A stretch of 45,896 bases of DNA from a virus. Below the pieces are notes generated by a model, which was not told the DNA's origin, did no database searches, and saw only the letters and a program-made list of their open reading frames with translations. The DNA is taken from positions 1-45,896 of the IMG/VR virus record IMGVR_UViG_3300032217_000441. One strand, 5' to 3'. Shown here in pieces: positions 1-45,896 of the stretch. The translations under genes and the position numbers were made by a program. The stretch's first letter is position 1, and each line of letters starts with the position of its first letter.

Positions 1-127
1 ACTTCTTATGCAAAATGGAACAGCACCTTCTGCTAACTTAACAGGTGGAGGAATCATTTATGTTGAGGCAGGTGCTCTTAAGTACCGAGGCTCATCAGGA
101 ACGATTACCACTTTAGGTCCTGCCTAA
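1..127 (+). CDS. C-terminal end of a structural (fibre-like) protein, 5' partial
   Basis: An open frame enters from the left edge and stops at TAA 125-127. The visible 41 residues are rich in Gly, Ser, Thr and Ala and include the stretches [19 protein letters not shown] and TITTLGPA. This pattern is common at the C-termini of phage fibre or minor structural proteins, where short beta-strands end in a glycine-rich tip. The start is outside the window, so length and N-terminal domains are unknown. The stop overlaps the ATG of the next gene by one base (TAATG), which suggests translational coupling. The structural role is inferred only from composition and from the nearby tail module. Confidence 0.6.
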
Positions 128-387
128 TGGCTGAGAAAAAGAAAGTCGTTAAACCAGAAAAGCCAGTTACTTTAGGTATTGGCATTCCTGGTAAAAAGAA
201 AAAGGTTACCCACAAGGTCACCAAAAATAAAAAAGGTGATGTAGTTGTAGAACATACAAACACAAACCAGGGTAAATACGACAAGATTAACCTTACAAAA
301 ATGGGTGGCTCTAAGACCGTTCAGCAAGGCGTTAAGGCTGTGCAGAAGTGGCATAAAGCAAACCCTCATACAAGTAGGAGCAAATAA
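127..387 (+). CDS. Small Lys-rich basic protein, unknown function
   Basis: The 86-residue product is strongly basic. Lys-rich runs lie near residues 4-10 and 23-40, and the C-terminus ends in SRSK. There are no cysteines and no hydrophobic segment. It begins a series of small genes joined by one-base TAATG overlaps (127, 387, 527, 700, 807), so all five are probably translated from one message. The composition would suit binding to nucleic acid or to an acidic virion partner, but no family was recognised. The opposite-strand open frame over the same bases is a shadow: it has no ribosome site and the local operon runs the other way. Confidence 0.7.
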   Translation: MAEKKKVVKPEKPVTLGIGIPGKKKKVTHKVTKNKKGDVVVEHTNTNQGKYDKINLTKMGGSKTVQQGVKAVQKWHKANPHTSRSK

Positions 388-527
388 TGGCTAAAGATAA
401 CCCATGTTGGGACGGCTATGTTCAGGTAGGATTCAAGAACAAGAACGGCAAGAAAGTGCCTAACTGTGTTCCTGAAGGTTCAGGTAAAAAGAAAGTATCC
501 AAGCCAAAGAAAGTAGGAAAAAAGTAA
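387..527 (+). CDS. 46-residue basic microprotein with two Cys
   Basis: This gene is too short for many gene callers. It reads from ATG 387 (overlapping the previous TAA) to TAA 525-527. The N-terminal half is compact, with C7, W8 and C27 (CWDGYVQVGFKNKNGKKVPN, then CVPEG), and the last 15 residues are almost all Lys, Ser, Pro and Gly. The pattern of a small aromatic/Cys head followed by a Lys tail resembles short basic proteins encoded near virion genes of other phages. That resemblance is an impression, not a family assignment. One-base overlaps on both sides support expression with its neighbours. Confidence 0.65.
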   Translation: MAKDNPCWDGYVQVGFKNKNGKKVPNCVPEGSGKKKVSKPKKVGKK

Positions 528-700
528 TGTGTGCAACTTGTGGATGTATGAAGAAAAAAGGCGAACCAGGTTTCGGCAAGGGAGCCAAGGGTAAGAAGGC
601 TATGTCACCAAAGCAAGCAAAACTTGCTGGTGCAGCAAAGCCAACAGACAAGATTGATGGAAAAGACTTCAAGGCTCTCAAGGCAAAGAAGAAGAAGTAA
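527..700 (+). CDS. 57-residue Lys-rich microprotein with N-terminal CxxCxC
   Basis: The frame runs from ATG 527 to TAA 698-700, overlapping both neighbours by one base. The N-terminus MCATCGC places Cys at 2, 5 and 7, and the remainder is Lys/Ala/Gly-rich and ends in KAKKKK. The next gene starts with the near-identical MCASCGC, so the two heads are either duplicated or both bind the same ligand. Three clustered cysteines could bind a metal ion or an iron-sulfur cluster as part of an oligomer. This is inferred from spacing only, and no named family was recognised. Confidence 0.65.
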   Translation: MCATCGCMKKKGEPGFGKGAKGKKAMSPKQAKLAGAAKPTDKIDGKDFKALKAKKKK

Positions 701-807
701 TGTGTGCTTCATGTGGGTGCAAGTGCACCAAAACTAAGGCAATGAAAGGCTGTAAGTGCCAGTGCAATACTTGCAAAACAGCCCGTAGCGGAAAAAAGGC
801 GAAGTAA
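700..807 (+). CDS. 35-residue metallothionein-like Cys-rich microprotein
   Basis: The frame reads from ATG 700 to TAA 805-807, again with one-base overlaps. Eight of 35 residues are Cys, at 2, 5, 7, 9, 18, 20, 22 and 25. The spacing is a mirror image: C-x2-C-x-C-x-C, eight residues, then C-x-C-x-C-x2-C. All other residues are small, polar or Lys, with no aromatic residues. That composition is typical of metallothioneins, which wrap Zn, Cd or Cu in thiolate clusters. The similarity is one of composition and spacing, not a demonstrated family match. The MCASCGC head resembles that of the preceding gene. Other options are a structural zinc clip on another protein or a scavenger of reactive oxygen or metals. 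Confidence 0.65.
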   Translation: MCASCGCKCTKTKAMKGCKCQCNTCKTARSGKKAK

Positions 808-1055
808 TGTCAAAGTACACAAAAGCCTCTGACAAGAAGCAAGACGCTAAAACAACTAAGGGTCTTGATAAAGAAGCCAAAGCCAAGTTTGAAAAGATGG
901 ACAAGAAACACCGTAAGCCTAAGTCTCAAGAAGACGACCGTAAAATGGATGTTAAGAACGTCAAAAAAATTAAGGCTATGGATAAGAAGCATGAAGCCCG
1001 TGAAGGTAAAAAGGGTGAAAAGGCTGAGGACAAACGAGAAAAGAAAAAGAAGTAA
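807..1055 (+). CDS. Highly charged Lys/Asp/Glu-rich protein, unknown
   Basis: The 82-residue product is almost entirely charged, with alternating Lys and Asp/Glu. Repeated MDKKH elements occur (KMDKKHRKPKS and AMDKKHEAREG) and the C-terminus is a run of Lys. It lacks a hydrophobic core and is probably a disordered or single-helix protein. It is the last of the five TAATG-coupled genes and is followed directly by a strong terminator, so it closes the operon. No family was recognised. An opposite-strand open frame of similar size is simply the complement of the Lys-rich codons. Confidence 0.7.
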   Translation: MSKYTKASDKKQDAKTTKGLDKEAKAKFEKMDKKHRKPKSQEDDRKMDVKNVKKIKAMDKKHEAREGKKGEKAEDKREKKKK

Positions 1056-1062
1056 TGAGTTA

Positions 1063-1085
1063 AGCCCCCAGAGATGGGGGCTTTT
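1063..1085 (+). terminator. Rho-independent terminator
   Basis: A perfect 8-bp stem AGCCCCCA/TGGGGGCT closes a GAGA tetraloop of the GNRA type and is followed at once by TTTCTTTA. It lies 8 bases after the stop of the last charged microgene. It separates the left-edge microgene operon from the tail module that starts at 1162. The 76 bases between it and that gene contain no promoter I would defend. Confidence 0.88.
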
Positions 1086-1161
1086 CTTTATTCTTGCCTT
1101 AGTAGAAGCCATGCGGGTTTCTATTGTTTTACCTGCTGATTACTTTGCTTAAAGGGGACTT

Positions 1162-1353
1162 ATGTCTACGCCTTGGTTTGAACAACTTGCTGACAAGCAG
1201 TCTGTTCAAGAACGTGACGAATTTGTCAAAGGAATGTATGGCCTTAACACGGGCCAATATCAGCATGGAAAACTATTGCTAGGTTTACTAGCAGGTTACG
1301 CATTTGGTAAATACGCCTTTGGTTCAAAGAAGTCTCGTGATGACCGCCGCTGA
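1162..1353 (+). CDS. Small protein with one short hydrophobic segment, unknown
   Basis: The 63-residue product starts at ATG 1162 behind a good AAAGGGG ribosome site. A Gly-rich hydrophobic stretch (LLLGLLAGYAFGKYAFG, about residues 38-54) is bounded by a Lys/Arg-rich C-terminus (SKKSRDDRR), as in a small membrane-associated or oligomerising protein. It is the first gene after the terminator and overlaps the next gene by 14 bases. It may be a minor neck or virion component, but that is only positional inference. Confidence 0.6.
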   Translation: MSTPWFEQLADKQSVQERDEFVKGMYGLNTGQYQHGKLLLGLLAGYAFGKYAFGSKKSRDDRR

Positions 1354-1660
1354 CTGGAAGACCGCCCTCAAAGCAGCAGGTACAGAAACTGCTCAATTCA
1401 TGACATCTCAAGTAAGAGAAGACCTTCTTGCTGAGGGTCTAGACTCACGCATGGTTGCCAAAGTTCGTTACAGTTTCTTTAATAATAAGTTTGAACTTAA
1501 AATGCCACCAAAAGTGGACAAGGCTATTAAAGAGTTAGAATTTGGTTCTTCCACAAAACCTCCCTCTGCAGTTCTCCGCAAATTTGCTAACCGCACTCAA
1601 GAAGCGGAAAAGTTCTTATCTCAAAGAGCAGTTGCATACATGGCTGGAGGTAAAAAGTGA
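1340..1660 (+). CDS. Putative neck/head-tail connector protein
   Basis: I place the start at ATG 1340 (MTAADWKTALKAAG, 106 residues). The frame could be opened 36 bases upstream, but that would run deeper into the previous gene without a ribosome site. The protein is mainly helical and charged, with no membrane segment. Its position just before a tail-terminator-like gene and the sheath gene matches head-tail joining proteins of contractile-tail phages. Sequence alone does not identify it. The stop overlaps the next gene as GTGA. Confidence 0.5.
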   Translation: MTAADWKTALKAAGTETAQFMTSQVREDLLAEGLDSRMVAKVRYSFFNNKFELKMPPKVDKAIKELEFGSSTKPPSAVLRKFANRTQEAEKFLSQRAVAYMAGGKK

Positions 1661-2283
1661 AGGGTCTACTATTTTTAGCAGAGGACGAGGCTCTTCGTAA
1701 TCACCTAAAAGGGCTTACTGTTTCAGACCAACGCTCTGATAACGAAGGCGTTGCTCGTCCTGTTGGAGTTTGGTTTGGACAACCAGACCAAGAAATCAGA
1801 GACCAGTCTTACCCATACATCACCATTGACATGATTGATGTTGCAGAGGCACGTGAACGTGCAATGCGTGGTCTTGTAACTCCCGATTATTTAGAACCAA
1901 CACTTGGTGCTACTGAGGGGTGGGTTATGGATATGCCAATTCCAATTAACATTGATTATCAAGTAACTACTTTTGCTCGTAACCCAAGACATGACCGACA
2001 AATTTTAAGTCAGTTAATGTTTGATAAACTAAGACTTCGGTTTGGGTATCTACTTCCAAATGATGACACTGTTCGTCGTTTAGATGTTTTAGATATTACA
2101 AAACGAGACACTGTTGAGGCAGGAAAACGCCTCTTCATGAACGCAATAACTGTGAGAGTTTCAAGTGAAATTTCACAGACCGATGTAAAAACTCTACAAA
2201 AGGTGCAGGACATAAATATCTCAGGCCCAGATGTGGCTCCTCGTCAGGAGTACCTTGGACCCATTTCGGACAACACTTATTGA
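1657..2283 (+). CDS. Putative tail terminator/neck protein
   Basis: The 208-residue protein starts at GTG 1657, sharing GTGA with the preceding stop. It contains a phrase typical of tail-completion proteins, SYPYITIDMIDV, followed by a beta-rich region (MPIPINIDYQVTTFARN) and a helix before LMFDKLRLRF. This order (alpha/beta core with a strand-rich centre, placed directly before the sheath gene) fits neck or terminator proteins of contractile phages such as T4 gp15-like proteins. Those proteins cap the tube and sheath and contact the head. The assignment rests on position and overall pattern. Confidence 0.55.
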   Translation: MKGLLFLAEDEALRNHLKGLTVSDQRSDNEGVARPVGVWFGQPDQEIRDQSYPYITIDMIDVAEARERAMRGLVTPDYLEPTLGATEGWVMDMPIPINIDYQVTTFARNPRHDRQILSQLMFDKLRLRFGYLLPNDDTVRRLDVLDITKRDTVEAGKRLFMNAITVRVSSEISQTDVKTLQKVQDINISGPDVAPRQEYLGPISDNTY

Positions 2284-2327
2284 TAATTCGGACTAACCCC
2301 CAACCAATCTAGTTAGGAGAAAAAACT

Positions 2328-3851
2328 ATGGCGACTTACAACCGCCCAGGTGTTTACGTAACTGAACGCCTACTTCCTGCACAAGTTGTATCAGGAGGAA
2401 CTGCTCAAGCAGCAGGTGCTGTTATTGCACCTTTTGCAAAGGGACCTTCAACTTTAAAACTTGTCAGTTCTTGGTATGAATTTACCAAGTACTTTGGTGG
2501 CTACAACGCTGCCTATCCAGCAACATTCCAAGTTGGAGCGTTTTTCCAAAATGGTGGTCGTGACCTATACGTTTGTCGTATGCTTCCATCGGATGCTTCA
2601 TCCGCTATTGTAGCAATTGGACGTGCTTCAGGTCAAGGAACAGTTGCTACAGTAACTGCAAAAAATAAAGGAATGGATGGAACTAACCTTCGTGTTAAGT
2701 TCACTGCTGGTTCTTTTGGTACTGGATACTACGACTTCACAGTTTACTTAGAGCAAGTTGCTGGAACTTCATCTGACGTTTCAAACGACTTAGTTCTTGA
2801 AAACTACGAAAACATAGTCCTTAATTCAACAACTTCAACTGATTATCTTCCAACTGTTGTTAATCTTGTTTCTGAGTACGTATCAGTTGTTGTATCAGAT
2901 AACGTGAATGCCCCATCACTAGCGGTATATCCTTTAGCGGGAACTGGCTTAGACGGGTCATCACTTACTCTTGCTACATATACAGATACTTCAACTGGTC
3001 CTGCTGTTAAGTTAGCAGCAGTAGACCGTCCATTAGTTATCTTTATGCCAGCATTGTGGACAACAATTACTGAGTCAGATGCTGACGATGTTTACAACAC
3101 AATAGCAGCGTTTGCTGCAAGTAATGGCAAGCATTATGTTGTTGCTGAAACGAAGGCTGGACTTACTCCAGCACAAGCAATTACCGCAGCAGGTCTTCTT
3201 GGAGTTACAAGCCACGAAGCCGTTTATTACCCTCATTACTATATCTCAGACCCAGTTGGACGCAGTAGCAGTGCTATTCGTTTAATTGGACCTGCTGGTG
3301 CAATTGCGGGTGTTTACATGAACACAGATGCTACTACTGGTCCTTTCAAGGCTCCAGCAGGACTTGGAACAACTGTCCAAGGTGCAATTGCTGTTGAAAG
3401 AGCGTTTACAAATGCAGAACTAGATAGCCTTAATGCTGCTACTTCTCCAGTAAACCCAATCCGTCAAATTCCAGGTGCAGGTATCTCAGTAATGGGTGCA
3501 CGTACTTTGAAGCAAGATGGAACTGCAAACAAGTACGTAAACATGCGTCGTTCCCTTATTTACTTAAACAAAGCACTATCTGATGCAACTCAGTTTGCTA
3601 TGTTTGAGAACAATGACGAACGTCTTTGGGCACGTATCAATACACGAATCGTTTCAATTTTGAACGACTACCGTAACCAGGGAGGACTTCGTGGTGTAAC
3701 ACCAGCAGAGTCTTTCTTTGTAAAGTGCGATGCTGAAAACAACACAGATGAATTAATTGCACAAGGTCAAGTAAACATTGAAGTTGGAGTTGCTTTGCAA
3801 TACCCAGCAGAATTTGTGGTCATCACCCTTAGCCAGAAGACTCTAGTCTAG
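2328..3851 (+). CDS. Contractile tail sheath protein
   Basis: The 507-residue protein forms the contractile outer sheath whose shortening drives the tube into the host envelope. Its N-terminus (MATYNRPGVYVTERLLPA) is the classic PGVYV start of sheath proteins, where the strand exchanges with neighbouring subunits. The C-terminal domain (NQGGLRGVTPAESFFVKCD, then INIEV-like and QYPAEFVVITLSQ) matches the conserved tail sheath domain. The middle region, around residues 90-230, is a variable surface insertion rich in Ser, Thr and Val. A strong AGGAG ribosome site lies 9 bases before ATG 2328. The tube gene follows immediately, as expected. Confidence 0.93.
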   Translation: MATYNRPGVYVTERLLPAQVVSGGTAQAAGAVIAPFAKGPSTLKLVSSWYEFTKYFGGYNAAYPATFQVGAFFQNGGRDLYVCRMLPSDASSAIVAIGRASGQGTVATVTAKNKGMDGTNLRVKFTAGSFGTGYYDFTVYLEQVAGTSSDVSNDLVLENYENIVLNSTTSTDYLPTVVNLVSEYVSVVVSDNVNAPSLAVYPLAGTGLDGSSLTLATYTDTSTGPAVKLAAVDRPLVIFMPALWTTITESDADDVYNTIAAFAASNGKHYVVAETKAGLTPAQAITAAGLLGVTSHEAVYYPHYYISDPVGRSSSAIRLIGPAGAIAGVYMNTDATTGPFKAPAGLGTTVQGAIAVERAFTNAELDSLNAATSPVNPIRQIPGAGISVMGARTLKQDGTANKYVNMRRSLIYLNKALSDATQFAMFENNDERLWARINTRIVSILNDYRNQGGLRGVTPAESFFVKCDAENNTDELIAQGQVNIEVGVALQYPAEFVVITLSQKTLV

Positions 3852-3869
3852 AAAGAAGGAAAGACATAA

Positions 3870-4463
3870 ATGGCATCTATAGCAGAAAATCGCTCAACTC
3901 TTGAAACCGACCCAATCCGTAACTTCCGATTTTTGGTTTCATTCCTCCCTGTAGGAACAAACAACCTAAACATTGATGCTGTAACCCTTGGGTTTACATC
4001 AGTATCTGGTTTGGCTGTTACTACAGATTCAATCCCTTACCGTGAAGGTGGATACAACACCACTGTTCACCAGATTCCAGGACAAACTTCATTCCAACCA
4101 ATCACACTACAACACGGTGTGCTTCTTGGAAAGAAAGACCAATGGGACTGGATGCGTAACATGTTCGCAACAGTACAGGGGGATGCAGCACGTACAATCA
4201 CAGATAACTTCCGTTGTGATTTGCAAATTAAAGTAATGGCACACCCTATTCCAGATGTAAAGACTCCTGGAGTAGATGATGTTGCTATGCAGTTTAAGGT
4301 GTACAACGCTTGGCCTACAGCCCTTGCTTACTCAGACCTAAATGCAGGAGATAACTCATTGCTCGTAGAGCAAATGACTCTTGTACATGAGGGTTTTGAT
4401 GTTTCATGGGCAACTGTAACCAAGGGTGCATTTACAGCCGCTAAAGATATCTCTATAGCGTAA
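3870..4463 (+). CDS. Tail tube protein (T4 gp19-like)
   Basis: The 197-residue protein would form the inner tube through which DNA passes. The start DPIRNFRFLVSF at about residues 15-26 is the signature opening of T4 gp19-like tail tube proteins. The region FTSVSGLAVTTDSIPYREGG corresponds to the strands that build the lumen wall. Further support comes from its length, its place 18 bases after the sheath gene, and the assembly chaperone that follows. The open frames on both strands inside it are shadows. Confidence 0.92.
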   Translation: MASIAENRSTLETDPIRNFRFLVSFLPVGTNNLNIDAVTLGFTSVSGLAVTTDSIPYREGGYNTTVHQIPGQTSFQPITLQHGVLLGKKDQWDWMRNMFATVQGDAARTITDNFRCDLQIKVMAHPIPDVKTPGVDDVAMQFKVYNAWPTALAYSDLNAGDNSLLVEQMTLVHEGFDVSWATVTKGAFTAAKDISIA

Positions 4464-4484
4464 CGACAAGAATAGGAACATAAC

Positions 4485-5297
4485 ATGACTCAAACAACAG
4501 TTAAAGCAGCACAAAACCCAGACCTTGTTAACTCAATGGTTGCTGATGTTTTGGCAGAACCTGTAAAGGCTCCAGAACCAGTTTCCATTCTCCTTCCTTC
4601 TGACACAGTGGTGACTCTCCCTGGCGGTTATTTAAATGCCGCTGGGGAAGTCATCCGTCAGGTAGAGGTAAAGGAACTCACTGGACGTGATGAAGAAGCC
4701 ATTTCTCGTACTACAAGTATGGGAAAGGCTCTTCTAACAATCCTAAATCGTGGAACCGTAAAGGTTGGCGATGAAAAAGCAACAGACGAGATTTTAGACA
4801 AGATGTTGGCTGGAGACCGAGACACAGTTCTTCTTGGTATTTACAAAGCCACATTTGGTCCAACATCAAAGGTTTTTGCTATTTGCGGCACTTGTGAAGA
4901 GCATAAAGAAGTTACTGTGGAGATTGACAACGACATCAAAATCAAACCAATGGTTGATGAAAGTATGCGTCGTTTCACAGTAGATTGCAAAGTTGGAGAA
5001 GTTGAAGTTGCTCTCCCTAATGGTCATACACAAAAAGCATTGATTAACAATGCTGACAAGACCGTTTCAGAGTTGACAACAATCCTTCTTGAGGAGTGCG
5101 TATTAAAAATTAATGGAAGCCCTGTTTTGAGCAAGTTCCAAGTTCAAAACTTAGGTATCCAAGACCGTCAAAAGATTGCAGAAGCACTCAACAAGAACAA
5201 CATTGGTCCTCAGTTTGATGACCTAAAAGTTACTTGCCCTGATTGCGAAGGCGAGGTAATCGTCCCAATTAATATGGGCGGTTTGTTTCGATTCTAA
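4485..5297 (+). CDS. Tail assembly chaperone, short form (gp26-like, zinc-ribbon)
   Basis: The 270-residue protein lies between the tube and tape measure genes, the standard place of tail assembly chaperones that coat the tape measure during tube growth. Residues 61-90 (VKELTGRDEEAISRTTSMGK) resemble the TGRDEE region of tail chaperone/gp26-like proteins. Two CxxC pairs, CGTC near residue 135 and CPDC near residue 253, could form a zinc ribbon. The gene ends GGT TTG TTT CGA TTC TAA, and an open +1 frame runs straight through this end for another 48 codons. A longer fusion product is therefore likely, as in lambda gpG/gpGT. Confidence 0.75.
   Translation: MTQTTVKAAQNPDLVNSMVADVLAEPVKAPEPVSILLPSDTVVTLPGGYLNAAGEVIRQVEVKELTGRDEEAISRTTSMGKALLTILNRGTVKVGDEKATDEILDKMLAGDRDTVLLGIYKATFGPTSKVFAICGTCEEHKEVTVEIDNDIKIKPMVDESMRRFTVDCKVGEVEVALPNGHTQKALINNADKTVSELTTILLEECVLKINGSPVLSKFQVQNLGIQDRQKIAEALNKNNIGPQFDDLKVTCPDCEGEVIVPINMGGLFRF
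5283..5292 (+). promoter_or_regulatory. Candidate +1 programmed frameshift site (TTT-C)
   Basis: In the zero frame the codons are TTG TTT CGA TTC TAA. After decoding TTT at 5286-5288, tRNA-Phe (anticodon GAA) could re-pair one base forward on TTC, its better match, while the CGA codon is waiting. Translation would then continue from GAT 5290. Stop codons bracket the overlap: TAA 5257-5259 in the +1 frame and TAA 5295-5297 in the zero frame. The shift must therefore lie between 5260 and 5297. This is inferred from sequence. Confidence 0.6.
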
Positions 5298-5436
5298 TAT
5301 AAGCGAATACACCACCTTAATGGCGGAATGGCTGGCATTGTCAGACCGTCACCCAGGGTGGACTTTGACAGAGATTAAAGACCTCTCAAACCGAGAGCGT
5401 AAAAACTGGATTGAATTAGTAAAGCAAGGTTACTAG
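5290..5436 (+). CDS. Tail assembly chaperone, frameshift extension (T-like part)
   Basis: This segment is open in the +1 frame from 5260 and ends at TAG 5434-5436. From 5290 it adds 48 residues to residue 268 of the upstream gene, giving a fusion of about 316 residues. It contains MAEWLALSDRHPGWTLTEI and then LSNRERKNWIELVKQGY. The LxxRERxxW pattern is typical of the second half of chaperone fusions. An independent start at ATG 5320 would give only 38 residues and has no ribosome site upstream, which favours frameshifting. It sits just before the tape measure gene, as the lambda T segment does. Confidence 0.65.
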   Translation, partial: DSNISEYTTLMAEWLALSDRHPGWTLTEIKDLSNRERKNWIELVKQGY

Positions 5437-5448
5437 GAAGGAGTTGAC

Positions 5449-8142
5449 ATGGCTGATAACGGTCCTGGCGATTTAAATAACGTCAATAGTTTGCTGGGCG
5501 AAATTGTCCAAAAGTTAACTCAAGTAGATAGCCTTACTCGTAGCGTTAAAGGTAATAGCACTGGCATAGGTGCTGGATTACGTGGTGCTGCATCTGGTGG
5601 CGGTTCAATTGGGGTTGCTACTGGCAGCACCAACATGATGCCTCAGATGCAGCAAGTTACCTTTAATGGCGAAACTTCAGACCAAGCAATTGTCTCTCGT
5701 TATAAAGAAGCATCAAACTTCTTAAACACAGCCCTTCCTAAAGACTCTACAACAGGAATTGCTCTTGCAAAAATTGCGGGTAAAACCGCTCTTGGTGTTG
5801 CTGCTGCTGGTTTTATGGCAGCCCCTACATACCAAGAAGTAGCAGGACGTGCTGGTAACTACTTTGGTGCAAGTCTTGCTGGTGGTCCAAACTGGAACAC
5901 TCTTGCTAAAAGCACTGAAAGCGTTATAAATGGCTCATTTGGTATGGGCTTATCTTCAACATTAGGTGGAGCAAATGCTGCAGCCATTGCTGCTTCTCGT
6001 GGTGTAACTCCAGGCAGTGCACAATACAACAGCCTTATGGCAAGTGTTGGTGGTGCTGCTCGTGGAATGAACATGGCTAATGAAAACGCTGCTGTTGCTT
6101 TAACTGGTATGACACAAGGTGGAATGTCAGCAAACCTTTATGCTGCAGGTATAAGCACCTATAACGTAGCCACAGGTAAAGCACGTTCAACAACTGAAAT
6201 TTTCAATCAAATGTATGACCGCATGACAATGGGTCAAGGCAAAATGACTCAAGAAGAACTAAACACCTCTCTTCAAGGTGGAATGTTTGGCTCTCAAATG
6301 AGGGCAATGGGTATGACAGAAGACCAACAAAGAATCTTTGCTCAAATAGCCAGAGATAGAAATTCTGGTGGCAGCGGAGACTTATCAAAAATGTCTGGTG
6401 CTGGTAACCCTCTTGCTTCAAAATTAGGTTTAGTTGCTTCTGAAACTAACGTACTTGATGCTTACACCAAGCCTGTACTAAAAGGATTTGAAGAAGCAGC
6501 AAATGTTATTGAAACAAAGTTTAATCCAAAGTTAATTGACGCTGCAGATGCTTTGGGTCGTTTGTCAGGGTGGGCTGGTGCTCTTTCTGAAAGCCGTACA
6601 GGTCCTGCAATTATGGCAATGATTGGAACGGTTACTGCTGCTATAACAAGTCTTCTTAGCATGGCTGGAGTTGCTCTTGCTGCACGTGCTGGTGCAAGTG
6701 CTGTTGGAGCAGGTGCTGCTGGTGCTAGTGCTTTTCTTCCAGGTGCTGTTGCTGGTCTTGCTGCTGGTGGGGTTGGTTATGTAACTGGTAAAGGTGCTAA
6801 CGCACTTGGAAATGCTGTAGGTGCAAGTAACACAACTACTCGTATTGGTGGAACTCTTGCAGGTGCAGGTGCAGGTGCTGCTACAGGTGCTGCTATTGGT
6901 TTACTTGGCGGTCCTTTTGCTCCTCTTACTTCTGGTGCTGGAGCAATTATTGGTTCTGTTGTAGGAGGTATTGGTGGATTTCTTGGTTCTGGTGGAGGAA
7001 GTTCTAGTTATCATTTTGGTGCTTCTTTTGGTGCAACTGGTGGAAATTCAAACCCAGCATCTCCCGCTCCTGGTGCTGTAGGAACTGGTTATGGTGCAAC
7101 TGGAGATATGTGGGGCGGTGGAAAGCACACTGGTAATGACTATCCACAACCTGTTGGTACTCCTGTATATGCTTCTTTAGACGGAATTGTTATTAACACA
7201 AACCCAGGAGCCGATTACGGTAAAACTGTAGAACTTGACCACGGTGACGGATACCAAACTCTTTATGGTCACCTTTCAGAGGTGCTTGTTTCTGTTGGAC
7301 AAAAGGTAACAAAAGGAACTGTTATTGCTAAATCTGGTGACACAGGAAACGTAACTGGTCCCCACCTTCACTATGAAGTACGAAAGGGAAAGAACAACCC
7401 AGTAAACCCAGACCAATTAAAGAACAACGGTTTAGGAACCGCTCTCTCTGCTTCTGGTTCAAGTGAGTTAAACCCAAATGTTGCACAAATGTTTGGAAGT
7501 GGAGACACGGCATCTTTGTTGCTAGGTGGCGGAAGTTACATGGCAAATAGCAGTGCTACTGGAGTGTCTGGAACATCTGGTGCTACTGCTGGAATCATTT
7601 TGGGAACAGGTGACCAACAAGGTTGGGCTACTCAGTTCCTTTCTAAAATTGGTGCACCAACTACTGCTGCAAATATTCAAGCAATGACAACTTGGATGGC
7701 TTATGAAGGTGGTCACTGGAAAAACAGTGCTAACTACAACCCATTAAACACCACTCTTCAAACTAGCCAATCTACTGGAAGCATGAACTCTGTAGGTGTA
7801 CAGCGTTATGCAAGTTGGGATTCTGGTTTGGACGCTACTGTTCAAACTATTAGAAACGGTAAATACGGCAACATTCTTGCTGCATTACAGGCTGGAAATG
7901 ACCCACAAGCGGTTATTCAAGCAATTAATGCCTCACCTTGGGGAACACATATTAAGGGAGGAAAAAGCAGTCAAAGCGTTGCTACTCCATCAATAGGTAT
8001 ATCCGATGGTGGTGTAGGAAACTCAATTACTGTTAACGCTTACTTTAATGGAATTGAGCAAGTAACTGCAGATAACATTATGAAAATTGTTGAAGAAGGC
8101 ATTGCAAAAGTCAATGAAAGAACTGCGAAAGGACGCTACTAA
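5449..8142 (+). CDS. Tape measure protein with M23 peptidase and lysozyme-like domains
   Basis: The 897-residue protein sets tail length and probably digests cell wall during entry. A strong AAGGAG site precedes ATG 5449. Residues 1-370 are Ala/Gly/Met-rich and helical. Residues 385-520 are hydrophobic and Gly/Ala-rich, with glycine-zipper stretches suited to membrane insertion. Residues 540-660 form an M23 endopeptidase (LytM type) with H560 and D564 (HTGND) and H639/H641 (HLHYE) as zinc ligands. Residues 720-830 look like a lysozyme or transglycosylase-type domain (MTTWMAYEGGHW and YNPLNTT, with Glu near 751 as a candidate acid). It is short for a contractile tail of this gene complement. 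The next gene starts on its last base. Confidence 0.9.
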   Translation: MADNGPGDLNNVNSLLGEIVQKLTQVDSLTRSVKGNSTGIGAGLRGAASGGGSIGVATGSTNMMPQMQQVTFNGETSDQAIVSRYKEASNFLNTALPKDSTTGIALAKIAGKTALGVAAAGFMAAPTYQEVAGRAGNYFGASLAGGPNWNTLAKSTESVINGSFGMGLSSTLGGANAAAIAASRGVTPGSAQYNSLMASVGGAARGMNMANENAAVALTGMTQGGMSANLYAAGISTYNVATGKARSTTEIFNQMYDRMTMGQGKMTQEELNTSLQGGMFGSQMRAMGMTEDQQRIFAQIARDRNSGGSGDLSKMSGAGNPLASKLGLVASETNVLDAYTKPVLKGFEEAANVIETKFNPKLIDAADALGRLSGWAGALSESRTGPAIMAMIGTVTAAITSLLSMAGVALAARAGASAVGAGAAGASAFLPGAVAGLAAGGVGYVTGKGANALGNAVGASNTTTRIGGTLAGAGAGAATGAAIGLLGGPFAPLTSGAGAIIGSVVGGIGGFLGSGGGSSSYHFGASFGATGGNSNPASPAPGAVGTGYGATGDMWGGGKHTGNDYPQPVGTPVYASLDGIVINTNPGADYGKTVELDHGDGYQTLYGHLSEVLVSVGQKVTKGTVIAKSGDTGNVTGPHLHYEVRKGKNNPVNPDQLKNNGLGTALSASGSSELNPNVAQMFGSGDTASLLLGGGSYMANSSATGVSGTSGATAGIILGTGDQQGWATQFLSKIGAPTTAANIQAMTTWMAYEGGHWKNSANYNPLNTTLQTSQSTGSMNSVGVQRYASWDSGLDATVQTIRNGKYGNILAALQAGNDPQAVIQAINASPWGTHIKGGKSSQSVATPSIGISDGGVGNSITVNAYFNGIEQVTADNIMKIVEEGIAKVNERTAKGRY

Positions 8143-9518
8143 TGGTGTCATACGTACCAGCACCTAGACCACGACCTTCAAACACTGCTGGGTCAAAAGC
8201 AAAAACTGCTGCTGATGTTTGTCTTGTTGTTGACCCATTACGTGATGCAGTGCAAGTTAAAAAAACACAAGCAGAATTAAAAACCCTACCTAAAGATTTA
8301 GCAAACGCTCAAAAGAAACAAGCCGATGCTAAAAAAGAGTTAGACAAACAGGCAACACTTAGAGGAGCAGCATTTGCTGCTTTATCTGCTGACCCAACTA
8401 ATGCTACTAAAAAGGCTGCTTTTGATACGGTTAATCTTGCTTATCAAAATGCACAAAGAAGCCTTACTAAATATAGTAACGAAGTAACTGCTCTTCAAGG
8501 AAAAATAACCACTGCAAAACAATGGTTAGACCAAACAAATACTAAATATGCTGTTTCTACTGGTAATAACGGAAGTGGTTCTACTGCAAGTACCGCTGTA
8601 ACTAATGCTGCAAACTTTGCTCGTGCAGAGTACAAATACAACATTCCTTTGATTAAAAGTGCTCATTTTGGTGGTGGTGGAAAAGAGGGTCTTTCTTTGG
8701 CTTTGCAAGATACTGCGGGTAAACAATTAATGCCAAGCACAGTTTCAGATGGATTAGCAGCATTTAATAATTTAGGAAATAGCAAAGGTATTATACAAAT
8801 AAGTTCTGAAACAGCGTATTACTTAGCAAAAGAACAGGGTAAAAAAGGATACAAAGGAAAGAAAAGCATACCTTACGGTTTTAAATTTCACTATAACCCT
8901 AATTCAATTGGCATGTCTTATGGGACAATGACAGATATGTCTCCTGAACTTTTAATGAGTGGAAGAGATAAAGTTAACCCAATAGTTCCTACGGGAACTG
9001 GTGGTTTTGGTTTTGAACTAATGCTTAATCGTTTAGAGGATTTAAATTACATTAATCCTGACGGAACTTTAAAACCAAACAAACCAGAAGAAAAAGTTGA
9101 CCAAATTACTAGGTCTAGAGAACTTTACGGTACAGCAATTACTGAAAGTACTTTTAAAGAAATTTGGCAAAAAGGAACTATGTACGACTTAGACTTTTTG
9201 TTTAGAGCACTACACGGAGGTCAAGGAGATTACATGAGTTCTCTTCGTGGCAAAACATCAGACCAAGGATGGTTAAACGGTGCTGCTGTTGAGTTTCATT
9301 TGGGTTCAAACCTTAGATATCTAGGAAGAATTACAAACATAGACATTACTCATGGAGTTTTTAACTCTCGTATGGTTCCTCTAATTTCTTATGTAAAAAT
9401 TACTGCAGCACGTTTCTACGATTTAAAAACTACACAAGACCCACGAACTGTTCCTGGTACATCCGTTAGCGGTGTCAGGGGTGGCGGTGGAGGTTTTAGA
9501 AATGCGGTTATGGAATGA
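8142..9518 (+). CDS. Baseplate/tail hub protein with N-terminal coiled coil
   Basis: The 458-residue protein has a Pro/Arg-rich head (SYVPAPRPRPSN) and then Ala/Lys-rich heptads at about residues 40-130, probably a coiled coil. The larger C-terminal part contains KFHYNPNSIGMSYGTMTDM, FGFELMLNRLED and LGRITNIDITHGVFNSRMVP. The phrases FxYNPxxI and the final VxxFNxxMxP resemble the hub-adaptor proteins encoded between the tape measure and the LysM/gpD genes (XkdP- and gp53-class). It probably joins the tube end to the baseplate hub. The start overlaps the tape measure stop by one base, and its own stop overlaps the next ATG. Confidence 0.65.
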   Translation: MVSYVPAPRPRPSNTAGSKAKTAADVCLVVDPLRDAVQVKKTQAELKTLPKDLANAQKKQADAKKELDKQATLRGAAFAALSADPTNATKKAAFDTVNLAYQNAQRSLTKYSNEVTALQGKITTAKQWLDQTNTKYAVSTGNNGSGSTASTAVTNAANFARAEYKYNIPLIKSAHFGGGGKEGLSLALQDTAGKQLMPSTVSDGLAAFNNLGNSKGIIQISSETAYYLAKEQGKKGYKGKKSIPYGFKFHYNPNSIGMSYGTMTDMSPELLMSGRDKVNPIVPTGTGGFGFELMLNRLEDLNYINPDGTLKPNKPEEKVDQITRSRELYGTAITESTFKEIWQKGTMYDLDFLFRALHGGQGDYMSSLRGKTSDQGWLNGAAVEFHLGSNLRYLGRITNIDITHGVFNSRMVPLISYVKITAARFYDLKTTQDPRTVPGTSVSGVRGGGGGFRNAVME

Positions 9519-9793
9519 TTTATTTAGATAGTAGATACGCTGATGGCACTATTTTTCGTGCCTATAACCCAACTAAACTTTCTTGGGAACTTACTGTTTT
9601 TCGTAACTTTCCAATTAAAGTTTCTAACATTTATTTTTATGAGTGGGTGCAGGGAGACAGAATTGATGTTGTTGCCTCTAGGTTATTTGGAGACCCAGAC
9701 ATGTGGCATCAAATTATGGACTTTAATCCAGAGTACAGTTCACCTTTTGATATTGTCCCTGGAACGTTGTTAAGGATTCCACGTGTCAGTTAA
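9515..9793 (+). CDS. LysM-like baseplate protein (gp53/tail protein X type)
   Basis: The 92-residue protein has a C-terminal LysM-like fold: EWVQGDRIDVVASRLFGD, then WHQIMDFNP and VPGTLLRIP. This is the usual pattern of GDxxxxIAxxxYGD, WxxIxxxNP and PGxxLxIP found in tail protein X and T4 gp53 homologues. These small proteins anchor the wedge to the hub or bind peptidoglycan. The ATG shares ATGA with the previous stop, and the gene overlaps the gpD-like gene by 11 bases. Order and length agree with contractile-tail baseplates. Confidence 0.8.
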   Translation: MIYLDSRYADGTIFRAYNPTKLSWELTVFRNFPIKVSNIYFYEWVQGDRIDVVASRLFGDPDMWHQIMDFNPEYSSPFDIVPGTLLRIPRVS

Positions 9794-11051
9794 ACATATA
9801 CCAGCAGGTTATCAACCTAGATTAGGAACTAAATACAAAGTTGAATATCCTGACTTTCCTTCTGTTCGAATGGTTCCTCATACCGTAGAACTTCGTCAAA
9901 ATGCTAAATACCATGATGAGTTGACGCTTAAATATTTAGCAACTAGCAAAACTTTAAAAAAGGGGTTAAGAACTCATACTCCAGTAAAAGTTACTTGGAC
10001 AACTGGACTAAACATAAAAGGTGAATTTGTTGGTTATGTAACTGATGTTAAAGAAACCACTACTGGTCAAAATAACAAAGAGTTTGAGGTTATTGCTTCT
10101 GGACCTACCTTTTTCTTAAAAGAAACAGATACTAAAGTTTACGTAAATAAAACAGTTAGCGAAGTTGTTTCTGACATTGCTAAAAAAAATAAACTAAAAG
10201 CGGTTGTTACACCTAGTTCTGCTCGTTATTCAGTTCTTTCTCAACATGGAAAAACATATTGGCAATTTTTAAATGAACTTGCACATAGGTCTGGGCACAT
10301 TGTGTACTTAAAAGGGACAACAATTTATTTTTTAAAACACGACACTTTAATTGACAAGGCTATGGGAACTATTCCTCTGCTTCATTTTGACAACACTTTG
10401 GCTGCACCTTTTCATGCCTTTTTAGAAAGAACCTTAGATAAATTTAGACCAACCAATACTGATTGGTCAGACAACCCAGAATTTGGTAAAAAAACAACAA
10501 AAAACATAACAGGTGTTGACCCTATTTCTGGAAAAATATACAACGCTCAAGAAAAACCAACTAGTAAAAAAGGTCTTCGTACTCATCAAAGTAAAGTTCT
10601 TTTTTCTGAACAAGGAAGCAAATTAGTTGTAAATAGTGCTGAGTTTGCTAAAACCTTAGTAAAGGCTAAAGCAGAACAAGCACGATTTACTATGCCAGCA
10701 GAATTTAAATCTCAAGGAGACCCTAGAATTTCTCCCTATAGTGTTATTGAAATTTCAGGCGTTGATGACGTAAACGATGGTCATTGGATTGTTTATTCGG
10801 TTACTCATGTTTTTAACAAAACAGGCCATTACTCTTGTGAAGGTATGGCAGTTACAGATGGCAGAAACGAAAATAGAAGTAGTGATAAACGGTATACAAG
10901 AGCAGGTTCTGTTCCTGTTTTAAACTTATCTGATTTTGATGATGGGGACAGTTTGTCTTTACATAAACCACCAGTTCTTTCTGTTAAATCCTCAATGTTT
11001 AATCAAAATGACACTGGGTACAGTACGATAAACTCTAGAAAGTGGGTGTAA
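9783..11051 (+). CDS. Baseplate hub protein (gpD/gp27-like)
   Basis: The 422-residue protein starts at GTG 9783. The pattern is that of late control protein D and T4 gp27-type hubs: an N-terminal barrel (KYKVEYPDFPSV and VELRQNAKYHDELTL), a second barrel around TGLNIKGEFVGYVTDVKE, then KTVSEVVSDIAKKNKLKAV and YWQFLNELAHRSGHIVY. The last is a conserved feature of gpD proteins (a helix before FxxxLAxxxGxxxY). The hub trimer connects the tube to the central spike. The C-terminal 60 residues are Ser/Asp-rich and probably flexible. It lies between the LysM and gp25 genes, as expected. Confidence 0.82.
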   Translation: MSVKHIPAGYQPRLGTKYKVEYPDFPSVRMVPHTVELRQNAKYHDELTLKYLATSKTLKKGLRTHTPVKVTWTTGLNIKGEFVGYVTDVKETTTGQNNKEFEVIASGPTFFLKETDTKVYVNKTVSEVVSDIAKKNKLKAVVTPSSARYSVLSQHGKTYWQFLNELAHRSGHIVYLKGTTIYFLKHDTLIDKAMGTIPLLHFDNTLAAPFHAFLERTLDKFRPTNTDWSDNPEFGKKTTKNITGVDPISGKIYNAQEKPTSKKGLRTHQSKVLFSEQGSKLVVNSAEFAKTLVKAKAEQARFTMPAEFKSQGDPRISPYSVIEISGVDDVNDGHWIVYSVTHVFNKTGHYSCEGMAVTDGRNENRSSDKRYTRAGSVPVLNLSDFDDGDSLSLHKPPVLSVKSSMFNQNDTGYSTINSRKWV

Positions 11052-11054
11052 TAA

Positions 11055-11468
11055 ATGGCTGAAAAAACAATTTCTCTACCTTTTAAGTTAGACACTTACG
11101 GACGTATATCTACAGCCTCTGATTTTTCTAAAATTTGGGCAGACAGAGTTAGGTCTGTAATATGCACAATGACAGATGAACGTGTTATGGAAGTTGCTTT
11201 TGGAACAAAAATAGCCGAATATATGTTTGACGGAGTAGGTGTAGCCGTACCGTCTATTAAAACTGAGGTAGAACAAGCCTTTATAAAGTTTTTACCTACC
11301 CTAGAATTAGAGAATGTTGAAGTTACCTTCGATGAAAAAAGCACAGATGCCTCTGGTGTAATAAAAATCGAAGTGGAGTACACACTCCCAAATAACAAAA
11401 CTGACTTGGCAGTAGTAGCAATTGCTGCTATTTCTAGAAAACAACCAGCGTATCAGGAGAACTTATAA
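11055..11468 (+). CDS. Baseplate wedge protein, gp25/gpW-like
   Basis: The 137-residue protein has the typical gp25 opening, where a short beta strand precedes a D.xG motif (LPFKLDTYGRISTASD). A helix then leads to MEVAFGTKIAEYMFDG, corresponding to the usual ExxxxFGxxIxxxLFEP-type region. T4 gp25 and P2 gpW join sheath and baseplate and act in contraction triggering. The gene follows the hub after 3 bases and overlaps the gpJ-like gene by one base. Length and order are normal for the family. Confidence 0.85.
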   Translation: MAEKTISLPFKLDTYGRISTASDFSKIWADRVRSVICTMTDERVMEVAFGTKIAEYMFDGVGVAVPSIKTEVEQAFIKFLPTLELENVEVTFDEKSTDASGVIKIEVEYTLPNNKTDLAVVAIAAISRKQPAYQENL

Positions 11469-13024
11469 TGGCTGATGAAGTACCAGTAACCGTCGATTAC
11501 ACAAGCCGTGATTATTACGCAATTCGGGAAGAACTCATTGCTAGAGTTCAAAATAGAGTTCCTGAATGGACTGGAGCAGACCAAGCAGATTTTGGTATGG
11601 CTCTCATTGAAGCCTTTTCTTATATGGGTGATATAGCCAATTACTATATTGACCGAATCGCTAATGAAGGATTTATTACAACTGCTACACAACGTGAGTC
11701 ATTGTTGGCTATTGCAGAAACCTATGGTTATGTGCCATCTGGTTATCAAAATGCTTTAATTGACATTACATTTTACAACAACTCAAGTGCTGCAATAACA
11801 GTTCCTTCTGGAACTCGTGTTAGTGGAACTGTAACTATTGAAGACGCTGTTTACACAGTAGTGTTTACTACAAAAGCGGCAGTTACTGTTCCTGCTTATG
11901 CTAGTGGAACTCGTGGTACAGCCATAGCATTTGCTTATGAAGGCATTTTAAACACGGTTGAAGCGGCTAATACTTATGGTGCTTTGCTTGGAAGTTCTAG
12001 CGGTCAACCAGACCAAAGTTATGTTATTGAAGATTTTCCAGTAGTTAGTGATTCTATTGATGTTTATGTACAAAGCGGTGTTACTTACAAAAAGTGGACT
12101 GAAGTAAAGCACTTACTTGATTATGGTCCAAACGATACTGTTTACAGCACAAGATTAGACAAAGATAACAACGTTTACGTTTTATTTGGTGATGGTGTAT
12201 CTGGTGCAATTCCTACTCGTTTAGCAAGCATTCGTGCTGTATACATAGTCGGTGGGGGCACTATTGGAAATATTGCAACCTCTATTCTAGATACCATTAC
12301 TTATGTTCCTGGACTTTCAGAATCACAAACGGTTGCTCTTAACGGAACACTAGATGTTTCAAACACCTCTAACGGTCTTGGTGGTTCAGAACCAGAATCT
12401 GATTCATCTATTAGAGCAAATGCTCCTGCTTATTTAAACTCACAAAGTCGTGCAGTAACTTTGGCAGACATGGAAAACCTTGCATTATCTGTAAATAACT
12501 GCGGTAAGGCTCGTGCAATTGCTTCTTCTTGGACAGCGGTAACGATGTATCTTGCACCAAGTAGAGATATTAACGACTCTGATGCAACACCTGGAGTAGT
12601 TGAGTCAGCAACTCCAGGTGTATACACAGAAACTGTTGAATGGACTTCTTTAAGAGACGCTGTCAAAGATTATTTAAGTACTAAAGTTCTTGTTGGAACA
12701 ACAATGACGTATGTAAAACCAACATACAAACCAATTTATATTGGTGTTAACTACACTTTAGACCCAACGTACACAGAAGAAGACGCTACTAAAAACATTA
12801 AAAAAGCCCTTCTAGATAACTTTAGTTATAACTACGTTGCTTTTGGTGACACAGTAAATGCAGAAGATATTGTTTACGTATTACAAGGTGTTGCGGGATG
12901 TAAAAAACCACGTGTAACGTTCCTTTACATTACTGGTGGAACACCTAGCATCACGGATATTACTGCTGCTGATTACGAAATATTAACCTTTTCTGAAAAC
13001 GACCTTATTGTTACAGCGGTATAA
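11468..13024 (+). CDS. Baseplate wedge protein J-like (gp6-like)
   Basis: The 518-residue protein is recognised as a baseplate J protein. N-terminal features are VTVDYTSRDYYAIREELI and GMALIEAFSYMGDIANYYID, where the ADFGMALIEAFSYMGD pattern is a family hallmark. A Ser/Thr-rich beta region (VPSGTRVSGTVTIEDAV) follows, with GLGGSEPESDSSIRANAP in the middle, the standard GG..xES.xxxRxxxP motif. The C-terminal wedge (YIGVNYTLDPTYTEEDA) is typical. In P2 and T4 these proteins form the ring of baseplate wedges. It is preceded by gp25 and followed by gpV, the standard order. Confidence 0.9.
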   Translation: MADEVPVTVDYTSRDYYAIREELIARVQNRVPEWTGADQADFGMALIEAFSYMGDIANYYIDRIANEGFITTATQRESLLAIAETYGYVPSGYQNALIDITFYNNSSAAITVPSGTRVSGTVTIEDAVYTVVFTTKAAVTVPAYASGTRGTAIAFAYEGILNTVEAANTYGALLGSSSGQPDQSYVIEDFPVVSDSIDVYVQSGVTYKKWTEVKHLLDYGPNDTVYSTRLDKDNNVYVLFGDGVSGAIPTRLASIRAVYIVGGGTIGNIATSILDTITYVPGLSESQTVALNGTLDVSNTSNGLGGSEPESDSSIRANAPAYLNSQSRAVTLADMENLALSVNNCGKARAIASSWTAVTMYLAPSRDINDSDATPGVVESATPGVYTETVEWTSLRDAVKDYLSTKVLVGTTMTYVKPTYKPIYIGVNYTLDPTYTEEDATKNIKKALLDNFSYNYVAFGDTVNAEDIVYVLQGVAGCKKPRVTFLYITGGTPSITDITAADYEILTFSENDLIVTAV

Positions 13025-13026
13025 AC

Positions 13027-13515
13027 ATGGAAGAAGAACTCTTTTTTGGTATGTATCGTGGAATAGTTGCGTCTAACAAAGACCCAGAGTCTCATAGACG
13101 ATTAAAAGTAAATGTCCCACAGTTAAGTGGACAAGCAACAGGCAAAGATTTGCCTTGGGCTTGGCCTAAAGAAACCTCTGCATTAAAGACTGAAGTTCCA
13201 GAAATTGGAGATGGGGTCTGGGTTATGTACGAAGGTGGAGACCCATCATATCCTTTGTGGGTAGGAACTTATGGAAAGAAAACAAAAGGTAAAAGAATTA
13301 ATGTAAAAGTTCTTTCCGACGATGTTGCATTGACTGGCCTTTCAGCCCACATAATTACTGAAAGAACAAACAACGGAACTACAGAGGTTGACCTAGTAGC
13401 AACCATAGTTGCCTTAGCAAATAAGGTAAAAACCTTAGAGACCAATTTAGCGGCAGTTAAAACAACTTTGGGCACTAGAACTACTTCAGGCCATACTCAC
13501 AGCACTAGTGGTTGA
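13027..13515 (+). CDS. Baseplate spike/hub protein V-like (OB-fold)
   Basis: The 162-residue protein has an OB-fold N-terminal domain like T4 gp5N and P2 gpV: GMYRGIVASNKDPESHRRLK, then VPQLSGQ, PWAWP and DGVWVMYEGGDPSYPLWVGTY. This is the usual order of gpV-like modules (RVkV.VP, G.WV, GDPs.P.WVG). A predicted coiled region (ANKVKTLETNLAAVKTTL) leads to the C-terminal TRTTSGHTHSTSG. The HxH pair near the tip resembles the iron-binding histidines of spike tips. The short length means the beta-helix is reduced or supplied by another protein. A 63-base gap follows. Confidence 0.83.
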   Translation: MEEELFFGMYRGIVASNKDPESHRRLKVNVPQLSGQATGKDLPWAWPKETSALKTEVPEIGDGVWVMYEGGDPSYPLWVGTYGKKTKGKRINVKVLSDDVALTGLSAHIITERTNNGTTEVDLVATIVALANKVKTLETNLAAVKTTLGTRTTSGHTHSTSG

Positions 13516-13578
13516 TAGTTAAGCCAGTTTTATAACCAATTTAACGACAAAATAGTCCAGAACTGTTAGGAGAAGAAA

Positions 13579-14247
13579 ATGGCAGCAGATTACCCATCGG
13601 GTACCAAAGCCTTTCAAAATAAGACCGACTATACGCAAATTATTGTTGCGGAACACATCAATAGTCTTCAAGACGAAGTTATGGCTGTTGAAAACTATAT
13701 CGGTTCAATGCCCCATGTCTCATCAGGGTATGTTGGTTCTTTTGACAGCGTAACTACTACTTTTTCATCATTAGCGGCTCGTGTTTCTAACATTGAAAAA
13801 GGAATTAAAGGAGACGTTCATACCCAGTACTTGCATTTTACTGGTGGAGAAACAATTCAGGCTTCTAACTCGACAGTAGTTGGATTAAACATTCAAGGGT
13901 TTACAAGTCAAACTGCAGACCTTCTTCGTTTTAAAAATTCTTCTGGAACCGTACTTACTAAAGTAGATGCTGCTGGAAAGTTATTTGTAAATAGCCAAGA
14001 AATCAAACCAATTTTGATGCAAACAACTCAGCCTGATGCAGCAACTTTAGGCCTACCTACAGGAACTATTTGGATTGATTCAGATTCAACTCCCGCTGTT
14101 CTTGCTGCCGATACAACACTACAAATCACTGGTGGAACTCTTACGGGAGACCAAGCACTAACCTCACGTCTTCGTAACATCACGGTCTCAACATCTGACC
14201 CAACTGGTGGTAATAACGGAGATATTTGGATTAAGTACACTGCTTAG
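13579..14247 (+). CDS. Tail fibre/adhesin-like protein
   Basis: The 222-residue protein begins YPSGTKAFQNKTDYTQIIVA and EHINSLQDEVMAVENYIGS, an N-terminal trimerising pattern common in phage fibre proteins. The ILxxEH..LxxEVxAxE helix often anchors such fibres to the baseplate. The rest is beta-rich (TQYLHFTGGETIQASN, LRFKNSSGTVLTKVDAAG), and the C-terminus contains GDIWIKYTA, similar to the GDIWI/GTIWID tags in fibre shaft ends. The GTIWIDSDSTPAVL and GDIWIKYTA segments look like a repeated module. Strong AGGAG site before ATG 13579. The receptor is unknown. Confidence 0.65.
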   Translation: MAADYPSGTKAFQNKTDYTQIIVAEHINSLQDEVMAVENYIGSMPHVSSGYVGSFDSVTTTFSSLAARVSNIEKGIKGDVHTQYLHFTGGETIQASNSTVVGLNIQGFTSQTADLLRFKNSSGTVLTKVDAAGKLFVNSQEIKPILMQTTQPDAATLGLPTGTIWIDSDSTPAVLAADTTLQITGGTLTGDQALTSRLRNITVSTSDPTGGNNGDIWIKYTA

Positions 14248-14255
14248 GACATAAC

Positions 14256-15473
14256 ATGGCTATAGGTTCTAAGGTATCTGGAGACTTTAAGTCTGCTTCT
14301 GGTCTATTTGCAAAAGTAAATGGCGGTTGGAAGAAGGCTAAATTTGGCTACGTAAAAGTTAACGGTGAGTGGAAACAGTTTTGGGCAGATAAACTTCTTG
14401 ATACATTTAGCAGATTAGATACAACTTCTGGTTTAGGTACTGCTGAGTCTGGACAAGCCTGGGACATTCTTAGAAGTCAATGGCAAATCCGTAGTAATAG
14501 TGCTAGAACAACTGGTTCTAAATCTGACTATCCATTAGCCTCTATTGATGTTGGGTTTTTAGATTTTGAAATTGAAGCAAACGAACTTACTCCAGGAACA
14601 GGAGTTGCTATTCGTGTAACAGATGCTAATAACTGGTGGGGAGTTCTTCCGTACTATAATCAAACAGCACAAAGTTACTCTTATTGTGTAGCATCACATC
14701 AACAAAGTTACTGTATTGCTGCATGTACAGAACCTTCTTCTTATGATTTACGATGTGACTCGCCAAATACTCTTTACGTTACCCCTATCTATGATTATAT
14801 TTGTCCTGGTGGATATGAACTCGTTTATTTTAATGAGTGGGTAGTTGTAGGACAAGATTGTGCACCAGATACGACTTCACGAGAGTGTTATGACGAAGCA
14901 ACTGTAGTTGAAACTTGTGCATATTCTTATCGTTGGGAAGAGTACAGATGTACGTATAGAACGGTAACCACTAGAAAATGCGAAACTGTTATAGTTCCTG
15001 GTGAATGCACAGATATTTACGAGTTACAAGAGTCCTATTACGAAACCTGTCCTGCTGGAGAAGTTTTTGGACAGATAGGTACAGAATACCTGTGTGACCC
15101 AGATGGGTTTACAAATGTTCCTGTGTATGCTTGTTGTCAAGCGGGTTCGTACACAGTTTGTGACCAAACTGCTACAGGAACTACTTACACTAATTACTAC
15201 TATCTACAAATAGTAAAAATGGTTGATGGGGTATTTTCTGTTGTTGACTCTGTTCAAGTTCCCGAACGTTGGTCAGCCTTAAAAATATCCGCAAATGGAA
15301 CATCTATGACCATTAATGCTTATACAGATAGTCTTTATACCAATCAAATAGGCACTTATACAACAACATCTTTGACAGCAACTGGCACTGGATACGGGGT
15401 TGTTGCACGTTCAAGCAACTTTGAAGATGGTCGTACAATAGGCTCACTACTAGTTAAACCGTTAGGACAATAA
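14256..15473 (+). CDS. Tail fibre protein with ConA-like fold and Cys-rich insertion
   Basis: The 405-residue protein starts with the short repeated element FAKVNGGWKKAKFGYVKVNG, which occurs at fibre N-termini. A lectin/ConA-like sandwich follows, with strands at about residues 45-140 (LDTFSRLDTTSG, VAIRVTDANNWWGVLPYYN) and resuming at about residues 310-400 (YYYLQIVKMVDG, DSVQVPERWSALKI, YGVVARSS). Between the halves, about residues 144-302, is an insertion with 16 Cys, including CC, and many Tyr and Thr. The insertion is likely held by disulfides once outside the cell and displayed as a receptor-binding loop. It follows the previous fibre gene after 8 bases. The fold assignment is by pattern. 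Confidence 0.6.
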   Translation: MAIGSKVSGDFKSASGLFAKVNGGWKKAKFGYVKVNGEWKQFWADKLLDTFSRLDTTSGLGTAESGQAWDILRSQWQIRSNSARTTGSKSDYPLASIDVGFLDFEIEANELTPGTGVAIRVTDANNWWGVLPYYNQTAQSYSYCVASHQQSYCIAACTEPSSYDLRCDSPNTLYVTPIYDYICPGGYELVYFNEWVVVGQDCAPDTTSRECYDEATVVETCAYSYRWEEYRCTYRTVTTRKCETVIVPGECTDIYELQESYYETCPAGEVFGQIGTEYLCDPDGFTNVPVYACCQAGSYTVCDQTATGTTYTNYYYLQIVKMVDGVFSVVDSVQVPERWSALKISANGTSMTINAYTDSLYTNQIGTYTTTSLTATGTGYGVVARSSNFEDGRTIGSLLVKPLGQ

Positions 15474-15474
15474 A

Positions 15475-15756
15475 ATGGAAAAAAGACCTTGGGACATTTG
15501 GAAAGAAAAAGTGGCTGGGGATTCTGTTCGCCCTTGGGATTTAGTAAACCCAAAAATTGGTAGAGTTGATGAAGAGACCTACGAATATAGGTACACCAAC
15601 CATTGTTTAAACTGTCCGTTTTTAATTCAAGCCACAAAGACTTGTAAAAAATGTGGTTGCTTTATGACCAAAAAGGCTGAATTGCCTCATGCTTCATGCC
15701 CCGTAGGTAAGTGGGGACCTGTTACAGTATCTACCGAAGGAGAATCAAATGACTGA
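15475..15756 (+). CDS. Small Cys-rich (zinc-binding) protein of the tail region
   Basis: The 93-residue protein has a metal-binding core: HCLNCPFLIQATKTCKKCGC and then HASCPVGKW. Small proteins with CxxCxxL, CxxCGC and SCPxGKW are frequently found next to tail fibre genes in phages of cyanobacteria and actinobacteria, but I do not know their function. The N-terminus (KRPWDIWKEKVAGDSVRPWD) is Trp-rich. It follows the fibre gene after one base and overlaps the next gene by 8 bases. A structural zinc-stabilised fibre or baseplate accessory role is inferred. Confidence 0.6.
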   Translation: MEKRPWDIWKEKVAGDSVRPWDLVNPKIGRVDEETYEYRYTNHCLNCPFLIQATKTCKKCGCFMTKKAELPHASCPVGKWGPVTVSTEGESND

Positions 15757-15988
15757 ACCAGAAATAACTAAAAAAGTTACAAACAAAAAACCTGAATCTG
15801 AAATCACACACAACTTAGCATTTGTATTAGATGGCGAAGTCGTTATTGTGATGGGTACTGACGAACGTCATGCTGCGGTTTTTACTAGCAATCCAACAGT
15901 TGTACCCTTTACACGCAGTGCGGAGAACAACCCACAACTTGGTTGGAAATGGGACGGCACAAACTTCACACCACCAGTTAGCGAGTAA
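15749..15988 (+). CDS. Small hypothetical protein in tail-fibre operon
   Basis: The 79-residue protein has a charged head (Lys/Glu, residues 1-20) and a compact beta-rich body containing LAFVLDGEVVIVMGTDERHA and WKWDGTNFTPPVSE. The closing WxWDGxxFxPPV pattern is seen in short proteins next to fibre genes of other large phages. It may be a chaperone or accessory subunit for fibre assembly. It overlaps the Cys-rich gene by 8 bases and is 2 bases from the next gene, so it is co-translated. No catalytic motif was seen. Confidence 0.6.
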   Translation: MTEPEITKKVTNKKPESEITHNLAFVLDGEVVIVMGTDERHAAVFTSNPTVVPFTRSAENNPQLGWKWDGTNFTPPVSE

Positions 15989-15990
15989 CA

Positions 15991-16437
15991 ATGCCTAATT
16001 ATAGAGAAGTACGAGTATGGAGCGGAACCGAATGGGAACCGCTTTCTATTGCCTACCCAGATTTAACAAACTATGCTCGTTTAAATACCGCAAATACCTT
16101 TACTAGTGGAGCAACTTTTAATGGACAAATTATCCGTCCTTCTCAAGTCCCGTATGCTATTGAAGTAGGTCAAGTAAATTTAACAACAACCACTACTGGT
16201 GACTCTTTAATTATTGGAACCAAAGCGTTTGACGTGGGTAGATTTAATCTTACTCCCATAGTTTTTCTTAGTGTTACTTATCCAACAACAGGAAAAAATG
16301 GTTATGGAGTTGTTAAAACGGTAACTTCATCTCAGTTTACATACGAAGTTGAAATGGACACCCCTATTACGGATGGACAAGTAGGAAACAACTACCCACT
16401 AAAGTTAAATTACGTCGCCATTCAAATGACTGCGTAG
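15991..16437 (+). CDS. Putative minor tail/fibre protein
   Basis: The 148-residue protein opens with YREVRVWSGTEWEPLSIAYP and LTNYARLNTANTF, a pattern found at the start of short fibre proteins (W.Gt.WE, then a helix with LNTANTFT). The remainder is strand-rich, with alternating Thr and Val (VNLTTTTTGDSLIIG, YGVVKTVTSSQFTYEVEMD), typical of beta-helical or Ig-like fibre modules. It lies between other adhesin-type genes and the gpI-like gene. The role is inferred from composition and context. Confidence 0.6.
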   Translation: MPNYREVRVWSGTEWEPLSIAYPDLTNYARLNTANTFTSGATFNGQIIRPSQVPYAIEVGQVNLTTTTTGDSLIIGTKAFDVGRFNLTPIVFLSVTYPTTGKNGYGVVKTVTSSQFTYEVEMDTPITDGQVGNNYPLKLNYVAIQMTA

Positions 16438-16447
16438 GTACTTTTAA

Positions 16448-18652
16448 GTGGCAAAGTACACGGGTGCGATATTTCATGGAGCCTATTATGGTCAGGCTCC
16501 ACGACTTGTCCTGTCTTCAGAACCTATGGCTGCTTATGCCATGGACTACGACCAGGTTTGGGTTTTATGGAATCCACCATCAGGTGACTTTACAAAAATT
16601 CGTTTAGTAAGAAATAACGATAATTACCCAGAAACTCCAGAAGATGGATTAATTCTTTGGGAACAGTCTTCAACAACCAACATTTCTGGAAAAGTTGAAC
16701 GTGACCGTTTTTATGATGGTAAAGATAACTTTTTAGATGCTGATACAAAGAATGACTACTACCCACCAACAGGTCAGTTTGTGTATTACACCATGTGGAT
16801 TTTTACAAGCGGAAACCTTTGGAAACAATCTGGTTTTGCAGCAACCGTTGTTCCTAAAGACTTTGGAAGTCAAGACAGATTATTTGAAATGCTTCCAAAA
16901 GTTTATACAACAGATGACCAAACACCCACAGGAATACCAAATAAAGACTCTTTTGTTTACACTTTTTTAAAACCATTTTCTTTTTCTTATGATGAAATAC
17001 TAACCTACGCTTCCTTGTTAAAGCCTTCCTACGGAAAAAGAACAACTCCTCCACAATTACTTGGTGTTCACCAATTAAACCTTGGACTATACCCAGAACG
17101 TGGTTTGCCAAATAAAAACCAAAAGAAATTAATTAGAGAAGGCGTTTATCTATACAAAAACAAGGGGACGTACTTAGGGGTATCTGGTTATATAGAAACA
17201 CTTACTGGTTATGCACCTACGGTAACCGTATCTCCAAACCTTCTTTTAGATGTTCAAGACTCTTCGTTTACCAACGGTATAGGACGTTGGACAAAAACAA
17301 ACGGAACACTGACCTCTGTAAGTAATAAAACAGCACCTACTGGAAATAATGCTATTGAAAAAACGTACTCTGGTCGATTTGTTACCTCTGCATCAGTAGT
17401 AACTTTTAAGGCAAGAACTACAAACGTAGCAACTCTTACCCTTAGTGCTCCTCACGGATTAGACGTAGGAGACTCCATCATTGTTACAGGAGTTGATTCA
17501 ACTTTTAACGGCACATTTACCGTAGCATCAGTTCCAACCACAACAAAAATTACTTATGCCAATACAGACGTAAACGTAACTCAAACAGCAGCAACTGGAA
17601 GTGTTACCAATACTTCAAGCATCTTTTTAGGAACAGACGCACCACGAACAAAAGGAGTTCCAGTAACTGCTGGTGTTTCTTATAAATTCTCTTACTACGC
17701 TGCTTCTGACTCAAACGGTAACGTTGAAGGACGTATTTACTGGTATGACGAATTAGGTGTTCAAATTGGTTCTCCCGCAGTAGGTGTTGAACTTGGAACA
17801 ACAGGCGTTTACCAACGTAAAGAACAAACCGCTACTGCTCCTACAGGTGCTGTATATGCTGGTTTTCGTTTAAAGTTTAGAACTCAAAACTCATACAACA
17901 TTGACTGTGTTCAAATGGCACCTGCAGCAACTGCAACAAATTACGATGAGGCAAGAGGACTAGACATCTTCCTTGAGCCACGTAAAGTAAACATTTTAGG
18001 TAACCCATCATTTGAAACAAATGTAACTGGGTGGACTACAAACTCATCAACAAGCCGTGTTGCTGATGTACCACCAGGACTTCCAGGAACCTATTCCCTT
18101 AGACTTTCTGGTCAAACAAACCTCTCTATTTCTACAAATACAAACACATATCCGTCGACATTTAAGTTAACGCAGGGTCTTTTCTATACAGCCTCTGTGT
18201 ATATGAAGGCTTCGACTAACTCAACTGTAACAATGACTTTAGTTGCAGATGATGATGACTCTACAAACGTAGTAAATGCAACTTCAACGTTGTCATTAAC
18301 CTCAACATGGAAAAGATATGAGTTAAGTCTTTACATTCCAGAAGACCTATCAACAACTGGCAACATAACTATGACACTGACTATTAACGGAACCCTGTCT
18401 TCTTCTTCCGTAAATGTGTGGTTAGACACAGCACAGGTAGAAGCAGGTTTTAATGCTACAGATTACTTTGACGGCTCTTTACCTGCATCAAGCGGTGTTT
18501 ACTGGTCAGGTACTGCACACGCCTCATACTCTTACTTTTACCAAAGCCGTACTATCAAAATGGCTCGTCTTTTAGACAGCCTTAGTCAGTGGGTACCTAT
18601 GGGAACCCAGTGGCGTGTCCGTTCCTACAAAGGCGAAGAGGGTACTTCCTAG
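16448..18652 (+). CDS. gpI-like baseplate protein fused to carbohydrate-binding modules
   Basis: The 734-residue protein starts at GTG 16448, with only a weak ribosome site in the 10-base gap. Residues 1-130 are a beta domain (YDQVWVLWNPPSGDFTKIRL). Residues 145-260 contain LFEMLPKVYTTDD, PFSFSYDEILTYASLLKPSY and LIREGVYLYKNKGTYLGVSG, which match the tail protein I family of baseplate wedge tips (P before Y.xxD, then KGtxxgi). Two beta-sandwich modules follow: one around residues 265-500 and one around 515-680 with NPSFETNVTGWTTNS. The second is the hallmark NxSFE..xxGW of family 4/9 carbohydrate-binding modules. It probably carries receptor-binding at the wedge edge. Confidence 0.75.
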   Translation: MAKYTGAIFHGAYYGQAPRLVLSSEPMAAYAMDYDQVWVLWNPPSGDFTKIRLVRNNDNYPETPEDGLILWEQSSTTNISGKVERDRFYDGKDNFLDADTKNDYYPPTGQFVYYTMWIFTSGNLWKQSGFAATVVPKDFGSQDRLFEMLPKVYTTDDQTPTGIPNKDSFVYTFLKPFSFSYDEILTYASLLKPSYGKRTTPPQLLGVHQLNLGLYPERGLPNKNQKKLIREGVYLYKNKGTYLGVSGYIETLTGYAPTVTVSPNLLLDVQDSSFTNGIGRWTKTNGTLTSVSNKTAPTGNNAIEKTYSGRFVTSASVVTFKARTTNVATLTLSAPHGLDVGDSIIVTGVDSTFNGTFTVASVPTTTKITYANTDVNVTQTAATGSVTNTSSIFLGTDAPRTKGVPVTAGVSYKFSYYAASDSNGNVEGRIYWYDELGVQIGSPAVGVELGTTGVYQRKEQTATAPTGAVYAGFRLKFRTQNSYNIDCVQMAPAATATNYDEARGLDIFLEPRKVNILGNPSFETNVTGWTTNSSTSRVADVPPGLPGTYSLRLSGQTNLSISTNTNTYPSTFKLTQGLFYTASVYMKASTNSTVTMTLVADDDDSTNVVNATSTLSLTSTWKRYELSLYIPEDLSTTGNITMTLTINGTLSSSSVNVWLDTAQVEAGFNATDYFDGSLPASSGVYWSGTAHASYSYFYQSRTIKMARLLDSLSQWVPMGTQWRVRSYKGEEGTS

Positions 18653-18670
18653 TTGTAGTAGGATGCGGTT

Positions 18671-18919
18671 ATGGAAACCATAATCGACTTAATAATCGCA
18701 ACATCGTTTACATCGTTTTTTATTGGTGCAGTAGATGCGTTCTACGACCTTAAAAAGTTCAAGGGATTTTTAGCCCTTGCATTATCCGCAGGTGTCTTTT
18801 ACCTAATTGGATATCTTCCTTACGACCTCATCATCATGGCACCCGCAGGAGCCTTCTTGTCCCTTGCTGTTATGATGCTTTTAGAAAAACCAGTAGCAGT
18901 AACAACCCGTCGCCTCTAG
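18671..18919 (+). CDS. Small three-helix membrane protein, holin candidate
   Basis: The 82-residue protein has three hydrophobic segments, at about residues 4-24 (IDLIIATSFTSFFIGAV), 31-48 (FLALALSAGVFYLIGY) and 52-71 (LIIMAPAGAFLSLAVMMLL). A single charged linker (DLKKFKG) and a basic tail (TTRRL) bound them. Size and topology fit class I holins, and the end of the tail module is a usual site for lysis genes. No endolysin gene is adjacent in the window, so a different membrane role is possible. Ribosome site TAGGATG, 5 bases before ATG. Confidence 0.5.
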   Translation: METIIDLIIATSFTSFFIGAVDAFYDLKKFKGFLALALSAGVFYLIGYLPYDLIIMAPAGAFLSLAVMMLLEKPVAVTTRRL

Positions 18920-18928
18920 GAGAATAAA

Positions 18929-19396
18929 ATGCCAAGACTATTAGTAGTTGGCACTTCCGATGATGTAGATGTAACCCACGGTTTTCGTTTGCTATTAGCA
19001 AAGAAAACAATCAGTGAGGTTATTTTGCCATCGGCAGAACCAAACGAAACACATGACCAAGTACTTATTACAGCATCTGAACAAGGTATTCCTGTAAGAA
19101 CAGGTGACGACCTTATGGCTGTTCTTGAATCACTAGATGAGGCAGACCTCGTCGCCGTGGCATGGGATGACTCAGATGAGTGCTTTGATGTTATTGAGTG
19201 GTCAGCAGGTAAGAAGAACGAGATTTGGGATATCTCCGATGGTCTCAACCTTATTGACATGGAGACAGCAGTACTTGAGGAACGTTTAGAGGAAGTCCTA
19301 TCAGACTTCACTGACACCCTCATCGCTGTGGTCTACAAGATGGTCATGGACCAGATTGACGAAGATGGAAAGCGCAAGTACCGTCGCCCAGAATGA
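18929..19396 (+). CDS. Acidic alpha/beta protein of unknown function
   Basis: The 155-residue protein starts with a hydrophobic strand, MPRLLVVGTSDD, and alternates strands and helices, including LITASEQGIPV and ADLVAVAWDDSDECFDVIEW. That is a plausible Rossmann-like fold, but no nucleotide-binding glycine motif was found. The C-terminal 45 residues are helical and acidic (EERLEEVLSDFTDTLIAVVY). The base composition here and in the next gene is more GC-rich than around it. It overlaps the initiator gene (ATGA) and may act at replication onset. That is position only. Confidence 0.55.
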   Translation: MPRLLVVGTSDDVDVTHGFRLLLAKKTISEVILPSAEPNETHDQVLITASEQGIPVRTGDDLMAVLESLDEADLVAVAWDDSDECFDVIEWSAGKKNEIWDISDGLNLIDMETAVLEERLEEVLSDFTDTLIAVVYKMVMDQIDEDGKRKYRRPE

Positions 19397-20340
19397 ACAT
19401 CCCTGACGAACTCCTAGAGGCGGAACTGACTCACTATCAGTTCCGTCTCTTAGTCGTACTGTGCCACTTAGCAGACCGCAAAGGTGTCATAGAGACTTCA
19501 GTGGGTCATCTCGCCGCCCTGACTAAGGTCTCAGCACAGAGCCACGTCAAAGCCTCTCTGAAGGCTTTAGAGGACGGGGGCTATCTCGTCGCTACGAGGC
19601 GAAAACGCAATAGGGGCCTCTATACGACTTCGCAATACACCTTGTGTGGGCCTCTACAGAGGCTAACGTCCATAGGCTCTAGTGAGCCTCCACAGAGGCT
19701 AACAACACATGAACCAGATGGTCTAGTGCTCCTACCTAATAGTCATATAGTTAATAAGTTAATAAGTAATGAAAATATAAAAATACAAAAAGTGGATGGG
19801 GAGACCATGAACAAGTCTTGGAAACAAGAGCAGCAGCAGGATGAGCAAGTGGGCGGAATTGGAAAGTTTGCCGACGAGTCACCGAGGTCCACGCCCTCCA
19901 AGAAGGACACCAAGACCCGAGGCAAGCGACCCGTGGCAGAGTGGACAACCCGTGATGTTGCAGCAGAGTTCTCCTTCCTTGTAGGTCGTAAGTTCCCGTG
20001 GCTGCCAGGCACCGTGAATGTAAACCATCTGGCGGGAGCACTCGCAAAGATGCGGAAGCAATACCAAACGACAGCCCTGGTCGAAATGGAAATCCTTAAG
20101 ATGTTTATGGTGGACGAGAAGAACTTTAAAGATGTTGGCGATGAGGCACCGCACCTCTACAAGCGATACCTAGCAATGTTTAGAACTCACATGAACAAGG
20201 CACGAGAAAACCAAGGACTCACCAATCCAGTAGATGACGAGGGCGAGCAATTCGTCTATGCTTCTGACGGTCGGGCATTTGATAACACCATTGTTGGACG
20301 AAAGTATTTAGAGCGATACGAGGGGAAGATTAATGGCTAA
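19393..20340 (+). CDS. Winged-helix replication initiator-like protein
   Basis: The 315-residue protein has an N-terminal winged helix at about residues 1-75: LTHYQFRLLVVLCHLADRKG, then TSVGHLAALTKVSAQSHVKA with a recognition helix and wing (ALEDGGYLVATRRKRNRGLY). A polar, low-complexity linker (about residues 80-170, with EQQQDEQVGG and SKKDTKTRGKR) follows. Then comes a helical C-terminal domain (TTRDVAAEFSFLVGRKFPW) that could bind the helicase loader or helicase. Family resemblance is to DnaD/RepA/lambda-O type initiators. A helicase loader, helicase and primase follow. The linker-coding DNA holds palindromic repeats and an AT-rich tract, described separately. Confidence 0.65.
   Translation: MNIPDELLEAELTHYQFRLLVVLCHLADRKGVIETSVGHLAALTKVSAQSHVKASLKALEDGGYLVATRRKRNRGLYTTSQYTLCGPLQRLTSIGSSEPPQRLTTHEPDGLVLLPNSHIVNKLISNENIKIQKVDGETMNKSWKQEQQQDEQVGGIGKFADESPRSTPSKKDTKTRGKRPVAEWTTRDVAAEFSFLVGRKFPWLPGTVNVNHLAGALAKMRKQYQTTALVEMEILKMFMVDEKNFKDVGDEAPHLYKRYLAMFRTHMNKARENQGLTNPVDDEGEQFVYASDGRAFDNTIVGRKYLERYEGKING
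19614..19792. repeat. Candidate replication origin: iterons plus AT-rich tract inside the initiator gene
   Basis: Copy 1 (19650-19667) is GCCTCTACAGAGGCTAAC and copy 2 (19686-19703) is GCCTCCACAGAGGCTAAC, 18 bases with one mismatch and 36 bases apart. Each contains an inverted repeat: copy 1 is GCCTCT-AC-AGAGGC, copy 2 is imperfect. A partial copy, GGGCCTCTA, begins at 19614, about 34 bases upstream. A further inverted repeat, GGCTC-TAGT-GAGCC, lies between them at 19675-19688. About 35 bases downstream begins an AT-rich tract (19737-19792, roughly 84% A+T) containing a tandem GTTAATAA repeat (19750-19765). This architecture matches lambda ori. Confidence 0.65.
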
Positions 20341-20536
20341 GAAAAAACAAGACCTACCAGTCTTTGCAATAGTTGATATGCCAAAGTGGAAAGCCAAAAT
20401 TATTGATGTTGTTACAAGCATCTTGTTTCCAGGTGAGAAGTATTTTGTACTAACAATTGTTGAGACAGGAATGACATCAAACGGCAAAGGTAAATACACA
20501 GACGACAGAGGTATCTCCGTTGACCTATCAAATTGA
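20333..20536 (+). CDS. Small protein between initiator and helicase loader, unknown
   Basis: The 67-residue protein overlaps the end of the initiator gene by 8 bases and the loader gene by 17. It has a basic head (MAKKKQDLP), a strand-rich middle (VFAIVDMPKWKAKIIDVV) and a C-terminal hairpin (SNGKGKYTDDRGISVDL). The region resembles a small beta-barrel, but the length is too short for an ordinary SSB. It is conserved in position only. Function unknown. Confidence 0.55.
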   Translation: MAKKKQDLPVFAIVDMPKWKAKIIDVVTSILFPGEKYFVLTIVETGMTSNGKGKYTDDRGISVDLSN

Positions 20537-21236
20537 TGAACTAGAACCCGCCAAGAAGCGGTGGATACTTAACAACTCAAACATCCCTCGGCGGTTTATG
20601 GGATTAGAACCTGATGACATGCTGACGCAGTTCCCACCCATCATTGAGGACTGGCTTGAGGACATGCTGACAGGCAACTGCATTAAGACTGTCGGTGGTC
20701 TAGGGCAGACTGGTGTTGGACTTTTGTTTGATGGCGGTCCTGGTCTTGGTAAAACAACCCACGCAGTTGTTGCAGCGATGGAGTTCATTCGTCGTTTAGA
20801 CCTTGAGAAGGCTAAAGATGTACTTCAGTATTCAAATCAATCTGACTACGGTCTTATGTCACGACCTGTGTACTACCTGACATACCCCGAGTTCTTGTCA
20901 CGAAAGAAAGCCACTTTTGATGCCGATGCTGAAGAAAAACGTGAAATGAATCGTCAGATTGAGGGTTTTCACGGACGTGCTAAAGAAGATTGGTTAAACG
21001 TTAGACTGTTGATATTGGATGACCTTGGTAAGGAGTACGGTTCTAAATACGACGACGCATCATTTGATGAGATATTAAGAAGCCGTTATGACCGTGCACT
21101 CCCTACAATAGTAACTACCAACGAGATGCTGGAAAATTGGTCCGCCAAATACAGCATGGCGATGGCAAGTTTTGCTAACGAGGCGTTCCATAGAGTTCGA
21201 CTTACTGGTAAAGACTTACGGAGGGCTAAAGGATGA
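20520..21236 (+). CDS. Helicase loader (DnaC/IstB-like AAA+ ATPase)
   Basis: The 238-residue protein has a Walker A motif at residues 72-79 (GGPGLGKTTHA, K78) and a Walker B near residue 167 (LLILDDLGKEY). A sensor-1 type NEML follows TIVTTNEMLENW, and there is an arginine-rich finger region near AFHRVRLTGKDLRR. These are the features of DnaC/DnaI/IstB ATPases that load DnaB helicase onto DNA. The start is TTG 20520; the next in-frame ATG, near 20598, would remove the conserved N-terminal helix. The gene overlaps its neighbours by 17 and 4 bases. It is the lambda P analogue in this module. Confidence 0.82.
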   Translation: MTYQIDELEPAKKRWILNNSNIPRRFMGLEPDDMLTQFPPIIEDWLEDMLTGNCIKTVGGLGQTGVGLLFDGGPGLGKTTHAVVAAMEFIRRLDLEKAKDVLQYSNQSDYGLMSRPVYYLTYPEFLSRKKATFDADAEEKREMNRQIEGFHGRAKEDWLNVRLLILDDLGKEYGSKYDDASFDEILRSRYDRALPTIVTTNEMLENWSAKYSMAMASFANEAFHRVRLTGKDLRRAKG

Positions 21237-21532
21237 AAGGCTCAAACTTGGATACGTGGCGTACAGTGCAAGTGTTCCTCTCACCGACAGGTGTGTACGA
21301 GGTACAACTACGTCCTAACGACACTAACGCACAATGCTCTTGTCCCTCTTACAAGATTAGAAACAAGTGCAAGCACACAATGTTTGTAACTGCTCGCATG
21401 GCAGAGAACGATGGGCACTATGCAATCCTTGTTCCAGATGATGTACCTGAAGAGATTGCAGATAAAGCAAACGAGAGTGCAGAGTCATTCCGTGAATTTG
21501 TTTTAAAGTACGCAAGAGTTGAGGTCCTATGA
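21233..21532 (+). CDS. SWIM zinc-finger protein
   Basis: The 99-residue protein contains a SWIM-type zinc motif, C35-x-C37, then C46-x-H48, in CSCPSYKIRNKCKHTMFV. SWIM domains bind DNA or proteins and are found in recombination and helicase-associated proteins. The strand before it (GVYEVQLRPNDTN) matches the usual SWIM beta hairpin. The C-terminal half is acidic and helical. It overlaps the loader gene by 4 bases (ATGA) and the following gene also starts with ATGA. A role in replication or recombination is inferred from the neighbours. Confidence 0.7.
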   Translation: MKGSNLDTWRTVQVFLSPTGVYEVQLRPNDTNAQCSCPSYKIRNKCKHTMFVTARMAENDGHYAILVPDDVPEEIADKANESAESFREFVLKYARVEVL

Positions 21533-21948
21533 GGGGTGGAGATATCTCCAATGAAACCCCTCCCCGTTTAATTGTTCTTGCTGACGTAGTTGCAGAACGT
21601 GTAGAAGTTACAGAACGAAAGTTCATTATTTCTAAAGAAACTTCTCTAAAGTTAAAGAACGTTAAAAAGGCAGAGGTTTACCAGTTGTGGATTCTTACAA
21701 ACAAGTACGGCTTGTCTGTAGAACTTGCTGGGATTGAAGAAAACGGATGGGACAAAGAGTCCCTAGATAAAGTCATGGACATTTTAGATAGACGTGGTGG
21801 CAATCCATTTAACCTTGCCCAAACATATATAACGACACAAGAGTTAGTAGATGATTTGCCATATCGCATAAATTTAAAAGGTGTGGTTGACTTACCAACT
21901 CGCAACGCAATGTACGGCTCATGGGGTATTGACTTAAGTAGGCTTTAG
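21529..21948 (+). CDS. Hypothetical protein in replication operon
   Basis: The 139-residue protein has a strand-rich start (RLIVLADVVAERVEVTER) and alternating helices (KAEVYQLWILTNKYGLSVE, ESLDKVMDILDRRGGNPF). The C-terminus includes LKGVVDLPTRNAMYGSWGID. No catalytic signature was recognised. It lies between SWIM and DnaB-like genes, overlapping the former by 4 bases and separated from the latter by 15 bases, so it probably belongs to the replication complex. Function unknown. Confidence 0.55.
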   Translation: MRGGDISNETPPRLIVLADVVAERVEVTERKFIISKETSLKLKNVKKAEVYQLWILTNKYGLSVELAGIEENGWDKESLDKVMDILDRRGGNPFNLAQTYITTQELVDDLPYRINLKGVVDLPTRNAMYGSWGIDLSRL

Positions 21949-21963
21949 AGAAAAGATGGGGCA

Positions 21964-23214
21964 ATGGCAGCAGATAACGAGCATCGTTTAGTAAGCAAAG
22001 TAATTAGAGACCGAGACATACTCCCCGCAATACAACAAGGAATCACAAGTGATTGGTTTCTTGATGAAGACAACTCACGTGTTTGGAAGTTTGTTGTTAA
22101 GCATTACACCGAGTACTCAGAAGTACCTACTGCTGTAACTGTTAAAGACCACTATCCAACTTACAAAGTTTTAGATGTACAAGACTCGTTAGATTTTCTT
22201 GTTGACCAAGCAGTTGCGTTTCGTCGCAAGTTATTGGTTCGTCAAGGTCTTGAAGACTCAGTTGATAAATTAACTCATAACGACCATGAAGGTGCATTGG
22301 TTGCTATGGAAGGAACTATTACTCGTGTAAACCTTCAAGGCACTAAAGGCACAAACGAAATTGATTTAGTTAAAGATGCAGAAGACCGTTTTTCTGAGTA
22401 TCAAGCACTTGCTAATCACACAATGCTTGGTATTGCTACAGGTTTTTCAAAAATGGATGAAGCAACCGCAGGTCTTCAAGGTGGTCAGTTAATTACAATC
22501 ATTGCTCCACCTAAAACAGGTAAGTCTCAGATTGCTATGGCTGTTGCAATCAATGTTCATAAGCAAGGAAAGATGCCTATGTTCCAGTCTTTTGAGATGA
22601 CAAACCGTGAACAACAACAACGTCACGATGCTATGCGAGCACAGGTATCTCACGGAAGACTTCGTCGTGGAAAGATGTTTCAAGATGAAGAGACACGTTA
22701 TTTAGACATGCTAAAAGACATGGGTCAAATGCAAACACCTTTCCATTTGGTAGATGCAGTTAACGGCTTAACAGTTGCTTCTTTATCTGCAACAATATCT
22801 AAGTTAAAGCCAGAGGTTGTATTTGTAGACGGTGTGTACTTGATGATGGATGAGCAGACAGGAGAGATGAACACACCTCAATCAATTACAAACGTTACTC
22901 GTTCTCTCAAGCGTTTAGCACAACGTCATGACATACCCGTTGTTATAACCACACAGACTTTGTTGTGGAAGATGCGTGGAGGAAAGGTAACCGCAGACTC
23001 AATCGGTTATTCCTCCTCTTTCTTTCAAGACTCGGATGTTATTTTTGGTTTAGAGCCTGTTCCAGATGTAGAGGACATGCGTAACTTTAAGATTGTTGCA
23101 AGCCGTAACTGCGGTCCTCAAGAAGTATCTATGGTTTGGAATTGGGAGACAGGTTGCTTCCACGAAGAGAGCACAATGCACACATGTGTTTTGTGTAAGC
23201 GAGGTTTGATGTAA
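21964..23214 (+). CDS. Replicative DNA helicase (DnaB/gp41-like)
   Basis: The 416-residue protein has an N-terminal helical domain (about residues 1-150) and a RecA-type motor domain. Walker A is APPKTGKSQIAMAVA near residue 181. The next conserved stretch is MFQSFEMTNREQQQR, then the Walker B, EVVFVDGVYLMMD. Later features are DIPVVITTQTL and QDSDVIFGLEP. These are the DnaB helicase motifs H1-H4. The motor would unwind the fork ahead of the polymerase. The extreme C-terminus ends in CVLCKRG, a possible zinc half-site. One-base overlap with primase. Confidence 0.85.
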   Translation: MAADNEHRLVSKVIRDRDILPAIQQGITSDWFLDEDNSRVWKFVVKHYTEYSEVPTAVTVKDHYPTYKVLDVQDSLDFLVDQAVAFRRKLLVRQGLEDSVDKLTHNDHEGALVAMEGTITRVNLQGTKGTNEIDLVKDAEDRFSEYQALANHTMLGIATGFSKMDEATAGLQGGQLITIIAPPKTGKSQIAMAVAINVHKQGKMPMFQSFEMTNREQQQRHDAMRAQVSHGRLRRGKMFQDEETRYLDMLKDMGQMQTPFHLVDAVNGLTVASLSATISKLKPEVVFVDGVYLMMDEQTGEMNTPQSITNVTRSLKRLAQRHDIPVVITTQTLLWKMRGGKVTADSIGYSSSFFQDSDVIFGLEPVPDVEDMRNFKIVASRNCGPQEVSMVWNWETGCFHEESTMHTCVLCKRGLM

Positions 23215-24176
23215 TGACTGTTGATATTCCACAAGTATTAGAAAAATTAAGTATTGAAGTTATTCGTGAACGTGGCGATGAAATTCTTTCGTTCTGTCCA
23301 ATGCACAAGGCTCGTACTGGCAAGGAAGACCACAATCCTTCTTGGTGGATAAATCAAGAAACAGGTGCACACATTTGTTTTTCATGTGGTTGGAAAGGCA
23401 ACGTATTTTCTTTAGTCGGTGAAGTTAATGAGTTTTACTTAGGTGAAGTCATTGACTACGAACAAGTTAAGCAATGGTTAGCAAACCTTGGTGAAATATC
23501 TATAGAAGAACTAGGAGAACGACTAAAGCAAATGCCTACCTATGTATCTGTAAAACAAGAACTACCAATGAACGAAGCAAGGCTGGCATTGTTTACAGAC
23601 CCACCACAATGGGCTTTAGATAAACGTCGTATAACTTTAGAGGCAGCAAAAAAGTACGAAGTATTGTGGCGTGAAGATGACACCTGGATTTTGCCAATAA
23701 GAAGCCCTAGCGATTACACATTGTGGGGTTGGCAAGAAAAGGGAGAAGGAACACGTAGTTTTAAAAACTACCCTGCAGGTGTAACAAAGTCGAAAACATT
23801 ATTTGGTGCTCACGAACACAACCCAGACATGGTTATTGTGGTTGAGTCCCCACTAGATGCTGTGCGTATTTCGTCTGCAGGAATTGTTGGAGCAGTTGCT
23901 TCCTTTGGTGCAATGGTTAGCGAAACCCAAGCCAAGTTACTGCGATACAGCGACATAGTTATTGCAGCCTTTGACAATCCAAAGATTGATGCTGCAGGTA
24001 AGAAAGCCTGTGAAGAGATGATTGTCAGTGGCAAGAAGTACGGTATGACAGTGAAGTTTTTTAACTACGGGGACACAGGCATCAAGGATGTGGGTGATAT
24101 GACCGATGAGCAGATAAGGTTTGGATTGGATAACGCTAAGGACATGATTTATGGAGAGGCAGCCTACTTAGGATGA
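23214..24176 (+). CDS. DNA primase with CHC2 zinc finger and TOPRIM domain
   Basis: The 320-residue protein starts with a CHC2-type zinc finger: C28 and H31 (FCPMHKA), then C55 and C58 (CFSCGW). The middle carries a linker region (LFTDPPQWALDKRRITLEAA, WGWQEKGEG). The TOPRIM domain has E211 in VIVVESPLDAV and DNPKID in IVIAAFDNPKIDAAGKKACE, which replaces the usual DxD pattern with DNPKID. It would synthesise RNA primers with the adjacent DnaB-like helicase. It begins on the TAATG overlap after helicase and ends on ATGA before the next gene. Confidence 0.85.
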   Translation: MTVDIPQVLEKLSIEVIRERGDEILSFCPMHKARTGKEDHNPSWWINQETGAHICFSCGWKGNVFSLVGEVNEFYLGEVIDYEQVKQWLANLGEISIEELGERLKQMPTYVSVKQELPMNEARLALFTDPPQWALDKRRITLEAAKKYEVLWREDDTWILPIRSPSDYTLWGWQEKGEGTRSFKNYPAGVTKSKTLFGAHEHNPDMVIVVESPLDAVRISSAGIVGAVASFGAMVSETQAKLLRYSDIVIAAFDNPKIDAAGKKACEEMIVSGKKYGMTVKFFNYGDTGIKDVGDMTDEQIRFGLDNAKDMIYGEAAYLG

Positions 24177-24373
24177 AAGCAAAAGACACTAGTGAAATGA
24201 TACTAGCAGAGCGTGTTCAAGCAGAAAAAGACTTTTTTCAAGAAAGCATTGAAAAAGTTCGTCGTGTTTTAAAAAAGAACAATGCTTTAGATTTAGAAGA
24301 CATGATTTTGTCAGGTCTTGAAGACCACAACGTTATTACTTCTTTACCTGGTTCTTTGAATGGTCGTAGTTAG
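24173..24373 (+). CDS. Small charged protein between primase and SNF2-like helicase
   Basis: The 66-residue protein overlaps the primase by 4 bases and the helicase by 1 base. It is mostly helical and charged (ILAERVQAEKDFFQESIEKV, then RRVLKKNNALDLEDMILSG). It may be a coiled-coil dimer or a protein adaptor. No recognised family and no metal site. Confidence 0.55.
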   Translation: MKAKDTSEMILAERVQAEKDFFQESIEKVRRVLKKNNALDLEDMILSGLEDHNVITSLPGSLNGRS

Positions 24374-25986
24374 TGTTTATAGGAACTCTAAAGCCCTATC
24401 AGCCTGAAGCCGTTGACAAAATGGTGGAACGAGGCAAAGTTTTGGTTGCCTACGAAATGGGTCTTGGTAAAACCTGCATGACAATTGCTGCTATTGAAAA
24501 GATGCGAGAAAAAGGTTTAAAGAAACCTGTACTTGTAATTGCACTAGCCAGCCTTAAATATCAATGGGCTAGTGAGATAACCAAGTTTTCAAACTCCACA
24601 TCTATAGTGATTGATGGAAGCAAGACAGCCCGTGCAACTCAATACGCAGATTCTTGTAATTACAACTACGTAATTACAAATTATGAATCTATTGTTAATG
24701 ATTGGGATGTGTTAAAACACATAAACTTTGGAGTGGTTGTGTGTGATGAAGCCACTGCTATCAAAAGTTTTAGGTCTAAAAGAACTAAGAAAGTAAAAGA
24801 ACTTGCTGCAAACATTCCTGTTCGGTTTGCTTTGACAGGCACACCTATTGAAAACGGTAAGCCTGAAGAGTTGTACAGCATTATGCAGTTTGTTGAGCCA
24901 GGTCTGCTTGGTCGCTTTGACCTTTTTGATAAGACCTTTATTGTAAGAAACAACTTTGGCGGGGTACAGAGATACCGCAATCTTCCATTACTACATGAGA
25001 AGATTAAAGCCGCATCAGTACGAAAAGCACAGTCTGACGAAGACGTTGCTCCGTACTTGCCCGCCACTATTCATTTAGACCCAGTACGTGTTAAGTTAGA
25101 TAAGAAGTCTGCAGAACTTTATGAAAAGATTTCGATGGACTTAGCAAATGAACTAAAAGAAGCACAAGATTTGTTTGGTGGTGGGTTTTCTATTGAAGCC
25201 CACTATGGACAAGGTTGGGCTGCTGGTAGTCCCGCAGATGCTCTGCGAGGCTCCATCATGTCTAAAATAACTGCACTACGAATGTTGTGCGACAGCCCTA
25301 CTTTATTAGTTGAAAGTTCAACTAAATACAAAGATGGTTGGATGGACATAGACGGTGAACGAGTTGCTATAGAAGGAGCAAAAGGTGGAAGTCAATACAT
25401 TTCTGGCTTGTACGATGGTGGTTATCTCAGTGATATCGGTACAAGTTGCCCGAAACTGGAAGCAGTGGTCAGTTATATTGCGGAACATCTCGAAACGGAT
25501 GAAAACTCCAAGGTCGTAGTTTTTGCAAGTTACCTGGGTGTACTTCCCCTCATCCAGGAACGACTTCTTCTAAAGAAGATTAAAAGTCGTTTATATTCAG
25601 GGGAAATGAATGCTAAAGCCAAAGAAGAAGCAAAGTTAGATTTTCAGACTTCTAAAGAAGTTAGGGTCTTGATATCCAGCGATGCAGGTGGTTATGGCGT
25701 AGACCTTCCCCAGGCTAATCTGCTCGTAAACTACGACTTACCCTGGTCTTCTGGTGCAGCAGTTCAAAGGAACTCTCGTATACGACGTACTTCTAGCACG
25801 TGGAAAACCGTCATCATCCAAGATTTCCTCGCTTTAAATTCTATTGAAGAACGTCAGCACGAGATGTTGCATCAGAAGAACTCGGTTGCTGACGCAGTTA
25901 TTGACGGTACAGGCATTAACTCCCGTGGAGGGGTTGACCTAACTGTTGGTAGCCTTCTAAACTTTCTAACCAATAAACAAATATAA
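24373..25986 (+). CDS. SNF2/DEAD-like superfamily 2 helicase
   Basis: The 537-residue protein starts at GTG 24373, overlapping a TAG. It has the SF2 motifs: Q-like KPYQPEAVDKM, Walker A AYEMGLGKTCMT (K33), motif Ia LVIALASLKYQW, motif II VVCDEATAI near residue 124, motif III ALTGTPIENGK, motif IV VVVFASYLGVL, motif V LISSDAGGYGVDLPQAN and motif VI AVQRNSRIRRTS. The DEAT variant and the TGTPIEN motif are typical of SNF2-type enzymes. Such phage enzymes remodel protein-DNA complexes or assist recombination and replication restart. Confidence 0.87.
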   Translation: MFIGTLKPYQPEAVDKMVERGKVLVAYEMGLGKTCMTIAAIEKMREKGLKKPVLVIALASLKYQWASEITKFSNSTSIVIDGSKTARATQYADSCNYNYVITNYESIVNDWDVLKHINFGVVVCDEATAIKSFRSKRTKKVKELAANIPVRFALTGTPIENGKPEELYSIMQFVEPGLLGRFDLFDKTFIVRNNFGGVQRYRNLPLLHEKIKAASVRKAQSDEDVAPYLPATIHLDPVRVKLDKKSAELYEKISMDLANELKEAQDLFGGGFSIEAHYGQGWAAGSPADALRGSIMSKITALRMLCDSPTLLVESSTKYKDGWMDIDGERVAIEGAKGGSQYISGLYDGGYLSDIGTSCPKLEAVVSYIAEHLETDENSKVVVFASYLGVLPLIQERLLLKKIKSRLYSGEMNAKAKEEAKLDFQTSKEVRVLISSDAGGYGVDLPQANLLVNYDLPWSSGAAVQRNSRIRRTSSTWKTVIIQDFLALNSIEERQHEMLHQKNSVADAVIDGTGINSRGGVDLTVGSLLNFLTNKQI

Positions 25987-25995
25987 GGAGACAGC

Positions 25996-26433
25996 ATGGC
26001 AAGAGCAGCCGATGAACCACGTGAGTTTTCAGGTGATGACTTAATTAGTCAAACAAAAGAGTACGCATCACTTAAGAAAAACATAGACCAGTTTGAAGCA
26101 CGTCAAAAAGAACTTAAAGTTTCTTTGTTTGAGAAGATTGAAGAAGATGGGTTTACTGATGACAAAGGCAACTGGTGGCTAGAACTTCCAGAACCTGTTG
26201 ATGAATATGTAAGTTTGCAAAAGCAAAAGCGTGTTAGTCGCAAGATTGACGAGATGATTGCTGAAGACCTTATTGAAAAAAAGGGTTTAACTGACCGTCT
26301 TTATAAGACAGTTCGTATTGTTGACGAAGACGAACTTATGGCTGCTTTGTATGAGGGTCTTCTTACTGAAGAAGAAGTTGATGAAATGTTCCCACCAAAA
26401 ATTGTGTGGGCACTTATGTTGAGCAAGAAGTAA
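25996..26433 (+). CDS. Hypothetical acidic protein, replication region
   Basis: The 145-residue protein has a long helix (YASLKKNIDQFEARQKELKV), then WWLELPEPVDEYVS, a charged helix with KQKRVSRKIDEMIAEDLIE, and a C-terminal acidic region (TEEEVDEMFPPKIVWAL). This coiled arrangement resembles host-interaction or recombination mediator proteins, but nothing specific was recognised. A good AAGGAGAC site precedes ATG 25996. It is followed by the MerR-like gene after 2 bases. Confidence 0.55.
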   Translation: MARAADEPREFSGDDLISQTKEYASLKKNIDQFEARQKELKVSLFEKIEEDGFTDDKGNWWLELPEPVDEYVSLQKQKRVSRKIDEMIAEDLIEKKGLTDRLYKTVRIVDEDELMAALYEGLLTEEEVDEMFPPKIVWALMLSKK

Positions 26434-26435
26434 CA

Positions 26436-26909
26436 ATGGCTGGATTGCGTGGAGAAGACGAGATTGCAAAAGCGTTTGCTGATTTGCAATACAAGCCTGG
26501 GTCAAAACAAAAACGTCGTGACGTAAACCCAAAGGCTCCACGCAAAAAATCTTATGAAGAAGACGCTTGGGATTCAACACCTATCATTAAACGTTTAGGT
26601 GGAGAAGACGTAGAGGTCTTTACAATCGGTGCTTTAGCCAAAGCGTTAGAGAAAAGCATCATCAGTATCCGCTCATGGGAAAAGAAAGGCTATATTCCAA
26701 GAGCACCATATAGGCTTCGGTCTAAGTCCTTAAACGGACAAAAGGTCGGGGGAAACCGTGTCTATACACGGGTTCTTATAGAAATCGCCATTGAAGAGTT
26801 CTCCAAAAGAGGGCTTTTAGGGACTGCTCGTGTAGAATGGTCCCAGCACGAAGACCTGACCATTGCGATTCTTTCAAGATGGAAAGACCAGACTGCTAAC
26901 GAGAGTTAA
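26436..26909 (+). CDS. MerR-like helix-turn-helix protein
   Basis: I place the start at ATG 26436 (MAGLRGEDEIAKAF, 157 residues), just after the previous stop. An upstream in-frame ATG would overlap the preceding gene. A MerR-type winged helix lies at about residues 63-110: FTIGALAKALEKSIISIRSW, EKKGYIPRAPYRL, and then VYTRVLIEIAIEEF. This is the usual order of T..LAk.lg.s..tIr.We..G.iP. It is likely a phage transcription or DNA-binding protein. The N-terminal 60 residues are Lys-rich. It is near the SSB and polymerase, so it may regulate them, but no operator was identified. Confidence 0.72.
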   Translation: MAGLRGEDEIAKAFADLQYKPGSKQKRRDVNPKAPRKKSYEEDAWDSTPIIKRLGGEDVEVFTIGALAKALEKSIISIRSWEKKGYIPRAPYRLRSKSLNGQKVGGNRVYTRVLIEIAIEEFSKRGLLGTARVEWSQHEDLTIAILSRWKDQTANES

Positions 26910-26958
26910 TACCTCACAACCAACCGAGTGCGAAAGCCTCATTACCGAAAGAAGAAAA

Positions 26959-27624
26959 ATGCCTATCACACAACCATCAGTCAATGCAGATGTTTATTTG
27001 GATGCAGATGACGAAAACGCAACACCAAAGGTCGGAACAACAGTTCAGGCTGGATGGGATGCAGCAAGTAAAATCTTAAAGTCAACCGTTAAAGACGGCG
27101 AATATCCAAATGACTTTAAGTTCACAGAAGAATCACAACTCATCAAGTTTATTGGTGACGGACCTTTCCGTAGTTACGAACAGCATTGGATTGACCGTTC
27201 GTCAGGTAAGCGTTCATTTGTTTGTCTTGCAGATTCTGACCCAGAGGGTTGCCCACTATGCGACCTTTTAGGAGATAAGCCACGTGGCAAGTTTGCTTTC
27301 ACTGTTCTTGTTCTTTCATCAGAAGAGAAGAAGACAATGATTATGACTGCTCCACCAACTTTGTTCCGTCAGATTAAGGCAGCACACGAAGACCCTAAGC
27401 GTGGACCGTTGAATAAGTTTTATTATTCAATCTCACGTTCAGGAACTGGTCCACAGACAACGTACTCATTAGAGCGTGTTCGTGGAACAGACCTTATGGA
27501 AGATTGGGACCTTGACCTTGCTCAGGTTGAGGAACTCGTAGCATCGGCTGAGTCATTTAGCCCTGAAGTAATTTGGGATACACCTCGTTCCGAATTACTT
27601 GAGATTGCTCGTTCAATCGCTTAA
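26959..27624 (+). CDS. Single-stranded-DNA-binding protein with zinc site
   Basis: The start at ATG 26959 (MPITQPSVNADVYL, 221 residues) follows a GAAAGAAGAA site; the open frame extends upstream but overlaps the previous gene. The core, FKFTEESQLIKFIGDGPFRS, then FVCLADSDPEGCPLCDLLGD, has C89, C98 and C101. Together with H-containing neighbours these could bind zinc as in gp32-like SSBs. KFAFTVLVLSSEEKK continues the OB-type strands. The C-terminus is acidic and ends in SELLEIARSIA. Acidic tails typically contact replication partners. Two hairpins follow it, then the polymerase gene. Confidence 0.68.
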   Translation: MPITQPSVNADVYLDADDENATPKVGTTVQAGWDAASKILKSTVKDGEYPNDFKFTEESQLIKFIGDGPFRSYEQHWIDRSSGKRSFVCLADSDPEGCPLCDLLGDKPRGKFAFTVLVLSSEEKKTMIMTAPPTLFRQIKAAHEDPKRGPLNKFYYSISRSGTGPQTTYSLERVRGTDLMEDWDLDLAQVEELVASAESFSPEVIWDTPRSELLEIARSIA

Positions 27625-27647
27625 CCCCCATTAGCGATTAGTCCCAC

Positions 27648-27687
27648 GTGGTGGGTTAGCAGTATGCGGATTCCGCTAACCCACCAC
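27648..27687. promoter_or_regulatory. 13-bp hairpin before the DNA polymerase gene
   Basis: The arms GTGGTGGGTTAGC (27648-27660) and GCTAACCCACCAC (27675-27687) pair perfectly over 13 bp, with a 14-base loop. Within the loop, GCGG-ATT-CCGC (27666-27676) forms an overlapping second hairpin. No T-tract follows on either strand, so it is not an ordinary intrinsic terminator. The polymerase ribosome site AAAAGGAG begins 6 bases downstream. A smaller hairpin, AATCGCT/AGCGATT (27615-27639), lies at the end of the SSB gene. I interpret it as a regulatory or processing element. Confidence 0.7.
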
Positions 27688-27704
27688 ACTATAAAAGGAG
27701 CATT

Positions 27705-29717
27705 ATGAATATCATTACTACAAAAGAAGCATTGACAGAAATGGTTAATGCTTATTTAGAACAACCTGCTTTTGCATTTGACGTTGAAACCGTAGGTCCA
27801 GATGACTTCTCAAGGTTGCATCCACTTCTTAACGAAGTTACTTGGATTGCCTTTGCTACAGAAGGACGTGTTGACGTTATACCAATGGGTCACCCAAACG
27901 GTGAGTTTTTGCATCACGACAAGCCGTTGCTTGCTTCTGGAGAAAAGCGTTTAGCGGAAGGAAAAGAAGTTCGTGAACAAGACTATTCAAAACGTGAAGA
28001 TAACTGGACACCAGTATTCGACACAGCACCTCAACAGTTACTCCCAGGGGATGTGTTTAAAGCACTCAAGCCTTTATTGTTTAGTGACAAAACAAAAGTT
28101 GGACACAACATCAAGTTTGACCTCAAAGCAATTGCTAAGTACTACCGAGGAGTAGTTTGTCCAAAGCCGTACTTTGACACAATGATGGCTTCATTTATTT
28201 TAGATAACCGAACCAAAAACAATTTAGGACTTGCAGCCTGTGCTGAGAGAGAATTAGGACTAGTTGTTGTTAAGGGTGTAGGTAAAGCAGTTGAACGACA
28301 CTCGTTTAGTGAGGTTGCTAAATATGCAGCCATTGATGCTGAATCAACTTGGAAGTTGTACAAGGTGTATGACCAACGCATTAAAGAACGAGAAATGCTC
28401 ACTGTTTGGCGTTTAGAAATGGACCTTATGCTTGTACTTGCTGATATGGAGTTAGCGGGTGCAACTATTGATGAAGAAGAACTTGAAAGCCTTCGTAAGC
28501 AGATTGATAAGGACCTTGTTAAAGTAACTGCGGAAGCCTACAAACTTGCAGGTAAAGAGTTTCACATGAACTCAATACCTGAAAAACAAAACATTCTCTT
28601 CACTCCAAAGTCAGAGGGTGGTAGAGGTATTCGACCTAACAAGACAATTAAGATTGCACTTACACCCAAAGGATTAGAAGCAGTCAAGAGTGGGGTTGAG
28701 GTTGGTCCTCAACATTATTCTGTAAGTGCAGAAGCACTTGAGTATTACCGTGAGAAAGACCCTTTAGTGGGAGCAATCATGAAGTACCAAGACTTAAACA
28801 AAATTATGACAACCTATGTAACTCCATACACAGGCGGTTCAGTTACACGCACTACAGCAGGTAAATCAAAAACTACAGAACGACAGAGTTTGTTAGTAAA
28901 CGGCAAGGTACACACTAACTTTAAATCGCATGGTGCTGAGACTGGTCGTTTTTCTAGTAGCGAGCCAAACTTACAGAACATCCCTAACGGTGGTGAATAC
29001 GGCAAGTTAATCCGTAATTTGTTTATTGCACCTCCTGGGTACAAGTTAGTAGTTGCTGACTATTCACAGATTGAACCAAGAATTATTGCGTCGTTTTCTC
29101 GTGACCCACAGATGGTTAACAACTACCTAGAAGGCGGAGACATCTACACAACTATTGGAACAAGTATGGGTGTAGACCGTAAAGCAGGAAAGGTTCTTGT
29201 ACTGGCTATTGCTTATGGCATTGGTCCAGAAAAGATTGCAGACCAGATTGGTTGTACAGTCAAAGAATCTCATCAGTTGATGGACCGATTTAATGACTCG
29301 TTCTCATCTGTAAATAATTACAGAGAACGAGTAATTCGTCTTGCTCGTCAACAAAGACCTCTGCCGTACGTGTCTACAGTTTTAGGTCGTCGACGTTATA
29401 TTCCTGAGTTACTAAACAAAGACCTAGGACAAAAGTCACGAGCAGAACGACAAGCCTTTAACACGGTTATTCAAGGGTCTGCTGCTGATTTAATTAAGTT
29501 GGCTATGGTTAGAGCACACTCTTGTTTTGTTGATGAGCCAGAAGTAAATGTCCTTCTTACAGTTCACGATGAACTTGTAACCATTACTCCAGACCACCTA
29601 GTTGAAGAGACTGCTGCAGCAATTAAGTCGTCAATGGAAGGTGTTAAACTTCCAGACATGATTGTGCCTCTGATTGCAGAAACATACGTTGTACAAAAGT
29701 GGGGAGAAGCCAAGTGA
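27705..29717 (+). CDS. polA: Family A DNA polymerase with 3'-5' exonuclease
   Basis: The 670-residue protein starts at ATG 27705 after AAAAGGAG. The exonuclease domain has D26 and E28 (FAFDVETVG), then VGHNIKFDLKAIAKY and the second metal region (YAAIDAESTWKLY). The polymerase domain has FSSSEPNLQNIPN, motif A with D452 (VADYSQIEPR), motif B with R492, K496, L500 and Y504 (RKAGKVLVLAIAYGIG), and motif C with H621-D622-E623 (LLTVHDELV). The 5'-3' exonuclease domain is absent, as usual in phages. Residue 500 corresponds to E. coli Pol I Phe762 but is Leu. It would copy the genome with the helicase and primase genes upstream. Confidence 0.93.
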   Translation: MNIITTKEALTEMVNAYLEQPAFAFDVETVGPDDFSRLHPLLNEVTWIAFATEGRVDVIPMGHPNGEFLHHDKPLLASGEKRLAEGKEVREQDYSKREDNWTPVFDTAPQQLLPGDVFKALKPLLFSDKTKVGHNIKFDLKAIAKYYRGVVCPKPYFDTMMASFILDNRTKNNLGLAACAERELGLVVVKGVGKAVERHSFSEVAKYAAIDAESTWKLYKVYDQRIKEREMLTVWRLEMDLMLVLADMELAGATIDEEELESLRKQIDKDLVKVTAEAYKLAGKEFHMNSIPEKQNILFTPKSEGGRGIRPNKTIKIALTPKGLEAVKSGVEVGPQHYSVSAEALEYYREKDPLVGAIMKYQDLNKIMTTYVTPYTGGSVTRTTAGKSKTTERQSLLVNGKVHTNFKSHGAETGRFSSSEPNLQNIPNGGEYGKLIRNLFIAPPGYKLVVADYSQIEPRIIASFSRDPQMVNNYLEGGDIYTTIGTSMGVDRKAGKVLVLAIAYGIGPEKIADQIGCTVKESHQLMDRFNDSFSSVNNYRERVIRLARQQRPLPYVSTVLGRRRYIPELLNKDLGQKSRAERQAFNTVIQGSAADLIKLAMVRAHSCFVDEPEVNVLLTVHDELVTITPDHLVEETAAAIKSSMEGVKLPDMIVPLIAETYVVQKWGEAK

Positions 29718-30145
29718 GATGGTTTAAGAAAAAGAAGAAAGACCATGAGTTAACACTAGATGAGTTGACCACTGAAGTTATGGCACGTATTCGTGGTTTG
29801 TATTTAGATGCTCAATTTAAAGACGCATTTGCTTTAAGTGTGTTATCTGGAACAACCATGGTTAGTGACGAGGTTGCCAAAATGGAACAGGCAGCAAGTG
29901 ATAGACGACTTAGACGGGTTGAACATCTAACCCCACTGATTGTTGCTCAAACGTTTGCAATTGCTAAGTCCAACATGGAGTTAGAAAAAACAAACATTTC
30001 AGGAGATTTAAGTCAGGTTCCAGAAGAAGTGTGGACACGCATGGTTACCCACAATCATCAGATGATGCTTGGTGCTGTGCTAGGGTCTATTTCACAGATG
30101 GTAGATTTAAACCTATTAACGGTTGGACCTAGGAGGCCACGATGA
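29714..30145 (+). CDS. Hypothetical helical protein after polymerase
   Basis: I prefer GTG 29714 (GTGA overlap with the polymerase stop) over an in-frame GTG at 29699, giving 143 residues. The head is a Lys cluster (RWFKKKKKDHELTLDE), and the rest is helical (VMARIRGLYLDAQFKDAFAL, MVTHNHQMMLGAVLG). No catalytic motif was seen. It may be a polymerase or primase partner. Its stop overlaps the next ATG. Confidence 0.6.
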   Translation: MRWFKKKKKDHELTLDELTTEVMARIRGLYLDAQFKDAFALSVLSGTTMVSDEVAKMEQAASDRRLRRVEHLTPLIVAQTFAIAKSNMELEKTNISGDLSQVPEEVWTRMVTHNHQMMLGAVLGSISQMVDLNLLTVGPRRPR

Positions 30146-30519
30146 GCAGTGCAGATTGGTGGGCAAAACAATTGCAGGGAAATGCTCCTGCACAACGACA
30201 GGACGTATCTCCTCCGATGCCACCTTCTCAACAACCGATGACACGATTTGAACCACCACAACCACAACAGCAATCTAATTTGCGAATTGGAAGTGCTCAA
30301 CAAACACAAAGGTGTCCTGAATGTAATTCCAATAATTACATGGCAGTACAAAACACAGCACCACGTTGTTACGACTGTGGATACCCAATTAATCAATCTG
30401 GTTCTAAGTACGGAGCATTAACTGGTGCAAAAGTTGAAGGAACAACAAAGTCCTCTATTGGAAATGATGCTACTAGCAACTGGAATCCACAAGGCATCAT
30501 AGGAAGAATTGACGGATGA
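30142..30519 (+). CDS. Zinc-ribbon protein with Gln/Pro-rich N-terminus
   Basis: The 125-residue protein begins SSADWWAKQLQGN, then a disordered Gln/Pro-rich stretch (PPSQQPMTRFEPPQPQQQ). A zinc ribbon follows at about residues 57-85: CPEC, then CYDCGYP (QRCPECNSNNY, PRCYDCGYPIN). It could be a docking factor for transcription or recombination proteins. ATGA overlaps join it to the gene before and to recA after. Function is unknown. Confidence 0.68.
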   Translation: MSSADWWAKQLQGNAPAQRQDVSPPMPPSQQPMTRFEPPQPQQQSNLRIGSAQQTQRCPECNSNNYMAVQNTAPRCYDCGYPINQSGSKYGALTGAKVEGTTKSSIGNDATSNWNPQGIIGRIDG

Positions 30520-31535
30520 TAAATGACGAAGCACGAAAAGTCGCAGCACAACTCAATAAAAGGTTTGGGGAAAATGTTGTTGTGGTCGGTTCCGATATTC
30601 GGGCTGACCTTATTCCTCGTATTACCAGCGGTTCTACTACGTTGGATTACGTCCTTGGAGGAGGATTTCCTGGAAACCAATGGAACGAACTCATCGGAGA
30701 ATCCTCACACGGAAAAACCGCAGTAGCATTAAAAACAATTGCTGCTAATCAAAAGTTAGACCCTGAACACACAACCGTGTGGGTTGCTGCAGAGCAGTGG
30801 GTTCCTGAATATGCAGAAATGTGTGGGGTAGATACAAGCCGTGTAATTGTTATTGAAACCAACATTATGGAAGAAGCGTATGACGCAGTAATTGCGTTTG
30901 CTGAATCTAAGGCTGTAGATGCAATTGTTATTGACTCTTTGCCAGCACTCTCACCTGCTCCTGAAATGGAAAAGAACATGGATGAGATGACTGTAGGTCG
31001 TGGAGCCTTGCTCACCAATAAGTTCTTTAGAGTTGTTGGTTCAGCCATCAAAAGAAGTTTGGTAGAAGATGAACGTGCTGTACTTGGCATTGTTATAAAT
31101 CAATACCGTATGAAGATTGGCGTAATGCACGGAGACCCTCGTACTACTCCTGGTGGAGAGGGTAAGAACTATGCCTTCTTTACTCGTTGTGAAGTACGTA
31201 GAGACGAGTGGATTGAGATTGGTCCTAGTGGTAACAAGACCCGTATTGGTCAGGTCATCAAAGTTCGCAGTCTAAAGAACAAGACAGCACCACCACAGCG
31301 TGTGGCTTACTTTGATTTTTACTTTGCCCCAGGAGGAGATTGTGCTCCAGGAGAGTATGATTTTGCCAAGGAAATTGCAGCAATGTCAGTGCTTAATGAG
31401 ATAGTAGAGCGTAAGGGTGCTTGGTATTACTACGGTGAACGTAAGTGGCAAGGCACAGATGCACTAATTGCAAGCATCCGAGAAGAGATTGAACTCAAAG
31501 AAGAACTAGCAAAGAAGGTGTTGAAACTTGGCTAA
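30516..31535 (+). CDS. recA: RecA/UvsX-like recombinase
   Basis: The 339-residue protein has Walker A GESSHGKTA (K67) and Walker B AIVIDSLPALS near residue 145. The typical RecA start, RITSGSTTLDYVLGGG, precedes it. The L2-like region appears around GDPRTTPGGEGKNYAFFTR, and KVRSLKNKTAPP matches the R..KNKxAPP motif that follows L2 in RecA. It would assemble on single-stranded DNA for strand exchange. The gene cluster nearby supplies an SSB, two resolvase-like nucleases and a RecB-like nuclease. Confidence 0.88.
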   Translation: MINDEARKVAAQLNKRFGENVVVVGSDIRADLIPRITSGSTTLDYVLGGGFPGNQWNELIGESSHGKTAVALKTIAANQKLDPEHTTVWVAAEQWVPEYAEMCGVDTSRVIVIETNIMEEAYDAVIAFAESKAVDAIVIDSLPALSPAPEMEKNMDEMTVGRGALLTNKFFRVVGSAIKRSLVEDERAVLGIVINQYRMKIGVMHGDPRTTPGGEGKNYAFFTRCEVRRDEWIEIGPSGNKTRIGQVIKVRSLKNKTAPPQRVAYFDFYFAPGGDCAPGEYDFAKEIAAMSVLNEIVERKGAWYYYGERKWQGTDALIASIREEIELKEELAKKVLKLG

Positions 31536-31743
31536 AGAACCTAAGTGGTATTTGTCTATGGACCAGTACCTGACTATTCTTACAGAGGTTGTTAAAGCCT
31601 CTGACACGTATGTAACTGGCAAACACTTGCATGACAAAATGCACCCAGAAGATTTATCGGTAACAGTACAGTCCACTGCAGAAACAGTTGCACTGACAAT
31701 TGCCGCCATTGGTCATCACAAGTCACACATGCTTGAGGACTAA
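31528..31743 (+). CDS. Small hypothetical protein downstream of recA
   Basis: The 71-residue product starts at TTG 31528, overlapping recA by 8 bases, and its stop overlaps the next gene by one base. It contains helices (WYLSMDQYLTILTEVV, VQSTAETVALTIAAIG) and a basic/His segment (GKHLHDKMHPEDL). It may be a recombination accessory, but no family was recognised. The TTG start reflects the overlap geometry; there is no closer ATG in frame. Confidence 0.55.
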   Translation: MAKEPKWYLSMDQYLTILTEVVKASDTYVTGKHLHDKMHPEDLSVTVQSTAETVALTIAAIGHHKSHMLED

Positions 31744-32063
31744 TGAAGTCAGAAGGCCAGAAGCAATCACGCAAACACGAAAACCGTTTAGCAAAAAAAG
31801 TTGACGGTTCAAGGACTGCGGCTTCTGGAGCCTTCTGGTCAAGAAAGGGAGATGTACGTTCTAAAGACTTATTGATTGAACATAAGTGGACAGGCAAAAA
31901 GCAAGTCACTATAAAGTCAGAAGTTCTAAAGAAGATAACGAGAGAGGCAATACTAGATAGCCGAACACCCGTACTCGGTTTACATTTAGATGGGGAGAAC
32001 TACGTGGTTCTCCTTGAAGACGATTACCTAGAAATGAGAGAGACCATTGAAAAGGAATCGTAA
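31743..32063 (+). CDS. Hjc-like Holliday junction resolvase/PD-(D/E)XK nuclease
   Basis: The 106-residue protein shows the archaeal Hjc-type pattern: E13 (RKHENRLAKKV), then D37 or D42 (KGDVRSKDLL), and the E46-x-K48 pair (LLIEHKW). A conserved Ser/Ala-Gly patch (SRTAASGAFWSRKG) precedes these residues, as in Hjc. The nuclease core is the minimal size of the family. It probably cleaves branched DNA produced by recA and replication. It sits directly before the whiB-like gene. Confusion with other small PD-(D/E)XK nucleases is possible. Confidence 0.72.
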   Translation: MKSEGQKQSRKHENRLAKKVDGSRTAASGAFWSRKGDVRSKDLLIEHKWTGKKQVTIKSEVLKKITREAILDSRTPVLGLHLDGENYVVLLEDDYLEMRETIEKES

Positions 32064-32066
32064 TAA

Positions 32067-32387
32067 ATGGACGAACCGTCTTATTCATGGCGGTATAAGG
32101 CAAAGTGCAGGGGAGAGGACACTGACACCTTTTACCCACCTCGTGACAAAGATTTATACACAGTCATTGCTGATAGGGCCAAAACGTTTTGTTTTGGAGA
32201 AAACGGAAAAACTCCGTGCCCAGTTCGTGCTCAATGTCTGTGGGATGCTGTAGAAAGGGATGAGCCACACGGTATTTGGGGAGGACTTTCACATCGTGAA
32301 AGAAATGCTCAAGTAAGAAAGTGGAAAAAGTCTTACAAAAAACAGATGACTTTAAAAGAGTTCATCCTTAGATTGGAAAATGAATGA
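32067..32387 (+). CDS. whiB: WhiB-like transcription factor with expanded Cys spacing
   Basis: The 106-residue protein has four Cys (C14, C42, C51, C57) for an iron-sulfur cluster, CPVRAQCLWDA and the signature GIWGGLSHRER at residues 69-79. WhiB proteins are regulators confined to Actinobacteria and their phages, so this is the main host clue in the window. The usual spacing between the second and third cysteines is two residues, but here it is eight (C42-FGENGKTP-C51). The C-terminal basic tail (RKWKKSYKKQ) replaces the usual AT-hook-like region. It follows the Hjc-like gene after 3 bases. Confidence 0.88.
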   Translation: MDEPSYSWRYKAKCRGEDTDTFYPPRDKDLYTVIADRAKTFCFGENGKTPCPVRAQCLWDAVERDEPHGIWGGLSHRERNAQVRKWKKSYKKQMTLKEFILRLENE

Positions 32388-33211
32388 CAGACCTAAAGAA
32401 GTTCTTAGACGCTAAGAAGACCAACCCTCGTCTAATCGGGGATATTGAACGACACTTGATGTCACGACCACCAGAAAAACGGTCAACAACGGTGTTGCAT
32501 CCATCCGAGATGGTTAAATCTGATTGGTGTCTAAGAGCCTCTTACTTTGCACTCACAGGTGCAGAGGTTAAGAAAGACAAAGCAAACCTTCGTTTGCAGT
32601 CTATCTTTGATGAAGGACACAGCATCCATGCTAAGTGGCAAAACTGGTTTAGAGAAATGGGTGTGTTGTATGGTGCTTGGAGTGACTCCACTGGAACTTC
32701 TTGGGCTGTTGCTAAAGATGTACACCCAAGTGTTGATTACAAAGAAGTGCCGTTAGTTCTTCCAGAACTCATGATTGCTGGTCATGCTGATGGTTGGATT
32801 AAAGGAATTGGTGACGACTGTTTAATTGAAATTAAATCGATTGGTGCAGGAACTCTTCGGTTTGAGGCACCAGAATTACTTGCTAAGGCTGATGGTGATT
32901 TAACTAAAGCCTGGAGAAGTATTCGTCGTCCTTTTAGAACCCACATTCTGCAAGGTCAGATGTACTTAGAGTTAGCCAAAAGAATATTTGGTGAAGATGC
33001 TCCTAAAGAAATAGTCTTTATTTACGAATTAAAGGCTGACCAGGATTATCGTGAGTTTACGATAAAGGCAGACTACGAGTTTGTAGAACCTATTTTTGAA
33101 AAAGCACAGTTAGTTGTAGACGCTTTTAAAGCGGGTACCCCAATTGAGTGCAGTAACAACGCTGCACTAGGCTGTAAACAATGTAACCAGTTTGGAGAGA
33201 GCAATGCTTAA
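32384..33211 (+). CDS. RecB/Cas4-like PD-(D/E)XK nuclease
   Basis: The 275-residue protein has the nuclease core: H and D136 (MIAGHADGWIKG), E149-x-K151 (CLIEIKSIGAG), then Q (HILQGQMYLEL). C-terminal Cys residues (GCKQCNQFG) and an upstream C (DWCLRASYFALTG) could hold an iron-sulfur cluster as in Cas4/AddB-type nucleases. An N-terminal HPSEM motif (VLHPSEMVKSDWC) is typical of phage Cas4-like exonucleases. It would resect DNA ends for recA. It overlaps whiB by 4 bases. Confidence 0.82.
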   Translation: MTDLKKFLDAKKTNPRLIGDIERHLMSRPPEKRSTTVLHPSEMVKSDWCLRASYFALTGAEVKKDKANLRLQSIFDEGHSIHAKWQNWFREMGVLYGAWSDSTGTSWAVAKDVHPSVDYKEVPLVLPELMIAGHADGWIKGIGDDCLIEIKSIGAGTLRFEAPELLAKADGDLTKAWRSIRRPFRTHILQGQMYLELAKRIFGEDAPKEIVFIYELKADQDYREFTIKADYEFVEPIFEKAQLVVDAFKAGTPIECSNNAALGCKQCNQFGESNA

Positions 33212-33692
33212 GTTTGGACCAGCCTCACAGAAAGCGGTAGATGCTTTGACGGAACAAGGGTTTTTTCATGCTGCAAAGCAATCAGAGTTTCCTACTATGC
33301 CAAAAGAGTTAACAGACCTTGACGGAGAAGAATTAAGTCATTTGTTTAGCAGTTTAACTGCTTGGTCTAACTACATTGCAACACAGTTGTCTGCAGCACA
33401 AGTAGACGAACGATATGCAGAAAAAGCAGTTGATTCTGCTTCTGCAAGACTTATGGTTACTCGTATGGGTCAAAAAACAACAGGAGAACGGATTACTGCA
33501 ATCAAAGCAGAAGTTGCTATTGACCCAAAGGTTTTGGGATTGGCTGAAAAGTTAGAAGAATCTTACGCTTACCGTAAAATGATTGAAGTAATGTTCTACA
33601 ACCTAGAACGAGACACCGCATTGGTCTCCCGTGAAATAACTCGTCGTTCGTCTGATTTCCGTGCAATACGAAAGGATAAGTTCTCATCATGA
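33204..33692 (+). CDS. Hypothetical helical protein, recombination region
   Basis: The start ATG 33204 (MLKFGPASQKAVDAL, 162 residues) has a GGAGAG site; an upstream TTG overlaps the preceding gene. The product is helical throughout (SHLFSSLTAWSNYIATQLS, AIDPKVLGLAEKLEESYAYR) and ends in a basic tail (RRSSDFRAIRKDKF). Overall character resembles recombination accessory proteins, but there is no motif. It overlaps the neighbouring genes by 8 and 4 bases. Confidence 0.6.
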   Translation: MLKFGPASQKAVDALTEQGFFHAAKQSEFPTMPKELTDLDGEELSHLFSSLTAWSNYIATQLSAAQVDERYAEKAVDSASARLMVTRMGQKTTGERITAIKAEVAIDPKVLGLAEKLEESYAYRKMIEVMFYNLERDTALVSREITRRSSDFRAIRKDKFSS

Positions 33693-34216
33693 TTATTGGA
33701 CTCTCTGGATTTGCACAATCTGGAAAAGACACTGTTGCAGAACGTTTGGTAACCGAACATGGGTTTGAACGAATTGCGTTTGCTGACCCTATTAGAAAAA
33801 TGGTTTATGCAATGAATCCTAAAATCAATGGCAATCCTTTGGATGAGTTAGTTGATGAATATGGTTGGGATGTTGCTAAACAAAACTCTGAAGTTCGTGA
33901 GATTCTCCAACAACTTGGATATTCTGCTCGTGTTTACTTAGGAGAAGATATTTGGGTTGCTACTGCACTTCGTAAAATGTCTGACAAATCTAAAAGATAT
34001 GTAATTACAGACGTTCGTTTTTTAAACGAAGCAGGAACAATAAAAGTTTTAAAAGGAAAGATATGGCGTGTAGAACGGCCTGAAATATATGCTGCAAACG
34101 GTCATGTTTCTGAATGGGAGATGAACGCTTATAATTTTGATGAAAGAATTAATAACGATGGAACCATTGAACAACTAAACTTTTTAGTAGACACCCTTGT
34201 CAACAAAAACGTTTGA
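33689..34216 (+). CDS. Deoxynucleoside monophosphate kinase
   Basis: The 175-residue protein starts with a P-loop at residues 7-15 (IIGLSGFAQSGKDTVAERL, K13). The following IAFADPIRKMVYAM is typical of T4 gp1-type dNMP kinases (FADPLK motif), as are REILQQLGYSARVYLGEDIW and VITDVRFLNEA (DVRF motif). It would convert dNMPs to dNDPs for replication. The gene overlaps the RuvC-like gene by 20 bases. It is the only nucleotide-metabolism gene within the replication block; a reductase starts at the window end. Confidence 0.87.
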   Translation: MIIGLSGFAQSGKDTVAERLVTEHGFERIAFADPIRKMVYAMNPKINGNPLDELVDEYGWDVAKQNSEVREILQQLGYSARVYLGEDIWVATALRKMSDKSKRYVITDVRFLNEAGTIKVLKGKIWRVERPEIYAANGHVSEWEMNAYNFDERINNDGTIEQLNFLVDTLVNKNV

Positions 34217-34772
34217 TGGTGGACTTACACGCAAAGAAGACGTGTATATAGGAATAGACCAGTCATTAACTGGATTTGGTCTAACCGCTATATCCGAAGA
34301 CAATCCGTTGGAGTTTCACACTTGGGTATATAAATCTCCATATTTTGGTATTGAGCGTCTTGTAGATATAAAAGAGTGGGTTGGAGATACTCTTGATTAC
34401 ATTCAGGAGTTAGATGCTGAAATATTGGATGTTGCTATAGAAGGTAGCGTTCTTCAATCCCCTGCTGCTTTAAAACTGGGAGAGTTAGCAGCCATTGTTA
34501 AACTAGAACTTTACGAACGAGACAAGATATTCCCATTGCAAGTATCCCCTATGACCTTAAAGAAGTTTGCTGCAGGTAAAGGCAACGCTAAAAAACAAGA
34601 AATGTTGATGCAAATGTATAAGCGTTGGGGTGTGGAGTTTAACGATGACAACGCTGCTGACTCGTATGCCCTAGCCAGGTTGGTCTCAGGTAATGGGATA
34701 AACGAAGTTGAAAAGGCAATTATTAAACAAATGTCTGATAAAAAATATAGGGATGAACCACGTTTATCCTGA
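34197..34772 (+). CDS. RuvC-like Holliday junction resolvase
   Basis: The 191-residue protein has the RNase H-fold acidic residues D21 (VYIGIDQSLTGFGL), E82 (LDVAIEGSVLQ) and D155 (NDDNAADSYALARLV). The spacing GIDxSLTxxG and the NxADSYAxA motif are those of RuvC-type resolvases. The start is TTG 34197, overlapping the kinase gene. It probably resolves recombination intermediates formed by recA. It is the second junction-type nuclease in this block. The structured leader of the spoVS-like gene begins just 4 bases after its stop. Confidence 0.78.
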   Translation: MSTKTFDGGLTRKEDVYIGIDQSLTGFGLTAISEDNPLEFHTWVYKSPYFGIERLVDIKEWVGDTLDYIQELDAEILDVAIEGSVLQSPAALKLGELAAIVKLELYERDKIFPLQVSPMTLKKFAAGKGNAKKQEMLMQMYKRWGVEFNDDNAADSYALARLVSGNGINEVEKAIIKQMSDKKYRDEPRLS

Positions 34773-34776
34773 CGTA

Positions 34777-34833
34777 TTTATGGTTTATCCCTACCTTTAG
34801 GGAGTAGGCGGGCACCATAAACTAAAGGGATAA
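34777..34833 (+). promoter_or_regulatory. Structured mRNA leader able to hide the spoVS-like ribosome site
   Basis: Arms TTTATGGT (34777-34784) and ACCATAAA (34814-34821) pair over 8 bp. Inside, TCCCTA (34788-34793) and TAGGGA (34798-34803) pair around CCTT. A third option pairs TTATCCCT (34785-34792) with AGGGATAA (34826-34833), which contains the ribosome site of the next gene. This third pairing competes with the inner hairpin. The gene is therefore likely under translational control by RNA folding. It does not match a riboswitch class I can name. Confidence 0.62.
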
Positions 34834-34839
34834 TAAATC

Positions 34840-35133
34840 GTGACTAATGTTGAACCAACTGTCTCTCCAGAAGAGCCATTTCTTCGTGTAAGTGCTGGAA
34901 GTAACCCACAAAGCGTTGCTTCCGCTATCGCTCATGCCTTGTATGCAGACCGTCAGGTCAAACTACGTGCCGTAGGAGCAGGTGCTGTTAACCAAGCAGT
35001 TAAAGCCCTAGCCATTGCTCGTGGATATGTAGCCCCAAGAGGGTTAGACCTAACCTGCAAGCCAGGTTTCACAACCATCGAAAGCCGTGACGGGGAAATC
35101 TCCGCCATCGTGTTTAGCATCCAAGCAAGTTAA
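34840..35133 (+). CDS. SpoVS-like protein
   Basis: The 97-residue protein contains the SpoVS signature: LRVSAGSNPQSVASAIAHAL at residues 15-34, VKLRAVGAGAVNQAVKALAI and ARGYVAPRGLDLTCKPGF. SpoVS is an Alba-like small protein, first known from sporulation in Bacillus, with homologues in Thermus-Deinococcus and in some phages. The fold may bind nucleic acids or act as a regulator, but the phage role is unknown. The start is GTG 34840 behind AAAGGGA in a structured leader. A hairpin overlaps its stop. Confidence 0.85.
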   Translation: MTNVEPTVSPEEPFLRVSAGSNPQSVASAIAHALYADRQVKLRAVGAGAVNQAVKALAIARGYVAPRGLDLTCKPGFTTIESRDGEISAIVFSIQAS

Positions 35134-35153
35134 AAGAAGGTATCCTTCTTTTA
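35131..35153 (+). terminator. 10-bp AT-rich hairpin with T-tract (terminator-like)
   Basis: TAAAAGAAGG and CCTTCTTTTA form a perfect 10-bp stem around TAT, beginning on the stop codon of the spoVS-like gene. The 3' arm ends in TTTTA, so a transcript would have a U-rich end inside the stem. The sequence is palindromic, so it could stop transcription from either side. It separates the spoVS-like gene from the next gene at 35172. Confidence 0.62.
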
Positions 35154-35171
35154 GGGCACAAAGGAGTTCTA

Positions 35172-35576
35172 ATGTCAGACTATAGAAAGATGGGACACGC
35201 TATGCGTCGTCGTGCAGGAGCAGCCATGAATACAATTGCTGCAGCAGGAAAGAAAACATCAACAGATGTTCCAAGTGTTATTGAACAACACATTACTGCG
35301 GGAAGTGCAAAACTTTCTGTAGGTGCTGTCAAGGGAACACTTATGCCAAAGAAGAACACACAAGCAGCAGACCCAACTGCTGGTGGAAAGAGTGGCGGTC
35401 GTCCTGCTATTCTTAACGCTGGTGGAGAACGCTTAGGTGCTGCATACCGTGTTAAGTCAAAGTACTCAGTTTCTTCACCAGAGGCTGCAGCAACACAGGC
35501 TAACGGTCGCACTGTGCCTTCTACAATGGGTTCACGTCAGAACTTTTCTGACGGCAATGACTCAAGTAAGTACTAA
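35172..35576 (+). CDS. Hypothetical Ala/Gly/Ser-rich protein
   Basis: The 134-residue protein starts after an AAAGGAG site. It is rich in Ala, Ser, Gly, Lys and Arg, with a basic head (MSDYRKMGHAMRRRAGAAMN) and few hydrophobic residues; the C-terminus (SRQNFSDGNDSSKY) is polar. It looks mostly disordered. Such low-complexity proteins sit among virion genes in several large phages, but this one was not recognised. It starts a run of polar small genes through 41578. Confidence 0.6.
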   Translation: MSDYRKMGHAMRRRAGAAMNTIAAAGKKTSTDVPSVIEQHITAGSAKLSVGAVKGTLMPKKNTQAADPTAGGKSGGRPAILNAGGERLGAAYRVKSKYSVSSPEAAATQANGRTVPSTMGSRQNFSDGNDSSKY

Positions 35577-35582
35577 TTTTTA

Positions 35583-35819
35583 ATGAGTAGAAAACAGTCT
35601 GCTCAAGACGAAGGTGATTCACGCTTCTCTGCTTATAAGTATGAGGGCGTGTCATCTCCGTCTGCTTTGGGTTCTCAAAACCTTTCAAGTGCTCAACAAC
35701 GCACAGCATGGAAGAATGAGAACAATCCCTACGGTACCCCTGCTCCTTACTCAAAGCAGACCCGTGGCTCTTACTATAATTTTGACGATTCAGCAAGCAC
35801 GACACGTCAAGAAGATTAA
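35583..35819 (+). CDS. Hypothetical disordered protein
   Basis: The 78-residue protein is Ser/Gln/Tyr-rich (GSQNLSSAQQRTAWKNENNP, then YSKQTRGSYYNFDDSAS) and lacks a hydrophobic core. It follows the preceding gene after 6 bases but has a weak ribosome site. Similar composition (SQ and Tyr repeats) appears in the preceding gene product. It may be a small virion or assembly protein. No family. Confidence 0.55.
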   Translation: MSRKQSAQDEGDSRFSAYKYEGVSSPSALGSQNLSSAQQRTAWKNENNPYGTPAPYSKQTRGSYYNFDDSASTTRQED

Positions 35820-35889
35820 GAGACCTACCAGCAGTTCTTTGACTTTTTCGTGTACGCTTTCTTAGAGGAAATCTCTAGGAGAGGAACAC

Positions 35890-36165
35890 ATGCCAAAAGC
35901 ATTTCAGTATCCAAGCGAAGAACAGTTTGACTCTTTTTTTAATACCCCACTCCATTTACCAGAAACAAAGCGTTGTCGTTTTGGAGACTGGTTAGATTTC
36001 CTTGCACCAGAACACCGTGAGATGGTTGACATCTGGATTAAAGCAAACCATGACGATGTTGTTAAACCTAACTACGTAAAAATTCACGAAAAGTTTCAAA
36101 CAATGACTGACATAAGTCGGGACACAATCCGCCACCATCTGAAGGGTAAATGTGCATGTCGCTAA
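35890..36165 (+). CDS. Small helix-turn-helix-like protein
   Basis: The 91-residue protein follows a 70-base gap that ends in AGGAGAGGAAC. The C-terminal part (KPNYVKIHEKFQTMTDISRD and TIRHHLKGKCAC) has a helix-turn-helix appearance (ISRDTIRHHLKG as recognition helix). Residues 25-50 (ETKRCRFGDWLDFLAPEHRE) are compact. It may be a transcription regulator or small terminase-like protein; the context does not decide. It overlaps the following gene by 16 bases. Confidence 0.6.
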   Translation: MPKAFQYPSEEQFDSFFNTPLHLPETKRCRFGDWLDFLAPEHREMVDIWIKANHDDVVKPNYVKIHEKFQTMTDISRDTIRHHLKGKCACR

Positions 36166-37358
36166 GTGACGACTTTAAAAGCGAGGTTGCTGACATACAG
36201 CATAAAAACCGAGTTAAAGAACTTTTAGAAAAACAAGGTTTAAACGCAGAAGATGTTGGACGCATCTCTAAGGTAAGCGTTTCTACTTATCAAACCGTTA
36301 CAAAAGACGAAGAAGGCAACGCAACAGTTCATGACCTTGAGGGTTACAAGTATGTAATTCATCCTGCATGGGAAGGTTACGAACCATTACGCCAAGCAGA
36401 CCCAGTTGAGGTCAACCTTGGTTGGGTTCCTACACGTCATGACAAAAGCACAACCAAATTAAAGTGTGCTGTCATTCTTCCAGACCCACAGATTGGTTAC
36501 CGTCGTTATGAAGATGGACGACTAGACCCATTTCACGATTTAGCAGCAATTGATGTTGCACTTCAAATTACAGCATTTGTTCAAGAAAAGTACGGTGTTG
36601 ATGACATCATCAATCTAGGAGATTACCTAGACCTTCCAGAACACTCTCGGTTTGCACAAGAGCCATCATTTGCTAATACAACACAGTTAGCAATCAACTA
36701 TGGATACGAGTTCTTAGCAAAACAACGTGCTATTGCTCCAGATGCTCGTATTGCACTTCTAGAGGGTAACCATGATGACCGACTAAGCCTGTACGCATTC
36801 CGTAATGGAAAAGCATCCTACGGATTAAAAAAAGCAGACGACATTGATGGAGACCCAGTACTTAGCGTTCAAAACCTATTGTGTTTAAAAGAATTAAATG
36901 TTGAGTTTTACGACAAGTACCCATCACTGGACTCACAGATTTGGTTAGGTAAGTATTTACGTGCAATGCACGGAACAAAAGTACGAAGCAACGGTTCAAC
37001 TGCTGCAGCCTATACAAATGACACACCACACCTATCAACTATTTTTGGTCACATTCATAGACAAGAGTTGCAGTACAGAACAACATACGACCAAGATGGT
37101 CCAATTCGTAGTGTTGCTGTATCTCCTGGATGTTTATGTCGTGTAGATGGTGCTGTCCCATCGGTTAACTCAGGTGTTAGTGCTGACGGTAAACCAGGAA
37201 AACATTGGGAGAACTGGCAACAAGGTATTGCTGTTGTTTGGTACAACGAAGAAACAGGACGTTTCTCAGTTGAACTTGTACATATTATTGACGGTGCTGC
37301 TCTGTACCAAGGTCAAGAATTTGTAAGTAGTGCATCTCCCGCTCAAACTCAGCCATAG
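36156..37358 (+). CDS. Metallophosphoesterase
   Basis: The protein contains the calcineurin-like motifs in order: D and Q (CAVILPDPQIGYRRY), GDYLDLP, GNHDDRLS, H (MHGTKV) and GHIHRQEL. Two in-frame ATGs are possible, at 36150 and 36156. I favour 36156 because AAGGG then has normal spacing (9 bases), giving 400 residues. The N-terminal 100 residues (SEVADIQHKNRVKELL) are a separate helical domain not found in minimal phosphatases. The enzyme may be a nuclease (SbcD-like) or a nucleotide phosphatase; the substrate cannot be told from sequence. Confidence 0.82.
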   Translation: MSLSDDFKSEVADIQHKNRVKELLEKQGLNAEDVGRISKVSVSTYQTVTKDEEGNATVHDLEGYKYVIHPAWEGYEPLRQADPVEVNLGWVPTRHDKSTTKLKCAVILPDPQIGYRRYEDGRLDPFHDLAAIDVALQITAFVQEKYGVDDIINLGDYLDLPEHSRFAQEPSFANTTQLAINYGYEFLAKQRAIAPDARIALLEGNHDDRLSLYAFRNGKASYGLKKADDIDGDPVLSVQNLLCLKELNVEFYDKYPSLDSQIWLGKYLRAMHGTKVRSNGSTAAAYTNDTPHLSTIFGHIHRQELQYRTTYDQDGPIRSVAVSPGCLCRVDGAVPSVNSGVSADGKPGKHWENWQQGIAVVWYNEETGRFSVELVHIIDGAALYQGQEFVSSASPAQTQP

Positions 37359-37467
37359 ATTTATCAGTAACTGAACCAACCCATCCACATTTAGTGGGAT
37401 TGCAAACAGCCTGAAATTTCAGGTTATTAACAACTGCAATAGCCACGTGGTGGGTTGGTTTAGTCAT
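37285..37467 (-). CDS. Minus-strand small Cys protein
   Basis: This 60-residue gene lies on the minus strand with a consensus site: the reverse strand reads AAAAGGAGCAACAAATG. Residues 6-31 are HHVAIAVVNNLKFQAVCNPT followed by KCGWVG; C22 and C27 sit in the pattern CxPxxCGWxG, like small metal-binding or zinc-knuckle proteins. The remainder is acidic and helical. Its 3' end overlaps the metallophosphoesterase gene by 74 bases in the opposite direction. It is the only minus-strand reading frame with a convincing ribosome site in the window. Transcription from it would be antisense to the preceding gene's end. Confidence 0.6.
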   Translation of the reverse strand: MTKPTHHVAIAVVNNLKFQAVCNPTKCGWVGSVTDKSMAEFEREMHYLQILDLGTEQHRQ

Positions 37468-37497
37468 TTGTTGCTCCTTTTACTAAGACAAACACAA

Positions 37498-37510
37498 GTC
37501 TAGAGTAGAC
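37498..37510. promoter_or_regulatory. 13-base palindrome between divergent genes
   Basis: GTCTA-GAG-TAGAC is a perfect inverted repeat in the 52-base gap between the minus-strand gene (start at 37467) and the plus-strand gene starting at 37520. Short inverted repeats placed between divergent starts are often operator sites. No clear -35/-10 elements were found, so the regulation is inferred from position and symmetry. Confidence 0.4.
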
Positions 37511-37519
37511 CATTGGCTC

Positions 37520-38140
37520 ATGGAATTAAATAACGAGCAATTTGCTGCACACATAAACAACCCTAAAGAAGGTGGCGGTTCTATGAACCTGACCACAGGT
37601 CAAGCACCTCAAGGTCGTGGGTTTATGACTGCATTTGATGGTGCGGAAAAACGCACACCACTTCCAGCAACATCAGAACAATTGTCGTCATACCAAGCCG
37701 AACACGCCTCTAAAGTAAAGGGCAATGAAGGTGCGTTTCATGGTGCATGGAAAAATGAACCAGAGCACTACACACAAGATTTATCTGTACAAGTTAAGAC
37801 ACCTAAAGAATCTCAAGCAATGGGTGAGTCAGAAAAGCAAGAGGCTGCATACGCATTGCCTCACACACCAGTAAACCGCAAGGGTGCAACTGTTGGTCCA
37901 CATGGTGGAGATGTTTTGTTTCACACTGCAGATTTAGGAAAAAACGATGTTGACCCTAACTATCAGCCAGGGGCTATGAATATGAAGGGTGGCAAAGGCT
38001 CATTTACTAAGAACCAATACGCCAACAAAGATTGGAATAAAGTTGGTGGAACTAACGCTGGTAAGCCAGTTACTTACGGCGAAGTATTAAGAACTATTAA
38101 CAAAAACCGTGTAGAACGTTTAAGAGGTACAGGTAACTAA
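37520..38140 (+). CDS. Hypothetical polar protein, possible virion component
   Basis: The 206-residue protein is rich in Gly, Asn, Lys and His with few hydrophobic residues: NLTTGQAPQGRGFMTAF, VNRKGATVGPHGGDVLFHTA, MNMKGGKGSFTKNQY. It ends with a helix (GEVLRTINKNRVERLRG). It appears largely unfolded or assembly-dependent. It is the first gene of a plus-strand run (37520-41578) of polar proteins that follow one another closely. No ribosome site stands out. A structural role is a guess. Confidence 0.6.
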   Translation: MELNNEQFAAHINNPKEGGGSMNLTTGQAPQGRGFMTAFDGAEKRTPLPATSEQLSSYQAEHASKVKGNEGAFHGAWKNEPEHYTQDLSVQVKTPKESQAMGESEKQEAAYALPHTPVNRKGATVGPHGGDVLFHTADLGKNDVDPNYQPGAMNMKGGKGSFTKNQYANKDWNKVGGTNAGKPVTYGEVLRTINKNRVERLRGTGN

Positions 38141-38673
38141 TGCCACTAGGTAATATGTCACCTAACCAGAACTGGCAATCGCTAGGTGCTGGTGGGTTAA
38201 ACGGTTACAACAATCAGGGAGACTATGGCGGTCCTTCTGTTCGTTCTAACCTTGACTTTCAACGCCTTGGTGTAGGACGTGTACCTTCTGCAGAGTATCC
38301 AGATGGATACCTAGGTTCTTTAACAACTCGTCGTCGTGATGACAGACTATTAGACTCTTTAAAAAACAATTTAAATAAAAAAGCGTATCAACGTGGAGTT
38401 CACAAAGGTGAGCGAGTTGACGCAGCCCAGTACTACTGGCCCTCAGAATTACAACCCACCCGTGGAATATCTCGCCAAATGAAATCGCAAATTGATGTCT
38501 CCAGAGGTGTGGTTGTATATTATTCAGATAGAAACAAACCAGAAGTAGAACTAACTCCTGCACCACATCTGGTTAACGATGGTAAAGCAAACCTAAGAGC
38601 AGATGAGCCAGGAGTTTTGTATGCAAAAGCAAACAACTCTCGACTTCTAAACATGAGACCAGCGTGGCGATAA
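38140..38673 (+). CDS. Hypothetical protein, possible virion component
   Basis: The 177-residue protein starts on the last base of the previous stop (TAATG). Features are a Gly/Asn-rich head (QNWQSLGAGGLNGYNNQGDY), an Arg-rich stretch (LTTRRRDDRLLDSLKNN) and a C-terminal RLLNMRPAWR. It has no recognisable motif. It shares polar, aromatic-rich composition with its neighbours, which suggests one functional set. Confidence 0.6.
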   Translation: MPLGNMSPNQNWQSLGAGGLNGYNNQGDYGGPSVRSNLDFQRLGVGRVPSAEYPDGYLGSLTTRRRDDRLLDSLKNNLNKKAYQRGVHKGERVDAAQYYWPSELQPTRGISRQMKSQIDVSRGVVVYYSDRNKPEVELTPAPHLVNDGKANLRADEPGVLYAKANNSRLLNMRPAWR

Positions 38674-38674
38674 C

Positions 38675-39037
38675 ATGACACAAAAAGCCGATGGCGTTTA
38701 TGGACGCAGACCATGGAATCAACGTCCACCTTTTCAACCTGACCAAGTAGCAAAGCGTTGGCAGTACAACGGACCTTGGACAAGTAACATGGAAAAGTTA
38801 ACCTCCCAAGCACTTATGGTTATGAACATTCCAGGGGCAGATATTCAAAAAATGGTACGCCCACCGTTGCCACAAATTAGATTATTTCCAGAAAAGTACG
38901 GTTATGACCGTCGTGCTTTTGGTATTGACGATATTGTTTCTATTGACCGTAACTACGTAGAACCAAGAATTTCTTGGTTCTCAGGTGGTGTAGGCGAGTT
39001 CTCAGGTTCATCACGTAATGATTTAGGAGCCAACTAA
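38675..39037 (+). CDS. Hypothetical protein, possible virion component
   Basis: The 120-residue protein has an aromatic/Pro-rich N-terminus (GRRPWNQRPPFQPDQVAKRW), a helix (MEKLTSQALMVMNIPGADI) and a C-terminal region FSGGVGEFSGSSRNDLGAN. No family recognised. It follows the previous gene after a single base and overlaps the next by one base, so all three belong to one transcript. Confidence 0.6.
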   Translation: MTQKADGVYGRRPWNQRPPFQPDQVAKRWQYNGPWTSNMEKLTSQALMVMNIPGADIQKMVRPPLPQIRLFPEKYGYDRRAFGIDDIVSIDRNYVEPRISWFSGGVGEFSGSSRNDLGAN

Positions 39038-39237
39038 TGGATATGGAAGGCGGAGCATTTCCTTTAGAAATGCAAGCAAAGACTGTTGTAGACAACATCA
39101 TGAATTACAACGGTTCACACCCATGCCCAACATGTGGATTAATTATGAATCCAACTCAAGCGATGTATAGCAAGGGTATGTGTGCAGAGTGTTTTTCACA
39201 GCATAGTGCTCGTCGTTTGAAGAATCGGATGGCATGA
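39037..39237 (+). CDS. Small zinc-ribbon protein
   Basis: The 66-residue protein has CPTC near residue 30 and CAEC near residue 49 (HPCPTCGLIMNPTQAMY, then GMCAECFSQHSARR), a four-Cys zinc ribbon. The N-terminal helix (EMQAKTVVDNIMNYNG) could dimerise. Such ribbons act as docking factors or structural proteins. Overlap with neighbours: one base before, ATGA after. Confidence 0.7.
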   Translation: MDMEGGAFPLEMQAKTVVDNIMNYNGSHPCPTCGLIMNPTQAMYSKGMCAECFSQHSARRLKNRMA

Positions 39238-40115
39238 TGGCACGTAAGAAAAAAGACTCTGTTCAAAGAGTGGGAATGACTCCTGAACGTTCAGCCGAAA
39301 TTGATAAAGAAACTGAGGCAGCATTAAAATCTGCACGTGAATCTGAAGAAAAACGACGTGAAAGAAATGCTGTTAGTGAAAGACCTAAACCAGAACCTGC
39401 TGCACCTGCCGAACCTAAAAAAGTTCGTGGAAGACCTTTTCCTAAAGCACCTGTAGCACCAGGACCACTAGGTACACCTAATTTTGTTGGTAACACTACC
39501 GACCCAAAGATGCTGCCGTCTCAACCACAAAAGAAGAGAAGCAGAACTCGTAGTGGTAAAAAGATTGATAGAAAAACAGGAAAAGTAGTTACGCCTAAAG
39601 CAGGACGTTTAGTTGGTACAGGCGAAGGTACTGTTCGTAAAGTTACTCAAGCGGATGTAAAAGAAGCACAAACTACAGCACTTCCTGATGCTCCTGTTGT
39701 AAGACCAGAAGCAGCACCAAGAACAAGAACTGTTAGAAACGCAACAGGTAAAGCAACTGGTGCTGGTGTACAAGTTGGTTTGCTAAAAGTATTGGTAAAA
39801 CAAGCACACACACATTTAGACCGTATGGACGCTACTCGTGGAACACCTGAATACATGGTTCATCAAACAAGTTTTCATGAGGTACACGCAACTGTTGCTG
39901 CTGGAGACCACCAGTTAGGAAGCATCTTGGGTATTCACCATCATTTGGTCCACACCCAAGGAGACCCACAGACAATAGCCGCTGCCAAAAGTGCAGCCCA
40001 CGACAGACTTGCTGGGGCAGGGGAAATAGCCCAAATCCGCTCAGATGCAGATGCAGCAAACTCAGAAAAAAGAAAAGCCCGAATTCAGGCATACAAAGTA
40101 GGCCGTGGTGAGTAA
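39234..40115 (+). CDS. Hypothetical Lys/Pro-rich protein with His-rich C-terminal domain
   Basis: The 293-residue protein starts at ATG 39234 or 39237 (MMARKKK). Residues 1-180 are disordered: Lys/Arg/Pro/Ala (KPEPAAPAEPKKVRGRPFPK). Residues 185-265 form a helical, His-rich domain (LLKVLVKQAHTHLDRMD, HQTSFHEVHATVAAGDHQL, GIHHHLVHTQGD). The His content could bind metals. The basic N-terminal tail could bind DNA. It may be an internal or packaging-related protein; the family is unknown. Confidence 0.6.
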   Translation: MMARKKKDSVQRVGMTPERSAEIDKETEAALKSARESEEKRRERNAVSERPKPEPAAPAEPKKVRGRPFPKAPVAPGPLGTPNFVGNTTDPKMLPSQPQKKRSRTRSGKKIDRKTGKVVTPKAGRLVGTGEGTVRKVTQADVKEAQTTALPDAPVVRPEAAPRTRTVRNATGKATGAGVQVGLLKVLVKQAHTHLDRMDATRGTPEYMVHQTSFHEVHATVAAGDHQLGSILGIHHHLVHTQGDPQTIAAAKSAAHDRLAGAGEIAQIRSDADAANSEKRKARIQAYKVGRGE

Positions 40116-40148
40116 TAATCTCACTACCTATAGGAAAAGGAATAAACC

Positions 40149-41033
40149 ATGAGAGAACCATCATTGGCAGACGGCGGTGGAATTGCGTCATCACTACCAT
40201 CAATAACTGCTGCTCCTGCAGCCGCAGCAAAACCTGCAGCAGCAAAAAAGAAAACAGCAACAGGTCAGTACACTGTTAAAAAGGGTGACACGCTTTCAGG
40301 AATTGCAGCAGCAAACAACACAACTCTTGCTGCTCTTCGCAAAGCAAACCCACAGATGACCGCTCCAGGGTCTAAGTACAAAAATGGAAATATGATTTGG
40401 TCAGGAACAAAAGTAAATCTTGGTAATGCAACTGGTACAGGTTCTGCAGGTGCAGGTCGTGGTAATCCAATGTCTCCAGCAGGTAACCGTCCTCGTGGTG
40501 CTGCTGCTGGTATGAAATCAGGCAACACACTTCTTGGAAAAATTGGAAGTGCAGTTGGTGCAGTTGCTGGCGGTACTCTAGGAGCAATTGTTCCTGGTCT
40601 ACCAATGCTTGGTGCAGCAAAGAAAGCAAGTGCTGCAGGAAACAAACTTGGAAATGCAGTTAGTCCAATGATTAGCAAGAAGCAATTTGGTGTTGCTGGT
40701 GGTATTGCTGCTGGTGGAATTATTGGTGCTGGCTTAGGTGCTGCACGTGGTGCTGCTCTTGGTCCAGTTGGTGCTGCTGGTGGTGCTGCTGCTGGTGGTG
40801 CTGCTGGTATTGCTAGAGGACTTGGTGCTGCTGCTGCTGCAGGTCGTGCTGCTTCAGGTGCTATAGGTGGTCGTGCTGCAGGTGCTGCAATGGGTCGTGC
40901 ATCAGGTTCCGCAGTAGGTGCACTAGGAAAGACAGCAAAGCAAATGCCTTTTAAGGCTGGAACCCCAGCAAAAATTGCTCCTCTTCCAGCGGCTAAAGGT
41001 CCTGCGAAGATTCAAAACATGAAGGCGGTTTAA
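40149..41033 (+). CDS. LysM protein with Ala/Gly-rich hydrophobic C-terminal region
   Basis: The 294-residue protein starts after a 33-base gap with AGGAAAAGGA. A LysM domain lies at about residues 40-95 (YTVKKGDTLSGIAAANNT, then NGNMIWSGTKVNL), which binds peptidoglycan. From about residue 115 it is Ala/Gly-rich with glycine-zipper repeats (GVAGGIAAGGIIGAGLGAAR, GAAGGAAAGGAAGIARGLGA). These repeats could insert in membrane or line a pore. A role in entry or lysis, with the LysM part targeting the wall, is inferred; no catalytic motif was seen. Confidence 0.72.
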   Translation: MREPSLADGGGIASSLPSITAAPAAAAKPAAAKKKTATGQYTVKKGDTLSGIAAANNTTLAALRKANPQMTAPGSKYKNGNMIWSGTKVNLGNATGTGSAGAGRGNPMSPAGNRPRGAAAGMKSGNTLLGKIGSAVGAVAGGTLGAIVPGLPMLGAAKKASAAGNKLGNAVSPMISKKQFGVAGGIAAGGIIGAGLGAARGAALGPVGAAGGAAAGGAAGIARGLGAAAAAGRAASGAIGGRAAGAAMGRASGSAVGALGKTAKQMPFKAGTPAKIAPLPAAKGPAKIQNMKAV

Positions 41034-41035
41034 TA

Positions 41036-41242
41036 ATGGCTGTTAATTCATCACGTTCAATGAACAAGTCCCTTAACGATGGGGCTACAGACGGTAAGTA
41101 CCGTAAGGCTCGTCCAGATACTGAGGTTATGCCTGGTTCTGGTGATGAAATCACTATGGAGAACCGTCAGTCACTTCACCCATTTTTTAATTACGGTTTT
41201 GTAACAACAGAGCATCCAAACCAGGTTAACCCAGGTAAGTAA
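41036..41242 (+). CDS. Small hypothetical protein
   Basis: The 68-residue protein has a Ser/Asn-rich head (AVNSSRSMNKSLNDGATDG), a basic segment (KYRKARPDTEVMPGSGDE) and a C-terminal FFNYGFVTTEHPNQV. No motif recognised. It follows the LysM gene after 2 bases and the next gene starts immediately after its stop. Confidence 0.55.
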   Translation: MAVNSSRSMNKSLNDGATDGKYRKARPDTEVMPGSGDEITMENRQSLHPFFNYGFVTTEHPNQVNPGK

Positions 41243-41578
41243 ATGCCTAAAAAAACTAACCTTAAGAATATGGGCGAGGCAATCGCCAATAAGGAAAAGT
41301 TCCAAGGCTCAAACATCCAAGGTGGAGACCGTCCAGGTACTTTTGGACAACTTCCAAGAGAACACCAGGATGCTTACGTAGAGCACAACCCAAATTACGT
41401 TGTGTCTTCTTATTCAACACCTATTGCTTGGCACTCAGAGACTCACGGATGGCACGTTCCAGACGTTAAGTACAGCCAGACAACCTCACGTCAGCAAGGC
41501 GTAGTTCGCCGTGCTCTCAAAGGACACTTCACTACAGCACATGATGCCGCAAGAGACCAGGAACTCTGGAACTCTTAA
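41243..41578 (+). CDS. Small conserved-looking phage protein with SYSTPIAW motif
   Basis: The 111-residue protein contains YVVSSYSTPIAWHSETHGW followed by VPDVKYSQTTSRQQGVVRRA. A segment of the type SYxTPIAW...W.VP..KYSxTTxRHQ is found in many small phage proteins, but their function is unknown to me. N-terminal residues (KKTNLKNMGEAIANKEKFQ) are Lys-rich. The frame starts immediately after the previous stop. A 42-base gap with AAGGAG follows, before the next gene. Confidence 0.65.
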   Translation: MPKKTNLKNMGEAIANKEKFQGSNIQGGDRPGTFGQLPREHQDAYVEHNPNYVVSSYSTPIAWHSETHGWHVPDVKYSQTTSRQQGVVRRALKGHFTTAHDAARDQELWNS

Positions 41579-41620
41579 TCTAATCTGCTAGGCTGTACGT
41601 AACACAACAAGGAGCACAAC

Positions 41621-42175
41621 ATGTCTAACATCCCTCTATTGGGGTCTCGTCAACCAGATGATAAGAACAAAGGCCCAGTCCTTAGAGTTCTTTATTGCAT
41701 GGTGTGTTCTTCTATAGAAGAACTGCCCCCTTATAGTGGGCCTCCAGAACAAGACCACCTCTTACAGATTGCTTGTGAGAATCACCGTTTTCCTTCAGGT
41801 GATGAACACAAGGGTTTGTTGTTTATTGTTCCAGTTAAAGTCTGGAAAGATACAGAGACTCGCAAAGACACAATTAGACAGATAAAGGGTGGAGGCTCCA
41901 AAGGTCTTGCCGAAATTGATGACTCTTTTTACGATACTAAAAGTCAATTTGGTGACGACGCATTAAGTTGTTGGAAAAGCCGTAATAGACCTCAAGAGTC
42001 TTGTACCGATTACCAGTCAGAAGGTAAACGACTTATTCCAAACACCCTTAAAGAAAGAAAAGAATTGGGTATGTCAACAGAAATAGGCGGTCCAAAGAAC
42101 TACCTCTGTCATTTCTGTCCAATTCACGCTAAGGTAGTACAACGTAAACGACAACTGATGGGAATGTACGACTAA
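41621..42175 (+). CDS. Cys-rich hypothetical protein
   Basis: The 184-residue protein begins after an AAGGAGCAC site. Cys pairs CMVC (LYCMVCSSIEELPPYSG) near residue 26 and CHFC (YLCHFCPIHAKVVQRKR) near residue 165 are likely zinc ligands, with H54 or H170 nearby. Strands (GLLFIVPVKVW) lie between. It opens the final operon, with a one-base overlap into the next gene. Function unknown; protein or nucleic-acid binding is inferred from the zinc motif. Confidence 0.62.
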   Translation: MSNIPLLGSRQPDDKNKGPVLRVLYCMVCSSIEELPPYSGPPEQDHLLQIACENHRFPSGDEHKGLLFIVPVKVWKDTETRKDTIRQIKGGGSKGLAEIDDSFYDTKSQFGDDALSCWKSRNRPQESCTDYQSEGKRLIPNTLKERKELGMSTEIGGPKNYLCHFCPIHAKVVQRKRQLMGMYD

Positions 42176-42498
42176 TGGCAAAAACCGATTTCTACTTCAT
42201 TATCGAAGTTCAAGAAGATGGAACAATTCAGACACATAAAGAGATGCCAGATGACTTGGAACCTATTCGTGTTCCAAACACGTTTGATATTTACAAAGTG
42301 TGCCGTGAAATTTCTTCAGACATTGAATCACAACTACTTGCAGACCGTGTAATTGGCGGAGTTCTTAATGTTCTTAATCAACGTGAAGCAACTATTAGTG
42401 ACAAGGTTGGCGAGGCTCTAAAGGCTCGTGGAGTTGAGTTCAATGCTGGTGAGCAAACTATTGAGTTTGCAGCCGATGCTGAGGTTGTTGAAGACTAA
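42175..42498 (+). CDS. Hypothetical small protein
   Basis: The 107-residue protein has a beta hairpin at the start (TDFYFIIEVQEDGTIQTH), a helical centre (FDIYKVCREISSDIESQLLA) and an acidic C-terminus (IEFAADAEVVED). No motif recognised. It overlaps both neighbours by one base and therefore belongs to the operon starting at 41621. Confidence 0.58.
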   Translation: MAKTDFYFIIEVQEDGTIQTHKEMPDDLEPIRVPNTFDIYKVCREISSDIESQLLADRVIGGVLNVLNQREATISDKVGEALKARGVEFNAGEQTIEFAADAEVVED

Positions 42499-42713
42499 TG
42501 ATTGCTATTGAGATGTCCTGTGGGGGCTGTGAAAGTTCCCTTTCTATCTCAGGAGATGACAAAGAAAGCGAACAGGTTTGGCATCTCACTCATAGGTTTA
42601 CTGCTGCTCACACAGTCTGTGGTTTTGTAAGACCACCTTCTGTAGAGCAGGAAGCAAGCCGTAAGTTCAAACGACGTGTCATCAAGCCTTTCAACGAGGA
42701 AGATGACGAGTAA
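42498..42713 (+). CDS. Small CxxC protein
   Basis: The 71-residue protein has CGGC near residue 8 (MSCGGCESSLSISGD) and a later HTVCGF near residue 39. These could bind a metal ion together with the intervening His residues (WHLTHRFTAAH). The C-terminus is basic then acidic (FKRRVIKPFNEEDDE). Cys/His patterning is like that of the CMVC/CHFC protein two genes upstream. Function unknown. Confidence 0.6.
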   Translation: MIAIEMSCGGCESSLSISGDDKESEQVWHLTHRFTAAHTVCGFVRPPSVEQEASRKFKRRVIKPFNEEDDE

Positions 42714-42722
42714 ACTTAAAGC

Positions 42723-43664
42723 ATGAACCGTAACGATGCTTTGAATCGGGTGGTTGGCTCAGTCACTTTGGCAGAGTCAACCACTTCGTATTTCAGCAAG
42801 CCTGAATCAAAATTAGACCCAACGCTGTTTGACGACACAAAAATAAAAACTTGGGTACGCAACGCATTGTTACGTATGTTGCACGGTTTCTTAGAAAAGA
42901 CTTATCGCAACCCAGAAGCATGGGCAACAACTTGGATTGCAGGTTCTGCAGTTTCTTATCAGTGGCATGTACAACGTGAACCTGGTGACCTAGATGTTTT
43001 AATTGGTGTTGACTACGTTACTTTTAGAAAATCTAATTTAGATTACAGCGGGTTAACTGATAACGAAATCAGCAAAATGCTCAACGAAGATTTCCGCACA
43101 GGTTTAATGCCAGATACAAAAAACTGGGAAGGGTTTGAAGTTACCTTCTATGTAAACCCTGGGGCAACAGACATTCGAATCATTAAGCCTTATGCAGCGT
43201 ACGACTTAACACACAACGAATGGACAGTTCACCCTGACCCACAAGCACAGGGAGTTCCTATTCCAGCATGGGAAGAAGCAGCACACAGAGACCATGCTAA
43301 GGCTCTTGAAATTGCTGCTCGTTATTCCCAAGCAAGTGCTGCTTTAGAAGCAGCCAAAAATCCATCAGCAAGACGCAATGCTGAACACATGTTGTTAACT
43401 TCTTTAGAACAAGCAACCGCTCTATGGGACGACATCCATAGCAGTCGTAAAAGAGCCTTTTCTGAATCAGGTTCGGGTTACGGAGATTTTTACAACTATC
43501 GTTGGCAAGCAGGAAAACGTCTTGGAACTGTTGCTGGCTTAAGAAGATTAAAAGAGTATTACGACTCATTTAAAGAAGAAATACAATCAGAAACATACGG
43601 TGTAACTCTTCCCGATACCCAAACCCTTATTCGTAGAGCAGCGATGTACAGAACAGGCAGATAA
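42723..43664 (+). CDS. Nucleotidyltransferase superfamily protein
   Basis: The 313-residue protein shows the Pol-beta-type nucleotidyltransferase signature: GS near residue 75 (TWIAGSAVSYQWHV), D89-x-D91 (PGDLDVLIGVDYVT) and a later strand with a candidate third acidic residue (WEGFEVTFYVNPG). Substrate cannot be predicted: tRNA, protein or a nucleotide are all possible. The C-terminal half is helical (KALEIAARYSQASAALEAA). It is followed after one base by a HAD-like gene and then the TIM-barrel-like gene; all three may act together. Confidence 0.7.
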   Translation: MNRNDALNRVVGSVTLAESTTSYFSKPESKLDPTLFDDTKIKTWVRNALLRMLHGFLEKTYRNPEAWATTWIAGSAVSYQWHVQREPGDLDVLIGVDYVTFRKSNLDYSGLTDNEISKMLNEDFRTGLMPDTKNWEGFEVTFYVNPGATDIRIIKPYAAYDLTHNEWTVHPDPQAQGVPIPAWEEAAHRDHAKALEIAARYSQASAALEAAKNPSARRNAEHMLLTSLEQATALWDDIHSSRKRAFSESGSGYGDFYNYRWQAGKRLGTVAGLRRLKEYYDSFKEEIQSETYGVTLPDTQTLIRRAAMYRTGR

Positions 43665-43665
43665 C

Positions 43666-44157
43666 TTGAACATACTCGTAGCACTAGAAGGCGTACTTAG
43701 TTCCGACAACAGCGACAACCCCAGCAGAGTTGGGGCAATGGTTTATTACGGATTTAAGCCAAACCATAGAGTTGCCATTTTTACCTCTTGGACTCGTTCT
43801 CAAGCAGAGCACTGGTTGAACGTAAATGGCTTTGTTGGGTATGACGAACTTATAGATAACACCTATGACCTGATTGGTGATGAACTGGCTCAACGCCAAA
43901 TTACCGTTGCACGGTCAAGACAACAGGTTGAACTGTTGGTTACTGGTGACCCAAAGTTAGCAGCATGGGCATTTGAGCAAGGACTACCTTCTTTAGTGTT
44001 AGCCCATCCAGACACAATGCTTGTACAAAATCGCCCAGATGCTCCTAAGAAGATGAGGGCCTGGACAGACATTGAAGAAGTAATTACCAAAAGAAACATT
44101 AAACGTTCTTTAGACATGTCTCAAGACGATGGTGCTCTGTTTAGATTTGATGACTAG
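43666..44157 (+). CDS. HAD-like protein lacking the usual nucleophile
   Basis: The 163-residue protein starts at TTG 43666. It has HAD-like order: ILVALEGVLSSDN at the N-terminus, motif II-like VAIFTSWTRSQAEHWLNV, and VTGDPKLAAWAFEQG resembling motif IV. Canonical motif I is DxDG; here it is A-L-E-G, so the nucleophilic Asp and the general acid are replaced. It may thus bind rather than hydrolyse phosphate, or be a highly divergent enzyme. It follows the nucleotidyltransferase gene after one base. Confidence 0.55.
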   Translation: MNILVALEGVLSSDNSDNPSRVGAMVYYGFKPNHRVAIFTSWTRSQAEHWLNVNGFVGYDELIDNTYDLIGDELAQRQITVARSRQQVELLVTGDPKLAAWAFEQGLPSLVLAHPDTMLVQNRPDAPKKMRAWTDIEEVITKRNIKRSLDMSQDDGALFRFDD

Positions 44158-44159
44158 TC

Positions 44160-45677
44160 ATGAGAATCATTTATGGCGGTTCTGAAGTTGGAAGTAACCG
44201 AACACTCTTAGAGGCAATGTCTGTAGAAGTTATGGGTTTCTCCTTCTATGCTCTTAAGAAACGCTACCTTCCAAAGAACAAGTTATGGCTTGTTTCTGAA
44301 CACTTCCCAGACGGGGTCCAGGTAGTTCTTGACAGCGGTATTCACCAATTAGAAGGTTCGGGGGCTTCTAAAGAAGAAATAACTTCTTTTGCTGCCGAGT
44401 ATCAAGAGTTTGTGGCTAACAACCTGGAACGCATCTCTGGCTTTGTGGAGATTGACTCTCAAATCATGGGGTTGGACTGGGTACTTCAGCAAAGAGCCTT
44501 CTTTGAGCATGACCCCAAACTTTGGGTAGTCTGGCACGACTCCTACGGGCTTCAGAGCCTCAGAGAGTGGTCTAAGACCTATCGAAACGTGGCTATACCC
44601 CACGCCTCTATTGAGGCTTCTACGAGCCTTGCAGGGGTCACTAGAGCACTGGTTTCCCAGCAGGGGACACGCTTCCACGCTCTAGGCTCTGCCAAGCCTG
44701 ACAACCTCCGTCAGATACCTTTTATCACCTCTACCACCCTTTCTTGGCTTAGTCCTATGCGTAATGGAGAAACAATCATTTGGGATGGTAAGCAGGTTGT
44801 CCGTTATCCAAAGAAGATGATGGCTCAAGCAAGACCCCGTTACAAAGCCGTAGTGGGTAAAGCAGGACTAGACTTTGAGAAGTTCCTAGAGAACGATGGG
44901 GTTGAGTCCTCTAAAGTAGCAGTGTGGTCATACCAACAGTTGGAGAAGTCAATGGATAAGAAACGCCCTGATTTGCACGTTGTAGATGGTGGAAAAGAGC
45001 CTCTATTATCTGATAACAGCGATACCCCCCTTATGAGTACTTTTGCGGAAACATGGGGGGATGCTTCTGATAACAGTGCCCTAGACATGCGGAAACAATC
45101 TGCGGTTGAAGAGCCTAAAAAGTTGGTTGAAAGAGACCCGCAAGAGGTTACAAGCCTCCCTGTTTTTGGGTACAAGATGAAGACCATTGTGGATGTAGAT
45201 GACGAGGGTAACGAGATACTTAAAGACGTTCCAATGGTGCAAAGCACAGGGGCTTCTTTACGTCAATGTGACACTTGCTTTGTTGCTGCCAACTGTCCAG
45301 CCTTCAAACCTCAGAACACTTGTGCCTTCAACTTGCCTGTTGAGGTAAAGACAAAAGACCAACTAAAAGCATTGCTAAACACTGTTATTGAGATGCAAGG
45401 AGCAAGAGTTGCCTTCTCTAGGTTTGCGGAAGAACTCAATGGCGGTTACCCTGACCCCAACACATCACAGGAAATTGACCGTCTTTTCAAACTCGTAAAG
45501 GGCATGAAAGAGTTAGAAGAGAACCGAGAGTTCATTAGAATTACTGCTGAACGGCAGTCGTCAGGAGGGGTACTTTCAGCCATTTTTGGTGACAGAGCAC
45601 AGGCTCTAAAAGACCTTCCAAACGGTGGTTTGAGCGAAGCAGAGACCACAAAAATCATTCAACAAAGTCTTGAGTAG
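44160..45677 (+). CDS. Possible TGT/DpdA-like TIM-barrel protein with C-terminal Cys domain
   Basis: The 505-residue protein starts 2 bases after the HAD-like gene. Residues 1-225 alternate strands and helices like a TIM barrel: VQVVLDSGIHQLEGSG, WVVWHDSYGLQSL, RFHALGSAKPDNLRQIPFI and TSTTLSWLSPMRNG. The H-x-LG and S-W-L phrases resemble tRNA-guanine transglycosylase-like DpdA proteins. The catalytic Asp pair is not clear, so this is tentative. Residues 255-340 are polar. A C-terminal Cys cluster (C-x2-C-x5-C-x8-C, QCDTCFVAANCPAF) could bind zinc or iron-sulfur. If DpdA-like, the phage may modify guanines in its DNA. Confidence 0.5.
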   Translation: MRIIYGGSEVGSNRTLLEAMSVEVMGFSFYALKKRYLPKNKLWLVSEHFPDGVQVVLDSGIHQLEGSGASKEEITSFAAEYQEFVANNLERISGFVEIDSQIMGLDWVLQQRAFFEHDPKLWVVWHDSYGLQSLREWSKTYRNVAIPHASIEASTSLAGVTRALVSQQGTRFHALGSAKPDNLRQIPFITSTTLSWLSPMRNGETIIWDGKQVVRYPKKMMAQARPRYKAVVGKAGLDFEKFLENDGVESSKVAVWSYQQLEKSMDKKRPDLHVVDGGKEPLLSDNSDTPLMSTFAETWGDASDNSALDMRKQSAVEEPKKLVERDPQEVTSLPVFGYKMKTIVDVDDEGNEILKDVPMVQSTGASLRQCDTCFVAANCPAFKPQNTCAFNLPVEVKTKDQLKALLNTVIEMQGARVAFSRFAEELNGGYPDPNTSQEIDRLFKLVKGMKELEENREFIRITAERQSSGGVLSAIFGDRAQALKDLPNGGLSEAETTKIIQQSLE

Positions 45678-45741
45678 TATCTGATAACAGTAAGTGGAGA
45701 GGAGTGGAACAAGGTGGGGGCAAGTGGAGCACTGTTATTAG
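45678..45741. repeat. TATCTGATAACAG repeats and hairpin before the reductase gene
   Basis: TATCTGATAACAG occurs at 45007-45019 and again at 45678-45690. TCTGATAACAGT also occurs at 45066-45077. The last copy pairs with ACTGTTATTAG at 45731-45741: an 11-bp stem with one G-U wobble and a 39-base loop. The loop is G-rich and holds AAGTGGAG twice (45692-45699, 45722-45729). No T-tract follows. It may be a regulatory or attenuation element for the reductase gene. The remaining 74 bases to ATG 45816 show no clear promoter. Confidence 0.5.
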
Positions 45742-45815
45742 GTGAATGAGCCTCTGAACTACGATTAACTTTACCTCTTCATTTTTCAATCTCAACAACC
45801 CGAAAGGCTTTACCT

Positions 45816-45896
45816 ATGTCCCTTTTCTCTTTCAAACTAACCGAAGACTATGTAGCGGGATACCGTTCCAAGCAAGCCCCTTTTGGCTATAGGGAT
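45816..45896 (+). CDS. nrdJ: Ribonucleotide reductase N-terminus, probably class II (3' partial)
   Basis: Only 27 residues are present before the window edge. The pattern FKLTEDYVAGYRSKQAPFGYRD matches the start of adenosylcobalamin-dependent reductases, where a helix with FV..Y is followed by PPFG[YF]. A class II enzyme would make deoxyribonucleotides in aerobic or anoxic cells if B12 is available. The ATG is 10 bases after GAAAGG. The identification rests on this short motif, so another reductase class is possible. Confidence 0.6.
   Translation, partial: MSLFSFKLTEDYVAGYRSKQAPFGYRD

Follow-up and report, generated by a model that had tools for sequence, protein, structure and literature searches.

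A probable phage replication origin within the linker-coding region of the phage's initiator gene

The locus described here lies in a phage record of 45,896 bases (the window, by which the whole stretch of DNA analysed is meant) and carries the gene of a putative replication initiator, with genes for a helicase loader, a replicative helicase and a primase further downstream (Table 1). Comparison of the initiator with PHROG replication-initiation families yielded matches to phrog_270 (3e-8) and to the O-like families phrog_345 and phrog_678 (2e-4 to 3e-4), and a comparison with Pfam yielded no family at E up to 0.001, RepA_N included. Residues 1-85 were modelled by AlphaFold2 as a winged helix with a mean pLDDT of 84, which rises above 90 across most of the fold, and the Foldseek matches of this winged helix were wHTH proteins, among them the plasmid initiators 5kbj and 4pt7. 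A model of the whole protein was of poor quality (pLDDT 51), and the fold of the C-terminal domain was therefore not used for any claim. While the original prediction had placed the initiator gene directly upstream of a DnaC-like loader, and a loader is indeed encoded downstream, a 67-aa ORF intervenes between the two genes; two small ORFs also separate the loader from the DnaB-like helicase. Among relatives, the loader was found downstream of the initiator in 111 of the 112 loci with enough flanking sequence, and both helicase and primase were found in all 15 loci where the flank was long enough for these genes.

Table 1. Positions of the genes and sequence features of the putative origin locus in the window.
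Feature	Position	Strand	Details
Initiator gene	19393..20340	+	315 aa; winged helix at residues ~10-85, linker bearing the putative origin ~86-135, conserved C-terminal domain ~165-315
Recognition helix of the winged helix	19537..19575	+	Residues 49-61, QSHVKASLKALED region; AlphaFold2 model and Foldseek
Iteron 1	19646..19667	+	GTGGGCCTCTACAGAGGCTAAC; palindromic core 19650-19663; equivalent pair in relatives
Iteron 2	19682..19703	+	GTGAGCCTCCACAGAGGCTAAC; palindromic core 19686-19699; equivalent pair in relatives
Strong synonymous-site constraint	19657..19782	+	Most of the iteron pair and the AT tract
AT-rich tract, probable DNA unwinding element	19741..19790	+	86% A+T; tandem GTTAATAA at 19750 and 19758
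Possible C-terminal-domain-only product	19807..20340	+	177 aa; putative start at internal Met139
67-aa ORF	20333-20536		Between initiator and loader
DnaC-like helicase loader	20520..21236	+	phrog_50, E 2e-27
DnaB-like replicative helicase	21964..23214	+	phrog_19, E 3e-57; PF03796
DnaG-like primase	23214..24176	+	phrog_47, E 2e-31; PF01807 and Toprim domains

The two iterons are direct repeats of 22 nt that are 91% identical and 36 nt apart, and each contains the palindrome GCCTC-YACA-GAGGC. When the 45.9-kb window was searched, GCCTCYACAGAGGC was found without mismatch at just two sites, which are the two iterons. The initiator gene reached a palindromic-repeat-pair score of 26, a value that was not reached by any of 3000 synonymous recodings in which protein and codon usage were kept (maximum 24), and 25 other ORFs in the window scored at most 24; as a positive control, lambda O scored 24.5 on the same measure, which recovered its annotated iterons. 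With no comparable recoding among the 3000, the repeats with internal inverted repeats that had been noticed at 19650 and 19686 can be considered real. For four relatives (L010, L016, L018 and L064) the palindrome score alone was not significant, and the repeats there rest on position and direct inspection. Long contigs of the window's class, which may be incomplete, showed one cluster of the repeat pair per contig.

Other sites that resemble the iterons were rejected. The partial copy at 19614, which was part of the original prediction, is only 9 nt long and is not kept in relatives, which have GGTTTCTACA at this place; the DNA at 19614 encodes a conserved RG[LF]Y, and the copy appears to be incidental. 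The extra inverted repeat that had been seen between the two copies (AGGCTC-TAGT-GAGCCT) is present at 19674-19689, but it is intact only in the window and in L001, a relative that is 98% identical to the window, and is broken in L002; it is therefore not conserved and likewise regarded as incidental. A motif match at 44604 was rejected as a further site for want of conservation or support. The palindrome found at 44604-44617 (GCCTCTATTGAGGC) has perfect arms, is kept in the close relative G001 and sits inside a gene resembling those for queuine tRNA-ribosyltransferase (44160-45677).

Relatives of the initiator were found in viral contigs at 41-98% identity, and the wider set of relatives comprised 87 distinct genes with both domains. 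The repeats of these 87 genes represent six sequence classes, which were defined from the DNA alone, and the recognition-helix motif predicts the class. The class GCCTC..GAGGC is found with the helix motif SHVK/R, ATGCCCTC with RNTVRE, GGAC..GTCC with HE[KR]TVRR and SEKTVRR, GGGCC..GCCCA with [TNG]EKTVRR, the repeated ATTACC(GCAC) with SD[KR]TVR and CTGTCACC with SDSTVRR; one ATTACC-class gene that was mis-parsed by the helix pattern (AGSEGHLKAS) was excluded from this match of helix and repeat. The close [HTNG]EKTVRRG types show this as well: HE[KR]TVRRG pairs with GGAC..GTCC, and TEKTVRRG, NEKTVRRG and GEKTVRRG pair with GGGCC..GCCCA, such that the repeats switch from GGAC to GGGCC with H versus T, N or G just before the conserved EKTVRR. 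Mapping of the repeat classes required 6 changes on the winged-helix tree (minimum possible 5) compared to 12 on the C-terminal tree, numbers that are indicative as both trees have many weakly supported forks. In pairs such as L093/L090 and L143/L103, identity is 94-95% between the C-terminal domains and 61-64% between the winged helices; at the DNA level, pairs such as L093/L090 drop to 48-65% identity across helix and repeats and are 98-100% identical again once the AT module is reached. From these sequence comparisons, winged helix and iterons thus appear to be inherited or exchanged together.

An initiator search of 50,697 annotated phage records did not give a match, and neither did a comparison of an L084-type member with annotated phage records. 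No relative was found in bacterial and archaeal genome contigs and hence no host or prophage was identified. Judged by loader, helicase and tail sheath, the cultured phages nearest to this one are Streptomyces phage BRock and its kin, with about 29-39% identity for the tail sheath (2328-3851) and the helicase; as these proteins are closest to BRock and its kin, the window phage looks like an uncultured myovirus lineage that is distantly related to the BRock actinobacteriophage group. The hypothetical genes upstream of the loader in that group, BRock gp120 and Alone3 gene 106, matched no PHROG family and lacked a significant palindromic pair.

Taken alone, the co-variation of helix and repeat would also suit an operator. 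The palindromes could represent an intragenic operator through which the winged-helix protein represses or attenuates its own operon, with replication starting elsewhere; palindrome pairs and co-variation are expected of any self-recognised site, and most of the structures that Foldseek places near the winged helix are regulators of the MarR/PadR type. However, no promoter-like site was found near the repeats, and promoter- and terminator-like sites were not enriched. The gene is moreover linked to those for loader, helicase and primase, its PHROG matches are replication initiators, and the AT tract, which an operator would not need, is under equal or stronger constraint at the DNA level, as described below. 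An operator at this site is accordingly considered improbable.

The AT-rich tract with its tandem GTTAATAA, also noticed in the original prediction, was confirmed, and no other 45-nt stretch of the window was as rich in A+T as positions 19747-19791 (89%). The codons for ENIKI read GAAAATATAAAAAT[ATC] in all 24 genes that encode these residues. Across most of 19687-19782, a segment with the second iteron and the AT tract, the synonymous O/E was 0.06-0.2, compared to about 1 over most of the remaining gene, and among 22 sequences the synonymous differences from approximately codon 90 to codon 133 amounted to 0.06-0.45 of expectation. The lowest 20-codon block (19741-19782) had an O/E of 0.08 in a reduced sequence set, and a value as low was found in none of 5000 column permutations. 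The repeats had been expected to be conserved in relatives despite codon freedom, and these nearly frozen synonymous sites, along with the co-variation across the 87 genes, decisively bear this out; a lack of the repeats in close relatives, which would have spoken against the original prediction, was not observed. Protein-level conservation was poor in much of the constrained segment, and the alternative reading frames were each closed in at least 86 of the 87 genes, which excludes an overlapping gene behind the constraint and indicates that the constraint acts on the DNA or RNA as such.

The constrained segment might instead act at the RNA level, through mRNA hairpins or as a regulatory element. 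In favour of this, the repeat pair folds better as RNA than shuffled sequences do (z -2.6), and L084-type relatives have a compensatory hairpin shortly downstream, but this hairpin is absent from the window subfamily and the constraint also covers the AT tract, which has no strong structure. In addition, no Rfam match was found, some classes consist mainly of direct repeats (ATTACCGCAC), and the sites of the ATGCCC class are poor as hairpins but good as protein half-sites, making a function as RNA very unlikely. A partition site or other structural, centromere-like site for the winged-helix protein is least probable of all. The Foldseek neighbours do include a centromere-binding protein of a plasmid (4rs8), but no ParA-type ATPase was found among the genes scanned (16448-24176), where the neighbours are replication proteins or unidentified.

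In each of the eight contigs examined, GC skew was found to rise across the site, in agreement with the cumulative skew signal that had been proposed as a check, and the step at the site falls within the top 1-17% of positions (mean 6%); a local minimum of the cumulative skew was located within 1 kb of the site in seven of the eight contigs. The site was the global minimum in none of these contigs, which are related and incomplete, and the skew step is therefore supportive only as evidence for an origin.

The repeats, the AT tract, the DNA-level selection on both, the co-variation of helix and repeat, the gene order and the GC-skew step were all observed, and they are best explained by a phage replication origin of the lambda/SPP1 type that lies inside the initiator gene, in the part coding for the linker. 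We assign a probability of roughly 0.88 to this reading of the sequence, and the original prediction of an origin nested in the initiator gene was right in substance. At such an origin, an initiator dimer would probably bind each palindrome via its winged helices, using recognition helix 49-61, and the bound initiator would probably bend or wrap the DNA, and the neighbouring AT tract would be predicted to melt. The conserved C-terminal domain of the initiator, for which no sequence match was found among solved structures, might recruit the phage DnaC-like loader. The loader could then put the phage DnaB-like helicase on the opened strand, with the primase acting next, and replication would be initiated at the nested site.

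Further elements were identified that represent leads rather than results on the origin of the window. An inverted-repeat box, ATTAGTACCTAAT, was found in the linker of 81 of the 87 relatives, whatever their repeat class, and is absent from the window clade. Wherever the linker includes the residues LVPN (88 genes), their codons read TTAGTACCTAAT, and each of five contigs of 76-100 kb has a single copy of TTAGTACCTAATA. To the right of the AT tract, all 63 L084-type genes (e.g., L097 and L142) have a stem-loop at nearly the same position, with a stem of 5-10 bp and a loop of 3-6 nt that is mostly purine-rich; the stems, which were equalled by 1.3% of synonymous recodings, have about 15 different sequences, and their conserved position despite this diversity shows that the changes are compensatory. 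This stem-loop is absent from window-type genes. A second conserved palindrome, TGACTATRRGTCA, is located between the iterons and the TTAGTACCTAAT box in 50 of the 63 L084-type genes. Finally, a strong conserved Shine-Dalgarno sequence precedes an invariant Met139 in all 24 window-type genes (19790-19809 in the window), with a mean of -8.1 kcal/mol versus -2.4 for other internal Met residues and -5.7 for synonymous recodings, suggesting a probable internal start at Met139. There is precedent in plasmid pIGRK, where an in-frame truncated initiator antagonises replication (PMC6854812).

Tentatively, and with the odds rather against the proposal as a whole, the origin of this uncultured phage family could be a module of two parts. 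The winged helix and its cognate iterons would be swapped together between phages, and the invariant box TTAGTACCTAAT, the AT tract and, in most relatives, the structure-conserved hairpin would stay with the C-terminal domain; the hairpin might offer single-stranded DNA on which loader, helicase or primase could land, and the internal start might give rise to a C-terminal-domain-only protein that tunes initiation. The family, which is without a match in the 50,697 phage records, provides 87 naturally occurring pairs of initiator and origin, with six or more putative binding specificities, so that a winged-helix recognition code and the swap of origin specificity can be tested directly. Both the invariant box and the compensatory hairpin point to origin elements for which initiator binding alone would not account.

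Origins inside initiator genes are already known from lambda, SPP1 and RepA_N plasmids. The putative origin in this uncultured phage thus represents an arrangement of a known kind, for which the comparative evidence is here unusually strong. In lambda, the origin is located within the O gene, where dimers of O bind to 19-bp inverted repeats and the DNA opens at an AT-rich stretch (PMC5043065), and two iterons and the AT region have been reported to be enough for unwinding and in vitro replication (PMC7466680). An intragenic origin, as in lambda O, is suggested here by the anatomy and the DNA-level constraint of the site; as in lambda, the iterons are imperfect inverted repeats, and an AT-rich tract lies directly 3' of them with the loader gene next (PMC5043065, PMC7466680). 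The window initiator weakly matches phrog_345 and phrog_678, families that lambda O also matches, which may reflect a distant similarity. By comparison, lambda has four iterons rather than the two of the window, depends on host DnaB whereas the window phage has its own DnaB-like helicase and primase, and uses lambda P as loader in place of a DnaC-like phrog_50 protein. The window subfamily also differs from lambda in that it lacks a clear inverted repeat to the right of the AT tract; the lambda sequence reads GTCAGAG/CTCTGAC arms at a place comparable to that of the L084-type hairpin.

In SPP1, gp38 binds oriL within its own gene and has the loader gp39 and the helicase gp40 as partners, and the window phage likewise combines an apparently intragenic origin with a phage-encoded initiator, loader and DnaB-family helicase (PMC6316719). 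The term lambda-like, used in the original prediction, is therefore appropriate for the anatomy of the origin, but the gene content, with initiator, loader and own helicase, is nearer to gp38-gp39-gp40 of SPP1 than to lambda. SPP1 differs from the window phage in its use of host DnaG, where the latter has its own primase, and in a second origin, oriR; none was seen here, with one repeat cluster per long contig in contigs that may be incomplete. RepA_N plasmids have a replicon controlled by antisense RNA, unlike the phage replication operon found here, and the window initiator is without a Pfam RepA_N match; however, Foldseek matched its winged helix to structures of plasmid initiators (5kbj and 4pt7), among others, and pSK41 Rep, with 319 aa, similarly has an N-terminal winged helix, a separate C-terminal domain and origin boxes in the linker-coding part of its gene (PMC5703833).
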